Below, piece after piece: positions 1-64,000 of a stretch of 64,000 nt of DNA; position 1 is the stretch's first letter, and each line of letters begins with the position of its first letter. Under the pieces are notes generated by a model. That model had not been told where the DNA came from, ran no database searches, and worked only from the letters and a program-made list of their open reading frames with translations. The position numbers and the translations under genes were made by a program. Source of the DNA: Xylophilus sp. ASV27 (GTDB taxonomy: Bacteria; Pseudomonadota; Gammaproteobacteria; Burkholderiales; Burkholderiaceae_C); the NCBI RefSeq assembly GCF_016428875.1, contig NZ_JAELTO010000007.1, positions 1 to 64,000 of the forward strand, written 5' to 3'.

Positions 1-93
1 GCAGTAACCGCGAAGGCCCGCATGCCGGTCCACGTGACCCAGGCCTTCGCTCAGGTGCTCCAGATAGCTATCGAAGCGCTCGGCTGCATTCAT
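1..93 (-). CDS. IS701-type transposase, N-terminal fragment (cut by window edge)
   Basis: An ATG at 91-93 on the minus strand, preceded by a GGAGG ribosome binding site 4 nt away, opens a frame that runs off the window. The 31 visible residues include RHAGLRGYC and an acidic/aromatic start (MNAAERFDSYLEHL), which I recognise as the beginning of IS701-family DDE transposases. The catalytic DDE region is outside the window, so activity cannot be judged. It lies about 260 nt beyond the 3' end of glmS in the same orientation. The family call is from memory of the family, not from a search. Confidence 0.75.
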   Translation of the reverse strand, partial: MNAAERFDSYLEHLSEGLGHVDRHAGLRGYC

Positions 94-355
94 CGATCCT
101 CCAAATCGAAGTCCGGAAGATCGAATTATGAAATTTATGACACAGTAAGATTAGATGGGAGCCTCATCAGCGAATGCCATCAGGGCCAGCGGGCATACCA
201 GCCTGCACAACAGGCCGGATATAAGACTGCAGCCCTGCCCCCTGATTCTTCACGCACAAAGGTTACTTGTAATCCGAGAGGCTTCCATATAAGCCGCTCA
301 TAAAAATGACCACATCTATTGTGACTTTATGACGCCGCGGACCAGTGCCCTCCCC
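94..355. other. Gene-free stretch between transposase and glmS, AT-richer than flanks
   Basis: No credible gene. The stretch should contain the insertion-sequence end and the transposase promoter, but the terminal inverted repeat cannot be fixed without the other end. An imperfect inverted repeat at 298-332 (arms TCATAAA and TTTATGA) could be an IS end or a weak glmS terminator. A short plus-strand frame across 22-303 lacks coding character and overlaps the transposase. Confidence 0.5.
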
Positions 356-2284
356 TCACTCCACCGTCACACTCTTCGCCAGGTTCCGCGGCTTGTCCAC
401 GTCCGTGCCGCGCGCGCAGGCGGTGTGGTAGGCCAGCAGTTGCAGCGGGACCACGTGCAGCAGCGGGCTGAGCGGGCCGTAGTGTTCGGGCATGCGGATC
501 ACGTGCATGCCTTCTGCGCGCTCGATGTGGGTGTCGGCGTCGGCCAGCACGTAGAGCACGCCGCCGCGGGCGCGGACTTCCTGCAGGTTGCTCTTGAGCT
601 TTTCCAGCAGCGCGTCGTTGGGCGCGACCGTGACCACCGGCATGTCGCTGGTGACCAGCGCCAGCGGGCCGTGCTTGAGTTCGCCGGCGGCGTAGGCCTC
701 GGCGTGGATGTAGGTGATCTCCTTGAGCTTCAACGCGCCTTCCAGGGCGATCGGGTAGTGCAGGCCGCGGCCCAGGAACAGGGCGTGGTCCTTGGCGGCG
801 AAGGCCTCGGCCCAGCCGATGATCTGCGGCTCCAGCGCCAGCACGGCCTGCAGCGCGGCGGGCAGGTGGCGCATGGCCTTGAGGTGCCGGGCCTCGGCCT
901 CGGCGTCCAGATGCCCGCGCACCTGCGCCAGCGTGAGCGTGAGCAGGAACAGGCCGGCGAGCTGGGTGGTGAAGGCCTTGGTGGAGGCCACGCCGATCTC
1001 GACGCCGGCGCGCGTGATGTAGGCCAGCTTGCATTCGCGCACCATGGCGCTGGTGGCGACGTTGCAGATGGTCAGGGTCTGTTCCATGCCCAGGCTGCGC
1101 GCATGCTGCAGCGCGGCCAGGGTGTCGGCGGTCTCGCCGGACTGGCTGATGGTGACGACCAGCGTGCGCGGGTCGGGCACGGAACTGCGGTAGCGGTACT
1201 CGCTGGCGATCTCGACCTGGGTCGGGATCCTGGCGATGCCTTCGAGCCAGTACTTGGCGGTGCAGCCGCTGTAGTAGCTGGTGCCGCAGGCCAGGATCAG
1301 CACGCGGTCGATGTCCTGGAACACGCGCCAGGCGCTGGCGCCGGTGCCGCCGTGCGGGGCGACGCCGTCGAACAGCTCGGGCACGATGCCTTCTATGCCT
1401 TCGAGCGTGTCGGCGATGGCGCGCGGCTGCTCGAAGATTTCCTTCTGCATGTAGTGGCGGTAGGGGCCCAGCTCGGCCGCGCCGCTGTGGGCGAGCACGG
1501 TGCGCACCGGGCGCGCGGCGGCGTCGAGCGGGCGCAGCACGCCGTCCTTGCCGCGCTGCACGATCCAGTACCGGCCCAGCTGCAGGTCGACCACGTCGCC
1601 CTCTTCCAGGTAGACGATCTGGTCGGTCACGCCGGCCAGGGCCATGGCGTCGCTGGCCAGGAAATGCTCGCCGCCCTGCGGGCCCACGCCCAGGATCAGC
1701 GGCGAGCCGGCGCGCGCGCCGACCACGCGGTGCGGCTCGTCGCGGCAGAACACGGCAATGGCGTAGGCGCCGCGCAGTTGCAGGATGGCCGCCTGCACCG
1801 CCTCGAACAGGTCGCCGTCGTACAGGCTGTCGATCAGGTGGGCGATGACTTCCGTGTCGGTCTGGCTGGCGAACACATAGCCGCGCGCCTCCAGCCGGCT
1901 GCGCAGCGCGTCGTGGTTCTCGATGATGCCGTTGTGCACCAGCGCGATGCGGCCGGGGCGCGCGGCGGAGCCATCGACCGCGCCCGGGCCATGGCTGAAG
2001 TGCGGATGCGCGTTGTGCACCGCGGGCGCGCCGTGCGTGGCCCAGCGGGTGTGGGCGATGCCGGTCGTGCCCTGCACCGCGCCGGCATTGACCTGCGCTA
2101 GCAGTTCGGCCACGCGCGCGGTGCTGCGCGCGCGCATCAGCGGCCCCTGTGACGAGAGCGCCGCGGCCGTGTCGTACACCGCCACGCCGCAGGAGTCATA
2201 GCCGCGGTACTCCAGCCGCTGCAGGCCCTGCACGAGGATGGGAACGATGTTGCGCGTGGAAACCGCGCCGACGATGCCGCACAT
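356..2284 (-). CDS. glmS: Glutamine--fructose-6-phosphate aminotransferase (isomerizing)
   Basis: Makes glucosamine-6-phosphate from fructose-6-P and glutamine, the first step to UDP-GlcNAc for peptidoglycan and LPS. The start MCGIVGAV gives the N-terminal nucleophile Cys2 of the class II glutaminase domain. Two SIS sugar-isomerase domains follow (motifs [11 protein letters not shown] and [11 protein letters not shown]), and the C-terminus ends in KSVTVE, the conserved end read by Tn7-type target selectors. At 642 aa it is longer than the roughly 610 aa norm, mostly through insertions in the glutaminase domain. It is divergent from an Lrp-type regulator across a 121-nt AT-rich intergenic region. 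Confidence 0.97.
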
Positions 2285-2405
2285 GGAGTGGCCTTGTTGA
2301 CTGATGAATACGCAATGCTAGGGCCGCCCAAAGGAAATTAATCAATAAAACTCGCATGAATATGACCTAGGATTTCACCATCCACACCCCAGGCAATATT
2401 CATTC

Positions 2406-2906
2406 ATGCAATCTCCACAGATGAACGAAATCACGCTTGATGCGACCGACTGGCGGTTGCTGGAATTGCTGCAGGAAGACGCCTCGCGCAGCAACCAGGC
2501 GCTGGCCGAGGCGGCGCACGTGTCGCCGCCGACCTGCCTGCGCCGCGTGCGCCGGCTGGTGGAGGCCGGCCTGATCGCGCGCCAGGTGGCGCTGCTGGAC
2601 GGCGACCGGCTGGCGCCGCTGCTGGGCCACGGGCTGACGGCGCTGGTGGAGATCACGCTGGACGGCCAGGACGCCGCCCGGCTCGACGCCTTCGAGGCGC
2701 GCGCGGTGGCCGAGCCGGCGGTGCAGCAGTGCTACCGCGTGTCGCCCGGGCCGGACTTCGTGCTGGTGGTGCGCAGCCGCGACATGCCGGACTACCTGGC
2801 GCTGGCGCAGCGCCTGTTCCATGCCGACGCGCACGTGCGCAACGTCAAGGCCTTTTTCAGCCTGAAATGCGCAAAATTCAAGCCAAAAATGCCTCTAGCC
2901 CATTAA
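2406..2906 (+). CDS. Lrp/AsnC family transcriptional regulator
   Basis: A 166-aa protein with an N-terminal winged helix-turn-helix (DWRLLELLQEDASRSNQALA, then SPPTCLRRVRRL, residues about 12-60) followed by a RAM ligand-binding domain, the usual Lrp/AsnC layout. It is divergent from glmS, so it may regulate glmS or itself; that is inference. An alternative start at 2421 (MNEITL) is possible. The last codons and the TAA stop lie inside a dispersed repeat copy (2882-2938), so the original C-terminus may have been replaced. Confidence 0.9.
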   Translation: MQSPQMNEITLDATDWRLLELLQEDASRSNQALAEAAHVSPPTCLRRVRRLVEAGLIARQVALLDGDRLAPLLGHGLTALVEITLDGQDAARLDAFEARAVAEPAVQQCYRVSPGPDFVLVVRSRDMPDYLALAQRLFHADAHVRNVKAFFSLKCAKFKPKMPLAH

Positions 2907-2938
2907 ATACCTGGGCTATTAGCTATTATTAATATAGC
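2882..2938 (-). repeat. Family A dispersed hairpin repeat, copy A1
   Basis: Read on the minus strand: a GCTAT...ATAGC hairpin, then AGCCCAGG-loop-GGGCT, then GGCATTTTTGG. It overlaps the end of the Lrp-type gene and supplies its stop codon, and lies in the 39-nt gap to the convergent histidine kinase, where it could act as a terminator. Confidence 0.75.
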
Positions 2939-2945
2939 AATCCAC

Positions 2946-3710
2946 TCATGCCGGAACGCCCAGCCGGACGTAGACCGTGCAGCCCGCGTCCGGCGCCGCC
3001 TCGGCCCGCGCACTGCCGCCGTGGCGCTCGGCGATGCGCCGCACCGCCGCCAGGCCCACGCCCAGGCCCTCGAACTCCGCCGCGCCGTGCAGGCGCTCGA
3101 ACACGCCGAAGAGCCGCCCCGCGGCTGCGGGATTGAAGCCCACGCCGTTGTCGCGCATGAAGAACTCCACCGCGCCCCCCGCGACGTACTGCCCGCCGAC
3201 CGCGATCCGCGCCACCGGCTGGCGGCGCGTGAACTTGAGCGCATTGCCCAGCAGGTGCTGCAGCAGTTGCCGCACCAGGGCCGGGTCACCGTGGCAGGCC
3301 GGCAGGTCGGGCGCGATCTGCCATTCCACGCTGCGGCCGGCGGCTTCGGCGTGGAGGTCGTCGCGCACCTCGGCCGCGAGCGCGGCCAGGTCCAGCGGCA
3401 GCACGGTGAGCGGAGCTCGGCCGATGCGCGAGAGCATCAGCAGCCCGTCCACCATGCGCCCCATGAGCGCGGTGGACTGGTCCATGGTGGCCAGGAACTC
3501 CAGCGCCTCGGCATCCCCGCCCAGGTCCTGCAAGCGCTCGCGCAGCAGGCCGCCGAAGGCCTTCAGATGGCGCAGCGGCGCGCGCAGGTCGTGCGAGGCG
3601 ACGCGGAAGAAATCCTCCAGCTCCGCCCGCGCGGCGGCCAGTTCGGCCTCGCGCGCGGCCAGTGCGGACTGCAGCGCGGCCACGTCCCGCAGCGGGGGCG
3701 CGGCGCTCAT
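2946..3710 (-). CDS. Soluble sensor histidine kinase lacking a sensory domain
   Basis: A 254-aa protein with a short N-terminal coiled-coil-like helix ([20 protein letters not shown]), an H-box ([13 protein letters not shown], His about residue 39), an N-box (LLGNALKFT), a G1 box (RDNGVGFNP) and a G2 box ([12 protein letters not shown]). The kinase core looks intact and is of the type found in bacteriophytochrome-like kinases. There is no transmembrane segment, PAS or GAF domain, and no response regulator next to it. Its ATG overlaps the glmU stop (ATGA, 4 nt), so the two are probably translationally coupled. The input signal and partner are unknown. Confidence 0.85.
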
Positions 3711-5128
3711 CGGCCTTGCGCCGTGCGCACCGGGCGCTTCCAGTGCTCGATGCTCACCTGCCGCCCGCGCGCGACGGCCAGCGCGCCGGCCGGCGTGTCC
3801 TTGGTGATGGTGGAGCCGCCCGCCACGGTGCTGCCGGCGCCCAGCGTGACCGGCGCCACCAGCACGCAGTTGCTGCCGACCTGCACGTCGTCGCCGATCA
3901 CGGTGCGGTGTTTGTGCACGCCGTCGTAGTTGGCGGTGATGCTGCCCGCGCCGTAGTTGACCCGCGCGCCCACCGTGGCGTCGCCCAGGTAGGCCAGGTG
4001 GTTGGCCTTGGCGCCCTCGGCCAGGGTGGAATTCTTGACCTCGACGAAGTTGCCGATGTGCACCTGCGCGCCCAGCCGGGCGCCGGGGCGCAGCCGCGCG
4101 AACGGGCCGACCAGCGCGCCCTCGCCCACTTCCACGGCACCGCCCTTGTCCACCGCACCGCCGGCGACGTGGCTGAACGGGTGGATCACCGCGCCGGCGG
4201 CGATGCGCGCATCGGCGATCACGCAGTGCGCACCGATGCGCACGCCCTCGCCCAGGCTCACCTCGCCCTCGAAGACGCAGCCGACGTCGATCTCCACGTC
4301 CGCGCCGCACTGCAGCGTGCCGCGCAGGTCGAAGCGCGCCGGGTCGGCCAGGCGCACGCCGGCTTCCATCAGCCGCTCGGCCTGGCGGCGCTGGAAGGCG
4401 CGCTCCAGCGCCGCCAGTTGCGCCGGGCTGTTGACGCCGGCGACTTCCACCGCGTCCTCGGTGGTCACGGCGCGCACCGGCACGCCGTCGGCCACGGCCA
4501 GGGCCACGATGTCGGTGAGGTAGTACTCGCCCTGGGCGTTGCGGTTGTGCAGGCGCGCCAGCCAGCCGCGCAGGCGCGCGCCCGGCACGGCCATCATGCC
4601 GGCGTTGGTCTCGCGGATGGCGCGCTCGGCCGCGCTCGCATCCTTGTGCTCGACGATGGCGCGCACGGCGCCCCGGGCGTCGCGCACGATGCGGCCATAG
4701 CCGCTCGGGTCGTCCAGCGCGATGGTGAGCACGGCCAGCGCGCCGTCGGCCGCGGCAGCGGCCAGCGCCCGCAGCGTGGCGGCGGTGATCAGCGGCACGT
4801 CGCCGTTGAGCACCAGCACCGTGCCATCTTCCGGCAGAAGCGGCGCGGCCTGCTGCACGGCATGGCCGGTGCCCAGTTGCGGCTCCTGGCGGGCGAAGTC
4901 CAGCGCAAACGGCAGGGCCTGGCCGGCCCCCGGGCGCAGCGCGGCCTCGACCGCCTCGGCGCCGTGGCCGGTGACGAGCACCACGCGGCGCGCCCCGAGC
5001 GCCGCCACCGCATCGAGCACATGGCGCACCATGGGCCGCCCGGCAAGCCGGTGTAACACTTTGGGCAGGCGGCTTTTCATCCGCGTACCCTTGCCCGCCG
5101 CCATCACCACCACGTCCAGCCCCGCCAT
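3707..5128 (-). CDS. glmU: Bifunctional GlcNAc-1-P uridyltransferase / GlcN-1-P acetyltransferase
   Basis: Performs the last two steps to UDP-GlcNAc. The N-terminal pyrophosphorylase has the signature [20 protein letters not shown]; the second half is a left-handed beta-helix acetyltransferase with hexapeptide repeats and the conserved [13 protein letters not shown] and [19 protein letters not shown] motifs. It has 473 aa, near the family norm. The ATG at 5126-5128 is chosen because it has an AAGGAG site 6 nt upstream and starts directly at the nucleotide-binding motif; a longer frame from 5251 adds an unconserved extension. The start codon shares a CATG with the divergent lipoprotein gene, and the stop overlaps the kinase start. 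Confidence 0.96.
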
Positions 5129-6047
5129 GCCCGCTCCTTCTCGCCTGCCATCGACACCGCCCCGGCGCGCCGCCGGAGCCTGGCTGCGGATTATCGGCGC
5201 GGCCGCCGGCGCCCTGCTGGCGGTGGCGCTGCTGCAGGCCTGCAGCGCCATGCGGCTGGCCTACGACCAGTCGCCGCAACTGGCCTACTGGTGGCTCGAC
5301 GGCTACGTGGATTTCGACAGCGGCCAGTCGCGCCAGGTGCGCCAGGAACTCGACGCGCTGCTGCAATGGCACCGCAGCGCCGAGCTGCCGCAGATCGACG
5401 CCCTGCTGCAGCAGGCCCAGGACGCCGCCGCGCAGGACATCACCGCCGACAGCGCCTGCCGCCTGGTGGACGAGCTGCGCGAGCGGCTGCAGGCCCTCAT
5501 GCGGCGTGCCGAAGGCCCGGTGGCCGTGTCGGTACTGAACCTGCAGCCCGGGCAGATCGACAACATCCGCAGCAAGTTCGACAGCAACAACGCCAAGTAC
5601 CGCAAGCAATGGATGGACGCCACGCCGGCCGACCAGCAGTCGCGGCGCGTCAAGGAAGTGCGCGAGCGCAGCGAGATGCTGTATGGCCGCCTGAACCCGG
5701 CGCAGCGCGAAGCCTTGCAGGAACGCCTCGCGCGCACCGGCTTCGACCCGCAGCGCCGCTACGCCGAGCGGCTGCAGCGGCAGCAGGAACTGCTGCAGGC
5801 CCTGGGCCGGCTGGCACAGGACAAGCCGCCGCCGGAGCAGGCGCGTGCCGAAGTGCGCGCGCTGCTCGAACGCGCCCTGGACTCGCCCGACCCCGCCTAC
5901 CGCCGCTACCAGGCCGCGCTGCAGCGCGAAGGCTGCGAGACCTTCGCCCAATTGCACGCACTGGCCACGCCGGCGCAGCGCCAGACCATGGTCGAGCGCC
6001 TGCAGGGCTACCGCCACGATCTGCGGCAGCTGCAGGCGGGGCGCTAG
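5127..6047 (+). CDS. DUF6279-family lipoprotein
   Basis: A 306-aa predicted lipoprotein. After a basic start there is a hydrophobic stretch and a lipobox (ALLQAC, Cys about 38), followed by an all-alpha, Arg/Gln-rich periplasmic domain with WLDGYVDF near the start. This matches what I know as DUF6279, function unknown. The ATG at 5127 is the only start that keeps the full signal peptide, but it has no Shine-Dalgarno sequence and its upstream DNA is the glmU coding region, so its promoter must lie within glmU. Confidence 0.8.
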
Positions 6048-6068
6048 AAGCTGACGCGCGCCCTCGTG

Positions 6069-6365
6069 TCAGGCGTCCTGGTTGAGGTTGGATTCTTCGA
6101 CGTAGGACTTGACTTCGCGCGGATTGCGCAGGCCGCTGCCCGGGGGCTGCGCCGGCTGTTCACCGGGCGTGCCCACGGAGGTGCTACCCGGGCCGGCCGG
6201 TGCGCGCGGCACGCGGGCGGGCGGCGCCTTGCGGATGCCGCTCTGGAATTCGGTGGCACCTTGTTGCTGCTGCAGGCGGTTCAGTGTCACGGCGCCGCGC
6301 GGGGACTGCTGCTGCAGCCGCAACGCCGGGCGTGCGCTGGTGGTGGATGGCGGGGGGGTGAACAT
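6069..6365 (-). CDS. Small Pro/Gln-rich hypothetical protein
   Basis: A 98-aa frame with no recognised domain, rich in Pro, Gln, Ser and Arg (LRLQQQSPRGAV, LNRLQQQQGA) and ending in EESNLNQDA. It is likely disordered. A GGAG sequence 7 nt before the ATG supports translation. It is convergent with the DUF6279 gene (21-nt gap). Conservation elsewhere would be needed to be sure it is real. Confidence 0.5.
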   Translation of the reverse strand: MFTPPPSTTSARPALRLQQQSPRGAVTLNRLQQQQGATEFQSGIRKAPPARVPRAPAGPGSTSVGTPGEQPAQPPGSGLRNPREVKSYVEESNLNQDA

Positions 6366-6494
6366 GGCGTCTCCGGAGGGTTCGGGCGGCCCGCCGGGGG
6401 CCGCCGAGTAGGCCTCCAGACTAGGGAGCGCGGCGCCCCGCGCATGTCGTCTGGGACGGGAGTTGCCCGTCAGCTCCGGCCTACAGCGGTCCGT

Positions 6495-6920
6495 TCACTT
6501 GCGCACCACCGCGGCCGGCCGGCCGCGCGAAGCCAGCGCATGGGCGGTCCAGCAGGCCACGCCGCGCGCCAGGGCCGCTGCGGACAGCATGCACCGCTGC
6601 AGGGCGTGCAGCGCGCCGGGCGCCATGGCGCTGGCGGGCCGCCAGTCGAAGCGGATACCCGCCGCGTCGAGCGACTCCACCACCACCCGGCGCCCGGCGG
6701 GCACGCCGAGCCGGTCGCCCTGGGCCAGGAACCAGTCCCCGCCGCGCGGCGCCACCCCGTGCCGGTGCGGCGGCGTGGCCGCACCGCCGGCGTCGATGGT
6801 GACCCACGCAGCGCCCTGACGCAGCACCAGCATGCCGCCGCCGGTGGTGCGGAACGCACCGGCGCGAGCACTGCCGACGGCGTGCGATTCTTGTTCTTTG
6901 ATTGACAATGCGTGGACCAT
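6495..6920 (-). CDS. DUF2917 domain protein
   Basis: A 141-aa small beta-rich protein: LRQGAAWVTIDAGG, then GDWFLAQGDRLGVPAGRRVV, the pattern of DUF2917, a cupin-like domain of unknown function common in Burkholderiales. A GGAG sits 7 nt before the ATG at 6918-6920. It is divergent from a LysR-type regulator with a strong palindrome between them, so it is a probable target of that regulator. A short Ala-rich C-terminal tail follows the domain. Confidence 0.75.
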   Translation of the reverse strand: MVHALSIKEQESHAVGSARAGAFRTTGGGMLVLRQGAAWVTIDAGGAATPPHRHGVAPRGGDWFLAQGDRLGVPAGRRVVVESLDAAGIRFDWRPASAMAPGALHALQRCMLSAAALARGVACWTAHALASRGRPAAVVRK

Positions 6921-6999
6921 GACGGGCTCCTGCGGAGGGTGGGAGAGGCATTCATAATCAAGGCCTTCACATCCCTGGTCCAATGAAATCGCGGCGCGG

Positions 7000-7024
7000 C
7001 ATTGATTCTTCATGCGCATCAATG
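7000..7024. promoter_or_regulatory. Probable LysR-type operator (perfect inverted repeat)
   Basis: CATTGAT-N11-ATCAATG is a perfect 7-bp inverted repeat that fits the T-N11-A recognition pattern of LysR-type regulators. It sits 23 nt before the lysR-type start and about 80 nt before the DUF2917 start, as expected for autorepression plus activation of the divergent gene. Confidence 0.75.
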
Positions 7025-7046
7025 ACGGCCGCCCGGCTGCCACCCC

Positions 7047-8030
7047 ATGACTCCCCATCTGCCACTGCGTACCCGCCCGATCAGTCTGGGCTGCCTGCGC
7101 GCCTTCGAGGCCGTCGCCCGCCACCTCAACTTCCGCGCCGCGGCGGAGGAGATGTCGCTGACCCAGTCCGCGGTGAGCCGGCAGATCCAGTCGCTGGAAG
7201 AGGACGTGGGCGTGCCGCTGTTCCTGCGCCACACGCGCGCGGTGGAACTGACCGGCGCGGGCGCCCAACTGCTGCGCGCGGTCCAGCCCAGCCTCTACAG
7301 CATGGACAGCGCGGTGCAGCAGATCCGCCAGACGGCGGGGCGCCGCAGCGTGTCCATCAGCACCTGGGCCTCGTTCGCGTCGATGTGGCTGATCCCCCGG
7401 CTCGAAGCCTTCCAGCGCGACCACCCGGACATCGACATCCGCATCGACGCCACCGACGTTCCGGTGGACCTGGAAACCACCGACGTCGACGTGGCGCTGC
7501 GCTACAGCGTGCCGGCGCGCATCGCCTCGGGCGCGGAGCGGCTGTTCGGCGAGCAGTTGGCCGTGGTGGCCAGCCCCTGGCTGCTGCAGGACGGCACGCC
7601 GCTGCGCGAACCGGCCGACTTGAACCGCTTCACCCTGATCGAGGCCGGCGACCTCTACCACTCGCACCACACCGAGTGGCTGAGCTGGCAGCGCTGGGCC
7701 GAGGCGCACGGCGTGGGCAGGCTGGCGCCGCGGCGCTGGCTGTACTTCAACTACGCGCACCAGATCGCGCAGGCGGCGCTGGCCGGCCAGGGCGTGGCGC
7801 TGGCCCGCATGCCGCTGGTGGCCGACAGCCTGGCCGCAGGCGACCTGGTCGAGGTGCTGCCGCAGCACAAGCTGGACTCGCCGCTGGCCTACTGGCTGCT
7901 GATCGCCCCGCGCCGCGCCGCCCGGCCCGAGGTCAAGGCCTTCCGCGACTGGCTGCGCATGCAGGCGGCCATGACGCGCCAGACCATCGGCGACGTGCCG
8001 GACCCCGATACCGAGACCGATCTGGACTGA
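7047..8030 (+). CDS. LysR family transcriptional regulator (GcvA-like)
   Basis: A 327-aa regulator. The HTH covers about residues 14-72 (LGCLRAFEAVARHLNFRAAA, SLTQSAVSRQIQSLE, FLRHTRAVELTGAG), followed by a substrate-binding effector domain with GRRSVSISTWASFASMWLIP, typical of the GcvA-like subgroup. Length and architecture are normal. It is divergent from the DUF2917 gene; the operator at 7000-7024 lies between them. The effector is unknown. A family A repeat follows 8 nt after the stop. Confidence 0.92.
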   Translation: MTPHLPLRTRPISLGCLRAFEAVARHLNFRAAAEEMSLTQSAVSRQIQSLEEDVGVPLFLRHTRAVELTGAGAQLLRAVQPSLYSMDSAVQQIRQTAGRRSVSISTWASFASMWLIPRLEAFQRDHPDIDIRIDATDVPVDLETTDVDVALRYSVPARIASGAERLFGEQLAVVASPWLLQDGTPLREPADLNRFTLIEAGDLYHSHHTEWLSWQRWAEAHGVGRLAPRRWLYFNYAHQIAQAALAGQGVALARMPLVADSLAAGDLVEVLPQHKLDSPLAYWLLIAPRRAARPEVKAFRDWLRMQAAMTRQTIGDVPDPDTETDLD

Positions 8031-8038
8031 GGACAAAC

Positions 8039-8093
8039 GCTACAAAATATATAGCATAAAGCCCAGGAATTACCTGGGCCACAGCCATTTTTC
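8039..8093 (+). repeat. Family A dispersed hairpin repeat, copy A2
   Basis: The clearest copy: GCTACAAAATATATAGC, then AAAGCCCAGG-AATTA-CCTGGGC, then a TTTTTCC tract. It fills the gap between the convergent LysR-type gene and tyrS, where it could serve as a transcription terminator. Confidence 0.85.
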
Positions 8094-8114
8094 CCTCAAA
8101 AAACCAGCGGAAAA

Positions 8115-9347
8115 TCAGCCCAGGCTCACCCGCACGAACTTGCGCTTGCCGACCTGGACCACGTAGACGCCGGCACCGAGCTTGAGCCCCCGGTCCGACA
8201 CCGGGCTGCCATCCACCCGCACGCCGCCGCCGTCGATCAGGCGGTTGGCCTCTGAGGTCGACGGCGCCAGCCCGGCCTGCTTGAGCAGCGCGGACACCGC
8301 CAGCGGCGCGCCGGACAGCGAAGCCTCCGGGATCACGTCCGGCACGCCGCCCTTGCTGCGGTTCTGGAAGTCCTGCTCGGCCGCGTCGGCCGCCGCCGCG
8401 CTGTGGAAGCGCGTGGTCAGCTCCCTGGCCAGCGCCACCTTGGCATCCTTGGGATTGCGGCCGGCCGCCACCTCGGCCTTCAGCGCGGCGATCTCGCCCA
8501 GCGAGCGGAAGCTCAGCAGCGTGTACCAGCGCCACATCAGCTCGTCGGAAATCGACAGCGTCTTGGCGAACATGCTGTTGGCGTCCTCGCTGATGCCGAT
8601 GTAGTTGTTCTTGCTCTTGGACATCTTCTGCACGCCGTCCAGGCCTTCGAGCAGCGGCATGGTGAGCACGCACTGCGGCTCCATGCCGTTCTCCTGCTGC
8701 AGATGCCGCCCCATGAGCAGGTTGAACTTCTGATCGGTGCCGCCGAGTTCGAGGTCGCTCCCGAGCGCCACCGAGTCATAGCCCTGCAGCAGCGGGTACA
8801 GGAACTCGTGCAGGCTGATCGACAGGCCGCCCGTGAAGCGCTTGTGGAAATCGTCGCGCTCCATCATCCGCGCCACGGTGTACTTGGACGCCAGCTGGAT
8901 CATGCCGACCGCGCCCAGCGGCGCGCACCATTCGCTGTTGTAGCGGACCTCGGTCCGGGACGGGTCGAGCACCAGGCTGGCCTGCCGGTAGTAGGTGTCG
9001 GCATTGGCCTTGATCTGCTCGGCCGTCAGCGGCGGCCGCGTCGTGTCGCGCCCGGAAGGGTCGCCGATCAGCGTCGTGAAGTCGCCGATCAGGAAGATCA
9101 CCTGGTGCCCCAGGTCCTGCAGCTGGCGCATCTTGTTGAGCACGACGGTGTGGCCCAGGTGGATGTCCGGCGCGGTCGGGTCCAGCCCGAGCTTGATGCG
9201 CAGCGGCGTGCCGGTGGCTTCCGAGCGGGCCAGCTTCCGCACCCACTCGGACTGCGGCAGCAATTCGTCGGCCCCGCGCAGCGAAATCTCGAGCGCCTGT
9301 CCTACACGATCGGTGACGGGATGGCTTTTAGCGACTGGTTGGTTCAT
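8115..9347 (-). CDS. tyrS: Tyrosyl-tRNA synthetase
   Basis: Charges tRNA-Tyr with tyrosine. A 410-aa class I synthetase with a HIGH-like motif ([11 protein letters not shown]), the KMSKS loop ([10 protein letters not shown]), the tRNA/tyrosine-binding core ([13 protein letters not shown]) and a C-terminal S4 RNA-binding domain (about residues 345-405). It belongs to the TyrZ-like subtype with the long [13 protein letters not shown] helix. It is divergent from the M23 peptidase gene, an arrangement I associate with Comamonadaceae tyrS-anmK regions. Confidence 0.96.
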
Positions 9348-9538
9348 AAGGGTTTTTTCAGATGCCGCGGGTTGGGGCGTCGGTATACTTCCGGCCAGCC
9401 CGCCACGCGGATTTTAAGTGGCCCGCTTTTTGCACCCCGCTGCCGAGGCGTGCAAAGAACACCTCCCAAGAACATTGCAGGGCCGCCGGCATTGGCCTCC
9501 CGCCCCGCTACAGCGAATTCCTTCTGGGGATAGATCTT

Positions 9539-10888
9539 TTGAACAACGGTTTCATGGCCGTCGGGCAGGCATTCCTGACCCGCGCGGCCCACAGCATCCA
9601 GCATCCCCAACGCGTCGCCGCAGCGGTCGGCGCACTGCTGCTGTTCGGCGGCGGAGGCGCTTTTGCCGTGGCCAACCTGGCCCCCGACCCGGCCGATCTG
9701 CCTGTCAGGCAAATCCTGCAATCCGTCCAGCCCCTGCCCGCCACCGCGCCTCTGGAAGCGCTGGATGCGCACCCGATGCGCCTGTTCCGCACGGAGACCA
9801 CGCGCTCGACCGACACGGCCGACTCCCTGCTGCAGCGCCTGGGCGTGAACGACCCGGCGGCGGCCACCTTCCTGCGCCGCGACGAGCGCGCCCGCCAGGC
9901 CGTGCTCGGGCGGGTCGGCCGGCTGGTGTCGGTCGAGGCCTCGGACGAGCATCAACTGCTGCGCCTGACGGTGCGCTGGAGCGCCGACGACGCCGAGCAG
10001 TTCCAGCGCCTGGTGGTGGAGAAGACCCAGGACGGCTTCGCGAGCCACATCGAGTCGGCCCCGACGACGGTGTCCAGCCGGCTCGGCAGCGGCGTGATCC
10101 AGTCCTCGCTGCTGGCCGCCACGGACGCCTCCAGCATTCCCGAGTCGGTCGGCAGCCAGATCGCCGAGATTTTCTCCAGCAGCATCGACTTCCGCCGCAG
10201 CCTGCGCAAGGGCGACCGCTTTACCGTCGTTTACGAAACGATAGAGGCGGACGGCGAAGTGCTGCGCGCCGGCCGCGTGCTGAGCGCCGAGTTCGTCAAC
10301 GACGGCAAGGCACTGCAGGCCATGTGGTTCCAGCCCAAGGGAGAAAAGGGTGCGTACTACAGCCTGGACGGCCAGAGCCTGAACCGGGCCTTCCTCAGCG
10401 CACCGCTGCAGTTCACGCGCGTCTCCAGCGGTTTCTCGAACCGCTTCCACCCCATCCTGCACCAGTGGCGCGCCCACCTGGGCACCGACTTCGCCGCGCC
10501 GAGCGGCACCCCGGTGCGCACCGTGGGCGACGGCGTGGTCGAATTCGCCGGCGTGCAGAACGGCTATGGCAACGTGATCTTCGTGCGCCATCGCAACGAC
10601 TACGTCACGGTCTACGCCCACCTCAGCCGCATCGGCGTCACCCGTGGCCAGAGCGTGGCCCAGGGCCAGACCATCGGCAACGTCGGCCAGACCGGCTGGG
10701 CCACCGGCCCGCATCTGCATTTCGAGTTCCGCGTCCGGGGCATGCAACAGGACCCGATGGCCATGGCGCGCCAGAGCGAGGCCACCCAGCTCAGCGCCGC
10801 CGCGCGGCCCGAGTTCGACCGCCTCGCCGCCACGATGCGCATCGAACTGCAGACCGCCAACCAGTCCACGCTGGCCAGCGCAGACTGA
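9539..10888 (+). CDS. M23 family metallopeptidase (murein endopeptidase, membrane anchored)
   Basis: Probably cleaves peptidoglycan cross-links in the periplasm. An N-terminal membrane anchor (VAAAVGALLLFGGGGAFAVA) is followed by a beta-rich region and a C-terminal LytM/M23 domain with Zn ligands: H/D in HLGTDFAAP and HLHFEFR, so it should be active. The start is uncertain. TTG at 9539 (LNNGFMAVGQ) or ATG at 9554 is preferred over an ATG at 9362, which would add an unconserved leader running into the tyrS promoter region. With the TTG start it is 449 aa. anmK follows 46 nt downstream. Confidence 0.9.
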   Translation: MNNGFMAVGQAFLTRAAHSIQHPQRVAAAVGALLLFGGGGAFAVANLAPDPADLPVRQILQSVQPLPATAPLEALDAHPMRLFRTETTRSTDTADSLLQRLGVNDPAAATFLRRDERARQAVLGRVGRLVSVEASDEHQLLRLTVRWSADDAEQFQRLVVEKTQDGFASHIESAPTTVSSRLGSGVIQSSLLAATDASSIPESVGSQIAEIFSSSIDFRRSLRKGDRFTVVYETIEADGEVLRAGRVLSAEFVNDGKALQAMWFQPKGEKGAYYSLDGQSLNRAFLSAPLQFTRVSSGFSNRFHPILHQWRAHLGTDFAAPSGTPVRTVGDGVVEFAGVQNGYGNVIFVRHRNDYVTVYAHLSRIGVTRGQSVAQGQTIGNVGQTGWATGPHLHFEFRVRGMQQDPMAMARQSEATQLSAAARPEFDRLAATMRIELQTANQSTLASAD

Positions 10889-10934
10889 AGGCGCCCGCCC
10901 GCGCCAACCGGCCGTTGCGGGCACAGCGCACACT

Positions 10935-12056
10935 ATGCAGGCGGCTTGCTACATCGGATTGATGTCCGGCACCTCGCTCGATGGCGTGGACGGCGTGCTG
11001 GCGGAGTTTCCCCAGGAGGGGTCCGGCGCGCGCGTGCTCCGGCATGCGACGGCGCCGCTTCCGGCGGACTTGCGCGCCGAACTGCTGGCCCTCAATCACA
11101 GCGGCACTGACGAATTGCACCGCGCCGCGCTCGCCGGCAATGCCCTGTCCCGGGTCTACGCAGCGGTGGTGGCGGATCTGCTCGCGGCCAGCGGCCGGCC
11201 GGCCAGTGCCGTGCAGGCCATCGGCGCCCACGGGCAGACGGTGCGGCACCGCCCGCTGGAATTCGACGGCACCGGCTATACGCTGCAGCTGCAGAACCCC
11301 GCGCTGCTGGCAGAACTCACCGGCATCGACGTGGTCGCCGATTTCCGCAGCCGCGATCTGGCGGCGGGCGGCCAGGGCGCGCCGCTGGTGCCGGCCTTCC
11401 ACCAGGACTGGTTCGGCCGCGCGCAGGCCGCGGTCGCGGTCCTCAACATCGGGGGCATCGCCAACCTCAGCGTGCTTGCGGCTTGCGGCGCGGCCCCGAT
11501 CGGCTTCGACTGCGGCCCCGGCAATGCGCTGCTGGACTCGTGGTGCCGGCAACACACCGGCCAGCCCTTCGATGCCGACGGCGCCTGGGGCGACACGGGC
11601 CAGGTGCTGCCCGCGCTGCTGGAGGCGCTCAGATCCGAGCCCTTCTTCGCCCGCACGCCGCCGCGCAGCACGGGCCGCGACCTGTTCAACGCCGAATGGC
11701 TGTCGGCCCACCTGGCGCGGCACGGCGCCGCCCGGGCCGAAGACGTGCAGGCGACACTCACCGCCCTGACCGTCCAGACCTGCGCCGAGGCATTGCTGCG
11801 CCACGGTGAAGCGTGCCGGCAACTCTTCGTCTGCGGCGGCGGCGCGCTCAATGGCGCCCTGATGCGAGGACTGGCCGCCGCATTGCCGGGCGTGCGGGTG
11901 CAGTCATCCGCGCAGGCGGGACTGCCGCCGCTGCAGGTCGAGGCCACGGCCTTCGCCTGGCTGGCACGCCAGGCCATGGAGCGCCGTACCGCCAGCCTGC
12001 CCTCGGTGACCGGCGCCCGCGGCGCACGCATCCTGGGCGCCGTATATCCGGCCTGA
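10935..12056 (+). CDS. anmK: Anhydro-N-acetylmuramic acid kinase
   Basis: Phosphorylates 1,6-anhydro-MurNAc during peptidoglycan recycling. A 373-aa protein of normal family length, beginning QAACYIGLMSGTSLDGVDGV, the phosphate-binding signature, with VAVLNIGGIANLSVL and FDCGPGNALLDSWC further on. It follows the M23 peptidase on the same strand, joining wall cleavage and recycling. It is convergent with the MFS exporter. Confidence 0.95.
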   Translation: MQAACYIGLMSGTSLDGVDGVLAEFPQEGSGARVLRHATAPLPADLRAELLALNHSGTDELHRAALAGNALSRVYAAVVADLLAASGRPASAVQAIGAHGQTVRHRPLEFDGTGYTLQLQNPALLAELTGIDVVADFRSRDLAAGGQGAPLVPAFHQDWFGRAQAAVAVLNIGGIANLSVLAACGAAPIGFDCGPGNALLDSWCRQHTGQPFDADGAWGDTGQVLPALLEALRSEPFFARTPPRSTGRDLFNAEWLSAHLARHGAARAEDVQATLTALTVQTCAEALLRHGEACRQLFVCGGGALNGALMRGLAAALPGVRVQSSAQAGLPPLQVEATAFAWLARQAMERRTASLPSVTGARGARILGAVYPA

Positions 12057-12125
12057 AGCCCGGGCGCGCCTCGCACTGCACCGCGCCGCAGGCTTTCGCG
12101 GGGGCGAAATGAAGGATGACACGCC

Positions 12126-13565
12126 CTAGACGTTGTCCACCGCATCCGTCTCCACGGGCACCAGCTTGGCAGGAATGCCCTCCGGATCGGGTGGCAGCTG
12201 CCAGAAGATGCTCGAGGCCGCCAGGGTCATGAGGCCCATGGTCGCGAACGTGGCGCGGAAGGCCGACAGGGTGTGGGCTCCTGCCGCACCGGCACCAAAG
12301 TAGTCGCCGAAGCCGGCCAACACCGCCCCGGCGGCCGCCACCCCCAGCCCCATGGCGAGCATCTGCACCATGGACAGCAAGGTGTTGCCGCTGCTGGCCA
12401 TGCCGCCATCGAGATCCTTGAGCGTGACCGTGTTCATCGCCGTGAACTGCATCGAATTGACCGCGCCGAAGCAGGCCAGCTGCAGGATGCGCAGCCACAG
12501 CGGCTGCTCAGGCGACACCAGCGCGAAGCTGGTCATGACCAGTCCGACCATTGCGGTATTGCCCACCAGCATGCGCCGGTAGCCGATGCGGGACACCAGG
12601 CGCGTGACCACGGGCTTGGCTGCCATGCCGGCCAGCGCCACGGGCAGCAGCATCATGCCGGCCTGCGAGGGCGAATAGCCCATGCTCACCTGCAGCAGCA
12701 GCGGAATCAGAAAGGGCATGCAACTGCTGCCGATGCGGGCGAACAGGTTGCCCAGCAGCCCGACACGCAGCGACGGCACCGAAAACAGCTCCGGCGCAAA
12801 CAAAGGATCGGGCCGGCGCAGGGCCCGCAGCCAGTAGGCCGCCAGGCTTGCCAGCCCGAAGATCAGCAGCAGCACCACGGTGGCCTGCCGCAGCCCCAGC
12901 TCCGACAACCCGTCCAGCGACAGCGAGATCGCCACCATGCCGAAGGCCAGCAGGCAATAGCCACCCAGGTCGAAGCGTGCCATCACCATGCTGCGCCCTT
13001 CGGGCATGTAGCGCAGCGTGGCGATACACCCCAGCAGCGCCACCGGCAGGTTGATCAGGAAGATCCAGTGCCAGGACGCGTACTGCACCAGCCAGCCGCC
13101 CAGCGTCGGCCCCAGCAGCGGCCCGATCAGACCCGGTATGGCGACGAAACTGATGGCGCGCAGGAACTGCTCCCGCGGAAAGGCCCGCAGCACGGCCAGC
13201 CGCCCCACCGGCAGCAGCAGCGCCCCTCCCAGGCCCTGCAACACGCGCGATGCCACGATCTGGGTCAGGTTCTGGGACAGCGCGCAAAACAGCGAACCGA
13301 TGGCAAACAGCAGGATGGCGCCAAAGAACACGCGCCGGGTGCCGAAGCGGTCAGCGATCCAGCCCGAAGCCGGGATCAGCATCGCCATGGTGAGCGAGTA
13401 CCCCACCACCACCGACTGCATGCGCAGCGGGCTCTCGCCCAGGCTGCTGGCCATGGCGGGCAAGGCGGTGTTGACGATGGTCGCGTCCAGCGTCTGCATG
13501 AAGAAGCCGACGGCCACCAGCCAGAGCAGCGGTGTTCCAGAAGCGGAAGTGGGAAAACGGATCAT
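12126..13565 (-). CDS. MFS multidrug exporter, DHA2 (EmrB/MdtD-like) family
   Basis: A drug:H+ antiporter-type membrane protein, 479 aa, with about 14 hydrophobic segments. Motif C-like and A-like signatures are present: FFMQTLDATIVNTALPAM (DHA2 TM1), ASGWIADRFGTRRVF (motif A), ALLLPVGRLAVLRAF and GPLLGPTLGGWLV (motif C). It is closest in feel to MdtD. ATG at 13565 is chosen over an upstream TTG at 13604. Its start lies about 40 nt after the erpA terminator, leaving little room for a separate promoter. The substrate is unknown. Confidence 0.88.
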   Translation of the reverse strand: MIRFPTSASGTPLLWLVAVGFFMQTLDATIVNTALPAMASSLGESPLRMQSVVVGYSLTMAMLIPASGWIADRFGTRRVFFGAILLFAIGSLFCALSQNLTQIVASRVLQGLGGALLLPVGRLAVLRAFPREQFLRAISFVAIPGLIGPLLGPTLGGWLVQYASWHWIFLINLPVALLGCIATLRYMPEGRSMVMARFDLGGYCLLAFGMVAISLSLDGLSELGLRQATVVLLLIFGLASLAAYWLRALRRPDPLFAPELFSVPSLRVGLLGNLFARIGSSCMPFLIPLLLQVSMGYSPSQAGMMLLPVALAGMAAKPVVTRLVSRIGYRRMLVGNTAMVGLVMTSFALVSPEQPLWLRILQLACFGAVNSMQFTAMNTVTLKDLDGGMASSGNTLLSMVQMLAMGLGVAAAGAVLAGFGDYFGAGAAGAHTLSAFRATFATMGLMTLAASSIFWQLPPDPEGIPAKLVPVETDAVDNV

Positions 13566-13605
13566 CGGATGCGGCCGGAATGGGCAGAGGGAAGGCGGCG
13601 CCAAC

Positions 13606-13629
13606 GAAAAAGCCGCCCGGAGGCGGCTT
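13606..13629 (-). terminator. Rho-independent terminator after erpA
   Basis: On the minus strand AAGCCGCC-tccg-GGCGGCTTTTTC forms a 6-8 bp GC stem with a T-run, 38 nt after the erpA stop. Confidence 0.85.
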
Positions 13630-13666
13630 GTGGACGGTGTGCGGAGCGACGCACCGTCACGCAGGA

Positions 13667-14035
13667 TCAGGCGGAGAAGCTCGAGCCGCAGCCACAGGTC
13701 GTGGTGGCGTTGGGATTCTTGATCACGAACTGCGCGCCCTGCAGGTCTTCCTTGTAGTCGATCTCGGCGCCCACCAAGTACTGGTAGCTCATGGCGTCGA
13801 TCAGCAGCGACACGCCATTCTTGGTCATGGTCGTGTCGTCCTCGTTGGTGATCTCGTCGAACGTGAAGCCGTACTGGAAGCCCGAGCAGCCGCCGCCCTG
13901 CACGAAAACGCGCAGCTTGAGGTCGGGGTTGCCCTCTTCCGCGATCAGCTCGGCCACCTTGGCGGCCGCGCTGTCGGTGAACAGGATCGGGGCGGGCATT
14001 TCTTCAGTGGGGACGGCTTCGGCAAGGGCGCTCAT
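13667..14035 (-). CDS. erpA: Iron-sulfur cluster insertion protein ErpA
   Basis: An A-type Fe-S carrier, 122 aa. The three conserved cysteines are visible: one in [13 protein letters not shown] and two in the C-terminal [10 protein letters not shown]. The ~15-residue N-terminal extension before [13 protein letters not shown] is typical of betaproteobacterial ErpA. It stands alone between two terminators, downstream of rplM-rpsI. Confidence 0.95.
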
Positions 14036-14143
14036 GGAAGGCTCCGGTGGAATGTGCGATGACGCTAGACGGACATGCTAGCGTAAAGCGCAAGATCAGG
14101 CCGCCCGCCGGGATTTGCCGGTACAACCAGCAGGGCGATGCGG

Positions 14144-14171
14144 AAAAACAAAACCGCCACGAGGGCGGTTT
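14144..14171 (-). terminator. Rho-independent terminator after rpsI
   Basis: Minus strand: AAACCGCC-ctcgt-GGCGGTTTTGTTTTTC. The strong stem and U-tract end the rplM-rpsI transcript about 60 nt after rpsI. Confidence 0.85.
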
Positions 14172-14231
14172 CGACAGCAGGCGAAATGCTGTGATCTGCA
14201 CCGCGGCCCTGCAGGTCCGCAGTGGCCAGCA

Positions 14232-14624
14232 TCAGCGCTTCGAGAATTGCTTGCGGCGGCGTGCAGAGTGCAGGCCGACCTTCTTGCGCTCGACTTCACG
14301 CGCGTCGCGGGTCACGAAGCCGGCCTGGCTCAGGACGGGCTTGAGCGTCGCGTCGTAGTCGATCAGGGCGCGGGTGATGCCGTGGCGGGTGGCGCCGGCC
14401 TGGCCGGATTCACCGCCGCCGTGCACGTTGACCTGAATGTCGAAGGTTTCGACATGGTTGGTCAGCACCAGCGGCTGCTTGGCGATCATGATCGAGGTCT
14501 CGCGGCCGAAGTACTCCTGTACGTCCTTGCCGTTGACCGTGATCTTGCCGGAGCCCTTCTTCAGAAACACGCGGGCCACGCTGGACTTGCGGCGGCCGGT
14601 GCCATTGTTCCATTCACCAATCAT
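14232..14624 (-). CDS. rpsI: 30S ribosomal protein S9 (uS9)
   Basis: 130 aa. The start [16 protein letters not shown] and the basic C-terminal tail ending RRRKQFSKR, which reaches the P-site tRNA, are diagnostic. It lies 10 nt after rplM, the standard L13-S9 operon, and a terminator follows. Confidence 0.98.
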
Positions 14625-14634
14625 CGTGGGCTCC

Positions 14635-15063
14635 TTAGATTTCCAGCACTTGCGGCTGTTGGGCGGTGTGCGGATGCTCCGCGCCGCCGTAGACCTTGAG
14701 CTTCTTGATCATGGCGTAGCCGAGCGGGCCCTTGGGCAGCATGCCCTTGACGGCCTTCTCGAGTGCGCGGCCGGGGTGCTTGGCCTGCATGTCGCGGAAG
14801 TTGGTGGCCGTGATGCCGCCGGGGTAGCCCGAGTGACGGTAGTACACCTTGTCGAGCGACTTGGTGCCGGTGACCTTGAGCTTGGAAGCGTTGACGATGA
14901 CGATGAAGTCGCCAGTATCGACGTGAGGCGTGTAAATGGCCTTGTGCTTGCCGCGCAGACGGAGGGCAACTTCGCTGGCTACCCGGCCGAGGACCTTGTC
15001 GGTCGCGTCAATCACAAACCACTCGTGCACCACGTCAGCGGGCTTTGCGCTGAATGTAGACAT
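14635..15063 (-). CDS. rplM: 50S ribosomal protein L13 (uL13)
   Basis: 142 aa, first gene of the L13-S9 operon. Diagnostic segments are [34 protein letters not shown] and [15 protein letters not shown]. The ATG at 15061-15063 gives the family's usual length; a frame reaching back to 15183 would run into the promoter. A consensus TATAAT promoter lies about 120 nt upstream. Confidence 0.98.
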
Positions 15064-15181
15064 TGCTGATAGCTTTCGAGTGTAGAGGGCCCTTTTCCAC
15101 GGTCGGTGTCTCTCTGAAGGAAACCTCTTAGGTGGGGGTGAAACCTCGCCGCGGGACCCATCGAGCGCTGCGAAGCCTTCC

Positions 15182-15211
15182 ATTATAGGAAGTTTTCACG
15201 TCGGCCGGCAA
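15182..15211 (-). promoter_or_regulatory. Sigma-70-type promoter for rplM-rpsI
   Basis: Minus strand: TTGCCG, 18-nt spacer, perfect TATAAT (15182-15187). It gives a leader of roughly 110 nt before rplM, long enough to hold a regulatory structure. It lies just before the divergent rlmJ start. Confidence 0.7.
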
Positions 15212-15232
15212 GGCCGCTTACCATAGGCGGCT

Positions 15233-16126
15233 ATGTTCAGCTACCGCCACGCCTTCCATGCGGGCAACCACGCCGACGTGCTCAAGCACACGACGCTGGT
15301 CGCCATCCTCGACCATCTCGTACAGAAGGACGCGGTGCTGACGGTGCTCGACACCCATGCCGGCGCCGGGTTGTACCGGCTCGATGGCGACTACGCGACC
15401 AAAAGCGGCGAGGCGCAAGAGGGCATCTTGCGCCTGTACGGCAGCCCGCCGGCCGACTGCGCGCCGGCGCTGCAGGCCTACCTCGACCTGGTGCGGGGCT
15501 TCAACGGCAGCGGCAACCCCAAGGTCTACCCCGGCTCGCCGTTCCTGCTGGAGCGGCTGCTGCGGCCCCAGGACAAGCTCAAGCTGTTCGAGCTGCACCC
15601 CACCGATGCCCGGGCGCTGGCCGGCAACATCGCCCAGCTCGATGCCGGCCGCCGGATCGCGGTGCTGAGCGAGGACGGCTTCGAGGGCGTGAAGAAATTC
15701 CTGCCGCCGCCCGCGCGGCGCGCCCTGGTGCTGTGCGACCCCAGCTACGAACTCAAGCAGGACTACGCCAGGGTGGCGGCCCTGGTGGCCGACAGCCTCA
15801 AGCGCTTCGCCACCGGCACCTATGCGGTGTGGTATCCGCTGATCGCGCGGCCCGAGGCGCACGAGCTGCCGCGGCGGCTGCGCACGCTGGCCACGCAGGC
15901 CGGCAAGCCCTGGCTGCACGCCACGCTGACGGTGAAGTCGTCGAAGATGGCCAGCGCGGCCGTCGCCGGGGAAGGCGCCAAGCGGCCCGGCCTGCCGGCC
16001 AGCGGCATGTTCGTGGTGAATCCGCCCTACACCCTGAAAGCCGCCCTGGCGCCGGCCCTGCCGCAGATGGTGGCGGCGCTGGGCCAGGACCGGCACGCGG
16101 CCTTTTCGCTCGAGTCCGGCGGCTGA
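15233..16126 (+). CDS. rlmJ: 23S rRNA (adenine-2030-N6)-methyltransferase RlmJ
   Basis: 297 aa. The N-terminus FSYRHAFHAGNHADVLKH is diagnostic for RlmJ. An SAM-binding segment VLDTHAGAGLY is present. The catalytic DPPY-type motif reads CDPSYE rather than the usual DPPYE, a conservative change within the family's range. The tail is short and ends SLESGG. It is divergent from rplM and followed by a bidirectional terminator. Confidence 0.94.
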   Translation: MFSYRHAFHAGNHADVLKHTTLVAILDHLVQKDAVLTVLDTHAGAGLYRLDGDYATKSGEAQEGILRLYGSPPADCAPALQAYLDLVRGFNGSGNPKVYPGSPFLLERLLRPQDKLKLFELHPTDARALAGNIAQLDAGRRIAVLSEDGFEGVKKFLPPPARRALVLCDPSYELKQDYARVAALVADSLKRFATGTYAVWYPLIARPEAHELPRRLRTLATQAGKPWLHATLTVKSSKMASAAVAGEGAKRPGLPASGMFVVNPPYTLKAALAPALPQMVAALGQDRHAAFSLESGG

Positions 16127-16136
16127 CGCGGAAGGG

Positions 16137-16172
16137 AAAAAAAAGAGGCCCCGGTCTGCCGGGGCCTCTTTT
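16137..16172. terminator. Bidirectional terminator between rlmJ and porin gene
   Basis: GAGGCCCCGG-tctg-CCGGGGCCTC, a perfect 10-bp stem with an A-run on one side and TTTT on the other, centred between convergent genes. It should end both transcripts. Confidence 0.92.
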
Positions 16173-16193
16173 CCATGGGTGCGGCAATGCGCT

Positions 16194-17237
16194 TCAGAAC
16201 CGGTGGCGCACGCCGATGCCGACGCTGGTGCCGCTGCTGAGGGACGTGACGCTGTCATGCATGAGCATGGCGTAGACGTCGGTGCGCTTGGAAAGGAAGT
16301 AGTCGTAGCCCACGGTGCCGGTGGTGCGGGTGCCGTTGTAGGAGCCCGACACCTCGGTACGCGCCACGCCGGCCTTGACCGAACCGCCGCCCAGGGGCAC
16401 GTCCACGCCGAGCGAGGTGGTCTTGCCGGTGAAGTTGGCGATGTCGGCCTTGGACTGGCCGTAGGTCAGGAAGGCCTTGAGGAAACCTGCGTCGTAGGCA
16501 CCGCCCAGCATCCAGTTCTTCTTGGTGTCGGGCACGCCGCCGGTGGTGATGACGCCCGGATTCACGGGGTTGGAGATCTGGGCGCGCTCGTAGAAGCCGA
16601 CCAGGGTCACCGGGCCGCCGAAGTACAGCGCGTTGATGCCGAGGTTGCGCTTGCCGTCGTTGCCGGTGTTGCTGGACTGCTCGCCGAACTGATAGTGCAG
16701 GTTGGCCTTCAGCCCACCGAAGCTTGGCGTGCTGTAGAGGATCTGGTTGCTCCACCCGGTGTCGGACGGGGTGGTGGGGGTGGTCCAGCGGGCGGTGGTG
16801 ACGTTGGCGTGCAGCACCAGCGGCGAGAAGGTGAAGGAGTCGCCGAACGGGTTGGCGATGATGGTGGGCAGGAAGTTGGGCGCCAGGCCGCGGCCCAGTT
16901 GCACGTTGCCGAAGCCGCCGCCCAGGCCGACGCTGGCGTCGCGCGAGAAGAACGGGTCGCCATTGAAGCGCCCCATGCTGCCGGTGTCGACGCGCATGAA
17001 CGAGGTCAGCTTGAAGCTGGCGTTGAGCCCGCCGCCCAGGTCCTCCACGCCGGTGAAGCCGAACCAGGAGGTGGTGAGGCCGCCGCTGCCGAGCACGTTG
17101 GTGCGGCCAGGGTCGCCTGCCATGCGCATGGAGCCGGCATAGGCATCCATCAATCCAGAAATGGTCACAGAACTTTGCGCCTGTACGGTGCCGGCACACG
17201 CCAGCAAGGCACCAAAGGCGATCAAGGTCTTTTTCAT
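16194..17237 (-). CDS. Gram-negative trimeric porin (Burkholderiales type)
   Basis: An outer-membrane general porin of 347 aa. Signal peptide MKKTLIAFGALLACAGTVQA with a cleavage site after AQA-like VQA, then SSVTISGLMDAYAG, the standard first strand. Alternating beta strands follow, and the C-terminus VGIGVRHRF ends in Phe, the BAM recognition signal. The ATG at 17235-17237 is chosen because it begins the signal peptide; an upstream start at 17285 adds 16 non-signal residues. Lone gene with its own terminator. Confidence 0.93.
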   Translation of the reverse strand: MKKTLIAFGALLACAGTVQAQSSVTISGLMDAYAGSMRMAGDPGRTNVLGSGGLTTSWFGFTGVEDLGGGLNASFKLTSFMRVDTGSMGRFNGDPFFSRDASVGLGGGFGNVQLGRGLAPNFLPTIIANPFGDSFTFSPLVLHANVTTARWTTPTTPSDTGWSNQILYSTPSFGGLKANLHYQFGEQSSNTGNDGKRNLGINALYFGGPVTLVGFYERAQISNPVNPGVITTGGVPDTKKNWMLGGAYDAGFLKAFLTYGQSKADIANFTGKTTSLGVDVPLGGGSVKAGVARTEVSGSYNGTRTTGTVGYDYFLSKRTDVYAMLMHDSVTSLSSGTSVGIGVRHRF

Positions 17238-17336
17238 AGGGTAGATTCCTCTGTTGGTTTGTGGGATGACCATTGAGTCACGCAAATCCCATGCCTGACA
17301 TGAGGCCTTTCCCGGATGGCCTGCGCGGCAGCGCGC

Positions 17337-17894
17337 TCAGCGCACGCATTCGCCTGTGGCCGTTGGGCGGCTGAGCACCACCTGCTTGAAGCCCAGGCCG
17401 ACCATGTCCAGTGCCCTGGCGGCGGCGTAGCTCAGGTCGATGATGCGCTGCGGCGACGACGGCCCGCGGTCGTTGACCCGCACCACGACCGAGCGGCCGT
17501 TGACCAGGCTGCGCACGCATACCAGGGTGCCGAAGGGCAGCGTGCGATGCGCGGCGGTGAAGGCCTCCATGTCGAAGGCCTCGCCGCTGGCGGTGCGGCG
17601 CCGGTGGAAGCGGCCGCCGTACCAGGAGGAGCCCCCACGGCCGATCTCCTGGCCCGCCTCCGGGTCTTCCTGCGGCGCGTCGGGCTCGTCCGGCGCGGGC
17701 GGCGCCATCACGAACGCAACGCCGGATGCGGGGGCATCCTCCGGGATGTCGCGCAACCGCAACAGCGGCCGCAGCGGCGTCTCGGCCTTGGCCACGGGCG
17801 CCGGGGCCGCCTGCTGCGGCGGCGGCGGGGTCGCGCAGCCCGACAGCAGGACCAGCAGCCCCGCGAGCGCCCGGGTGCGCCGCCGCGCCGTCAT
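17337..17894 (-). CDS. RlpA-like lipoprotein, double-psi beta-barrel
   Basis: A 185-aa predicted lipoprotein (lipobox LLSGC) with a Pro-rich linker and a C-terminal double-psi beta-barrel: SSWYGGRFHRRRTASGE, TLPFGTLVCVRSL, VVVRVNDRGP, IDLSYAAARALDM. RlpA proteins are lytic transglycosylases acting on naked glycan at septa. This one lacks the C-terminal SPOR domain, so it is a short form and septal targeting is not expected from sequence. Its ATG shares one base with the metF stop (TGATG), so it is coupled to metF. Confidence 0.87.
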   Translation of the reverse strand: MTARRRTRALAGLLVLLSGCATPPPPQQAAPAPVAKAETPLRPLLRLRDIPEDAPASGVAFVMAPPAPDEPDAPQEDPEAGQEIGRGGSSWYGGRFHRRRTASGEAFDMEAFTAAHRTLPFGTLVCVRSLVNGRSVVVRVNDRGPSSPQRIIDLSYAAARALDMVGLGFKQVVLSRPTATGECVR

Positions 17895-18739
17895 CAGAGC
17901 CGATCCAGCAGAGCCAGCGTCGCGGCCGACTGGTTCATGGTGTAGAAGTGCAGCGCGGGCGCGCCGCCTGCGCGCAGGCGCGCACAGAGTTCGGCCACCA
18001 CGTCCAGGCCGAAGGCGCGGATCGAGGCCGCGTCGTCGCCGAAGGACTGCAGCCGCAGCCGGATCCAGCGCGGGATCTCGGCGCCGCAGGCGTCGGAGAA
18101 GCGCATCAGCTGGGTCGAGCTGGTGATCGGCATGATGCCGGGCACCACGGGCACGCCAAGGCCCAGCGCCGCCACCTCGTCCACGAAGCGGAAGTAGGCG
18201 TCGGCGTTGTAGAAGTACTGGGTGATCGCGGCGTCCGCCCCGGAGCGCACCTTGGCGGCGAAGGCCTGCAGGTCGGCCGCGGGCGAACGCGCCTGGGGAT
18301 GGGCCTCGGGATAGGCCGCCACCTCGATGCGGAAGGTGCTGCCGGTCTCGGCGCGGATGAAGGCGACAAGGTCGCTGGCATAGGCGAATTCGCCGCCGGC
18401 GCCGTAGCCGCTGGGCAGGTCGCCGCGCAGCGCGACCAGGCGCTTGACGCCCATCTGCGCCAGCGTGGCGAGTTCGGCCCGCACCGAGGCGCGCGTGGCG
18501 CCGATGCACGAGAAGTGCGCGGCGGCCTCGACGCCTTCGGCCAGGATCTCGCGCACGGTGCCGAAGGTGCCTTCCTGCGTGGAGCCGCCGGCGCCGTAGG
18601 TGACGGAACAGAATTCCGGCTGGCGCGCATAGAGCGCCTGGCGCACCAGCCGCAGCTTGGCCGCGCCCTCGGGCGTCTTGGGCGGGAAGAATTCGAAGCT
18701 CACCGGCAGCGGCGAACGCGGGGAAACGGGTGCGGTCAT
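17894..18739 (-). CDS. metF: 5,10-methylenetetrahydrofolate reductase
   Basis: Makes 5-methyl-THF, the methyl donor for methionine synthesis. 281 aa, FAD-dependent TIM barrel with VSFEFFPPKTPEG at the start, LVALRGDLPSGYG and GADAAITQYFYNADAYFRF. Its start overlaps the tlyA stop by 4 nt (ATGA) and its stop overlaps the rlpA-like start, forming a tightly coupled unit downstream of ahcY. This fits control by the SAH riboswitch upstream. Confidence 0.96.
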   Translation of the reverse strand: MTAPVSPRSPLPVSFEFFPPKTPEGAAKLRLVRQALYARQPEFCSVTYGAGGSTQEGTFGTVREILAEGVEAAAHFSCIGATRASVRAELATLAQMGVKRLVALRGDLPSGYGAGGEFAYASDLVAFIRAETGSTFRIEVAAYPEAHPQARSPAADLQAFAAKVRSGADAAITQYFYNADAYFRFVDEVAALGLGVPVVPGIMPITSSTQLMRFSDACGAEIPRWIRLRLQSFGDDAASIRAFGLDVVAELCARLRAGGAPALHFYTMNQSAATLALLDRL

Positions 18740-19539
18740 GCCGCCCTCCTTGCATGGATGAAGAACTCGCGGTTGCCGTCGCCGCCCTCGATCGGGCTGT
18801 CGAACCAGTGCCCCACCACCAGGCCCAGCGCATCGCAGGCCGCGCGCAGGCGCGCCTCCACCACGGCGTATAGGGCCGGATCGCGCACGATGCCGCCCTT
18901 GCCGATCTGGCCGGGCTGCAGCTCGAACTGCGGCTTGACCAGCATCAGCAGGTCGGCGTCGGCCGCCATCAACGGCACCAGCGCCGGCAGCACCAGCGTT
19001 TGCGAGATGAATGACAGGTCGCCGACCACCAGGTCGAAGCGTGCCTCTGAATTCACGGAAAAAGTGCTTATAGCCCAGGCAGCAGCTGGGCCATTAGCTA
19101 CAAAATCAGTAGCACTCAGGCTGCGCGCGTTGACGCGTTCCACGGCGGTCACGCGCGCGTCCTCACGCAGGCGGGCGTGCAGTTGGCCATGGCCCACGTC
19201 CACGCCGACCACGTGCCGGGCGCCGTGCTGCAGCAGGCAGTCGGTGAAGCCGCCGGTGGACTGCCCCACGTCCAGGCACAGCTTGCCGGCCGCGGCAATG
19301 CCAGCGGCCTGCAGCGCGCCTTCGAGCTTGAGGCCGCCGCGCGAGACATAGCGCGACTCGGCCGCGTCGAGCAGTTCCAGTTCGGCGGACGCGGGGATGT
19401 CGTCGCGGTTCTTGCCGACGACACGCCAGGCAGCGCCGCTGCCGGCCTCGCGCCAGCGCAGGCCGCCGGCAATGAGCCGCACCGCCTGGGAACGCGAGGC
19501 GGCCATGCCGCGCTCCACCAGCAATTGATCCGCGCGCAT
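18736..19539 (-). CDS. tlyA: TlyA-family rRNA methyltransferase / hemolysin A homologue
   Basis: 267 aa: N-terminal S4 domain (MRADQLLVERGMAASRSQAV), then an FtsJ-like SAM methyltransferase domain (RYVSRGGLKLEGAL, CLDVGQSTGGFTDCLLQ, FDLVVGDLSFISQ, LVKPQFEL). The family 2'-O-methylates rRNA in some bacteria and is annotated as hemolysin in others. Between NARSL and FDLVV it carries about 15 extra residues, encoded by a family A repeat (19058-19113) that keeps the frame open. Starts 14 nt after ahcY and overlaps metF. Whether it is active with the insertion is unknown. Confidence 0.9.
   Translation of the reverse strand: MRADQLLVERGMAASRSQAVRLIAGGLRWREAGSGAAWRVVGKNRDDIPASAELELLDAAESRYVSRGGLKLEGALQAAGIAAAGKLCLDVGQSTGGFTDCLLQHGARHVVGVDVGHGQLHARLREDARVTAVERVNARSLSATDFVANGPAAAWAISTFSVNSEARFDLVVGDLSFISQTLVLPALVPLMAADADLLMLVKPQFELQPGQIGKGGIVRDPALYAVVEARLRAACDALGLVVGHWFDSPIEGGDGNREFFIHARRAA
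19058..19113 (-). repeat. Family A dispersed hairpin repeat, copy A3 (inside tlyA)
   Basis: Minus strand: GCTACTGATTTTGTAGC, then GGCCCAG-loop-CTGGGC, then AAGCACTTTTTC. It matches the intergenic copies base for base at the key positions but lies in frame within tlyA, about residues 143-161. Confidence 0.85.
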
Positions 19540-19553
19540 CGGCCGGCGCCGTA

Positions 19554-20987
<1,434 letters not shown>

Positions 20988-21060
20988 GGTCGGCTCCATA
21001 GGAGTAGTTCGATGACCACGTCCCGCAATGGGCAGACAAGCGCTCAAGGCACACGGAACG

Positions 21061-21131
21061 TGGGCGAGCGTCGTTGCGAAGGTGGGTTTCCGAGCCTCAC
21101 GCCATGGCGGCGCTGCAACGCTCCTCGGAAG
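21061..21131 (-). promoter_or_regulatory. S-adenosylhomocysteine (SAH) riboswitch
   Basis: On the minus strand the leader reads CCGAGGAGCGTTGCAGC ... AGGCTCGG ... AACGACGCTCGCC, matching the SAH riboswitch core as I know it. CCGAG pairs with CTCGG and GAGCGT with ACGCTC, with a small GC hairpin between. It lies 74 nt before ahcY, the standard location in betaproteobacteria. SAH binding should raise expression of the downstream unit. Confidence 0.92.
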
Positions 21132-21137
21132 GTGCGG

Positions 21138-21143
21138 ATTATA
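21138..21143 (-). promoter_or_regulatory. -10 element of the ahcY promoter
   Basis: A perfect TATAAT on the minus strand, placing transcription start at the 5' edge of the SAH riboswitch. No good -35 is visible at 16-18 nt. Confidence 0.65.
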
Positions 21144-21175
21144 GAAGCCCTGAGCAAGGGCGTCGGGACATGAGA

Positions 21176-22243
21176 CTACCGATCGACCGGCCTGCCAACC
21201 ACAGCCGAGGCGCTGGCGCGATGCGGCGCGCCGGCGCCCAAACGATCTTTCCAGAGCAGCGCGGGCCGCTCTACAAGATGCCACGACAAGAAGGCCAGCG
21301 CGACCGTCACAGGCACGGTGAAGCAGGCACCTTCCAGCACAGAGAGTCGATTACCCGTGACCCAGATGATGGTCTGCTGCACCGGAAACGCATAGATGTA
21401 GAGGCCATAGGAGATATCGCCAAACCGGCCAGCCCGTCGCAGTAATGGCGTGGCGCAACTACCAAACACCACGGTGGCCAACGGCAGACCCAGGGTCATG
21501 GCCACTTCCTGCCAGCCACCGAACCAGAGCGCAGCGATGGTCAGCGCCGATAGCAGTGCGAACCACCGCCTGTGCGGCAACCAGTGGGAGCGCAGCACAC
21601 ACAGACAAGAACCGGAGAAGAACACCACGCCCATCTGCAGCTTCATGCGCAGCGGGTTGTCATAGCCCATCTTCAAAAGAAAGAAGAACCAGACCGCCGA
21701 CGCCGCGAATGCCGCCACCAGCAGCAGCCCGCTGCGCCGCATGAAGCCCAGAACCCCGACCAGGGCCAGGAGCGCATAGCACTTCACCTCGATCGGAATG
21801 GTCCACAAGGAGCCATTGGCGCTTTGCGGCACGGGGTTGCCGGCAAAAATGCCGGGCAGTTGCGACTCGAACTCCCATAGCCCCAGCAAATTGAGGTACG
21901 TCCAGGTCACGGGCGAGGAAAAGTACTCGGTGCTGCCCAGCGAACTGACCAGCGGGCCGAGGACGAAAACCACCAGCACGGTCGCAACCGCCAGCCCAGG
22001 CCATATCCGGAGAAAGCGTCGAACGGCGAAACGCCAGAGATGCGGATCGCGCACCCAGCTGCCCGCGATCAGATAACCGCTGATGGCAAAGAACACCAGC
22101 ACGCCAAGCCCGCCCCAACTGCTGTTGATGAACAAGGGCTCAGGCCGCCCCGACAAAGCGAACTGGTGGCTGAGCAGCACGCCGGTTGCCGCCGCCAGGC
22201 GCAGAAAGTCGAAGTTGTTGTCCTTGTCGCGGCCAGGCTGCAT
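21176..22243 (-). CDS. Acyltransferase-3 family membrane protein (OafA-like)
   Basis: 355-aa polytopic inner-membrane protein. The start [20 protein letters not shown] with a following SHQFAL is the signature region of acyltransferase-3 proteins (essential His/Arg of the family), and [13 protein letters not shown] and IRRWPG-like [11 protein letters not shown] follow. Family members O-acetylate sugars of O-antigen, capsule or peptidoglycan. The ATG at 22241-22243 is preferred over the longer frame to 22333. It is close to the glycan genes beyond prfC, so surface polysaccharide is the likely substrate. Confidence 0.88.
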
Positions 22244-22393
22244 GGTCGGGTGATGAAGTTGGGAGACGGGACCGCCCCAGGTTGAACACGGAGCCTGAGC
22301 AAAAGCGGGCGCTGGCCTCTGCGAAAGCCACAAACGCCGGAATTGTAGGAGGCGATCCGGAATGCAGGCCCGATGCGGCCGGCCCTGGCACGA

Positions 22394-22428
22394 CGCCGCC
22401 CGCCGCCCGCCGCCCGCCGCCCGCCGCG
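22394..22428. repeat. Heptanucleotide tandem repeat (CGCCGCC, five units)
   Basis: Four exact CGCCGCC units plus one ending CGCCGCG, 43 nt before the prfC start and in the gap to the divergent acyltransferase gene. Such tracts can change length by slippage. Confidence 0.85.
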
Positions 22429-22470
22429 TCTGAGAAAATCACGGATTACGCTTCTCCCACCTGCCCACCC

Positions 22471-24099
22471 GTGTCCTTCCTCTCCGAAACCCGCCGCCGC
22501 CGCACCTTCGCGATCATTTCCCACCCCGACGCCGGCAAGACCACGCTGACCGAGAAACTGCTGCTGTTCTCCGGCGCGATCCAGATCGCCGGGTCGGTGA
22601 AGGCGCGCAAGGCCAGCCGCCATGCCACCTCCGACTGGATGGAAATCGAGAAGCAGCGCGGCATCTCGGTGGCCTCGTCGGTCATGCAGATGCTGTACCG
22701 CGACCACGTCATCAACCTGCTCGACACGCCCGGCCACAAGGACTTCTCGGAAGACACCTACCGCGTGCTCACCGCCGTCGACTCGGCGCTGATGGTGATC
22801 GACGCGGCCAACGGCGTTGAAGCTCAGACGCGCCGGCTGATCGAGGTCTGCCGCCAGCGCGACACGCCCATCATCACCTTCGTCAACAAGATGGACCGCG
22901 AAGTGCGCGAGCCGCTTGACATCCTCGACGAGGTCGAGCGCGAACTCGGCATGCCCTGCGTGCCCATGACCTGGCCGGTGGGCCAGGGCAAGACTTTCCG
23001 CGGGATCATGAACTTGCGCACGCAGGCGATGACGGTGTTCGAGTCGGGCAGCGAGCGGCTACCGCAGGACTTCGAGACCCTTGCGCTTGGCGAGCGCGAC
23101 ATGCTCGTCAAGCGCTTCGGCGCAGATTTCGAGACCGCCATGGACAGCATGGAGCTGGCCACCGGCGCCTCCCCCACCTGGGACCGCGAAGCCTTCCTGG
23201 CCGGCAAGCAGACGCCCGTGTTCTTCGGCTCCGGCGTGAACAACTTCGGCGTGATGGAAGTGCTCGACGCGCTGGTCGACCTGGCGCCTTCGCCGCAGTC
23301 GCGCACCAGCACCACCCTGGTCAACCGCCAGCCGGTGGTGAAAGAGATCCAGCCCGAGGACAAGGACTTCGCGGGCGTGGTCTTCAAGGTGCAGGCCAAC
23401 ATGGACGCCAACCACCGCGACCGCATCGCCTTCGTGCGCATGGCCTCGGGCAAGTACACGCCGGGCATGAAGCTCAAGGTGCAGCGCACCGCCAAGGAAC
23501 TGCGCCCCACCAGCGTCGTGACCTTCATGAGCCAGCGCCGCGAGGCGGTGGAGGAAGCCTACGCGGGCGACATCGTGGGCTTCACCACGCACGGCGGCGT
23601 GCAGTTGGGCGACACCATCACCGACGGCGCGAGCCTGCAGTTCACCGGCCTGCCCTTCTTCGCGCCCGAGCTGTTCATGACCGTGATCCTGAAGAACCCG
23701 CTGCGCACCAAGCAGTTGCAGCAGGGCCTGGCCCAGCTCGGCGAAGAAGGCGCGATCCAGGTGTTCCGCCCCGAGATCGGCGGGCCGATGCTGCTGGGCG
23801 CCGTCGGCCAGTTGCAGTTCGAAGTGGTGCAGCACCGCCTGAAGGCCGAGTACGACGCCGATGTGCGGCTCGAAGGCTGCCAGTACACCGGAGCGCGCTG
23901 GATCACGGCCGACACCCCGGCCGAGCTGCGCGAGTTCGTCAACGCCTATCCGCAGCGCATGGCCAGGGACGCGGCGGACACGCTGGCCTTCCTGTGCACC
24001 TCGCCGTACGACGTGCGGCTGGCGCAGGAGCGCTTTCCGAAGATCCACTTCCATCCGCTGCGCGAGCATGCGGGCCTGGCGCTGCAGCATGCTGGATGA
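22471..24099 (+). CDS. prfC: Peptide chain release factor 3
   Basis: GTPase that recycles RF1/RF2. 542 aa. G1 SHPDAGKTTLTEKLL, switch I KASRHATSDWMEIEKQRGIS, G3 DTPGHKDFSEDTYR, G4 NKMDRE. Translation is taken from GTG at 22471 (VSFLSETRRRRTFAIIS), which matches the family's start; longer frames extend through the heptanucleotide repeat. No Shine-Dalgarno is evident. A family B repeat begins 3 nt after its stop. Confidence 0.95.
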   Translation: MSFLSETRRRRTFAIISHPDAGKTTLTEKLLLFSGAIQIAGSVKARKASRHATSDWMEIEKQRGISVASSVMQMLYRDHVINLLDTPGHKDFSEDTYRVLTAVDSALMVIDAANGVEAQTRRLIEVCRQRDTPIITFVNKMDREVREPLDILDEVERELGMPCVPMTWPVGQGKTFRGIMNLRTQAMTVFESGSERLPQDFETLALGERDMLVKRFGADFETAMDSMELATGASPTWDREAFLAGKQTPVFFGSGVNNFGVMEVLDALVDLAPSPQSRTSTTLVNRQPVVKEIQPEDKDFAGVVFKVQANMDANHRDRIAFVRMASGKYTPGMKLKVQRTAKELRPTSVVTFMSQRREAVEEAYAGDIVGFTTHGGVQLGDTITDGASLQFTGLPFFAPELFMTVILKNPLRTKQLQQGLAQLGEEGAIQVFRPEIGGPMLLGAVGQLQFEVVQHRLKAEYDADVRLEGCQYTGARWITADTPAELREFVNAYPQRMARDAADTLAFLCTSPYDVRLAQERFPKIHFHPLREHAGLALQHAG

Positions 24100-24101
24100 G
24101 A

Positions 24102-24255
24102 TGAGACCACCCCCAGGCTACGCGCTGCGCGTCTTCGCCTTCCCCCTGCGAGGGGGCACATCCTGCGGACCGGCAAAGCCGGATCCGCGGATGTTTGCGC
24201 ATGGCCTGCTCCGCGGCCTTTCGTTCCTTTGGGTTTCGTTCGCTGCGGGTGTCGC
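24102..24255 (+). repeat. Family B intercistronic GC-rich repeat, copy B1 (long form)
   Basis: Begins GAGACCACCCCCAGGCT just after prfC, then hairpins CCCCCTGCGAGGGGG and ACCGGCAAAGCCGG, and the long-form end CCTTTCGTTCCTTTGGG. Near-identical to units in the 36.1-36.5 kb array. Confidence 0.9.
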
Positions 24256-24276
24256 GCGGCGCCGTGGACGACTGCC

Positions 24277-24681
24277 ATGAAACTCCCGCGCCAGTTCCTG
24301 GCCTTCTGCGTGGTCGGCACCATAGGCTTCGTGGTCGACGTGGCCATCCTGTATGCGCTGGCGCCCTGGCTGGGCTGGTTCGCCGGGCGCGTCGTGTCAT
24401 TCCTGGGCGCAGCCACCACCACCTGGGCGTTGAACCGCGCCTTCACCTTCAGTGCCCAGGCCGCCAGCGCCCGCTACAGCGCTTGGCAGCAGTACTGGCG
24501 CTACATGGTGGCCATGCTCGGCGGCGCGCTGGTGAACTACCTTGCCTACACCCTCACCCTGCTGTGGAGCAGCGCCCCGTGGGCTCCCACGCTGGGGGTG
24601 GCGCTGGGCAGCGTGGCCGGCCTGGTGGTGAACTTCGTCAGCGCACGCAAGGTGGCATTCCGCAGCGCACACAAGTCATGA
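24277..24681 (+). CDS. GtrA family membrane protein (putative lipid-linked sugar flippase)
   Basis: 134 aa with four predicted transmembrane helices. FLAFCVVGTIGFVVDVAILY and AATTTWALNRAFTF are typical of GtrA, thought to flip undecaprenyl-phosphate-glucose or related lipids. It ends 7 nt before the GtrB-like glycosyltransferase, the standard GtrA-GtrB pairing. An upstream in-frame ATG at 24229 lies in the family B repeat and is not used. Confidence 0.88.
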   Translation: MKLPRQFLAFCVVGTIGFVVDVAILYALAPWLGWFAGRVVSFLGAATTTWALNRAFTFSAQAASARYSAWQQYWRYMVAMLGGALVNYLAYTLTLLWSSAPWAPTLGVALGSVAGLVVNFVSARKVAFRSAHKS

Positions 24682-24688
24682 TGCGCCC

Positions 24689-25657
24689 ATGCAGCAGAAA
24701 CTGATCTCCATCATCGTTCCCGCCTACAACGAAGAAGCGGTGCTCGACATCTTCCACGAGCGCATCAGCGCAGTGCTGGCCAGCCTGCCGGACTATGCGT
24801 GGGAGATCATCTTCATCAACGACGGCAGCACCGATGCCACGCAGTCGAAGATCGAGGCACTGCAGCGCCAGGATCCGCGCGTCGGCTGCGTCCTGCTGTC
24901 GCGCAACTTCGGCAAGGAGATCGCCATGACGGCCGGCCTCGACCATGCCAAGGGGGATGCCGTGGTCATCATCGACGCCGACCTGCAGGACCCGCCCGAA
25001 CTCATGGCAGACTTCATCCGCGAGTGGAAGAACGGCTACGACGTGGTCTATGGCCGGCGCACCCACCGCGACGGCGAGTCCTGGGCGAAGAAGGCCACGG
25101 CGCGCTATTTCTACCAGGTGATCGGCAAACTCTCCAAGGTGCAGATCCCCGCCAACACCGGCGATTTCCGCCTCATGAGCCGCAGGGCGGTGGATGCACT
25201 GCTCCAGTTGCGCGAGCACCATCGCTTCATGAAAGGGCTGTTCGCCTGGGTCGGCTACCCGTCCATCGCGGTCGAATACCGGCGCCCGCCACGGGCCGCG
25301 GGCGTGTCGAAATTCAACTACTGGAAGCTGTGGAATTTCGCCCTGGAGGGCATCACTTCCTTCACCATCCTGCCGCTGAAGCTCGCCACCTACCTGGGCG
25401 TGTTCATCGCGCTATTTTCCGTCTTGGCCGGTTCTTGGATCATCCTGAAAACACTGCTCTGGGGCGAACGTGTTGCCGGCTACCCGACCCTGATCGTCAC
25501 GATCCTGTTCTTCGGGGGAGTGCAGTTGTTCTTCATCGGCGTCATTGGCGAATACCTGGGCCGCATCTACAACGAAACCAAGGTGCGCCCTCTGTATGTC
25601 GTGCAGGAAGTTTTACCCCCCGGTACCGGAAAAAGCAGGGCGGCCAACACAAGCTGA
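24689..25657 (+). CDS. GtrB-like glycosyltransferase family 2 (polyprenyl-phosphate sugar transferase)
   Basis: 322 aa. Cytosolic GT-A domain with IIVPAYNEEAVL, FINDGSTDAT, IDADLQDPPELM and GDFRLMSRRAV, then two C-terminal transmembrane helices (TYLGVFIALFSVLAGSWII; LIVTILFFGGVQLFFIG). This is the DPM1/GtrB architecture that loads sugar on undecaprenyl phosphate at the inner leaflet. Partner of the upstream GtrA protein. The final acceptor-specific transferase would be one of the GT-C-like neighbours. Confidence 0.9.
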   Translation: MQQKLISIIVPAYNEEAVLDIFHERISAVLASLPDYAWEIIFINDGSTDATQSKIEALQRQDPRVGCVLLSRNFGKEIAMTAGLDHAKGDAVVIIDADLQDPPELMADFIREWKNGYDVVYGRRTHRDGESWAKKATARYFYQVIGKLSKVQIPANTGDFRLMSRRAVDALLQLREHHRFMKGLFAWVGYPSIAVEYRRPPRAAGVSKFNYWKLWNFALEGITSFTILPLKLATYLGVFIALFSVLAGSWIILKTLLWGERVAGYPTLIVTILFFGGVQLFFIGVIGEYLGRIYNETKVRPLYVVQEVLPPGTGKSRAANTS

Positions 25658-25758
25658 TGCCGCTGGCCTATTGATCGCTGGATGCAGCGCCCGGCGTCCA
25701 GGCGATTTTCGGTGCATTTATCCCAGTTTTCCCATGTAAATCAGCAAAATAAGAAATC

Positions 25759-27297
25759 ATGCCTCATTCCGCTGCCTCGCCCATGTCGAAATTCAATGGC
25801 AGCAATTTGATAATTATCGCCATCATATTGCTTGCCGCAGCCTTGCGCTTCTACCATATAGATGCGTTCAGCTTATGGGAGGATGAGCTTTTCTCCGTCG
25901 CGACGGCAACCCAGTCCGGGCCGTGGTACGGGCCGTTCGAGGCCGGAAAAAGCATGCAGAAGCTGCAGTTGACGGACAACTTCTGGACCTGGAAGTTCTC
26001 CGACCCGCATCCGCCGCTCTTTGAAATGCTGCTGGTCGTCTGGATCAAGCTGTTTGGAACCTCGGATTTCGCGCTTCGCAGCCTCACTGCCAGCCTGGGC
26101 GTTGGAACCCTGCTGTCGGTGTTTGCGCTGCCACGCACCATCACGGCACCGGGCCGGATCGTCTACGTCGCGCTGCTGGCAGCCTCCGCACCGTTGCTGA
26201 TCTACAGCCAGGATGTGCGCAACTATTCATTGGGGGCATTCCTTTCGGCGTGGATGTTCGCATTTCTGCTGCGCCAGATGGATGAAGACGAAGCGGGCCT
26301 GCGAGCCGGCAGGCCCCATTTCCTGCTGCTCGCCGCAGGCGGCTTGCTCGCATTGACGCATTATTACGGCCTGATCATGACGCTCAGTTTTGCCGCCATC
26401 ATGACGCTCAGGGTGCGCAGCATCAGAGCTTTTTGCAGGGCGTCGGCCTCATGGCTCCTGGCCTTGGTGCCGATCGGCATCTACATCGCACTCGGCTGGG
26501 CAGGCATTGCCACCAAGATGAATGCAGCGCCGCCCGAGGCTCTCTCACTGGCGATGACCTTCAAGCGCAACACCATATCGCTGCTGCACAACATCTATCC
26601 CCATGTCAATACGAAGGGGTTTTGGATTTCCATGCTGGTCGTGCTGGCAACGCTGCTGATCTACAAGCGCATGCGCAGCGAGCAGCACATCCTCGCGCCA
26701 TCGGCAGGCGCAATCGCGGGCATCCTGACCTTGTTCTTCCTGGTGCTGATCCTGGCGACGCGGCGTGCGGAATTCTTCTCGACGCGCTACGTGATATTCA
26801 TGTTCCCCGGCATCTTGCTGATGCTATCCATCTTTACCCTGGTAAAGGGGTGGCCGAGGGCGGCAAGCCTGCTGCTTACGGCATTTCTGATACCCATGGG
26901 AATCTGGGCCTGGCAACTGTCGCCCAAACCCCAGAATGGAGGGGACTGGCGTGGGGCAGCGGAGTTGGTTGCCCGCCTGTACGGCCCGAACGACATCGTC
27001 ATCATTCCGCTGATCGACCCGACGATGCGCTCGCATTTCGTGCATTACCTGCGTAAGAAACTCCCCCAAGAACAGCTTGACACTCGCGTTCTGAGCATCA
27101 CCAATCCAGATCTCATGCCTGCGCGGCTGCAAGCTCTGGAACACCGACCTGCGAGGATCATTTTTTTCACCCATGCTTCCTTTCAATACGAAGGAAACGC
27201 CATGATGGATTGGTTGCAGAAGAACTACTCATGCACCGCTGAATCGTGGCAGAACGTACAGGCTCTGCGCGTCGCCGTCGTATCGTGCCCGCCGTGA
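25759..27297 (+). CDS. GT39-like polytopic glycosyltransferase (GT-C fold)
   Basis: 512 aa, about ten hydrophobic segments. Near the N-terminus FSLWEDELFS carries the acidic pair of GT-C enzymes in the first periplasmic loop, and SDPHPPLFEMLLVVW matches the next conserved loop of the PMT/ArnT family. A soluble C-terminal region follows from about residue 390. It probably uses a polyprenyl-phosphate sugar made by the GtrB-like enzyme. The ATG at 25759 is weakly supported; 25783 is an alternative. Base composition is visibly lower in G+C than the flanking core genes. Confidence 0.8.
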   Translation: MPHSAASPMSKFNGSNLIIIAIILLAAALRFYHIDAFSLWEDELFSVATATQSGPWYGPFEAGKSMQKLQLTDNFWTWKFSDPHPPLFEMLLVVWIKLFGTSDFALRSLTASLGVGTLLSVFALPRTITAPGRIVYVALLAASAPLLIYSQDVRNYSLGAFLSAWMFAFLLRQMDEDEAGLRAGRPHFLLLAAGGLLALTHYYGLIMTLSFAAIMTLRVRSIRAFCRASASWLLALVPIGIYIALGWAGIATKMNAAPPEALSLAMTFKRNTISLLHNIYPHVNTKGFWISMLVVLATLLIYKRMRSEQHILAPSAGAIAGILTLFFLVLILATRRAEFFSTRYVIFMFPGILLMLSIFTLVKGWPRAASLLLTAFLIPMGIWAWQLSPKPQNGGDWRGAAELVARLYGPNDIVIIPLIDPTMRSHFVHYLRKKLPQEQLDTRVLSITNPDLMPARLQALEHRPARIIFFTHASFQYEGNAMMDWLQKNYSCTAESWQNVQALRVAVVSCPP

Positions 27298-27360
27298 AGC
27301 GGATGCTTGCGTGCAGGGCTACTCCATCAAGAACCATCTGTTGAATGAGCAGGATTGATC

Positions 27361-29187
27361 GTGAAGAAAATAAAGTTCATCTCCCTGGCAATGGCCACCG
27401 CCTTTCCATTGCTGGGTTCGGCACAAATGCCCTTGCCTGAGCGAAGCACTTTCTATATAGCGCCCGTGATTGAAGGTCTCGCCATCTGCCTGTCCGCCCA
27501 ACGCTCGGAGCAGGTACGCAAGGGAATCGCGCCCAACTCCCATTGCGGAAAATACAAGTTCGATTCCCCGGCCATGCTCACCCATCTTCTGAACGATTTC
27601 GAAGCGGGCGGAGCGGCCGGCAAGGTGCAGGTGGGTTATACAGCGACCATTCCGTTGCTCGGGCTGTACGAGAAGAAGAATGGCAAGTGGGTGATCAACG
27701 CTGCCAAGGTGGACGACAACCTGTCCTTGATTGCCAAAGTGAATCGCCCGGTCGTCGTCTATCTCGCAGCCAACCATTTCGATACGCAGGGCCCGCTGAG
27801 CGAGGAACTAGCCAGGGACAAGCGCAACCTGCTGCTGCTGGCCAACGGCGCGCCCCCCGACACGTCCTATTTTGGTTATGCCGTCACTCCGTTCACGCTG
27901 CTGACGGACGAGACGATTCCGGTCAACCACTACCGCTTCGAGGCACTGCGCTATGTCGCGCAGAAAGTGGCCAGACTCCCGGCTGCGGTGCAGAATCGCA
28001 TCATCGCCGTCACGCTGGCCGGGGAGTTGCACCAGATGTTCAATGATTTTGAAAACGGCATGGGCGTTTTCGAGAAAGCGAGCGTCACCGACTACAGCCC
28101 TGCGTCAGCGGCGGAGTTCAAATCCTGGCTGTCCAAGAAGTACCGCACGGTGGAAGCCTTCAACAAGACCACGGGCTTCACGTTCGCCGATTTCGGTGCT
28201 ATCCCTCTGCCCGGAAAGAACATCCGCACGGACTCACTGACATCGTTCGCCGAGCACTACGACGGCTTCGCGGACGGCGTGCTGCCGGTATCTGGCTGGC
28301 TCTGGACAGCCGAAGGCCAAGTGGAAAAACTGGAGCTTTATGTAGATGGCCAGCGCGTGGCGGACGTGCCCCGCCGGCTGAACCGCCTCGATGTGTACCG
28401 CGCGGTGGAAGAGATCAAGACTCCGAACGTCGGCTTCCGCTACGACTATGCCTTTGACAAACTGCCGGTGGGCCGCCATGTGGGCCAGGTAGTGGCCCAT
28501 GCGGCCGGCAAACGCTACGAAGTCGCGCAATTCGACTTCAACGTCATGGCACGTGACCAGTCCCGACTGCCCGCGAGACCGGTCGCAACGCTGAAGTCGC
28601 TCGAAAAACTCGACAAGCTCAAAGGCGCCAGAGCCTGGCTCGATATTCCGCGCCAGCAGCAGGACGTCTACTTCAACCCGCTGGCACGCGACTGGGACGA
28701 ATTTCGCGCGACACAGGTTAACGCACTACTGAACAAGTTCTACACGATCGCCAGGCAAGCCGGCATTCCGGCGTCGCTGCTGTATTCGCACCAGATCGTG
28801 CCCCAGGTCAATTCCACCTGGAACGCACAGCTGTTTGCGGTGGACACGACGTTTGCCGGTGACACGTCCTGGCATGATGGCATGAACATGTACGGTGGCG
28901 CGGCCAACAGTGACTGGGTGCGCAATTTCATTGCCTCCCGCAAGATCCAGGACTACGGCGTGCCGGAATTCAACCCGCAGCAATGGAAGCAGCCCGGAGT
29001 ACACCTGGATGCGATGGTGTCCCAATACAAGAATGGTGCACGCTTCATCAGTCCCTATTTCATCTCGGTCACGTCTGACCAGGATAGCCCGCGCAGCGCA
29101 GTTACCAATATGGAAATCCGGCCCGACAACCCGGCGGAGGGATCGGCACAGTTCTACCGCGCGATCCGGGAGCTTTCTGCGCAATGA
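27361..29187 (+). CDS. Secreted glycoside-hydrolase-like protein (GH-A clan / GH42-like) with internal beta domain
   Basis: 608 aa from a GTG at 27361 (signal peptide KKIKFISLAMATAFPLLGSA). Residues about 218-270 read LAGELHQMFNDFE, then DYSPASAAEFKSWLSKKYRT, VEAFNKTTGFTFADF, the pattern around the acid/base Glu of GH42-like beta-galactosidases; Glu222 is the candidate. A beta-sandwich domain (SGWLWTAEGQVEKLELYVDG, about 305-397) interrupts the barrel before the last part. Specificity is unknown and the nucleophile is not identified. It sits among membrane glycosyltransferases, so trimming or remodelling of the exported glycan is plausible. Could also be an inactive sugar-binding barrel. Confidence 0.65.
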   Translation: MKKIKFISLAMATAFPLLGSAQMPLPERSTFYIAPVIEGLAICLSAQRSEQVRKGIAPNSHCGKYKFDSPAMLTHLLNDFEAGGAAGKVQVGYTATIPLLGLYEKKNGKWVINAAKVDDNLSLIAKVNRPVVVYLAANHFDTQGPLSEELARDKRNLLLLANGAPPDTSYFGYAVTPFTLLTDETIPVNHYRFEALRYVAQKVARLPAAVQNRIIAVTLAGELHQMFNDFENGMGVFEKASVTDYSPASAAEFKSWLSKKYRTVEAFNKTTGFTFADFGAIPLPGKNIRTDSLTSFAEHYDGFADGVLPVSGWLWTAEGQVEKLELYVDGQRVADVPRRLNRLDVYRAVEEIKTPNVGFRYDYAFDKLPVGRHVGQVVAHAAGKRYEVAQFDFNVMARDQSRLPARPVATLKSLEKLDKLKGARAWLDIPRQQQDVYFNPLARDWDEFRATQVNALLNKFYTIARQAGIPASLLYSHQIVPQVNSTWNAQLFAVDTTFAGDTSWHDGMNMYGGAANSDWVRNFIASRKIQDYGVPEFNPQQWKQPGVHLDAMVSQYKNGARFISPYFISVTSDQDSPRSAVTNMEIRPDNPAEGSAQFYRAIRELSAQ

Positions 29188-29202
29188 TGCACGGTGGCCC
29201 TA

Positions 29203-30567
29203 TCAGGGTTTTTTTAAAATATGCCAGAGCGCGACTATCATGCCCAGTGTGAATATGCCATTCACAATGCGTTTTAGTCTTTCTCCTTCTACCTGCATGA
29301 ACACCAGCGTGGCCAGCAGCAGGACCAGCATGTTCTGGAAGAAGAATATCCGTGCACCCGACGCATAGAGCGTCGGCGAAAGTCCCATGATTGCCGCCGA
29401 CAGGATAGCAGCGATGAAGATGAGAACCGCCGCACCTGGGGCGATGAACCTGGATCGGATTGATGCATTGGAAATGCTGAAACCGACACAGCATACACCC
29501 AACATCACCAAGAAGAAGTGGCCATAGAAAACCGAGTTCACGGCGGCCTGGAAATAATCTCCCACGCCATACACATGAAAACCTTCGGGCGTCTTCTGGA
29601 ACGACCATATCTCAGCGATCGTCTGCACCCAGCTTTGTGAGGATGCCCGCAGCAGCCTGGGCACCGCCTGCAAAAGATAGAGCAGAACGGGCACCAGTGC
29701 AATCAGGCGCTTGGCAGGACTCCTGGTCCGCTGGAAAACCAAAATGCATAATAGTACAACAAAAGCAATGGAAATGATGTTTTCGCTTCTGAAAAAATGG
29801 CTGAACGCCAGATCAAATCCTGCAAAAATCCGTTCATCTAGATGCCATTCGGAATACTCAGGAAACCAGTAACTCGTGACCACGCTGTAGCGCGCCGAAG
29901 TGCCGGGTGCGGCAACGACGCCAATCAGTGCCAGCAGCGCAACGAGCATCAAAACCGCATGCCTCCAGCGAAGTTGCCCAGTACGCAGCAACCCTATGCC
30001 AGCCAGAAGCTGAAACCCCAACAACAGCAATCCAGCCTGCTCCTGCGAGGCCCCATACAGCGCTGCAGGAAGGGCCACGATGAAAAGGCGCGGCAATAAT
30101 TCAGGCCGTAGAAAAGGCAGCAAAGCCAATGACGCCGCGGCCCAGGGCCACAGATAATTGAACGAGCCCGTCATCCACCAGACAGCCTCGCTCATGACCC
30201 CGCGCGGAAGCAGGAAAAATCCTTGGAACAGGAAAATGAGTCCCAGGACTCGTTGATCGGCTTGCGTGACGTGGGCCATGAGCCCCAATGACAGCAGCAG
30301 AATGAACAGCATGAGGCTGCGCCACAACCATTCATGCGGGATGACGAGCAGGGTCAAGGCATCGACTGCCGCGCGCCCGGACCAGATGGTATAGCGCTCG
30401 GTCAGATAATTCACCAAAGACCGGTCCTGCAGTGCCTTGGCATACATGACATCATCCCCGGCCGATCTGAGTCCCTTGAAGGACAAAACCATTAGCAGCA
30501 GCATCGCCAGCAGCAGGAAACACAGATGAAATACCTGTCTTGGTTTATTCAGAATCAACATGCTCAT
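29203..30567 (-). CDS. Polytopic membrane protein, DUF6056-like (possible GT-C transferase)
   Basis: 454 aa, about 11 hydrophobic segments. An early loop reads SAGDDVMYAKAL, RYTIWSGRAAVDAL, PHEWLWRSLML: an acidic pair and WSGR as in DUF6056 and GtrII-like glucosyltransferase proteins. The function is inferred, not shown. Its start overlaps the stop of the upstream beta-domain gene (ATGA), so the two are coupled. It is convergent with the secreted glycosidase-like gene with only 15 nt between. Confidence 0.65.
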   Translation of the reverse strand: MSMLILNKPRQVFHLCFLLLAMLLLMVLSFKGLRSAGDDVMYAKALQDRSLVNYLTERYTIWSGRAAVDALTLLVIPHEWLWRSLMLFILLLSLGLMAHVTQADQRVLGLIFLFQGFFLLPRGVMSEAVWWMTGSFNYLWPWAAASLALLPFLRPELLPRLFIVALPAALYGASQEQAGLLLLGFQLLAGIGLLRTGQLRWRHAVLMLVALLALIGVVAAPGTSARYSVVTSYWFPEYSEWHLDERIFAGFDLAFSHFFRSENIISIAFVVLLCILVFQRTRSPAKRLIALVPVLLYLLQAVPRLLRASSQSWVQTIAEIWSFQKTPEGFHVYGVGDYFQAAVNSVFYGHFFLVMLGVCCVGFSISNASIRSRFIAPGAAVLIFIAAILSAAIMGLSPTLYASGARIFFFQNMLVLLLATLVFMQVEGERLKRIVNGIFTLGMIVALWHILKKP

Positions 30568-31121
30568 ACATCCACTGGCAGGCTGCGACCGGTGTCGACG
30601 AGCACACGTTTTCCATTCCTCTCAACGGAAATCATGATGCGGGCGCCATCCTCGACCGGTATGTATTTTTTCCGGATGACGGCGCGAAACCCCATGAAAT
30701 TGAGCCCTTCGGCAATGCCCATTTTTGCGCTGATGTCCTTTCGCAGCACCATCCGGGTTCGAATCTCTATGGCCTTGTTCTGATGGAGCGGAACCAGCAC
30801 GATGCGCGGCTTGAGCCAGAAACCATTGCGGGGTTCGTCGGTGATCCAGCCCGCGATTTCATACCTGCCGTCCTTCAAGCGAATTTCGTCGAAGGACCAT
30901 TTTGGCGCCTCTGCCGCGGCCACGTAATTCCCCGCCACCTCCGTGCGCGTGTAATTGCGCTTCTTGTACTGGTAGAAAAATACACTGATGACGGCAGGCA
31001 CGAGAAGGCAGAATGCGATCTGACACGCAGACGAATGCGCGGCTCTCCGCAAGAACCGCCCCATGTCCCGCAAAGCCACAGAACCATTATCAAGAAATAG
31101 CTTCATTTTATTGGGGTGCAT
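30564..31121 (-). CDS. Single-pass membrane protein with C-terminal beta domain
   Basis: 185 aa. One transmembrane helix (IAFCLLVPAVISVFFYQY, about residues 35-52), then a soluble beta domain (GRYEIAGWITDEPRNGFWLK, LNFMGFRAVIRKKYIPVEDG). The AGW start and strand pattern resemble the inserted domain of the glycosidase-like protein at 27361-29187. The ATG at 31121 is used because it has a weak GGGAAAG upstream; 31106 is an alternative. Coupled to the DUF6056-like gene. No established family recognised. About 290 nt upstream, up to the divergent gene at 31414, hold no gene I can support. Confidence 0.65.
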   Translation of the reverse strand: MHPNKMKLFLDNGSVALRDMGRFLRRAAHSSACQIAFCLLVPAVISVFFYQYKKRNYTRTEVAGNYVAAAEAPKWSFDEIRLKDGRYEIAGWITDEPRNGFWLKPRIVLVPLHQNKAIEIRTRMVLRKDISAKMGIAEGLNFMGFRAVIRKKYIPVEDGARIMISVERNGKRVLVDTGRSLPVDV

Positions 31122-31413
31122 TGTCGCTTTCCCGGCGATTGTATAGACTCGCGGCCTTACCCATGGCCCATGGCTCTCGACGCAATGCGAGGGTCGAATG
31201 CGCAGATTCAAGCCGAACAAACCAGAAAATCATGATGGTCGCCCTGAAAAGGCCAGCCCGAACCCCTGGTTCACGGCGCAACGCGAGATCACCGCAGCCT
31301 ACGCTGCGCCCTAAATCCATCTCACGCCACGGCAGTGCCGCATCGTGCGGCGTGCAGTTCCGCAGCGCGCGCCACTTCTTGGTGCGCGGGGGCTGGCCGG
31401 CGGGCAACGCGCC

Positions 31414-32775
31414 ATGAGCGGGGCCGCTGCGCAGGCCGAGCGCTCCGGGCGCGCGTTCCTCGTGGCGCTGGCCGCGCTGTGCCTGGCCTACGGCGGCTGG
31501 CTGCTCGCGTTCTGGCCCGGCGTGCTGGGGCCCGACAGCTATGCGATCCTGCTGGAGTTGCAGACGCAAGGCGGCTTCCAGTCCGGCAAGCCGAGCTTCT
31601 GGTACTACTTCGTCCATCTTTTCTACGGCAGCACCCGGCGGGTGGAAGCACCCATCGCCTTCCAGTTGCTGTTCGCGGCGCTGGTGTTCGCGCGCATGCT
31701 GTCCTGGTGCTGGCGGCAAGGGTTCTGGAAGATCACGCTGTTTTGTGCCGTCTTCATCTGCTTTGCGCCGCACATCATGTTTTTCACGGGCACGCTGTAC
31801 CCCGACGCCTTGTTCTCCATCGCGGCGGCGGGGCTGCTGTTCGAACTGTGGCTGGCGGCCAGGGCCGGGCGGCTGGCGCCGTTCCAGCTCGGGATGGTCT
31901 TCATCACCCTGCCGTTCGCGCTGTTCTGCCGGCAGAACGGCTTCGTCTTTCTTGCGTCGCTGGCCCTGGCGTCGCTGGCCCTGCGCTGGCCGGACCGGCT
32001 CAGGCTGTGGGGCATGGCGGTGTTCTGGAGCGCGCTGGTGCTGCTGGGCGGGCGGCTGCATGCGACCGAATCGCACAGCGTGCTGTTTCCCTTGGCGGCG
32101 TTCGAAACGGTCAACTTCCTGCAGCCGCGCCCGATGAACCTGCCGCGCGCCGAGCCCCGGGTGTCCGAGGCGACGATCGAGGCGCTGACCCGGCGGCACG
32201 ACCTGCAGAACATCATCCGCCACTATGACCGCGACTACTGGGACCCGCTGGTCTACCAGCCGGACGGGCCGGAGCTGATGCGGATTCCGCCCGAGGACAA
32301 GGCGGTCATCGTGCGCGAATTCTTCCGCTACAACCTCTGGCGCAACCTGCCCGCCTTCCTGGGCAGCCGGGTCAACATCTTCATGACCTCGCTGCTGGCC
32401 CAGGGCGGCATCCTGCCGTTCGATTACACGCAGCAGGTGCTGGCCCAGGTGCAGACGAAGTCGCAGATGCGCAGGTTCCACCTGGACCGGCTCGAAGCCG
32501 TGCTGCTCAAGCTGCACAAGGCCAGCCTGGCCTGCCGCTGGCTGCTGTGGACGCCGGCGCTCGGCATCCTGCTGCTGCTCTGGGGGTTGCCGGGCGCGCT
32601 CAGGCAAAGAAGGGTGGCGGAACTGCTCGTGCTGCTGCCTCTGCTGGCCCAACTGGGCGGCATCTTCGTTTTTTCCATCGCCGGCGAGTACCGCTACCTG
32701 CTGCCCTTTGCCGTCGCCCCCGTCCTTCTGCTGCCCATGCTGCAGAGCCGCCGCGGCGCGGCCCCCTCTTCGTGA
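31414..32775 (+). CDS. Polytopic membrane protein, putative GT-C-type glycosyltransferase
   Basis: 453 aa with about ten hydrophobic segments. The first periplasmic loop GVLGPDSYAILLELQTQGGF has the Asp placement of GT-C enzymes. A soluble region at about residues 240-330 (HDLQNIIRHYDRDYWDPLVY) precedes the last helices. Not assigned to a named family. The stop overlaps the GTG start of the downstream HAD phosphatase (GTGA), so the two are coupled. Higher G+C than the genes just upstream. Confidence 0.7.
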   Translation: MSGAAAQAERSGRAFLVALAALCLAYGGWLLAFWPGVLGPDSYAILLELQTQGGFQSGKPSFWYYFVHLFYGSTRRVEAPIAFQLLFAALVFARMLSWCWRQGFWKITLFCAVFICFAPHIMFFTGTLYPDALFSIAAAGLLFELWLAARAGRLAPFQLGMVFITLPFALFCRQNGFVFLASLALASLALRWPDRLRLWGMAVFWSALVLLGGRLHATESHSVLFPLAAFETVNFLQPRPMNLPRAEPRVSEATIEALTRRHDLQNIIRHYDRDYWDPLVYQPDGPELMRIPPEDKAVIVREFFRYNLWRNLPAFLGSRVNIFMTSLLAQGGILPFDYTQQVLAQVQTKSQMRRFHLDRLEAVLLKLHKASLACRWLLWTPALGILLLLWGLPGALRQRRVAELLVLLPLLAQLGGIFVFSIAGEYRYLLPFAVAPVLLLPMLQSRRGAAPSS

Positions 32776-33653
32776 ACCCACCTGCCCCTGGCCACCGCCT
32801 GCAGCCCCTGTCCACCTGGCCCGAGGCCGAACGCCGCGGCATCGTCGGCGTGCTGACCGACATCGACGACACCCTGACCACCGAGGGCGCGATCACGCCC
32901 GATGCGCTGGCGGCCCTGGGCGCCCTCCAGGCGGCGGGCCTGCACGTGGTGCCGATCACCGGCCGGCCGGTGGGCTGGAGCGCGACCTTTGCGGCGACCT
33001 GGCCGGTCGATGCCGTGGTGGCGGAAAACGGCGCCGTGGCGCTACTGCCCACGCATGAAAAAGGCCTGAAGCCCAGGTGCGATCTGGGCTCTTTGCTATC
33101 AAAGATATACCAGCAGGATTCGGCCACGCGCAGCGCCAACTTCGCCCGCATGCAGGCCGTGGCCCGGCGCGTGCTGCGCGAGGTTCCCGGCACCGCGCTG
33201 GCCACCGATTCGCCCGGCCGCGAGACCGACATCGCCATCGACCACAGCGAGTTCGCGCGGTTGCCGCCCGAGACCATCGCGCGCGTGGTGGCGCTGCTGC
33301 GCAGCGAGGGCATGAACGCCACGGTGAGCAGCATCCACATCAATGGCTGGTACGGCGAGCATGACAAGCTCGCCGGTGCGCGCTGGATCGTGCGCACGCT
33401 CTGGCAGCGCGACCTGGACGCCGAGATCGGGCGCTGGGTCTACGTCGGCGATTCGAGCAACGACCAGACGATGTTCGAGCGCTTTCCGCACAGTGTGGGC
33501 GTGGCCAACATCGCGCGCTTCCTGCCCATGCTCGAACACCTGCCGCGCTACCTGAGCCGCGGCGCGCGCGGCGCCGGCTTTGCCGAGGTGGCCGCTGCGC
33601 TGCTGCAGGCGCGCGGCGACGGCCCCGGCCTCAGCCGCAGTGCGCCCGGGTGA
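32772..33653 (+). CDS. HAD-IIB family hydrolase (sugar-phosphatase-like)
   Basis: 293 aa from GTG at 32772. Motif I VLTDIDDTLTTEG, motif II PITGRP, motif IV VYVGDSSNDQTMFE. Resembles mannosyl-3-phosphoglycerate or sucrose/trehalose phosphatases; the substrate is uncertain. Residues about 96-114 (EKGLKPRCDLGSLLSKIY) are encoded by a family A repeat between the cap and the core, keeping the frame. Overlaps the membrane-protein stop by 4 nt at its start and the convergent inhibitor gene by 23 nt at its end. Confidence 0.83.
   Translation: MNPPAPGHRLQPLSTWPEAERRGIVGVLTDIDDTLTTEGAITPDALAALGALQAAGLHVVPITGRPVGWSATFAATWPVDAVVAENGAVALLPTHEKGLKPRCDLGSLLSKIYQQDSATRSANFARMQAVARRVLREVPGTALATDSPGRETDIAIDHSEFARLPPETIARVVALLRSEGMNATVSSIHINGWYGEHDKLAGARWIVRTLWQRDLDAEIGRWVYVGDSSNDQTMFERFPHSVGVANIARFLPMLEHLPRYLSRGARGAGFAEVAAALLQARGDGPGLSRSAPG
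33057..33111 (-). repeat. Family A dispersed hairpin repeat, copy A4 (inside HAD phosphatase gene)
   Basis: Minus strand: TATCTTTGATAGC, then GAGCCCAG-loop-CTGGGCTT, then AGGCCTTTTTC. In frame within a plus-strand gene, antisense to its reading direction. Confidence 0.82.
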
Positions 33654-33942
33654 CGACGCCGCGCGCGTCCGCGTCCAGCGTCAGGCGCGAGGCGTCGAAC
33701 TCCCGCGTCACGATCTGCCCGGGCCGCAGCACCCGCACCACCTTGGCATGGGCGCGGCCGCGCGCCTCCTCGCCCAGCCGCTCGTCCACCGTCTTGCCCA
33801 GGGCGAACTGCGCGCCGGCGGCATCGCAGACGGTGCCCTCGGAGATGACCTCGACCTCGGCGGGCACGGACGACGGCTTGAAGAAGGCGCAGCCCTGCAC
33901 GCCGAAGGCCAGCGCCAGGCAGGCAGGAAGAGAACGCAGCAT
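33631..33942 (-). CDS. I78-family peptidase-inhibitor-like lipoprotein
   Basis: 103 aa. Lipobox-like GVQGC after a short hydrophobic signal, then a domain with LGKTVDERLG, VVRVLRPGQIVT, DASRLTLDADARGVV and final HCG, the I78 inhibitor pattern (serine protease inhibitors). ATG at 33942 is preferred because GAGGAA precedes it by 6 nt; 33960 is an alternative. Convergent with the HAD gene, overlapping its 3' end. Confidence 0.78.
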   Translation of the reverse strand: MLRSLPACLALAFGVQGCAFFKPSSVPAEVEVISEGTVCDAAGAQFALGKTVDERLGEEARGRAHAKVVRVLRPGQIVTREFDASRLTLDADARGVVTRAHCG

Positions 33943-33985
33943 GGGAATTCCTCGGGTCATGGGGCCGATCTTCGCATGCGGGCAA

Positions 33986-35179
33986 CTATGGGCCGCTCTG
34001 GCGCTGCAAGCCTTCCAGCGTCGCCAGGTCGAGCAGGCTGGAGGCGGCCTTGACCTCGTCCAGGCTCATCTTCTGCCCGGTGAGTTCGACCACCACGCCG
34101 TTGCGCAGGGTGGTGGTGTACTGGGCCTGGCTGCCGTCCTTGCGGAAGCTCTCGTGCAGGGTGCGGCCGTTCTCCTGCCAGGTGCGCTCGGACAACTGGC
34201 CGTTCTCGCGCTCGCCCTGCACCACGGCGCCGGCCTCGGCCATGAGCTTGCTCATGCTGCCCAGGTCCAGCATCTCGATGCGCAGGCGCTGCTCGTCGCG
34301 CACATAGTCGGCGCGGGCATTGCTCGTGGCGCGCCCCGCCATGTGGCCGCCCTGCATCTCGATGGCGGTGCGGCGGAAGGCCCCAAGCATCTCGGGCAGC
34401 GCAGCCTTCAGAGCGGGCGCGGGCACGGCGCCCGCGTCCGGATCGCCCCCGATCAGCGGGGGCGTGCTGGTGGCGGGCGGCTGTGCGCCGGCCTGGCGCT
34501 CGCTGGCGGCCTCCATGCGCTCGGCGGCGTCGGCCATCTTCTGCGAGGCGGCGCCCAGGGCCTGGGCATCCAGGGCCAGCTTGCCCCCGGGCGTGTGCAG
34601 CTTGACGACTGCCGAGCCCAGGGTGAAGTAGGAAATCGCGGAGGACACCAGCAGGCCCGCCACCGCCCCCGCGAGCACGATGACCGCGGTATAGGGCGCG
34701 GTCTTCTGCGGCGCACTGCGCATCAGCACCGGCAGGCCGGTGAACACCAGGTAGACCGAATAGAGCGCGCCCACCAGCATCAGCGGGGCCATGGGCGGCA
34801 CCAGCAGGAACACCCCGGCCAGCAGCACGGCACTGCTGGCATGCACCGCCAGGGAAAAGGCCCGCAGGCGGTCGGCGTTGCCGCCGAAGGTGGGGGCCAC
34901 GATGGCCATCACCAGCGCCAGCAGCCAGACCCCGAGCACCAGCAGCAGATAAATGGCCGCAGCCTGGGCCAGGCCGGCGACCCAGGGCAGGTGCACCGTC
35001 AGGCCGGCACTGCCGGCACCGACGGCAGCCATGCCGATGCAACTGCACACGGCCGGAATCGCGGCCAGCAGCAGCAACTGGCGCCACAGCGGGCCGGCGG
35101 AAACGGAGACTTCGTCGATGCGGCGCCACGCCACGCGGGGCTGGAGCAGCAGGTTCTGGATGCGTTGGATCAGGATCAT
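33986..35179 (-). CDS. Yip1 family membrane protein
   Basis: 397 aa. N-terminal RIQNLLLQPRVAWRRI is the usual start of bacterial Yip1-domain proteins, followed by five hydrophobic segments to about residue 190, then a Pro/Ala-rich linker and a C-terminal soluble domain (SLDEVKAASSLLDLATLEGL). The membrane domain is conserved in the family; function is unknown. The C-terminal part is not assigned. Confidence 0.8.
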   Translation of the reverse strand: MILIQRIQNLLLQPRVAWRRIDEVSVSAGPLWRQLLLLAAIPAVCSCIGMAAVGAGSAGLTVHLPWVAGLAQAAAIYLLLVLGVWLLALVMAIVAPTFGGNADRLRAFSLAVHASSAVLLAGVFLLVPPMAPLMLVGALYSVYLVFTGLPVLMRSAPQKTAPYTAVIVLAGAVAGLLVSSAISYFTLGSAVVKLHTPGGKLALDAQALGAASQKMADAAERMEAASERQAGAQPPATSTPPLIGGDPDAGAVPAPALKAALPEMLGAFRRTAIEMQGGHMAGRATSNARADYVRDEQRLRIEMLDLGSMSKLMAEAGAVVQGERENGQLSERTWQENGRTLHESFRKDGSQAQYTTTLRNGVVVELTGQKMSLDEVKAASSLLDLATLEGLQRQSGP

Positions 35180-35328
35180 GGAAGTGAGGCAGGAAGGACT
35201 GCGGCGGCATCGCCGCCGCCCGCGGCGCGTCAGCGCGCAAGGGCCCGCATGATGTGCGCCAGGCGCGCCGGCTGCCGTGGCGCAGGGCCGCTTTTTTGTT
35301 TCAGTACGTTGCAGCCACGGTGGCCGCG

Positions 35329-36069
35329 CTACCTCAGAACATCCACCTGCGCGTGCAAGGCCTCGGCCCAGGCGCGCCGGTCGCGGCCTTCGGCGTGTTG
35401 CGGCTCGCCCAGCCGCACCATGGCGACGATCGGCTCCGAGGTCAGCGTGCGCCAGATCGAGGCCAGCAGCGTGTCATCGCCCACGTAGGAGGCCGCCTGC
35501 GAACGGCGACCCGTGGCCGCGTCGATGAAGCGGATGCCCAGCGGCTGCACCGGCGCCCCGGCCGAGATCGCGGCCTGCAGCAGGTTGCCGTGAAAGGGCA
35601 GCAGCCGCTCGCCGTCGCCCGTGGTGCCTTCGGGGAACACGGCCAGCACGTCGCCCGCGCGCAGGCGCGCGGCCATGTGATGCACCACGCGCAGGGCATC
35701 GCGGCGGGATTCGCGCGCGATGAACAGCGTGCCCGAGCCCGCGGCCACGGCGCCGATCAGCGGCCAGCGCCGGACCTCCGCCTTGGACACGAAGCGGCAG
35801 TTTCGCGTGGCCTGCATCACCAGGATGTCGAGCCAGGACAGATGGTTGGCCACCACCAGCAGCGGCCCGCCAGCCTGGCGCGGGCCCTCGACCCGCAGCG
35901 TGACGTTGAAGATGCCGAGCATGTGGCGCGCCCACTGCTCGATGCAGGCCTCGCGCTCGGCCGGCGAGAAGCCCGGGAAGCGCCAGCGCAGCAGCCACAG
36001 GCCGCGCAGCCCGTGCCCGACGGCGCGCACGATGCGCAGGCCCGCGCCGGCCTGGCGCAGCAGGCTCAT
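35329..36069 (-). CDS. plsC: 1-acyl-sn-glycerol-3-phosphate acyltransferase
   Basis: Makes phosphatidic acid. 246 aa. The catalytic NHLSWLD (HX4D), substrate-binding FPEGTTGDG and GAPVQPLGIRF blocks are intact, with a hydrophobic N-terminal segment. It follows pyrC' after a triple family B repeat array. ATG at 36067-36069. Confidence 0.92.
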   Translation of the reverse strand: MSLLRQAGAGLRIVRAVGHGLRGLWLLRWRFPGFSPAEREACIEQWARHMLGIFNVTLRVEGPRQAGGPLLVVANHLSWLDILVMQATRNCRFVSKAEVRRWPLIGAVAAGSGTLFIARESRRDALRVVHHMAARLRAGDVLAVFPEGTTGDGERLLPFHGNLLQAAISAGAPVQPLGIRFIDAATGRRSQAASYVGDDTLLASIWRTLTSEPIVAMVRLGEPQHAEGRDRRAWAEALHAQVDVLR

Positions 36070-36085
36070 GGACGAGACGCCCCCG

Positions 36086-36532
36086 GCAGCGCATGAAACC
36101 CAAAGGCACGAAAGCCCGCGCAGCAGCCCATGCGCAGACATCCGCGGAACCGGCTCCGCCGGGCCGCAGGATGTGCCCCCTTGAGGGGAAGCGCGCAGCC
36201 TGGGGGTGGTCCCATTCCAGCAACACCCGCAGCGAACGAAACCCAAAGGAACGAAAGGCCGCGGAGCAGGCCATGCGCAAACATCCGCGGAACCGGCTGC
36301 GCCGGTCCGCAGGATGTGCCCCCTCGCAGGGGGAAGGCGAAGACGCGAAGCGCGCAGCCTGGGGGTGGTCCCATTCCAGCGCCACCCGCAGCGAACGAAA
36401 CCCAAAGGAACGAAAGGCCGCGGAGCAGGCCATGCGCAAACATCCGCGGATCCGGCTTTGCCGGTCCGCAGGATGTGCCCCCTCGCAGGGGGAAGGCGAA
36501 GACGCGCAGCGCGCAGCCTGGGGGTGGTCTCA
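36086..36532 (-). repeat. Family B repeat, triple tandem array (B2)
   Basis: Three head-to-tail units of about 160 bp (36371-36532, 36211-36370, 36086-36210, the last shorter), very similar to each other and to B1. Each has GACCACCCCCAGG, the CCCCC/GGGGG hairpin, the ACCGGC/GCCGGT hairpin and the CGTTCCTTTGGGTTT end. The array starts at the pyrC' stop codon and fills the gap to plsC. It stays open in several frames, giving false ORFs. Confidence 0.93.
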
Positions 36533-37834
36533 TTTCTGTTCGAAAGCCACCGTGCCCCCCACCAGTGTCCAGCGCACCCGCGCGGGCAGCTCGTAGCCGG
36601 AGAACGGCGTGTGCTTGCCCTGGCTGCGCAGCGCCTCGGGCGTGACAGTCCAGCGCGCGGCGGGGTCGAAGATGCACAGGTCGGCCACGCCGCCCGGCAC
36701 CAGGCGGCCCAGGCTGGCCTCCAGCGTGCCGAGCGCGCCGCCCAGCACCGCGGCGGGCGCCTGGGTCACGGTCGCCAAGGCGCGCCGCAGGCCGGCGCCG
36801 CCGGGCGCGGATGCCTCGCCCCATTTCACGGCCAGGCTCAGCAGCAGCTCCAGCCCGGTGGCGCCGGCCTCGGCCTCGGCGAAGGGCAGCACCTTGGCGT
36901 CCTCGTCCACCGGCGTGTGGTCCGACACCAGGGCGTCGATGGTGCCGTCGGCCAGCGCGGCGCGGATCGCGTCGCGGTCGCGCTGCTGGCGCAGCGGCGG
37001 GTTCAGGCGCGCGCGGCTGTCGAAGAAGCCGATGTCGGCATCGGTCAGGTGCAGCGAGTTGATGCTGACGTCGCAGCTCAGCCCGAGCCCCTCGGCCTTG
37101 GCCTGGCGCACCAGCGCGATGCCGGCGGCGCTGCTGATGCGGCACAGGTGCACCCGCGCGCCGGTGGCCTTCTGCAGTTCGAAGATGGTGTGCAGCGCGA
37201 TGGTCTCGGCCGCCACCGGCACGCCCGACAGGCCCAGGCGCGTGGCCAGCGGGCCGCTGGCGGCCACGCCCTTGCCCAGGTGCAGCTCCTGCGGCCGCAG
37301 CCAGACGGTGTAGCCGTAGGTGGCAGCGTACTGCAGCGCGCGCTGCAGCACCTGGGTGCTCTGCAGCGCCACTTCGGCCTGGCTGAAGCCGACGCAGCCG
37401 GCCTCGGTCAGCTCGGCCATCTCGGTCAGCACCTCTCCGGCCAGGCCGCGCGTGAGCGCGCCCAGCGGGAACAGCCGCGCCTGGTGCAGCTTCTCGGCGC
37501 GGAACTTGAGCATCTCCACCAGGCCGGGCTCGTCCAGCACCGGGTCGGTGTCGGGCGGGCAGACCAGGCTGGTGACGCCGCCGGCAGCGGCCGCGGCCAT
37601 TTCGGATTCGAGCATGCGTTCGTGCTCGTGGCCGGGTTCGCGCAGGCGCGCGGCCAGGTCCACCAGGCCGGGCATGACGATGCAGCCGGTGGCGTCGATG
37701 ACGCGGTTGGGCGTGAAGTCGGGCGCTATGTTTTCAATAGCTAGAAGCCGGCCAGCGGCGATGGCTACGTCGGCTTTTTTATCAAAACCGGTGGCCGGAT
37801 CGATGACGCGGCCGTTGATGATGGAGATCTTCAT
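36530..37834 (-). CDS. pyrC': Dihydroorotase-like subunit PyrC' (non-catalytic)
   Basis: 434 aa amidohydrolase fold. The metal-binding HxH of true dihydroorotases is lost: after MPGLVDL the sequence is AARLREPGHEH. The position of the later Asp is SDHTPVDEDA. This is the pseudo-dihydroorotase type that forms the structural partner of aspartate transcarbamoylase in Pseudomonas (PyrB-PyrC'). Genomic order pyrR-pyrB-pyrC' supports it; a catalytic pyrC should exist elsewhere. Part of its N-terminal region (residues about 18-37) is encoded by a family A-like repeat, copy A5. Confidence 0.9.
   Translation of the reverse strand: MKISIINGRVIDPATGFDKKADVAIAAGRLLAIENIAPDFTPNRVIDATGCIVMPGLVDLAARLREPGHEHERMLESEMAAAAAGGVTSLVCPPDTDPVLDEPGLVEMLKFRAEKLHQARLFPLGALTRGLAGEVLTEMAELTEAGCVGFSQAEVALQSTQVLQRALQYAATYGYTVWLRPQELHLGKGVAASGPLATRLGLSGVPVAAETIALHTIFELQKATGARVHLCRISSAAGIALVRQAKAEGLGLSCDVSINSLHLTDADIGFFDSRARLNPPLRQQRDRDAIRAALADGTIDALVSDHTPVDEDAKVLPFAEAEAGATGLELLLSLAVKWGEASAPGGAGLRRALATVTQAPAAVLGGALGTLEASLGRLVPGGVADLCIFDPAARWTVTPEALRSQGKHTPFSGYELPARVRWTLVGGTVAFEQK
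37725..37783 (+). repeat. Family A-like repeat, divergent copy A5 (inside pyrC')
   Basis: GCTATGTTTTCAATAGC hairpin, then AAGCCGGCC...GGCTACGTCGGCTT and a TTTTTT tract followed by ATC. The inner stem is AGCCGNC-type rather than GCCCAGG. It matches the family layout but less strictly; pyrC' length is not obviously increased. Rare codons (AAA, CTA, ATA) cluster here. Confidence 0.55.
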
Positions 37835-37874
37835 TTCAGTGCCCGGATCAGCGTTGGCGAAGCGCATTGCACTC

Positions 37875-37970
37875 CGGGGAACACCCCGGAACCGGCTTTG
37901 CCGGGCCGCTGGTGTTGCCCCCTGCAAGGGGGTTGGCGGCCACACGAAGTGTGGCAAGCCTGGGGGTGAA
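37875..37970 (-). repeat. Family B repeat, copy B3 (short form)
   Basis: Between pyrB and pyrC'. Minus strand starts CACCCCCAGGCTTGCC 7 nt after the pyrB stop, with CCCCCTTGCAGGGGG and CCCGGCAAAGCCGG hairpins. Confidence 0.88.
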
Positions 37971-37976
37971 CCAAGT

Positions 37977-38939
37977 TCATGCTTCGTTCCCCGCCACGAT
38001 GGACATGACCGCCATGCGCACCGCGATGCCGAAGGTCACCTGCGGCAGGATCACGCTCTGCTGGCCGTCGACCACGGCGGAGTCGATCTCCACGCCGCGG
38101 TTGATCGGGCCCGGGTGCATCACGATGGCGTCGGGCTTGGCCAGGCGCAGCTTCTCGGGCGTGAGGCCGAAGCTCTTGAAGTACTCCTGCGAGGACGGCA
38201 GCAGCGCGCCGCTCATGCGTTCGTTCTGCAGGCGCAGCATGATGACCACGTCGCAGTCGCGGATGCCGTCTTCCAGCGTGTGGAACACCTTCACGCCCAT
38301 CGGCGCCATGTCGCCGGGCACCAGGGTCTTGGGGCCGACCACGCGCACCTCGGCGCAGCCGAGCGTGGTCAGGCCGTGGATGTCGGAGCGCGCCACGCGC
38401 GAGTGCAGCACGTCGCCCACGATGGCCACGGTGAGGTTGCTGAAGTCCTTCTTGTAGTGGCGGATGGTGTACATGTCGAGCAGCCCCTGCGTGGGGTGCG
38501 CATGCCGGCCGTCGCCCGCGTTGATCACGTGCACATGCGGCGCCACGTGCTGGGCGATCAGGTAGGGCGCGCCCGATTCGCTGTGCCGCACCACGAACAG
38601 GTCGGCCGCCATGGCGCTGAGGTTGGCGATGGTGTCGAGCAGCGACTCGCCCTTGGTGGCCGAGGAGCGCGCGATGTCCAGGTTGATCACGTCGGCGGAC
38701 AGCCGCTTGGCCGCGATCTCGAAGGTGGTGCGGGTGCGCGTGCTGTTCTCGAAGAACAGGTTGAACACGCTCTTGCCGCGCAGCAGCGGCACCTTCTTGA
38801 CCTCGCGGTCGCTCACGCTCACGAAATTCGCGGCGGTGTCCAGGATGTGGGTGACGATGTCCCGGGGCAGCCCTTCGATGGACAGCAGGTGGACCAGCTC
38901 GCCGTGCTGGTTGAGTTGGGGGTTGCGTTTGTAGAGCAT
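37977..38939 (-). CDS. pyrB: Aspartate carbamoyltransferase catalytic subunit
   Basis: Commits carbamoyl-phosphate to pyrimidines. 320 aa. Carbamoyl-phosphate loop [13 protein letters not shown], 80s-type loop [10 protein letters not shown], and [23 protein letters not shown]. No regulatory PyrI nearby; the Pseudomonas-type PyrC' subunit follows. Starts 13 nt after pyrR. Confidence 0.96.
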
Positions 38940-38952
38940 GGCGTTCAGCGGA

Positions 38953-39483
38953 TCAGGCGCTTTCGACGTGGAAACTGAAGCGGCCGTCGGCGCCTTGCTC
39001 CAGCGCCAGTTGCTGGGCGGCGGGCAGGGCCACGCGCGCCGCGGCGAAGTCGGCCTGCACCGGCAGCTCGCGCCCGCCGCGGTCCACCAGCACCGCCAGC
39101 CGCACGCTGGCCGGGCGGCCGTAGTCGAACAGCTCGTTCAGCACGGCGCGGATGGTGCGGCCGGTGTAGAGCACGTCGTCCAGCAGCATCAAGTCGGCGC
39201 CGTTGACGTCGAAGGGCAGCGCGGTCTGCGCGCCGGCGGCCAGGCCGCGCCGGGCGAAGTCGTCGCGGTGCATGACCGAGGAGATGGTGCCCGGCGCGTC
39301 GGCCAGGCCCAGGTCCCGCTGCAGCCGCGCGGCCAGCCAGACACCGCCCGAGGCGATACCGACCAGGCGCGTCTGCGGCGTGAGCATCTGCCGCACGCCG
39401 CGCAGCAGTTCGCGGTACAGGGCCTCGGCGTCGAGCACGAGGCTCCTGGCGGCGGGGAAGGAGGAGGCGTCAGGAATCGTCAT
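38953..39483 (-). CDS. pyrR: PyrR bifunctional pyr regulator / uracil phosphoribosyltransferase-like
   Basis: 176 aa, type I phosphoribosyltransferase. PRPP loop [16 protein letters not shown], and [10 protein letters not shown] as in PyrR. In Gram-positives PyrR binds pyr mRNA; in proteobacteria the role of this short form is less clear. ATG at 39481-39483; a longer frame to 39537 reads into the family B repeat. Between ruvX and pyrB. Confidence 0.9.
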
Positions 39484-39497
39484 AGGGGTTCTCCATT

Positions 39498-39588
39498 GCG
39501 CCGCGGAGCCGGCTCTGCCGGGCCGCTGGATGTGCACCCTTCGCGCGGCAGAAGGGGGGTGGCGCAGCGCGCAGCCTGGGGGGATGTC
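39498..39588 (-). repeat. Family B repeat, copy B4 (short, degenerate)
   Basis: Between ruvX and pyrR. Minus strand continues directly from the ruvX stop: GACATCCCCCCAGGCTGC, then the CCGGCAGAGCCGG hairpin. The central CCCCC stem is altered. Confidence 0.82.
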
Positions 39589-39999
39589 TCATTCGAGGCT
39601 TCTCAGGAACTGTTCGAGGATGATGCAGGCGGAGGCGGCATCGGCATCCTGCGCGCCGGCGGAACGGGCTTCCGTGGTGCTGTAGCGCTCATCCACCTCG
39701 TAGACCGGCAGGCCGAAGCGGCCACGCAGCTGCCGCGCGAAGCGGCGCGCGCGCCGGGTGTTCTCGTGCTCGGCGCCGTCCGGGTGGAACGGCACGCCGA
39801 CCACCAGCGCATCGGGCTGCCACTCGCTGATCCAGGCCTGCAGCGGCGCGAAGCGGGCGTCGCCCTCGGCCCGCACCGTGCCCTGCGGCGTGGCGGTGCG
39901 CAGCAGGCGGTTGCCGGTGGCCACGCCGGTGCGCTTCTGGCCATAGTCCAGTCCGAGGAAGCTCTGCAGGTGCAGGGGAACGGGAAGGGCGTCAGTCAC
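39589..39999 (-). CDS. ruvX: Holliday junction resolvase-like / pre-16S rRNA nuclease RuvX (YqgF)
   Basis: 136 aa, RNase H-like. LGLDYGQKRTGVATG (catalytic Asp), VVGVPFHPDG, VDERYSTTEA. GTG start at 39997-39999 gives the family's typical length. Lies between yqgE and pyrR, as in Pseudomonas. Confidence 0.93.
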   Translation of the reverse strand: MTDALPVPLHLQSFLGLDYGQKRTGVATGNRLLRTATPQGTVRAEGDARFAPLQAWISEWQPDALVVGVPFHPDGAEHENTRRARRFARQLRGRFGLPVYEVDERYSTTEARSAGAQDADAASACIILEQFLRSLE

Positions 40000-40021
40000 A
40001 GAGGATGCCGTACCGGCGGAT

Positions 40022-40621
40022 TCACGCGCGCCCCGCGCTGGGCGAGATCATCCAGCTCTGCAGCCCGAGCAGCGCCAGCGCGCGGTCGTAGCGCTCCTGC
40101 ACCGGCGCGTCGAAGATCACGCCCAGGTCGGCGCCCACGGTGAGCCAGCTGTTCTCGGCGATCTCGCTCTCGAGCTGGCCCTCGCCCCAGGAGGAATAGC
40201 CCAGGGTGACCAGCACGCGGCGCGGGCCGGCGCCGGTGGCGAGGGCCTCCAGCACGTCCTTGGAGGTGGTCATCTCCAGGCCGCCGGGGATGGCCATGGT
40301 GGAGGCGTAGGCCGATGCGTCGGAGGCCTCGCTGCCCGGGAACATGGGCTCGTGCAGCACGAAGCCGCGCTCGGTCTGCACCGGGCCGCCCTGGAACACC
40401 GGCGCGTCGGAGAGGTCCTCGCGCCGCAGCGACAGGTCGACCTTGTCGAACAGCCGGCGCAGGTTGATGTCGCTGGGCTTGTTGATCATCAGCCCCAGCG
40501 CGCCGCGGGCGCTGTGCTCGCACAGGTAGATGACGCTGCGCGAGAAGGACTCGTCCTCCATCCCGGGCATGGCAATCAGGAAGTGATGTGTCAGGTTGAT
40601 GGGATCGGAATCAGCGGCCAT
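40022..40621 (-). CDS. yqgE: YqgE/AlgH family protein
   Basis: 199 aa, DUF179. LTHHFLIAMPGMEDESFSRS at the N-terminus, GALGLMINKPSD, and VFQGGPVQTERGFVLH are diagnostic. Named AlgH in Pseudomonas for an effect on alginate; molecular role unknown. First gene of the yqgE-ruvX-pyrR-pyrB-pyrC' run. Gap of 22 nt to ruvX. Confidence 0.94.
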   Translation of the reverse strand: MAADSDPINLTHHFLIAMPGMEDESFSRSVIYLCEHSARGALGLMINKPSDINLRRLFDKVDLSLRREDLSDAPVFQGGPVQTERGFVLHEPMFPGSEASDASAYASTMAIPGGLEMTTSKDVLEALATGAGPRRVLVTLGYSSWGEGQLESEIAENSWLTVGADLGVIFDAPVQERYDRALALLGLQSWMISPSAGRA

Positions 40622-40732
40622 GGGGTCTGATTTTAGGGCGATCCCCGGCGCCGGCGCTTCCGGCCGCGGCGCGTGCGCCACGCGCCTGTTTTGCTGCTCC
40701 AATGTGGGGACAGCCCCTCCGAGCCGCCAACC

Positions 40733-42244
40733 ATGCCCCACACCGCCCCCCCGAGATTCGACACCGGCCTGATGTGGTTCCGGCGCGACCTGCGCACCGA
40801 CGACAACGCCGCGCTCTACCACGCGCTGCGCAACTGCCGCCGGGTGTACTGCGTGTTCGTCTTCGACACCGCCATCCTGGAGCCGCTGCCGCGCGCCGAC
40901 CGGCGGGTGGAGTTCATCCAGGCCTCGCTGGTGGAACTCGACCAGGACCTGCGCCGCCTCGCAGACGATCCGGCCGCCGGCCTGATCGTGCGCCATGCCG
41001 ACGCGCGGCAGGACGTCGCGCTGCTGGCCCGCTCGCTCGGCGTGCAGGCGGTGTTCGCCAACCACGACGACGAGCCGGCGGCGCGCGAGCGCGACGCCCA
41101 GGTGCTGGGCGCGCTGGCCAATGCCGGCATCGTGCTGCGCCTGCACAAGGACCACTGCATCTTCGAGCGCGACGAGCTGCTGACCCAGTCCGGCACGCCC
41201 TTCAACGTGTTCACGCCCTACAAGAACGCCTGGCTGAAGAAGCTCGACGACTTCTACCTCCGGCCCTATCCGGTCGCCCGCTATGCGCAGGCGCTGGCCG
41301 CGCGGCCCGAGGCGCACCGCCAGCCGGTGCCCTCGCTCACGGCCATCGGCTTTGAGGCCACCAACCTGTCGCAGTTGCCGATCCCGACCGGCGCGCGCGG
41401 CGCCGAGGCGCTGTTCGACGACTTCTTCTCGCGCATCGACGACTACCACCGCACCCGCGATTTTCCCGGCACCAAGGGGCCGAGCTACCTGGGCGTGCAC
41501 CTGCGCTTCGGCACCGTGTCGGTCCGGCGCCTGGCCACCACCGCGCACAGGCTCATGCTCGGCGGCAGCCCGGGCGCGGCCACCTGGCTTGGCGAGCTGA
41601 TCTGGCGCGACTTCTTCTTCCAGATCCTGCACCACCACCCGCACGTGGTGGGACACGCCTTCCGCCCCGAATACGACGCCATCAAATGGGAGCACGGCAA
41701 GCACGCCGACGCCCTTTTCACCGCCTGGTGCGAGGGCCGCACCGGCTACCCGCTGGTGGACGCGGCCATGCTGCAGCTGCTGCGCAGCGGCTACATGCAC
41801 AACCGCCTGCGCATGGTGGCCGCGAGCTTCCTGGTGAAGGACCTGGGCATCGACTGGCGGCGCGGCGAGGCCCACTTCGCGCTGCACCTCAACGACTTCG
41901 AGCTGTCGTCCAACAACGGCAACTGGCAGTGGGCCGCCTCCACCGGCTGCGACGCACAGCCCTGGTTCCGCATCTTCAACCCGGTGACCCAGAGCCAGAA
42001 GTTCGATGCCGAGGGCCGCTTCATACGCCGCTACCTGCCGCAACTGGCCGGGCTGCCCAATGACCTGATCCACACGCCCTGGCGCGCCCAGCCGGTGGAC
42101 CTGGCCGCCGCCGGACTGGAGCTGGGGCGCGACTATCCGCTGCCCATCGTCGAGCACGCTCTGGCGCGCGAGAAGACGCTGGAGCGTTACGGGGCGGTGA
42201 AGAAACAGACGGAAATCCAGCAAAACCATAGCAAGAAGCCTTAG
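40733..42244 (+). CDS. phrB: Deoxyribodipyrimidine photolyase (class I)
   Basis: Light-driven repair of cyclobutane pyrimidine dimers. 503 aa. N-terminal antenna domain (LMWFRRDLRTDDNAAL), C-terminal FAD domain with TWLGELIWRDFFFQIL, MHNRLRMVAASFLVKDL and the WQWAASTGCDAQPWFRIFNP signature. ATG at 40733. Divergent from yqgE; a degenerate family A repeat follows. Confidence 0.95.
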   Translation: MPHTAPPRFDTGLMWFRRDLRTDDNAALYHALRNCRRVYCVFVFDTAILEPLPRADRRVEFIQASLVELDQDLRRLADDPAAGLIVRHADARQDVALLARSLGVQAVFANHDDEPAARERDAQVLGALANAGIVLRLHKDHCIFERDELLTQSGTPFNVFTPYKNAWLKKLDDFYLRPYPVARYAQALAARPEAHRQPVPSLTAIGFEATNLSQLPIPTGARGAEALFDDFFSRIDDYHRTRDFPGTKGPSYLGVHLRFGTVSVRRLATTAHRLMLGGSPGAATWLGELIWRDFFFQILHHHPHVVGHAFRPEYDAIKWEHGKHADALFTAWCEGRTGYPLVDAAMLQLLRSGYMHNRLRMVAASFLVKDLGIDWRRGEAHFALHLNDFELSSNNGNWQWAASTGCDAQPWFRIFNPVTQSQKFDAEGRFIRRYLPQLAGLPNDLIHTPWRAQPVDLAAAGLELGRDYPLPIVEHALAREKTLERYGAVKKQTEIQQNHSKKP

Positions 42245-42254
42245 ATCCATCTTG

Positions 42255-42320
42255 ATTTCAAGCACAAATGACCTTTAATCCAAGGTGAAATCTCGGCTTC
42301 ACGCTATATTTTTTGAAGCG
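42255..42320 (-). repeat. Family A-like repeat, degenerate copy A6
   Basis: Minus strand: CGCTTCAAAAAATATAGCG, then AAGCCGAGATTTCACCTTGG and a TCATTTGTG end, 10 nt after the phrB stop. The layout fits family A but the inner stem has decayed. The rest of the 239-nt gap to the next gene shows nothing else. Confidence 0.5.
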
Positions 42321-42483
42321 ATCCGTCGTATCCTGATGGCCGCGCGAGCAAAAGCCCCCGCGCGGCCCTGCCTCATCGCCCGGCAGGCGGCGGCGCGCTG
42401 GCAGAATGCGCCCGCCCCGCGACACGCGCAGCGCGCCCGCACGGGAGGCGCCCGCCACGCGGCCGATCCCACGCTGCCGCTCC

Positions 42484-44148
42484 ATGCCCCTGCCTGCCGA
42501 CCACCGCTCATCGCTCCTGCCGTCCCGCACCTGGCTCGCGCCGGCGCTGGCCGTGGCGCTCACGCTGCTGCTGATCGCGCTGGGCCACGAAGGCCGCCGC
42601 GTCATCCAACTGGCGGCCCTGGCCGCGCCCGGACTGGCCTGGCTGTTCTGGCCGGTGCGGCGCAAGGGGGTGCATCGCCTGCGCGCGGGCCTGGTCTGGT
42701 GCTGGGCCATGGCCTTCGCCGTGGACGGACTGGCGCGCGCCTATCTGCTGGACGTCTACCAGGCCGCGCCCGACAGCTCCATGGTGCTGGGCGCCGCCGC
42801 CAACACCAACGCCCGCGAAAGCGCCGAATACCTGGGCATGTACTGGCGGCCCCTGCTGCTCCAGTGCGCCCTGCTGCTCGGCGCGGGCGTGCTACTGGCC
42901 TTCTGCGTCGCCCGCGGCCGCCGTAGCCCGCCCGGGGCGGCCGCGGCCCCGCGCCGGCCGCGCTGGCTGCGCGCCACCTGCGTGCTCGGCTGCACCGCGC
43001 TGGCGCTGCTCAGCGCCGCCGGCTATGCCAGCAAGCCCTGGCGCCGCCTGCACCCGGTCGCCTACTGGATCGACTGGGACGCCAAGGTCGACATGGTGCG
43101 CGCCGAATGGGCCGCGCAGCAGCAGGCCCGCGAGCGCACCCTGCAGCAGGCGCGCGAGGCCGCGCCCGGCGTGGAGCTGGCCGGCCCCGCCACCGTGGTG
43201 CTGGTCATCTCCGACAGCGTCAACCGCGACAACATGGCGCTCTACGGCTACGGGCGCCCGACCACGCCGATGCTGCTGGAGCAGCAGCGGCAACTGGAAG
43301 ACCGGCTGCTGGTGCTGCGCCACGCCTGGTCGCGCGACGCCACCACCCTGCCGGCGCTGCGCAACCTGTTCCGCTTCGGCCAGCCCGACAGCGCGCAGCC
43401 GCAGCATGCCCTGGCACTGGCACGGGCCGCGGGCTACAAGGTCTGGTGGATCACCAACCACGACGACGTCGGCATCGAGCAGATGCACGCGCGCCTGGCC
43501 GACGTGGCGCAGTTCAGCAACCGCACGCCCGGCCGCTCCAGCGCCTCGCTCGACAGCGCGGTGCTGGACGACGTGCGGGTGGCGCTGGCCGACGCCGCCC
43601 CGCGCAAGCTGGTCGTGGTGCACCTGATGGGCGCCCATCCGCACTACAACATGCGCTTTCCGGCCAACGCCAACCCGTTCGACGATGCCGTGGACGCGGT
43701 GGAGAGCGGCATGCAGCAGCAAGGCCGGCCGGCCTGGCTGCGGCAGATGCGCCACGACTACGACGCCGCCCTGCTCTACCACGACGCCGTGGTGGCAAGT
43801 ACCCTGCAGATGACGCGCAGCCCGGCCTCGGGTGAGGGCTACCGCGCCTGGATGTACCTGTCCGACCACGGCCAGGAAGTCGCCCACGGCACCGGCCGCG
43901 CCGGCCACAGCCCGCAGACCGCCTCGGGCTACCGCATCCCCGCCCTGCTGTGGCGCAACACGCCGCCACAGCCCTGGACGCCCGACCTGGCGCAGCGCCC
44001 CTTCCGCGCCGACTGGGCGGCCTGGACCCTCGCCGACCTGCTGCACGTGCGCTGGAGCGGCGACCAGCCGCAGCACAACGTGCTGAGCCCCAGCTACCAA
44101 TGGCAGGCGCCGGAGATCCCGGCGAAGGTCGAGTCGTTCCTTCAGTAG
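42484..44148 (+). CDS. Sulfatase-fold membrane enzyme, EptA-like phosphoethanolamine transferase
   Basis: 554 aa. About four to five N-terminal transmembrane helices, then a periplasmic alkaline-phosphatase/sulfatase domain. VISDSVNRDNMALYGYGRPT aligns with the EptA/CptA metal motif (Glu to Asp), SRDATTLPALRNLF with the nucleophile Thr block, and LSDHGQEVAHGTG, GRAGHSP with the remaining metal ligands. These proteins transfer phosphoethanolamine to lipid A or core sugars. The assignment to a lipid-modifying transferase rather than another sulfatase-like enzyme is inference. Convergent with the kinase gene, overlapping it by 7 nt. Confidence 0.82.
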   Translation: MPLPADHRSSLLPSRTWLAPALAVALTLLLIALGHEGRRVIQLAALAAPGLAWLFWPVRRKGVHRLRAGLVWCWAMAFAVDGLARAYLLDVYQAAPDSSMVLGAAANTNARESAEYLGMYWRPLLLQCALLLGAGVLLAFCVARGRRSPPGAAAAPRRPRWLRATCVLGCTALALLSAAGYASKPWRRLHPVAYWIDWDAKVDMVRAEWAAQQQARERTLQQAREAAPGVELAGPATVVLVISDSVNRDNMALYGYGRPTTPMLLEQQRQLEDRLLVLRHAWSRDATTLPALRNLFRFGQPDSAQPQHALALARAAGYKVWWITNHDDVGIEQMHARLADVAQFSNRTPGRSSASLDSAVLDDVRVALADAAPRKLVVVHLMGAHPHYNMRFPANANPFDDAVDAVESGMQQQGRPAWLRQMRHDYDAALLYHDAVVASTLQMTRSPASGEGYRAWMYLSDHGQEVAHGTGRAGHSPQTASGYRIPALLWRNTPPQPWTPDLAQRPFRADWAAWTLADLLHVRWSGDQPQHNVLSPSYQWQAPEIPAKVESFLQ

Positions 44149-44636
44149 CGGATGACTTCGAAGCCCTCCTCCGGTGCAGGCGGGACGAAGTGGCTGCTGA
44201 TCTGGTCGAACTGCGCATCCGTCGTCTGGAAGGGATGCTCGCCCGCTGCGTTCCGGGCGCGCAGGCGTGCCTTGCACACCGCATCCGGCAGGTCCAGGAA
44301 GTGCAGCCGGTGGGCAACGCCGGCAGCTTCGAACCGCGCACGCGCCCAGGCCCTGCTGGCCACCGTGTTCGAGGGAAAGTCGAGCACCACCGACACGCCG
44401 GCCCTGAGCAGCGCCTCCACGTGGCCGGCCATGGCCTGCCGCAGGCGCCCCGCGCAGCGCACGTAGTCGGGCAACGCCTGGATCTCGCCGGGATAGAGGC
44501 AAGCCAGCCAATGGTCCTCGCTGATGAGCACAGTGGCCGGCTGCGCGGCAAGGCGCTGCGCCAACGTCGACTTGCCGGAACCGATCTTGCCGCAGACCAG
44601 GTGCAGCGTGGGCGAGAGGGCTTCTGTCATGGTCAT
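44142..44636 (-). CDS. P-loop ATPase / small-molecule kinase-like protein
   Basis: 164 aa. Walker A LVCGKIGSGKSTLAQRL and SVVLDFPSNT, LRARNAAGEHPFQTTD: the pattern of small AAA-type/zeta-toxin-related or chloramphenicol-phosphotransferase-like kinases that are common as stand-alone genes. Substrate unknown. It follows the terminator of the chp locus, overlaps the preceding convergent gene at its end, and starts at an ATG at 44634-44636. Confidence 0.78.
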   Translation of the reverse strand: MTMTEALSPTLHLVCGKIGSGKSTLAQRLAAQPATVLISEDHWLACLYPGEIQALPDYVRCAGRLRQAMAGHVEALLRAGVSVVLDFPSNTVASRAWARARFEAAGVAHRLHFLDLPDAVCKARLRARNAAGEHPFQTTDAQFDQISSHFVPPAPEEGFEVIRY

Positions 44637-44670
44637 GAAAACTCCTGAGTGGAAAAGAACCCCAGGAGGC

Positions 44671-44696
44671 GGAAAAAACCCGCCTCGAGGGCGGGT
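44671..44696 (-). terminator. Rho-independent terminator after chpA
   Basis: Minus strand: ACCCGCC-ctcga-GGCGGGTTTTTTCC. Strong stem and T-run, about 105 nt after the chpA stop, ending the pilGHIJ-chpA transcript just before the kinase gene. Confidence 0.88.
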
Positions 44697-44800
44697 GGCG
44701 ATGGCGGTACAGGCCGAGCGCTAACCCACCATCCTCCGGATGGTGCGAATCGCCGGCGCAATATGCAGGCAAGCCATGGGGCACGACCTACCGTGAGGCA

Positions 44801-47800
44801 TTACGCAGTCCCCTCCAGCGCCGGCACGGCGGAACCCGCCAGCGCGTAGCGCCGCACCAGGCCCAGCAGTTCCTCTTCCGGATAGGGTTTGCCCAGGTAG
44901 TGGCTGGCGCCCAGCGACAGCGCGTGCTCGCGGTGCTTGGCGGCGATGCGCGAGGTGATCATGACCACCGGCAGGTCGTGCAGCGCGGCATCGGCGCGGA
45001 TGTTGCGCACCAGGTCGAAGCCGTCCATGCGCGGCATTTCGATGTCGGACAGCACCAGCGCCGGCCGCTCCTCCTGCAGCCGCTCCAGCGCCTGCAGGCC
45101 ATCGGCAGCCAGCGCCACGCGGTAGCCTTCGCGGCGCAGCAGGCGCTGCGTGACGCGGCGCACGGTGATGGAGTCGTCCACCACCAGCACCAGCGGCACG
45201 CCGGGGTCGGCATCGGCCAGCGGCGAAGCGGGGTCCACGCCGCCCGCGGCCTCGGCGCCGGCGGCATCCGGGTGTGCGTGCGCCGCCAGCTGGGCGCGGA
45301 TGCGCTCGCCGTGCACATTGGCCAGGGCAACCGGGTTGTAGATCAGGACCACGGCGCCCGAGGGCAGCACCGACATGCCGGAGAGGCCGGGCAGGCGCGC
45401 GAGCTGCGGCCCCAGGTTCTTCACCACCACTTCCTGGTGGCCCAGCACTTCGTCCACGTGCAGCGCGATGCGCTGCTGGGCGCTGCGGAAGATCACCACC
45501 GGTCGGGTGCGCGTGGGCGGCTCCTGGCTGCGCAGGCAAGCCTGCAGCAGCGCGCCGCTCCAGAAGAAGGGCAGCTCGTCCGCGCCGTGCCGGAAGCTGG
45601 CGCTGGCGTAGGCCTGCTCGATCTCCTGGGCGGTGGCGCGGCGCACGATCTCGACCACGGTGGCCGGCACGGCGAAGGCGAGCGCGCCGGCGCGCAGCAT
45701 CACCACCTGGGTGACGGCGGTGGTGAGCGGCAGGATCAGCCGGAAGCTCGTGCCCTGGCCCGGCTGCGAGAGGGTCTCGATGCGGCCGCCGGCGGCCTGC
45801 ACCTCGGAGCGCACCACGTCCATGCCGATGCCGCGGCCGGCCAGTTCGGTCACCTCGGTGGCGGTGGTGACGCCGGGCGCGAAGATCAGGTTGGCGGCTG
45901 CCGCGTCGTCAAGAGTGTCCGCCGCGCCGATCAGGCCCAGCGCGCGCGCCTTGTCGCGGATGCGCGCGTGGTCCAGGCCAGCGCCGTCGTCGCGGAACTC
46001 CAGCGCCACGTCGTTGCCGTCCTGCCGCAGCCCGATGGCGATGGTGCCGGTGGCCGGCTTGCCTGCGGCGGCGCGGGTCTGGGCGTCCTCGATGCCATGC
46101 ACCACCGCATTGCGCAGCAGATGCTCGAAGGCCGGCGCCAGGCGCTCGAGCACGCCGCGGTCCATCTCGACGGCGCCGCCGGTGATGGTCAGCGTGATCG
46201 GCTTGCCGGTTTCCTTGGCGGCCTGCCGCGCCACGGCGTAGAGGCGCTCGGCGATGCCCTCGAACTCCACCATGCGGGTGCGCAGCAGGTCGCGCTGCAG
46301 CTCGCGCGCCTGGCGGCCCTGGGCCGCCAGCTCGTCTTCGGTGCCCTGCATGGCGCGCTGCAGGTTGCGCTGGACGGTGGCCACGTCGTCCACCGACTCG
46401 GCCATCATGCGGGTGAGTTCCTGCACGCGGGTGAAGCGGTCGAATTCCAGCGGATCGAAGCCGGTGGCGCTGTCCTTGGCCTGCGCCAGGCGCGACTGCA
46501 TCTGCGACTCGGCCTGCACCTCGATGTCGCGCAACTGGCGGCGCAGGCGGTCCAGGTTGCCGGTGAGCTCGCCGAGCGAGCCCTGCATCTGGCCCAGGCG
46601 CGCTTCCAGGCGCGAGCGGCTGATCATGACCTCGCCGGCCTGGTTCACGAGCCGGTCGAGCAGCTGCGAGCGCACCCGCACCGACGGGCCCGCGTTGCCA
46701 CGCGCAGCCGCCGCCAGCGGCGTGCGCTGGGGCGTGACGACGCCCCGTGGCGCGGCGGCAGCGCCTTCGAGGAGCGGCGCGGGCGCGGCCTCCGGGGCGG
46801 CAGCCACGGGCGTTTCGGCGGGAGCGGGCGCGTCGGCCGCGGCCCGCAGCCTGTCGAACTCGCCGCGCAGCGCGTCGGCGTGCACGAACAGGGGCTCGAT
46901 CTGCTGCGGCTGCAAGGTGTCGCTGCCCAGCTCGTCGATGGCGGTTTCGAAACGGTGGGCCAGTTCGCCCAGGCGCATGGCGCCGGCCAGCCGCGCGCTG
47001 CCCTTGAGCGTATGCAGCGCGCGCAGCACTTCCGCGCGCGCGGTGTGGTTGTCCGGATGGGCCGCCCACTGGCGCAGGGCGCCGCCCAACTGGGGCAGCA
47101 GTTCCTGGGCTTCTTCCTCGAAGATCGGGAACAGGTCCTGGTCGACCGCATCCACCACGTCGAAGTCGTCGCCCAGCGCGGCGCCGGCACCCACGGCGCG
47201 GGCAATGGCGTCATCGACGCGGCGCTCGGCGGCGTTCCGGGGCTCGGCGCACGGCGCGGGCTCCTGCGCTGCCCCGCTCTGCGCCGGCTCGGGCTCGCGC
47301 GGGAACACGTCGGAGAAATCATCGAGCGGCGCGGCCGCGGGTTGCGCCTCCGGCTCCCCGGATGGCTCGGGGGCTTCGTCCTCCGACGCGCGCAGGAAGC
47401 TCGCCGCCGAGGGCACGGCGGACGTGTCGTCGCTGTCGATGATGGCCTGCAGCGCGCGCAGCAGGCGCGGCGTGGGCTCCTTCAGGAAGCCGGCGGCGAA
47501 CTGGTGCAGCAGGTAACGGATGTCTTCCGCCGTGTCGACGAAAACGCCCGCCTGGTGGACCGTACCGCCGCCATGCACCTGCACATGCTGCAGCGCCTGC
47601 TCGAGCAGGCGCGCCATGCCGGACAGGGTCCTGAAGCCCACCGTGGCGGAACTGCCGGCAAGCGAATGCGCGAGCCCGATCGGCACGTCGGACAGCCGCC
47701 GGTGCAGCTCCATGGACCACTCGGTCAGCTCGGTCACCAGGCGGCGCGACCATTCGTCGGCTTCGTTGAGGTAGACGTTGTAGAGCGGGATCGGGATCCG

Positions 47801-50701
47801 CAGGGCCCCGATCACCTTCACGTCGTCGGGCGCAGGCGCGAGGGCGGCATCGGCCGCCGCGGGCAGCGCTGGCGCGTCGACGGCCTCCGGGGCGGACGCC
47901 GGCTCTCGCGGCGTGAAAGGGGGGAAATCGAGCCGGATCTCGTCAGCGTCCACAGGCAGCGCCTCGGCCGGCATGGCCCCAGGCGGCTCGGCCTCCAGCG
48001 GCGGCACCGCCTGCATCGCTTCGGGCGGCGCCGCACCTTGCGCCACCCCCTGCCTGTCGCCCTGCCCGGACTCGGCCACGGCCGCGGCAAACTCGGAAAA
48101 ATCGATCTCGTCGATCTGCAGGTCCTGCTCGGGCTGCGGCATTGCGGCGTCGACCTGTGCGGCCTCCGGCGGCTCGGGTTCGAGCGCCAGCTCGAACGAG
48201 ACTTCCTCGGCGGGCGCAACCGGTGCCGGACCCTCGTCTTCGGTCGACGATGCTTCGAGCATCGGGATGTCGGCGTCGGCGAACTCGTCCACGCTCAAGC
48301 CGGCCAGGGAGTCCGGGCCGCGACCGTCAGGATCGGCATCGGACGGCGCGGCGATGGCCAGCGGCACCGGCGTTGCGCCCAGGCGCAAGGCGTCGGCCGA
48401 AGCGCGGAAGGCGGCGGGGTCCCAGGCCTCGTCCTGGTGGTCGGCAATGTCCTCGACCCAGCGGGCCAGGGCATCCAGGGCCTCGCCGGCCAAGCGGCGG
48501 TGGCTCTCGGGCATGGGCCGCTGCTCGGCCAGCCAGGCGTTGCACAACTGCTCCATGGCCCAGGCCGCTTCGCCGAAGCGCTCGAGCTGCACCATGCGGG
48601 CACTGCCCTTCAAGGTGTGGAAGGCCCGGCGCAGCGCAGTCTGCTCGCTCAGCGCGGCGGGCTGCGCATCCAGCGCGGCCACGCTGGCACGGCCGTTGCG
48701 CAGGACTTCGCGCGCTTCGTCCAGGAAGATCTCGCGCAGTTCGATGTCGTCGTCTTCCTCGTCGCTCTGGCGCTTCGGCGGCTGCGGCGCCGTCGCTTCT
48801 GCCGGGGCGGTTACCGGGTCGGGCACGGGCTGCGGCTCCAACGGCACGGTGGCCGGCAGCGGCGGCTCGGAGCGCGCGCTGGCGACGGTGCTGGCGGCCT
48901 CGGGGGCATCGCCGGCACGGACGCGGCCTCGGCCCATGACGATGCGCAGTTCTCCGCGCTCTTCGTCATAGATGAACAGGCGACGGGCCAGGGTGGGCTG
49001 GTAGCCCAGCATGTCGATCAGGAAGCTCAGCGCGCCCAGGCTGTTGCCGAGCCGGTCGAAGACGGCGCTGCGCTCGGTCTCCTCGGCGGGCTGGCCCAGC
49101 AGCAGGCGCTCGACGCAGTCGCGCATGCGCACCACCGCCTGCGACGCCTGCTCCAGACCCAGCACCGACAGCACGCCGCGCATCTGCGCAAGCTGGCCCG
49201 GCACGGGCGCCAGCAGCGAGGCGTCCTGCGGGGCGCGGAAGAACTGGTCGAGCGACTGTTCGGCCTCGCGCAAGGTGGCGCGCAGCTCCTCCACCACGCT
49301 GCCCATGGTCTGGCGGTCGCTCACCCTGCGGTAGAGGTCTTCCATCCATTCGTCCAGCGGCTCGGGTGCGGCGGCGCTGCGGGCGCGGTCGAGCCGCTCG
49401 GCCAGCACGGCCGCCCGCTCGGCCATGGTCGCGTCGGAGGTGTCGAGCTCCTCGTAGGCCGCCTGCAGGTAGAGGATGGAGGTGGCGACCTCCATGGCCA
49501 GCGCCGTTGCGGGCGGTTCGCCGGTGCGCACGGTGGCCTCGAGCGCCTGGGACAGGGCATGGGCCAGCGGCGCGCTCTGCGGGTGCAGGCGCCGCAGCGA
49601 GTCGGCCACCAGATGGAACTGGTCGGCCGCTGCCTTGAGCTTGTGCCGGTCGCCGCCGGCCAGTGCCGACCAGGTTTCCGCCGCCGCCGCGATGCGCTTG
49701 CGCGCCTGGGTGAGCAGCACCGGGTTGAAGCGGCCGAAGCGCCGGGCCTCGTAGTCGACCGGTTCGGCCACTTGCATGCGATACGCACTGCGCACCGCGG
49801 CGAGCGCGGGCGCTTCCCGGCCCTGCGGCGGGCATGCGTGGCCACAGAAGAACAGCATGTCCTGCAGCAGGCGCTCGCCCGGCGCCTCGTCGCCGCGGAC
49901 GAAGGCGGCGTACTGCATCAGCACCCGCGAGGCCACGCGTTTGGCATACAGGTCCGGCGGCAGCAGCCCGAGCGCCTGGGCCTCGAAGAAACCGGAGCAG
50001 ACGCGCCAGAAGGACTGGGCCGCGCCCTCGGGCAGGGCCGCGGCGAAACCCTGGCTGAGTTCGCTGAGCTTGCGTGCCGCGTCGACGTCGCCCTCCTTGA
50101 CGACCTTGAGCACGGCCTGGTCCAGCTGTGCGCGGGCAACAGGCCCGTAGGGCAGCGGCACCGGTGCGCCCGCGGCCCGCGGCGTGGCCGAGCGCCGCTC
50201 GGCAGGCCAGAGATCGGCCGGATGGACGCGCTCGGCGCCGGCCAGGGCCTGCACGTCGCGGTACTGCGGAAACAGTCCGACGGCGGAATAGGTCTTGCCC
50301 GCGAGCACTGCGTCGAGGTATTCGCCCAGCGCGAAGCCCGCGCGCTCGATGATGGCCACGGCAGGCTCGTCACAGAGCGCCGGGCGCTGCAGGAACTTCT
50401 GTACCGCCGCCTCCATGGCCCGCACCAGGACCGCGCTGGGTTCCATGCCGACCATCTCCAGCGCGCCGGACACCTGGTGCAAATGCTGGCGCGCGGCCCG
50501 CACGGCGCTGGTGTCGAGCATGTCGAGGTCGGACTGCTGCGCCGCCTCGGCTTCGTGCACGAAGCGCCGCAGCGACTTCACCGCCGCCTCGATGCCGCGC
50601 CGCAGTTCGGCGGCCACCCAGGCCAGGGGGCCCAAGTCGCGTTCGTGGAGAGCCGGCTCGGCGGCGTCGGGAAATGGCATGGCGGCGTTTGCAGTGGCCA
50701 C
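44801..50701 (-). CDS. chpA: ChpA/PilL-type hybrid histidine kinase for type IV pilus control
   Basis: 1966 aa CheA-like hub of the Chp chemosensory system. At least three Hpt-like blocks: RRAFHTLKGSARMVQ (about 696), GLAHSLAGSSATVGF (about 1017, PilL-type) and LRALHTLKGSARLAG (about 1230); dimerisation follows, then an HATPase (LRNAVVHGIEDAQTR, FRDDGAGLDHARI), a CheW-like domain and a C-terminal receiver (VLVVDDSITVRRVT, LVLSDIEMPRMDGF). GTG at 50701 has GAGG 8 nt upstream. It is last in pilG-pilH-pilI-pilJ-chpA, starting 9 nt after pilJ. No pilK or chpB is seen in the gap downstream. Confidence 0.94.
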   Translation of the reverse strand: MATANAAMPFPDAAEPALHERDLGPLAWVAAELRRGIEAAVKSLRRFVHEAEAAQQSDLDMLDTSAVRAARQHLHQVSGALEMVGMEPSAVLVRAMEAAVQKFLQRPALCDEPAVAIIERAGFALGEYLDAVLAGKTYSAVGLFPQYRDVQALAGAERVHPADLWPAERRSATPRAAGAPVPLPYGPVARAQLDQAVLKVVKEGDVDAARKLSELSQGFAAALPEGAAQSFWRVCSGFFEAQALGLLPPDLYAKRVASRVLMQYAAFVRGDEAPGERLLQDMLFFCGHACPPQGREAPALAAVRSAYRMQVAEPVDYEARRFGRFNPVLLTQARKRIAAAAETWSALAGGDRHKLKAAADQFHLVADSLRRLHPQSAPLAHALSQALEATVRTGEPPATALAMEVATSILYLQAAYEELDTSDATMAERAAVLAERLDRARSAAAPEPLDEWMEDLYRRVSDRQTMGSVVEELRATLREAEQSLDQFFRAPQDASLLAPVPGQLAQMRGVLSVLGLEQASQAVVRMRDCVERLLLGQPAEETERSAVFDRLGNSLGALSFLIDMLGYQPTLARRLFIYDEERGELRIVMGRGRVRAGDAPEAASTVASARSEPPLPATVPLEPQPVPDPVTAPAEATAPQPPKRQSDEEDDDIELREIFLDEAREVLRNGRASVAALDAQPAALSEQTALRRAFHTLKGSARMVQLERFGEAAWAMEQLCNAWLAEQRPMPESHRRLAGEALDALARWVEDIADHQDEAWDPAAFRASADALRLGATPVPLAIAAPSDADPDGRGPDSLAGLSVDEFADADIPMLEASSTEDEGPAPVAPAEEVSFELALEPEPPEAAQVDAAMPQPEQDLQIDEIDFSEFAAAVAESGQGDRQGVAQGAAPPEAMQAVPPLEAEPPGAMPAEALPVDADEIRLDFPPFTPREPASAPEAVDAPALPAAADAALAPAPDDVKVIGALRIPIPLYNVYLNEADEWSRRLVTELTEWSMELHRRLSDVPIGLAHSLAGSSATVGFRTLSGMARLLEQALQHVQVHGGGTVHQAGVFVDTAEDIRYLLHQFAAGFLKEPTPRLLRALQAIIDSDDTSAVPSAASFLRASEDEAPEPSGEPEAQPAAAPLDDFSDVFPREPEPAQSGAAQEPAPCAEPRNAAERRVDDAIARAVGAGAALGDDFDVVDAVDQDLFPIFEEEAQELLPQLGGALRQWAAHPDNHTARAEVLRALHTLKGSARLAGAMRLGELAHRFETAIDELGSDTLQPQQIEPLFVHADALRGEFDRLRAAADAPAPAETPVAAAPEAAPAPLLEGAAAAPRGVVTPQRTPLAAAARGNAGPSVRVRSQLLDRLVNQAGEVMISRSRLEARLGQMQGSLGELTGNLDRLRRQLRDIEVQAESQMQSRLAQAKDSATGFDPLEFDRFTRVQELTRMMAESVDDVATVQRNLQRAMQGTEDELAAQGRQARELQRDLLRTRMVEFEGIAERLYAVARQAAKETGKPITLTITGGAVEMDRGVLERLAPAFEHLLRNAVVHGIEDAQTRAAAGKPATGTIAIGLRQDGNDVALEFRDDGAGLDHARIRDKARALGLIGAADTLDDAAAANLIFAPGVTTATEVTELAGRGIGMDVVRSEVQAAGGRIETLSQPGQGTSFRLILPLTTAVTQVVMLRAGALAFAVPATVVEIVRRATAQEIEQAYASASFRHGADELPFFWSGALLQACLRSQEPPTRTRPVVIFRSAQQRIALHVDEVLGHQEVVVKNLGPQLARLPGLSGMSVLPSGAVVLIYNPVALANVHGERIRAQLAAHAHPDAAGAEAAGGVDPASPLADADPGVPLVLVVDDSITVRRVTQRLLRREGYRVALAADGLQALERLQEERPALVLSDIEMPRMDGFDLVRNIRADAALHDLPVVMITSRIAAKHREHALSLGASHYLGKPYPEEELLGLVRRYALAGSAVPALEGTA

Positions 50702-50710
50702 GGGCTGGCC

Positions 50711-53002
50711 TCAGGCGATCTTGAAGCGGGCCACCGACTCACGCAGTTCCTCCGCCATGCGCGAGAGCTCGCGCACCTGCTGGGCGGTGGTGCGCGTGCC
50801 TTCGCCGGTCTGCTCGGTCACGGCAAAGATGTGCTGGATGCTGTCGGCCACGCCGTTGGCAAGCTCGGCCTCGCGCGAGGTGGAGGTCGAGATCTGCTCG
50901 ATCAGCTCGGCCAGCCGGCGCGACACGCGGTCGATCTCGCTCAGGGCGGTACCCGCGCTGTCGGACAGGCGGGCTCCTTCGACCACGCCCTGGGTGGAGC
51001 GCTCCATGGCGGCCACCGCATCCTGCGTGTCGTTCTGGATCGCCTTCACCAGCGCGGAGATCTGGCGCGTCGCGTCGGCCGAGCGCTCGGCCAGCCGCTG
51101 CACTTCTTCAGCCACCACCGAGAAGCCGCGGCCGGCTTCACCGGCGGATGCGGCCTGGATGGCGGCGTTCAGGGCCAGCACGTTGGTCTGCTCGGTAATG
51201 TCGGAAATCAGCTCGGTGATCTCGCCGATCTCCTGCGACGATTCGCCCAGGCGCTTGATGCGCTTGGAGGTGTCCTGGATCTGGTCGCGGATGGAATTCA
51301 TGCCGCCGATGGCGTTCTGCACCGCCTGCAGGCCCGAGTCGGCGGCCTCCAGCGACAGGCGCGCCACCGCGGCGGACTCCTGCGCCTGCGAGGACACCTC
51401 GTTGATGCGCGAGGCCATGTCCAGCACCGAGCGGCCGGTTTCGCGGATCTCGCGCAGTTGCTCGGTCGAGGCGGCCAGCAGTTCGGTCGAGGTGTTGTCC
51501 ACCAGCGCCGTGGTCTGCGCCACGCGGGTCGCCGTGTTCTGCACGTTGCCCACCAGCAGGCGCAGCTCCTCGACCGTGTAGTTCACCGAGTCGGCGATGG
51601 CGCCGGTGATGTCCTCGGTCACCGTGGCCTCCTGGGTGAGGTCGCCTTCGGCGACCGACTGCAGCTCGTTCATCAGCCGCAGAATGGCCGCCTGGTTGGC
51701 GTCGTTGACGCGCTTGGCCTCCTGCTGCGCCTGCTCGGCCTGCCGCTGCTGCAGTTCGGCTTCCCGGCGCTGCTGCTCGGCCGCGCTCTGGCGCGCCCGG
51801 CTGTCGAGCAGCAGCACCCGCGCCAGGCCGACGCCCGCGGCCAGCATCACCAGCGCCGCGGCCATCATGGCCAGCAGCCGGCCCAGGCCCAGGCCCGCGT
51901 CCTGCGACAGGCGCGACTGCAGCGCCTCCAGGCCGCGCCGCAGCGGCTCGCTGTCGGCAATGATCGCGGTCTGCGCCTCGCGGGCAGACACCAGGCCCTG
52001 CAGGTTGCCCAGGATGGCGCTGGCCTCGTTGCGGGTCTTGTCGTAGAGGGCCTGCAGCGCCTGCAACTGCTCGCGCAGCTGCGGGTCGCGCGCGGCGGTG
52101 AGGCGCAGCTCGGCGCTGCCGTCGAGCAGGCCCTGCGAGATCTCGCGGAAGGAATTCAAGTCCTTTCCCAGCAGGAACACGGCCTCGGGGCTCACGCCTT
52201 CGGCGGTCTGGAATTCATTGGCCGACTTGCCGATGCGCTGGGTCAGCATCACGAGCTGGCCGGCCGCGGAGATCTCTGTCGCCGGAGCGTTCTGCTGCAG
52301 CTTGAGCGCGGAGATGGTCTCGGCGATCTCCAGCAGGTCGGAGGACTGCAGGTTGATGGTGCGCAGCGCGGCGCCGACCTGGGTCAGGATCTTCTCCTGG
52401 CCGAGCACGGTCTTGGCGTTGCGCGCGGCGCGCTCGATCAGGGGCTTGACCTCGTCCAGTTCGGTACGGTACTTGGCGTCCAGCTCGTCGATGCGCATGG
52501 ACGGGTCGCCAACGTCGAGCGCCCGGCCGGTGCGCGCCAGCACGTCGGCGCTGTTGGTCACGTCCGGGAAGGCCTGCGAGCTGCCGATGATGGCCTGGGT
52601 GACGGACTTGGCCAGGCGCTGCGACTGCATCAGTGCCTGCCCGGTCGCGGCAAGCTGCTGGGCGCTGCGGTTGGCCTGGCTCAGTGCCAGGGTCCCGATC
52701 ACGGCCAGCACCAGCAGCGCCACGATCAGCAGCGTGTAGAGCACGCGCTGGTGGCGGTTGATGGTGGCGCGGCCCAGCACCGGCAGCGCCACGAGTTCGG
52801 AATCCTTGAACGGCCGCTCCGGATCGACCAGCCGGGTCTCCTGGAAACCGCCGCCGAGCGCCGCGCCGGCCGGCGGCGCGGAACCGGCCTGCGCGGGCCG
52901 CGCCTCCTCGGCCAGCGCCATGGTCGGCGGCACGGGGGAATCCGGCGCGTCCGACGCGGACTTGCGGGTGAAGAGTTTTCCGAGTTGGTCGGCGACGGAC
53001 AT
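50711..53002 (-). CDS. pilJ: Twitching-motility methyl-accepting chemotaxis protein PilJ
   Basis: 763 aa. A cytoplasmic N-terminal tail of about 80 residues, TM1 (LLIVALLVLAVIGTLALS), a PilJ periplasmic region (VMLTQRIGKSANEFQ), TM2 (about 375-398), a HAMP-like stretch and the MCP signalling tip EQTNVLALNAAIQAASAGEA. Senses surface or ligand cues and drives ChpA. ATG at 53000-53002; a longer frame would overlap pilI. Confidence 0.95.
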   Translation of the reverse strand: MSVADQLGKLFTRKSASDAPDSPVPPTMALAEEARPAQAGSAPPAGAALGGGFQETRLVDPERPFKDSELVALPVLGRATINRHQRVLYTLLIVALLVLAVIGTLALSQANRSAQQLAATGQALMQSQRLAKSVTQAIIGSSQAFPDVTNSADVLARTGRALDVGDPSMRIDELDAKYRTELDEVKPLIERAARNAKTVLGQEKILTQVGAALRTINLQSSDLLEIAETISALKLQQNAPATEISAAGQLVMLTQRIGKSANEFQTAEGVSPEAVFLLGKDLNSFREISQGLLDGSAELRLTAARDPQLREQLQALQALYDKTRNEASAILGNLQGLVSAREAQTAIIADSEPLRRGLEALQSRLSQDAGLGLGRLLAMMAAALVMLAAGVGLARVLLLDSRARQSAAEQQRREAELQQRQAEQAQQEAKRVNDANQAAILRLMNELQSVAEGDLTQEATVTEDITGAIADSVNYTVEELRLLVGNVQNTATRVAQTTALVDNTSTELLAASTEQLREIRETGRSVLDMASRINEVSSQAQESAAVARLSLEAADSGLQAVQNAIGGMNSIRDQIQDTSKRIKRLGESSQEIGEITELISDITEQTNVLALNAAIQAASAGEAGRGFSVVAEEVQRLAERSADATRQISALVKAIQNDTQDAVAAMERSTQGVVEGARLSDSAGTALSEIDRVSRRLAELIEQISTSTSREAELANGVADSIQHIFAVTEQTGEGTRTTAQQVRELSRMAEELRESVARFKIA

Positions 53003-53025
53003 GGTGCGGCCCCGCAAAGATGGAG

Positions 53026-53580
53026 TCAGCTGCTGATGCTGAGAAAGAAGGGATACCGGGCCAGCGCCTGCAGGTCGATCTCCTGCCATGGCGCGCCCTG
53101 CGTGTCGATGTAGACGGGGCCGAGCCATGCCGGCGCATCGTCTGCGCGGGGCTGGACCGAGACGAAGGCCTCGCCGCCCCGCAACCCGGCGAGCCGGTCG
53201 ACGATCAGCGCGCACTGGACCCCCAGCGCGGCGTTGAACGCCAGCAGGCTGGCCTCGCCATTCAGGCCGTCGATGCGCCGGGGCGGCACGCTCGCGCTGG
53301 CGGCGTCCGTGCCCCGGGCGGCGGCGAACTGCAGCAGGTCCACCACGCCGCAGAGGCCGCCACGCAGGTTGGCGACCCCGAGGAACCAGGGCTGGGTGTA
53401 GGGCACCGGCTGGATCGTGGTCCAGGGGAAGATCTCGCCCGCCTGCCCCAGCGGGAACAGGAAGGGCCTGCCGCCGATCTCCGCGGCCAGCCACTCCACC
53501 GAGGCGCCCTCGCTCTGCGCGGCCTGCAGGCGGCTGGCCAGCCGGCTCTGAAGCTCCCGCAGTGCCTGACGATTGGCCAT
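53026..53580 (-). CDS. pilI: CheW-like coupling protein PilI
   Basis: 184 aa CheW domain: FPLGQAGEIFPWTTIQPVPY, WFLGVANLRGGLCGVVDL. Links PilJ to ChpA. Located between pilH (13-nt gap) and pilJ (23-nt gap), the Pseudomonas order. Confidence 0.93.
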   Translation of the reverse strand: MANRQALRELQSRLASRLQAAQSEGASVEWLAAEIGGRPFLFPLGQAGEIFPWTTIQPVPYTQPWFLGVANLRGGLCGVVDLLQFAAARGTDAASASVPPRRIDGLNGEASLLAFNAALGVQCALIVDRLAGLRGGEAFVSVQPRADDAPAWLGPVYIDTQGAPWQEIDLQALARYPFFLSISS

Positions 53581-53593
53581 GATGGGCGCGGCC

Positions 53594-53959
53594 TCAGCCG
53601 AGTGCGGCGATCTTCGCCTGGAGTTCGGCTGGGTCGACCGGCTTGGTGATGTAGTCGCGCGCGCCCTGGCGCAGGCCCCACACCCGGTCGGTCTCCTGGT
53701 TCTTGCTGGTGCACATGATGATGGGCACGTCCGCGTACAGGGGATCGCGGCTGATGGCGCGCGTGAGCTGGAAACCGTTCTGTCCGGGCATGACCACGTC
53801 CATCAGGATGAGGTCGGGTTTCTCCTGCGCCAGGCTGCGGAACGCCTCCTCGGCGTTCTCGGCGGTGCGCACCTGCATGCCGCACTTCTGCAGCAGATCG
53901 GAAAGGAAAACGAGCTCGGTCTTGGAATCGTCCACGACCAGAACCTTATGGATGGCCAT
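53594..53959 (-). CDS. pilH: Response regulator PilH
   Basis: 121-aa stand-alone receiver: KVLVVDDSKTELVFLSDLL, phospho-Asp in LILMDVVMPGQNG, and switch Thr/Lys in CTSKNQ and DYITKPV. Controls pilus retraction, downstream of ChpA. Its ATG shares one base with the pilG stop (TGATG). Confidence 0.93.
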   Translation of the reverse strand: MAIHKVLVVDDSKTELVFLSDLLQKCGMQVRTAENAEEAFRSLAQEKPDLILMDVVMPGQNGFQLTRAISRDPLYADVPIIMCTSKNQETDRVWGLRQGARDYITKPVDPAELQAKIAALG

Positions 53960-54357
53960 CAGGATGCTCCTTGGGAGATTTCGCCGAATTGCTGGACCGC
54001 CGCGAGCAACTGGTCCTTGGTGAAGGGTTTGGTGAGGTAGTCCTGGCAGCCCACCATGCGGCCGCGCGCCTTGTCGAACACGCCGTCCTTGGAGGACAGC
54101 ATCACGACCGGCGTGGCGGCGAAGCACGCGTTGCGCTTGATGATGGCGCAGGTCTGGTAGCCATCGAGCTTGGGCATCAGGATGTCGCAGAAGATCAGTT
54201 GCGGCCGATAGTCGTTGACCTTGGCCAGCGCATCGAAGCCGTCGTCGGCCAGCAGCACCTCGTGGCCGCCCTGCTTGAGGAAGATCTCTGCGCTGCGCCG
54301 GATGGTGTTGCTGTCGTCCACCACCAGGACCTTGCAGCGGGTTGCGCTGGTGTTCAC
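53959..54357 (-). CDS. pilG: Response regulator PilG
   Basis: 132-aa receiver: CKVLVVDDSNTIRRSAEIF, phospho-Asp in LIFCDILMPKLDG, LSSKDGVFDKARG, DYLTKPF. First gene of the Chp cluster; controls pilus extension in Pseudomonas. Overlaps pilH by 1 nt and follows the rubredoxin gene by 63 nt. Confidence 0.93.
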   Translation of the reverse strand: MNTSATRCKVLVVDDSNTIRRSAEIFLKQGGHEVLLADDGFDALAKVNDYRPQLIFCDILMPKLDGYQTCAIIKRNACFAATPVVMLSSKDGVFDKARGRMVGCQDYLTKPFTKDQLLAAVQQFGEISQGAS

Positions 54358-54420
54358 TCGATGCCGCTCCCTTTGTTTTTGCTCAGGCCGGACGGCGCTC
54401 CGGCGGGGCCGCTCCGAGCG

Positions 54421-54594
54421 TCAAATCTGAACCATCTCGAAGTCTTCCTTGCGCGCGCCGCATTCAGGACAGGTCCAGTTCATCGGCACCTGCTCCCACG
54501 GGGTACCGGGCGCGATGCCGTCCTCCGGGACGCCGGCGGATTCGTCATAGATCCAGCCGCAGATCAAGCACATCCAAGTTTTGGGGTCGGTCAT
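54421..54594 (-). CDS. Rubredoxin
   Basis: A 57-aa protein: two CxxC knuckles, WMCLICGWIYDE and WTCPECGARKEDFE, which bind the single Fe. Lengths and spacing are standard for rubredoxin, including GIAPGTPWEQVP. Electron carrier for an alkane or other monooxygenase or an oxidative-stress reductase; partner unknown. It is co-directional with pilG. Confidence 0.95.
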   Translation of the reverse strand: MTDPKTWMCLICGWIYDESAGVPEDGIAPGTPWEQVPMNWTCPECGARKEDFEMVQI

Positions 54595-54751
54595 CAGCTT
54601 AAGGGGGCTTCCAACAAAATGTCAACGATTGTATCGACTCGCGCCATGGCGACTGTCGCCATGGCAAGACGCCGAGGGGCCGGCGCGGGCGTAGCACAAT
54701 GCATGTCCCTGCGGCCTGCGCGCCGCCTGCGACTGTATACGACGGAGCTCC

Positions 54752-55685
54752 ATGACCCTGCCCGAAGCCGACGCCCCCGATCGTGACGACGACGACCTGC
54801 CCGAGGACGACGGCCCGGCCTGCGTAATGGTGTTCAACGCCAGCGACCCGAGCGGCGCGGGCGGCCTGGGCGCGGATGCGGTGACCATCGCCTCGGTCGG
54901 CGGCCACGCCCTGACCGTGGCGACCGGCGCATACGCGCGCGACAGCGCGCGCATCTTCGAGTACTTCGCCCTCGACGAGGAAGCCGTGGCCGAGCAGGCG
55001 CGGGCGGTGCTGGAGGACATGCAGGTCGACGTGGTCAAGGTCGGCTTTCTCGGCACGCCGGAGAACGTCAGCGCCGTGGCCGAGATCACCGCCGACTACG
55101 AGGAGGCGCCGGTCATCGCCTACATGCCCGACCTGTCCTGGTGGCGCGAGGACGAGATCGAAGCCTACCTGGACGCCTTCCGCGAGCTGCTGCTGCCCCA
55201 GGCCACGGTGCTGGTGGGCAACCACAGCACGCTGTGGCGCTGGCTGCTGCCGGACTGGACGCACCAGCGCAGCCCGACGCCGCGCGACATCGCCAAGGCC
55301 GCCGGCGAGATGGGCGTGCCCTACACACTGGTGACCGGCGTGCCGCTGCCCGAGCAGTTTGTGGAGAACGTGCTGGCCTCGCCGCAGACGGTGCTGAGCA
55401 CGGCCAAGTTCGAGCTGTTCGACGCGGTCTTCTCCGGCGCGGGCGACACGCTGTCGGCCGCGCTGGCCGCGCTGGTGGCCCACGGCAACGACCTGGCCGA
55501 GGCCACGGCCGAGGCGCTGCACTACCTGGACCGCAGCCTGGACGCAGGCTTTCGCCCGGGCATGGGCAACGTGCTGCCCGACCGCATGTTCTGGGCCCAG
55601 CCCGAGACCGAGGAAGAATCCGAAACCGACGAAGCCGCCCAGGACCCCGGGAAGCGGGCCCTCGAAGGCTTCGTGATGCCACCCC

Positions 55686-55702
<17 letters not shown>
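54752..55702 (+). CDS. thiD: Hydroxymethylpyrimidine/phosphomethylpyrimidine kinase
   Basis: 316 aa. [16 protein letters not shown] at the substrate site and the anion-hole [14 protein letters not shown] near the C-terminus are typical. Thiamine biosynthesis. An acidic N-terminal extension ([15 protein letters not shown]) and an extra C-terminal tail of about 35 residues ([13 protein letters not shown]) are longer than in other ThiD. Ends 17 nt inside hemL. SD GGAG at the ATG. Confidence 0.88.
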
Positions 55703-57004
<1,302 letters not shown>

Positions 57005-57011
<7 letters not shown>

Positions 57012-57062
57012 AATAGATAGCAATAAACCAAGGAAGTACCTGGGCTTCAAGCACTTTTTATC
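57005..57062 (+). repeat. Family A dispersed hairpin repeat, copy A7
   Basis: GCTATGAAATAGATAGC, then ACCAAGG-loop-CCTGGG, then AAGCACTTTTTATC. Overlaps the hemL stop codon and abuts a perfect bidirectional terminator. Confidence 0.82.
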
Positions 57063-57089
57063 AAAAAAGGCGGCCGCGGCCGCCTTTTT
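57063..57089. terminator. Bidirectional terminator between hemL and purH
   Basis: AAAAAAGGCGGC-cgcg-GCCGCCTTTTT: an A/T-flanked perfect GC stem between convergent genes. Confidence 0.88.
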
Positions 57090-57124
57090 CTCTGCCCAGC
57101 CATCTCCAGCGCCAGGACTCCACC

Positions 57125-57269
57125 GGCAGCGCATGAACCACCAAGAAACAAAGGGCCGCGGAGCAGGCCATGCCAGAACATCCGCGGAACCGGCTGTGCC
57201 GGTCCGCAGGATGTGCCCCCTGCAAGGGGGTAGGCCAAGACGCGCAGCGCGCAGTCTGGGGGTAGGTCT
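57125..57269 (-). repeat. Family B repeat, copy B5 (long form)
   Basis: Minus strand: starts GACCTACCCCCAGACTGC 3 nt after purH stop, with both hairpins, and includes the degenerate CTTTGTTTCTTGGTGG long-form end. Lies between purH and the terminator at 57063-57089. Confidence 0.88.
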
Positions 57270-57272
57270 ATT

Positions 57273-58859
57273 TCAATGGCGGAAATGCCGCACGCCGCTG
57301 AACACCATGGCCACGCCGCGCTCGTCGGCGGCGGCGATCACTTCCTGGTCGCGCATGCTGCCGCCCGGCTGGATGACGCAGGTGGCGCCGGCGTCCACCA
57401 CCACGTCCAGGCCGTCGCGGAACGGGAAGAAGGCGTCGCTCGCCACCGCCGTGCCGGCCAGGTCCAGGCCGGCGTGCTCGGCCTTGATGCTGGCGATGCG
57501 GGCGGAGTCGAGCCGGCTCATCTGGCCCGCGCCCACGCCCATGGTCATGCCGTCCTTGCAGAAGACGATGGCATTGCTCTTGACGTACTTGGCCACCTTC
57601 CAGGCGAACAGCAGGTCCTGCAGTTGCTGCGGCGTGGGCTGCAGCCGGGTGACGACCTTCAGGTCGGCCAGCGTCAGTTCGTGGTTGTCGGCGCTCTGCA
57701 CCAGCAGGCCGGAGCCGACGCGCTTGACGTCCTGCGCGTTCTGCCCGCGCGCCCAGGCGGTCCGGCCGTCGCGCTGCACGCCCTCGAGCGGGATCTCGAG
57801 GATGCGCACGTTGGCCTTGCCCTTGAACACTTCCAGCGCCTCGGGCGTGACGGCCGGCGCCATCAGCACCTCGACGAACTGCTTGACCACGGCCTGCGCC
57901 GCTGCCGCGTCGAGCGGCTGGTTGAAGGCGATGATGCCGCCGAAGGCCGAGGTCGGATCGGTCTTCAGCGCCTTGGAATAGGCCTCCAGCGGGTCGGCGC
58001 CCAGCGCCACGCCGCAGGGGTTGGCATGCTTGACGATGACGCAGGCCGGCGAGTCGAAGCTCTTGACGCATTCCCAGGCGGCGTCGGCGTCGGCGATGTT
58101 GTTGTAGCTCAGCTCCTTGCCCTGCAACTGCCGGGCCGTGACCAGCGAGCCCGGCGCCGGGTGCAGGTCACGGTAGAAGGCGGCCTGCTGGTGCGGGTTC
58201 TCGCCGTAGCGCAGGTCCTGCAGCTTGATGAAGCTGCCGTTGCTCTGCGCCGGGAAGGCCGAGGCCGTGCCGTCGTCCTGCAGCGCGGACAGGTAGTTGC
58301 TGATGGCCGCGTCGTACTGGGCGATGCGGTTGAAGGCGGCGACCGAGAACGCGAAGCGGGTCTTGTCGGAGAGCCGGCCGTGGGCGCGCAGTTCGGCCAG
58401 CGCGGTCGGGTACTGCGCGGCGTCGGTGAGCACGCCCACGTCCTTCCAGTTCTTGGCGGCGCTGCGCACCATGGCCGGGCCGCCGATGTCGATGTTCTCG
58501 ATCGCGTCCTCCAGCGTGCAGCCGGGCTTGGCCACGGTGGCCTCGAACGGATAGAGGTTGACCACCAGCAGGTCGATGGTGGCGATGCCGTGCTCCTCGA
58601 GCGCGGCCATGTGCGCGGGCAGGTCGCGCCGCGCCAGCAGGCCGCCGTGCACCTTGGGGTGCAGGGTCTTGACCCGGCCGTCGAGCATTTCGGGAAAGCC
58701 GGTGACCTCGGCCACCTCGGTGACCGGCAGGCCTTCCTTGGCCAGCAGTTGCGCCGTGCCGCCCGTGGAGAGCAAGCGCACGCCCAGGCCATGCAGCGCG
58801 CGGGCGAAGTCGACGATGCCGGTCTTGTCGGACACGGAAAGGAGTGCGGTCAGGGCCAT
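57273..58859 (-). CDS. purH: Bifunctional AICAR transformylase / IMP cyclohydrolase
   Basis: Last two steps of IMP synthesis. 528 aa. N-terminal IMPCH domain ([25 protein letters not shown]), AICARFT domain with [27 protein letters not shown]-like [13 protein letters not shown], and [14 protein letters not shown]. Downstream of fis, separated by a family B repeat; another family B copy follows it. Confidence 0.96.
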
Positions 58860-58888
58860 GTAATTCTTGAAGGTTCGGAAAGATGCTG

Positions 58889-58984
58889 TTCAGGGGTACC
58901 GCGCAACCGGCTCTGCCGGGCCGCCGGTACCGCCCCCTGCAAGGGGGTTGGCGAAGACACGCAGTGCGCAGCCTGGGGGTGCGC
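58889..58984 (-). repeat. Family B repeat, copy B6 (short form)
   Basis: Between fis and purH. Minus strand: GCGCACCCCCAGGCTGCGC directly after the fis TAG, then CCCCCTTGCAGGGGG and CCCGGCAGAGCCGG hairpins. Confidence 0.9.
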
Positions 58985-59221
58985 CTACTTGAGCAGGTTG
59001 TGCTCGACCAGTTTCTTGCGCAGGGTGTTGCGATTCAAGCCGAGCCAGTCCGCGGCGCGCGACTGGTTGTGCGCGGCTTCGGTCATGACGACTTCCAGCA
59101 GGGGCCTTTCCATGACCTGGATCAGCATGTCGTACATGCCGTGCGGCTGCTCGCCTCCCAGGTCGCGGAAATATCCCTGCAGGCTGTCGCGGATGCACGC
59201 CTCTATGTTTTGCTTGCTCAT
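58985..59221 (-). CDS. fis: Fis family DNA-binding nucleoid protein
   Basis: 78 aa. C-terminal helix-turn-helix NQSRAADWLGLNRNTLRKKL, with the LIQVMERPLLEVVM dimer region. Shorter N-terminus than E. coli Fis, as is usual in betaproteobacteria. Follows dusB by 25 nt, the conserved dusB-fis operon. Confidence 0.94.
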   Translation of the reverse strand: MSKQNIEACIRDSLQGYFRDLGGEQPHGMYDMLIQVMERPLLEVVMTEAAHNQSRAADWLGLNRNTLRKKLVEHNLLK

Positions 59222-59246
59222 TCTCGTGGCTTCCTAGTGATTCTTG

Positions 59247-60299
59247 TCAGGTGGCGGCGTCGAGGGCCGCCTCCGCTTCGTCCACCCCTTCGCCCTCGGC
59301 CTGCGCCGGCATGCGATCCATGGAGCGCGCCAGCACCTCGAAATAATCGCCCACCGCCCGCAGTTGCGCGGCGCAGTCGTCCAGCCGGTTCATGCGGGCG
59401 CGGAACGCCTCGCCGCCGGGCAGCCCGCGCACGTACCAGCCGATGTGCTTGCGCGCGCTGCGCACGCCGGTCAGCTCGCCATACAGCGAATAGTGCTGCT
59501 CCAGGTGCTCCAGCAACAGGCGGCGCACCTCGGCCACCAGCGGCGGCGCCAGGTGCTCGCCGGTGGCGAGGAAGTGGCCGATCTCGCGGAAGATCCAGGG
59601 CCGGCCCTGGGCCGCGCGGCCGACCATGATGGCGTCGGCGCCGGTGGCGGCGAGCACGTCGCGCGCCTTCTCTGGCGTGGTGATGTCGCCGTTGGCCACC
59701 ACCGGAATGCGCACCGCGGCCTTGACCGCGGCGATGGTGTCGTACTCCGCCTGGCCGCGGTAGCCCTGCTCGCGGGTGCGGCCGTGCACGGTCAGCATCT
59801 GCACGCCGGCCGACTCGGCCGCGCGCGCGATGGCCACCGCGTTCCTGTGCCCGGCAGACCAGCCGGTGCGCATCTTCAGCGTGACCGGCACGCCGTGCGG
59901 CGCGGCCGCGGCGACCACCGCCTCGACGATGGACAGCGCCAGCGGCTCGTCCTGCATCAGCGCCGAGCCGGCCCACTTGTTGCAGACCTTCTTGGCCGGA
60001 CAGCCCATGTTGATGTCGATGATCTGCGCGCCGCGCTCGATGTTGTAGACCGCCGCCTCGGCCATCATGGCCGCGTCGGTGCCGGCGATCTGCACCGCGA
60101 TCGGCGCGGTCTCGCCCTCGTGGTTGGCGCGGCGCGAGGTCTTCAGGCTGTTCCAGAGGTCGCGCCGCGAAGTGACCATTTCGCTCACCGCATAGCCAGC
60201 GCCGAGCGACTTGCACAGCATGCGGAACGGCCGGTCCGTCACGCCCGCCATGGGGGCGACGAACAGGCGGTTCGGCAGGACGATGGAGCCGATCTGCAT
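59247..60299 (-). CDS. dusB: tRNA-dihydrouridine synthase B
   Basis: 350 aa FMN TIM barrel. NRLFVAPMAGVTDRPFR start, MGCPAKKVCNK with catalytic Cys, VTLKMRTGW, TVHGRTREQGY, NGDITTPEKA. Upstream of fis. An ATG at 60297-60299 matches the family's start at the FMN loop. Confidence 0.95.
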   Translation of the reverse strand: MQIGSIVLPNRLFVAPMAGVTDRPFRMLCKSLGAGYAVSEMVTSRRDLWNSLKTSRRANHEGETAPIAVQIAGTDAAMMAEAAVYNIERGAQIIDINMGCPAKKVCNKWAGSALMQDEPLALSIVEAVVAAAAPHGVPVTLKMRTGWSAGHRNAVAIARAAESAGVQMLTVHGRTREQGYRGQAEYDTIAAVKAAVRIPVVANGDITTPEKARDVLAATGADAIMVGRAAQGRPWIFREIGHFLATGEHLAPPLVAEVRRLLLEHLEQHYSLYGELTGVRSARKHIGWYVRGLPGGEAFRARMNRLDDCAAQLRAVGDYFEVLARSMDRMPAQAEGEGVDEAEAALDAAT

Positions 60300-60479
60300 G
60301 GCGTGGATGGAGCGGGGAAAAGGGTCGGGCGCGGCGGGGGAGGCGTGATTCTATCTGCCCAAATTTGCAGCAACCCGGACGCGTTACGATTCGTTGTGCA
60401 CCCGCAAGGGAATATGCGGAAGGCGCCCCGCCACGCGCCGCCCCGCGCCGGGCGGCGCAAGGCTGCATACTGCCGCCCC

Positions 60480-60950
60480 ATGCAAGCCTGGCTCGACACC
60501 GCCCTCCAACTCCTGTCCCTGCCGCAATACGGGCTCAGCACCCTGTTCGTGGCGTCCTTCATCTCCGCCACGCTGCTGCCGATCGGCTCCGAACCCGTGC
60601 TGTTCGGCCTGCTCAAGCTCAATCCGGACCTGTTCTGGCAGGCCGTGGCCGTGGCCACCATGGGCAATACGCTGGGCGGCGCGCTGGACTGGTGGATCGG
60701 CTACGGCGCGCACAAGGTGGCCGACAAGTACCGCCACTCCAAACACCACACGCGGGTGCTGGCCTGGCTGGAGCGCCTGGGCCCCAAGGCCTGCCTGCTG
60801 AGCTGGCTGCCGCTGGTGGGCGACCCGCTGTGCGCGGTGGCCGGCTGGCTGCGCCTGCCGTTCTGGCCCTGCCTGCTCTACATGGCGATCGGCAAGTTCC
60901 TGCGCTATCTGCTGATGACGGCAGCGCTGCTCTACGTGTTTCCGTCATGA
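60480..60950 (+). CDS. YqaA family membrane protein (VTT/DedA-like)
   Basis: 156 aa. FISATLLPIGSEPVLFGLL, MGNTLGGALDWWIGY and WLPLVGDPLCAVAGWL are the YqaA/VTT pattern with four predicted helices. Function unknown; related DedA proteins move lipids. Divergent from dusB. A family A repeat starts 1 nt after its stop. Confidence 0.87.
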   Translation: MQAWLDTALQLLSLPQYGLSTLFVASFISATLLPIGSEPVLFGLLKLNPDLFWQAVAVATMGNTLGGALDWWIGYGAHKVADKYRHSKHHTRVLAWLERLGPKACLLSWLPLVGDPLCAVAGWLRLPFWPCLLYMAIGKFLRYLLMTAALLYVFPS

Positions 60951-60951
60951 T

Positions 60952-61007
60952 GCTATATTTTTGATAGCATAAAGCCAAGAAAATACCTGGGATTCAATCA
61001 CTTTTCA
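60952..61007 (+). repeat. Family A dispersed hairpin repeat, copy A8
   Basis: GCTATATTTTTGATAGC, then AAGCCAAGA-loop-CCTGGGA, then CACTTTTCACATG. Between convergent yqaA-like and gst genes. The second stem is weakened. Confidence 0.72.
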
Positions 61008-61024
61008 CATGAAAAACTGGCCGC

Positions 61025-61702
61025 TCAGCCCAGCAGCGCGTAGGGGCCGCCGCGCTCGAGCGCGCGCTGGTGGGCCGGCCGCGCGTGGATGCGCTGCAGC
61101 CAGTCCATCAGGCGCGGGCGCGACCGGTCCAGCCCGCCGCGCGCGGCGGCGGCCTCGACGGGAAAGCTCATCTGGATGTCAGCGCCGCTGAAGGCCTCGC
61201 CCGCGAACCAGGGGCCGCGCGCCAGTTCACCCTCCAGGTAATCGAGGTGCAGCCCGATCTGCGGCAGCACGAAGCCGTCCTTGGCCTTGCCGGCAATGCC
61301 GCGCACCACCGGCCTCAGGAAGAAGGGCGCCGGCGCCTTCTCGACCCGGTCGAACACCAGCTTTAGCAGCAGCGGCGGCATGGCCGAGCCTTCGGCGTAG
61401 TGCAGCCAGTAGCGGTAGCGCAGGAAATCGGGACTGCCCGGCGCGGGCGACAGGCGGCCGGCGCCGTAGCGCTCGACCAGCGCCTCCACGATGGCGCCGG
61501 ATTCGGCCAGCACACTGCCGTCGTCCAGCACCACCAGCGGCGACTTGCCCAGCGGATGCACCGCGCGCAGCTCGGGCGGCGCCAGCATCGTCTTTGGATC
61601 GCGCGCATAGCGCACGACCTCATAGGGCTGGCCCAGCTCTTCGAGCAGCCAGAGCACGCGCTGCGAGCGCGAGTTTTCGAGGTGGTGGACGGTGAGGGCC
61701 AT
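61025..61702 (-). CDS. Glutathione S-transferase
   Basis: 225 aa. N-terminal thioredoxin-like domain LENSRSQRVLWLLEELGQPY, HPLGKSPLVVLDDG, LAESGAIVEALVE, then an all-alpha C-terminal domain with SGADIQMSFPVE. Substrate is unknown. The residue after LENSRS, not Tyr, occupies the usual catalytic site, as in several bacterial classes. Confidence 0.9.
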   Translation of the reverse strand: MALTVHHLENSRSQRVLWLLEELGQPYEVVRYARDPKTMLAPPELRAVHPLGKSPLVVLDDGSVLAESGAIVEALVERYGAGRLSPAPGSPDFLRYRYWLHYAEGSAMPPLLLKLVFDRVEKAPAPFFLRPVVRGIAGKAKDGFVLPQIGLHLDYLEGELARGPWFAGEAFSGADIQMSFPVEAAAARGGLDRSRPRLMDWLQRIHARPAHQRALERGGPYALLG

Positions 61703-61794
61703 GGGCGCGAGTATCGGGCGGATGGGCCGACGCAGCCAGGAGCGGGCCGCGCCAGATGCCGCGCACGCATGAATCAGCGAGAAGCCGAAGCCAA

Positions 61795-61826
61795 CAGAAA
61801 GCCCCGCGATAAGACAATGGCGGGGC
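61795..61826 (-). terminator. Rho-independent terminator after ychF
   Basis: Minus strand: GCCCCGC-loop of 12-GCGGGGC then TTTCTGTT, 31 nt after the ychF stop. It precedes the gst gene. Confidence 0.75.
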
Positions 61827-61857
61827 GCATGGCATGGCTGGCACGGGTAAGGGAAGG

Positions 61858-62949
61858 TCAGACGTTGAACAAAAAGTTCATCACATCCCCATCCTTGACG
61901 ACGTATTCCTTGCCTTCGGAACGCATCTTGCCCGCGTCCTTGGCGCCCTGCTCGCCCTTGTAGGCGATGAAGTCGTCGAAGGCGATGGTCTGGGCACGGA
62001 TGTAGCCGCGCTCGAAGTCGCCGTGGATCACGCCGGCGGCCTGCGGGCCGGTGTCGCCGATGCGGATGGTCCAGGCGCGCACTTCCTTCACGCCGGCGGT
62101 GAAGTAGGTCTGCAGGCCCAGCAGCTTGAAAGCGGCGCGGATCAGGCGGTTCAGGCCCGGCTCTTCCTGGCCGATTTCGGCGAGGAACATCTTCTTGTCC
62201 TCGTCGTCCATCTCGGCCAGTTCGGCCTCGATCTTGGCGCAGATGGCGACCACGGGCGCGCCCTGCCTGTCGGCATATTCGCGCAGGCGGTCGAGCAGCG
62301 GGTTGTTCTCGAAGCCGTCCTCGGCGACGTTGGCGACGAACATCGCCGGCTTGGCGGTGATCAGCGTGAAGGATTTCACCAGCGGCTGCTCCTCCTTGGT
62401 GAATTCGAGCGCGCGCACCGGGACGTTCTCATTGAGCGCGGCCTGGCATTTCTCCAGCAGCGCGACCAGCTTGATCGCGTCCTTGTCGCCCGAGCGGGCG
62501 GTCTTGGTATGACGGTGCAGCGCCTTCTCGACCGTGGCCAGGTCGGCCAGGCAAAGCTCGGTCTGGATCACCTCGATGTCTGAGATCGGGTCGACCTTGC
62601 CGGCCACGTGGACCACGTTCTCGTCCTCGAAGCAGCGCACCACGTTGACGGTGGCATCGGTCTCGCGGATGTGCGCCAGGAACTTGTTGCCCAGGCCTTC
62701 GCCGGTGCTGGCACCGGCGACCAGGCCGGCGATGTCCACGAATTCGACGATGGCGGGCACCACGCGCTCGGGCTTGACGATCTCCGCGAGCTGACCGAGC
62801 CGCGGGTCGGGCACCTCCACCACGCCGACGTTGGGCTCGATGGTGCAGAACGGGTAGTTCTCGGCAGCGATGCCGGCCTTGGTCAGGGCGTTGAAGAGAG
62901 TGGACTTGCCGACGTTGGGCAGGCCCACGATGCCGCATTGGAGGCTCAT
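61858..62949 (-). CDS. ychF: Redox-responsive ATPase YchF (Obg-related)
   Basis: 363 aa. Walker [40 protein letters not shown], a coiled-coil insertion and a C-terminal TGS domain. The G4 position reads NVAEDG (hydrolyses ATP rather than GTP), as in the family. Binds the ribosome. ATG at 62947-62949; a longer frame to 62994 lacks support. Confidence 0.95.
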
Positions 62950-63031
62950 GGCGGGGCTTTCAGGATCTGGAGAGAGCGAGGACAGGGCGGCCACCGGGCC
63001 GCCGAGCCCACGATTTTACCGGCCGGCCCGG

Positions 63032-63886
63032 TCAGTCGAAGCGCCAGTCCGCCCGCACCGCCTGCCCCACGCGCAGCACCTGGCCGGCGCCGGCGCGCAC
63101 TATGGCGTTCATGCCGAAGGTGATGCCGCCCTGCATGCGCGGGTCGGCCCGGTAGGACTGCAGCGCATCGCCCACCGCCGGATCGCTATGCGCCGTGGCC
63201 GGGTCGATGTTGGGGATGGGGCAGCGCACGCAGGGCTTGACCGGCTGCAGCGCCACCCCGACGCCATCGCCGGTGTCGACATGCATGGTGTCGACCCGAT
63301 CCTCGTCGTGGGCTTCTGTGCCGGCCAGCACCAGATTGGGCCGGAAGCGCTCGATGCCCACCGGCGCATGGCCGGCGCGCTGCAGCCGCTGGTTCAGGCC
63401 GTCGAGCGAGGCCTGGCTGGCGACCAGCAGCGGGTAGCCGTCGCTGAACAGGTTGGGCGCCTCGATGCCGCCGGTCCATTGCAGGCTGGAGAGGCGGCGG
63501 TGCTCCGGGTCGAAGCGCACCAGGCGCAGCGGCTGCCCCAGGAAGTCGCTGAACCATTGCGCGGCCAGCGGCCCCATGCTCCAGGCCGGCACCGTGTCCT
63601 TCCAGACCCGCACGGTGCAGGGCGATTCGGCCGCGTCCAGTGCCAGGTGCAGGGCCAGCATGCCGGGCGCGCGCAGCACGAGCTCATTGGGCTCGAGCTG
63701 CGGCCGCACCAGGGCCATGCGCGGCAGGCTGCGCTGGCTGACGAACTCACCCTCGGCGTCCACCACCATCCAGGCGCGGTCCCAGGCCAGGCCGGTCTCG
63801 TCCAGCTCGGCGGTCTGCAGGGAGATGCCGGCGCAGGACTTGACCGGGTACACAAGGAGCTGGGCCACCACCGCGCTGAGCGCCAT
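63032..63886 (-). CDS. MOSC domain protein (YcbX/mARC-like)
   Basis: N-terminal MOSC beta-barrel (LLVYPVKSCAGISLQTAELD, DRAWMVVDAEGEF) and a C-terminal MOSC domain with the molybdenum-ligand Cys in VKPCVRCPIPNID. Reduces N-hydroxylated compounds in characterised relatives. The start is uncertain: ATG at 63886 (284 aa) or TTG at 63928 (298 aa); no clear Shine-Dalgarno for either. Upstream to 64000 is 114 nt with no gene I can support. Confidence 0.87.
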   Translation of the reverse strand: MALSAVVAQLLVYPVKSCAGISLQTAELDETGLAWDRAWMVVDAEGEFVSQRSLPRMALVRPQLEPNELVLRAPGMLALHLALDAAESPCTVRVWKDTVPAWSMGPLAAQWFSDFLGQPLRLVRFDPEHRRLSSLQWTGGIEAPNLFSDGYPLLVASQASLDGLNQRLQRAGHAPVGIERFRPNLVLAGTEAHDEDRVDTMHVDTGDGVGVALQPVKPCVRCPIPNIDPATAHSDPAVGDALQSYRADPRMQGGITFGMNAIVRAGAGQVLRVGQAVRADWRFD

Positions 63887-64000
63887 GTCGGAATCGGAGG
63901 TGATGGAAGACGGGGCGACAGAGGTCAAGGGGAGCTTTCTGAAGTTCTGCGGCAGCCCAGGGCGGCGGCCTGCGGGAATTGTGCCGCGCCGTGGGCCTCG

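Follow-up and report, generated by a model that had tools for sequence, protein, structure and literature searches.

The seven genes that separate prfC from a HAD-IIB phosphatase gene in a genome of the GTDB genus of Xylophilus (Comamonadaceae) are, on balance, probably a Gtr-type (three-component) periplasmic glycosylation cassette, which occupies a fixed slot for exchanged glycan-decoration modules and carries a clan GH-A enzyme as partner. They were analyzed within a window of 64,000 nucleotides, to which all positions refer. The preliminary description had proposed a complete surface-glycan modification system that forms a unit. Transfer, flipping and glycosidase genes do co-occur at one fixed slot, where they are linked in many Comamonadaceae with acyltransferases recurring nearby, but the seven genes do not form a conserved unit. 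All seven are present as described, each an open frame with no internal stops.

Both borders of the slot, prfC (peptide chain release factor 3; 22498-24099, + strand) on the left and the HAD-IIB phosphatase gene (32772-33653, +) on the right, lie outside the cassette. Identity of prfC among the mapped relatives is 83-92%, and the HAD gene was found in 7 of 7 genus genomes (E limit 1e-3) and, at an E limit of 1e-25, in 100 of 150 family genomes sampled from a larger group. A dispersed repeat of about 158 nt (24098-24255, +), with 59 matches in its own genome, separates prfC from gtrA, and inverted, near-identical copies are present at 36220-36536. The lower G+C first noticed in the middle of the region is evident in 1-kb windows: values are 0.53-0.60 between 25.0 and about 31.5 kb, whereas both flanks, taken within 15-42 kb, range over 0.63-0.75.

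The first gene, gtrA (24277-24681, +), encodes a small putative undecaprenyl-phosphate-sugar flippase of the GtrA type (PF04138, 64.2 bits, cut-off 26.1), and shares 61-63% identity with the gtrA genes that two congeners carry at this slot. It is followed by gtrB (24689-25657, +), a GtrB-type GT2 gene whose product is a putative undecaprenyl-phosphate-sugar synthase (PF00535, 122.6 bits; PHROG 841 "GtrB-like", 393 bits) with 71-73% identity to the slot gtrB of the two congeners. Across prfC, where an OafA-like acyltransferase had been reported, the gene between ahcY and prfC (21176-22243, -) indeed encodes an OafA-type enzyme (PF01757, Acyl_transf_3, 75.4 bits; PHROG "O-acetyltransferase", 121.8 bits). 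It is a possible partner of the cassette; acyltransferases recur in relatives either inside the slot or across prfC from it.

Three GT-C-like proteins had been claimed. For GTC3 (31414-32775, +) the claim is borne out by structure prediction: the AF2 model (pLDDT 78, pTM 0.82) has a GT-C fold, so the cassette has one GT-C-fold transferase at the least. GT-C enzymes, or chains of GT-C-containing complexes, fill all of the best 42 VIA rows (Z 10.0-18.8; Pmt, ALG, ArnT, OST/translocon, Emb, Aft, DPY19, GPI transamidase), and the next row, WaaL, falls to Z 5.1. The GTC3 profile found no match among PDB sequences, though the model matches GT-C structures, and DUF6020 scores 16.6 bits, under its gathering score of 28.3. 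GTC1 and GTC2 are assigned by weak or family-level profile matches. GTC1 (25759-27297, +) is a polytopic PMT_2/ArnT-like protein scoring below the PMT_2 gathering score (20.8 versus 26.1 bits) and below the cut-off of TIGR03663 (E 5e-7); its best match among PDB sequences is an unrelated protein (E 0.16). GTC2 (29203-30567, -) is a polytopic DUF6056 membrane protein (61.6 bits, gathering score 27) and a putative GT-C.

The nature of these transferases bears on the target of the cassette. It is unlikely, though conceivable, that the cassette modifies proteins, such as pilin or others that are exported, or a different surface polymer, with GTC1 and its PMT-like relatives acting as protein O-glycosyltransferases. 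The GT-C proteins of the slot match PMT and PMT_2, some below cut-off, and protein mannosyltransferases are the best structural neighbors of GTC3; but the same fold is found in GT-C enzymes with LPS as their substrate, among them ArnT (Z 14.8 to GTC3). An ArnT-kind modification of lipid A or core, instead of O-polysaccharide side chains, is very improbable. ArnT does rank first for the GTC3 model in Foldseek (E 0.058), the SMR-type flippase of relatives presumably resembles ArnE/F, and the ArnC model matches GtrB with 179 bits. That score, however, is far under the ArnC cut-off of 529 while the PHROG score of GtrB is far higher, other arn-like genes are absent from the profile matches of the cassette genes, and a GH-A partner is not known to belong to the Arn pathway.

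The partner gene of GTC2, "beta" (about 30564-31121, -), had been described as encoding a beta-domain membrane protein. A crude hydropathy scan reveals a single hydrophobic window, near the N-terminus, followed by a soluble remainder; the beta-domain label found no backing. No Pfam or NCBIfam family matches at E<=1, and profile searches built from three sequences, which say little, gave a best E of 1.4 against the PDB and probabilities below 1% against both the GH insert domain and DUF7654. No plasmid match was obtained at E 0.01.

The glycosidase gene (GH; 27355-29187, +) encodes a clan GH-A enzyme, as judged from its AF2 model (pLDDT 88.5). The Glyco_hydro_42 match (PF02449) covers only 48 residues and is barely over its cut-off (22.0 versus 21 bits), and no solved structure is close by sequence (best E 0.021). 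The model has a (beta/alpha)8 barrel (Foldseek E 3.8e-6; VIA Z 23.1, rmsd 3.4, 314 residues), with a beta-rich insert at about residues 305-400 within it. Rows named GH35 align with Z of about 23 and rows named GH42 with about 21; these and other families tie within about 2 Z. Two candidate catalytic glutamates, Glu224 and Glu538, are invariant in 36 of 36 GH sequences. The catalytic pair of the clan is expected to follow strands 4 and 7; by the model alone, Glu224 is positioned shortly after the strand 216-220 and Glu538 within the strand 534-540. The protein had been called secreted, and is probably exported: its first residues were read as an export signal, but a strong hydrophobic (signal) stretch is lacking in a crude hydropathy scan, which counts against the reading favored here.

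A GH paralog (33%) in the same genome adjoins a GT4-family gene, which we take to be WecA-like, on a contig with Wzt/Wzm-like and multiple glycosyltransferase genes. Of 78 GH loci in the named genomes, chosen for carrying GH and thus no guide to its frequency, 23 adjoin prfC and/or the HAD gene, and in 24 GH is situated between rmlA-like and pilB/pilC-type genes. The pilB/pilC neighbors favor a protein target; the rmlA-like neighbors and the O-polysaccharide-like cluster beside the paralog argue for a glycan, and these surroundings are the reason for linking the enzyme to O-polysaccharide. It is rather improbable that the GH-A enzyme is instead a periplasmic transglycosidase that shifts Gtr-delivered sugars along or between surface-polymer chains, with its paralog, next to rml-like genes or within the O-polysaccharide cluster, acting likewise on the backbone. 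If true, the cassette would encode a four-part "deliver and rearrange" pathway of a kind that is not known among Gtr systems.

The slot was surveyed in 67 HAD-anchored stretches of 104 genomes with a HAD match. The 60 further loci came mostly from the top of the HAD match list, with few skipped, and the counts are biased to close relatives; open reading frames were called by a codon-usage script, by which small or odd genes may be missed. In 51 of the 67 stretches prfC is located upstream of the HAD gene; it is absent from the stretch examined in L073 and L102. The two genes are at most 400 bp apart, with no cassette, in 29 of the 51 loci, so the HAD gene was rejected as a member of the system. 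Inserts of 0.9-2.2 kb at eight loci contain no recognized glycan gene and, where looked at, encode peptidases, alpha/beta hydrolases and a nuclease (as found by a Pfam check of four proteins, whose cluster three loci share, and by visual inspection of L068). L068 and L105 also carry small additional frames.

The remaining 14 loci have inserts above 2.5 kb, 13 of which contain glycan genes; L067, whose prfC is closest to that of the window, has an ABC transporter in its large insert instead. This locus and the eight smaller inserts show that glycan genes are not the only occupants of the slot. Glycan inserts comprise GT-C-type transferases, a small flippase (GtrA or SMR/EamA) and a GtrB-type GT2, often with a clan GH-A enzyme and/or an acyltransferase; one (L060) has acyltransferases only. 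Flippase and GT2 occur together in 11 of 13, and GH is intact in seven, a remnant in one more and missing from five. GH and Gtr genes are therefore separable, since GH also stands alone between prfC and the next gene at three named loci (L116, L139 and L146). At least two GT-C-like genes are present in 10 of 33 cassettes, and multiple GT-C genes are thus not rare here. The flippase type is paired with the GT2 type: an SMR/EamA flippase replaces GtrA in 19 of 27 flippase-bearing cassettes, and among these related, non-independent genomes SMR cassettes have GT2 type b (19 of 19), while in GtrA cassettes that have a GT2 at all it is gtrB or type c (6 of 6; in one, both kinds of GT2 are present). 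The congener locus L051 has GtrA in the slot and no GT2 there. On a prfC tree of 65 rows (without the long-branched L077, and with L067 scored as an ABC-transporter insert), presence or absence of a glycan insert requires at least 12 changes, seven forced by well-supported branches, so the insert has been gained or lost many times.

The full seven-gene set was found in no second genome among those examined. Six of the seven genes are present in two congeners, scattered over three places. Independent occurrence with no linkage, named in the preliminary description as its refutation, was not observed across relatives. The GTC1 homologs (61%) there are beside prfC, on its opposite side, and the GTC2 (40%) and beta (26%) homologs directly adjoin each other away from the slot (L048 and L049), in one congener beside a purH-like gene. 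GTC1, GTC2 and beta were found in the same 3 of 150 family genomes, at E limits of 1e-30, 1e-15 and 1e-3, respectively, so that weaker homologs of GTC1 and GTC2 go uncounted because of the stricter limits; GTC3 belongs to a wider set. This restricted distribution and the dispersal in the congeners led us to reject the seven genes as one conserved unit. As relatives keep other versions or none at the slot, the set seems to be an exchangeable module that follows a known scheme, not a fixed new system.

A looser explanation is possible, although we consider it the less probable one: the slot may simply be tolerant, with GTC2/beta and GTC3 having landed by an older gtrA-gtrB-GH core, so that the genes form no single pathway and some are perhaps idle. 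The same families at three separate places in the congeners, the strand switches within the window cassette and the non-glycan inserts at the slot are all consistent with such a mosaic. GTC2 and beta are read from the opposite strand, and GTC3 opens a separate stretch; this arrangement also offers no sign of co-regulation and counts against the preferred reading. Conversely, all seven frames of the window are open, glycan genes are present in 13 of the 14 large inserts, and cassettes with two or more GT-C-like genes recur. A PHROG scan of the seven cassette proteins and of 10 from the flanks matched glycan-type families, one unknown family (GTC2) and housekeeping-like proteins, with no structural or integrase family among them. 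Recent phage delivery of GTC1 or GTC2 is unsupported, as neither is matched in the phage collection at E 1e-5 and the 17 scanned proteins include no phage structural or integrase family. The phrog_26225 profile does match GTC2 (E 6.4e-22), and an old phage link of this gene is therefore possible. A single GH locus occurs in viral_contigs.

In the Gtr-type cassette proposed here, GtrB would load a sugar onto undecaprenyl phosphate, GtrA would flip the loaded lipid, and, once in the periplasm, the sugar would be attached by GTC1, GTC2 and GTC3 at differing positions or acceptors of a surface glycan, O-polysaccharide being the likeliest. The GH-A enzyme, if exported, would trim or remodel sugars placed by the GT-C enzymes, and the adjoining OafA-type enzyme may acylate the same polymer; the function would be LPS modification and trimming. 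Their linkage suggests that the three Gtr components may work together as a single system on a common acceptor. Neither the GtrB match nor the GT-C matches point to a particular sugar, which also counts against this reading. If it is right, the slot constitutes a defined, easily located site of surface-glycan variation in Comamonadaceae (Acidovorax, Paracidovorax, Simplicispira, Diaphorobacter, Xylophilus and kin), comparable to the LPS-diversifying gtr loci of Salmonella, and a glycosidase is added as a frequent Gtr partner. As locating prfC and HAD is enough to read it from a genome, the slot could be of use in predicting surface types and phage receptors. Its natural variants, with GH by itself, Gtr genes lacking GH, or anything from one to three GT-C genes, allow the individual roles to be told apart. 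Among the matches listed from the open-licence literature, where absence is weak evidence, no paper deals with a prfC slot or with GH-containing Gtr cassettes in Comamonadaceae, and none that names DUF6056, DUF6020 or DUF7657 was found.

The GH-A model resembles GH35 and GH42 beta-galactosidases and the Ignavibacterium beta-1,2-glucosyltransferase, with the (beta/alpha)8 fold over most of its length (Z about 21-23); its two conserved glutamates may occupy positions of the kind expected for the clan. It differs from solved clan GH-A enzymes in its low alignment identity (8-16%) and the beta-rich domain inserted within the barrel. The Gtr mechanism is taken from the excerpts of PMC11127046 used here. 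As described in these and in excerpts of PMC3688519, gtrABC or gtrA-gtrB-gtr(type) operons glucosylate the O-antigen in Salmonella and Shigella, and share with the cassette a GtrA-type flippase, a GtrB-type GT2 and a variable GT-C enzyme; in Salmonella, which has four such loci in that account, differing families are likewise exchanged at fixed chromosomal places. In contrast to the operons so described, the cassette has a GH-A gene and up to three GT-C genes, resides in the prfC-HAD slot among 17 scanned proteins free of phage structural or integrase families, and is represented in most flippase-bearing relatives (the 19 of 27 above) by SMR/EamA instead of GtrA versions. The pentofuranose system of Citrobacter youngae (GT136) also combines a lipid-linked donor, a flippase and a periplasmic GT-C, but its donor is made by a phosphoribosyltransferase, its flippase is of the MATE type, and a GH partner goes unmentioned in the excerpts of PMC11127046, which do mention Xanthomonas systems of greater complexity that have several GT-Cs. 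The gsf cluster of Actinoplanes missouriensis similarly pairs a GtrA flippase with several glycosyltransferases, for which modification of an extracellular polysaccharide was proposed; it is actinobacterial, and the portions of PMC13390465 consulted report no GH inside it, placing a GH26 gene in the separate wps-1 cluster. The best reading is thus that the three-component Gtr scheme is known, and that the GH-A partner and the presence of up to three GT-C enzymes are what differ here.

The cassette at 24277-32775 fills the interval, here termed the slot, between prfC on its left border and a gene encoding a HAD-IIB phosphatase (HAD). Its leftmost four genes, gtrA, gtrB and those for a PMT_2-like membrane protein (GTC1) and a glycosidase-like protein (GH, 27355-29187), lie in that order on the forward strand. 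They are followed on the opposite strand by the genes for GTC2 (a DUF6056 membrane protein) and for a small protein that has a single hydrophobic stretch ("beta"), and, on the forward strand and last before HAD, by that for a DUF6020-like membrane protein (GTC3). An OafA-type acyltransferase gene is located on the far side of prfC. Profile matches and the G+C profile (0.53-0.60 at approximately 25.0-31.5 kb versus 0.63-0.75 outside, within 15-42 kb) bear out the genes and the composition dip claimed in the preliminary description, while its labeling of the small protein as a "beta-domain" protein is unproved. From a reading of its first residues GH may be secreted; a crude hydropathy scan of the protein identified no strong hydrophobic stretch. 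A dispersed repeat of approximately 158 nt, with 59 matches in the strain's own genome, has one copy between prfC and gtrA (24098-24255) and tandem copies in reverse orientation at 36040-36536. Recombination at the slot could take place through this repeat.

HAD was found in all seven genomes of the genus and in 100/150 of the family, together 104 genomes, and the stretch upstream of it was mapped in 67 of them, counting the window. Of these stretches 51 contain prfC, and in 29 of the 51 loci the two genes are spaced by 400 bp or less. Gaps of 0.9-2.2 kb in eight loci contain no recognized glycan gene, and hold S41 peptidases, α/β hydrolases, a calpain-like protein and a YhcG-type nuclease. 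The calpain-like protein and the nuclease, of the PDDEXK type, are single non-glycan slot genes in L052 and L072 (L numbers denote loci from other genomes). Gaps above 2.5 kb occur in 14 loci, 13 of which contain glycan genes, with acyltransferases as the sole such genes in L060; the one large insert free of glycan genes (L067) holds an ABC transporter instead. Of 14 inserts measured (a set that includes L052, with its 2.2-kb gap, and omits L067), 13 have a G+C content below that of the flanking DNA, nine of them by at least 5 points. Mapped onto a 65-row prfC tree, the glycan insert requires a minimum of 12 gain or loss events, seven of them forced by supported branches, and the relative closest to the window in prfC (97%) lacks such an insert. 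The stop of GTC3 shares 4 bases (32772-32775) with the start of HAD, and prfC overlaps HAD in the same manner in L057, L070, and L091, all with empty slots, suggesting that translational coupling to HAD may be retained when the slot is filled.

The 13 glycan inserts combine a flippase with a GT2 glycosyltransferase in 11 cases; GH is intact in seven, a remnant in one more and absent from five, and acyltransferases are present in some. Among 78 loci in named genomes found via GH, 23 adjoin prfC and/or HAD, in Acidovorax, Paracidovorax, Simplicispira, Diaphorobacter, Alicycliphilus, Xylophilus, and others. A table of 33 cassettes, from which L120, L143, and L147 were excluded as the same records as already mapped loci, displays a regular pairing: all 19 cassettes with an SMR/EamA-type flippase carry GT2 type b, and of the eight with GtrA six have a GT2 gene, in each case gtrB or type c (6/6), counts that provide no test statistic because related genomes are not independent. 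One GtrA cassette (L033) has type b in addition, and none of the 33 contains both flippase types. At least two GT-C-like genes are present in 10/33 cassettes, two of these 10 through DUF7657 proteins (putative GT-C), and the three of the window are the maximum. DUF7657-type proteins recur in the slot, as identified by Pfam in L035, L081, and L119 and by similarity in L115 and L138. In the slot of L117 (5497-8520) an acyltransferase and a GT-C-like protein appear within a single 1007-residue reading frame, possibly a fusion of acylation and transfer.

GTC1, GTC2, and beta (E limits 1e-30, 1e-15, and 1e-3) were each found in 3/150 family genomes, the identical three, all of the window's genus; GTC2 is present in 3/7 genus genomes. 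In the two other genomes the slot is occupied by gtrB, GH, and gtrA, GTC1 lies across prfC from it, and GTC2 and beta are at a separate place, adjoining a purH-like gene in the congener L048. Other genera have GTC3 relatives in the slot or beside prfC, and the slot of the congener L051 contains two. The window cassette is thus a gathering in one place of genes that relatives keep apart.

The AF2 model of GTC3 (eight sequences, pLDDT 78) gave no Foldseek match below E 0.05, with ArnT ranked first. On realignment, the best 42 rows were GT-C enzymes or chains of GT-C-holding complexes (Z 10.0-18.8), followed by WaaL (Z 5.1); the upper rows carry the weight, since Z below 13 can reflect a shared arrangement in helical proteins. 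The GH model (36 sequences, pLDDT 88.5) best matched an Ignavibacterium β-1,2-glucosyltransferase in Foldseek (E 3.8e-6), and β-galactosidases in VIA-align, with Z of approximately 23 for rows named GH35 and 21 for rows named GH42; rows less than 1 Z apart are ties, and GH35 and GH42 are candidates for the numbered family. Together these matches place the modeled GH in clan GH-A. Glu224 and Glu538 are invariant in 21/21 and 36/36 sequences (overlapping sets), and the model contains an inserted β-rich domain at about residues 305-400. In 24 of the 78 GH loci (e.g., L151, L160, L170) the gene is a diverged GH paralog, flanked on one side by rmlA-like and on the other by pilB/pilC-type genes. In the strain's own genome a paralog adjoins a GT4-family (WecA-like) gene, with Wzt/Wzm-like genes also present; the names rmlA, pilB/C, WecA, and Wzm/Wzt are interpretations of Pfam matches.

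In the established Gtr scheme (PMC11127046, PMC3688519), an Und-P-sugar is made by GtrB, flipped by GtrA and placed by a GT-C enzyme. By analogy, the cassette most likely acts likewise: GtrB would produce the Und-P-sugar, GtrA would flip it, and the GT-C enzymes would place the sugar on an acceptor. This acceptor is probably O-polysaccharide, given the GH family members beside rmlA-like genes and the paralog by WecA-like and Wzt/Wzm-like genes. The linkage of GH with GT-C genes suggests that GH would trim the sugars these enzymes add. Since the solved structure closest to GH in Foldseek is that of a transferase, the enzyme could possibly remodel through sugar transfer.

Salmonella is known to exchange gtr families at fixed chromosomal places (PMC3688519), and the presence of more than one GT-C gene has been noted in Xanthomonas (PMC11127046). 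As far as the literature found shows, the new elements are the prfC/HAD slot, a GH-A enzyme as a frequent partner, and the regular pairing of flippase and GT2.
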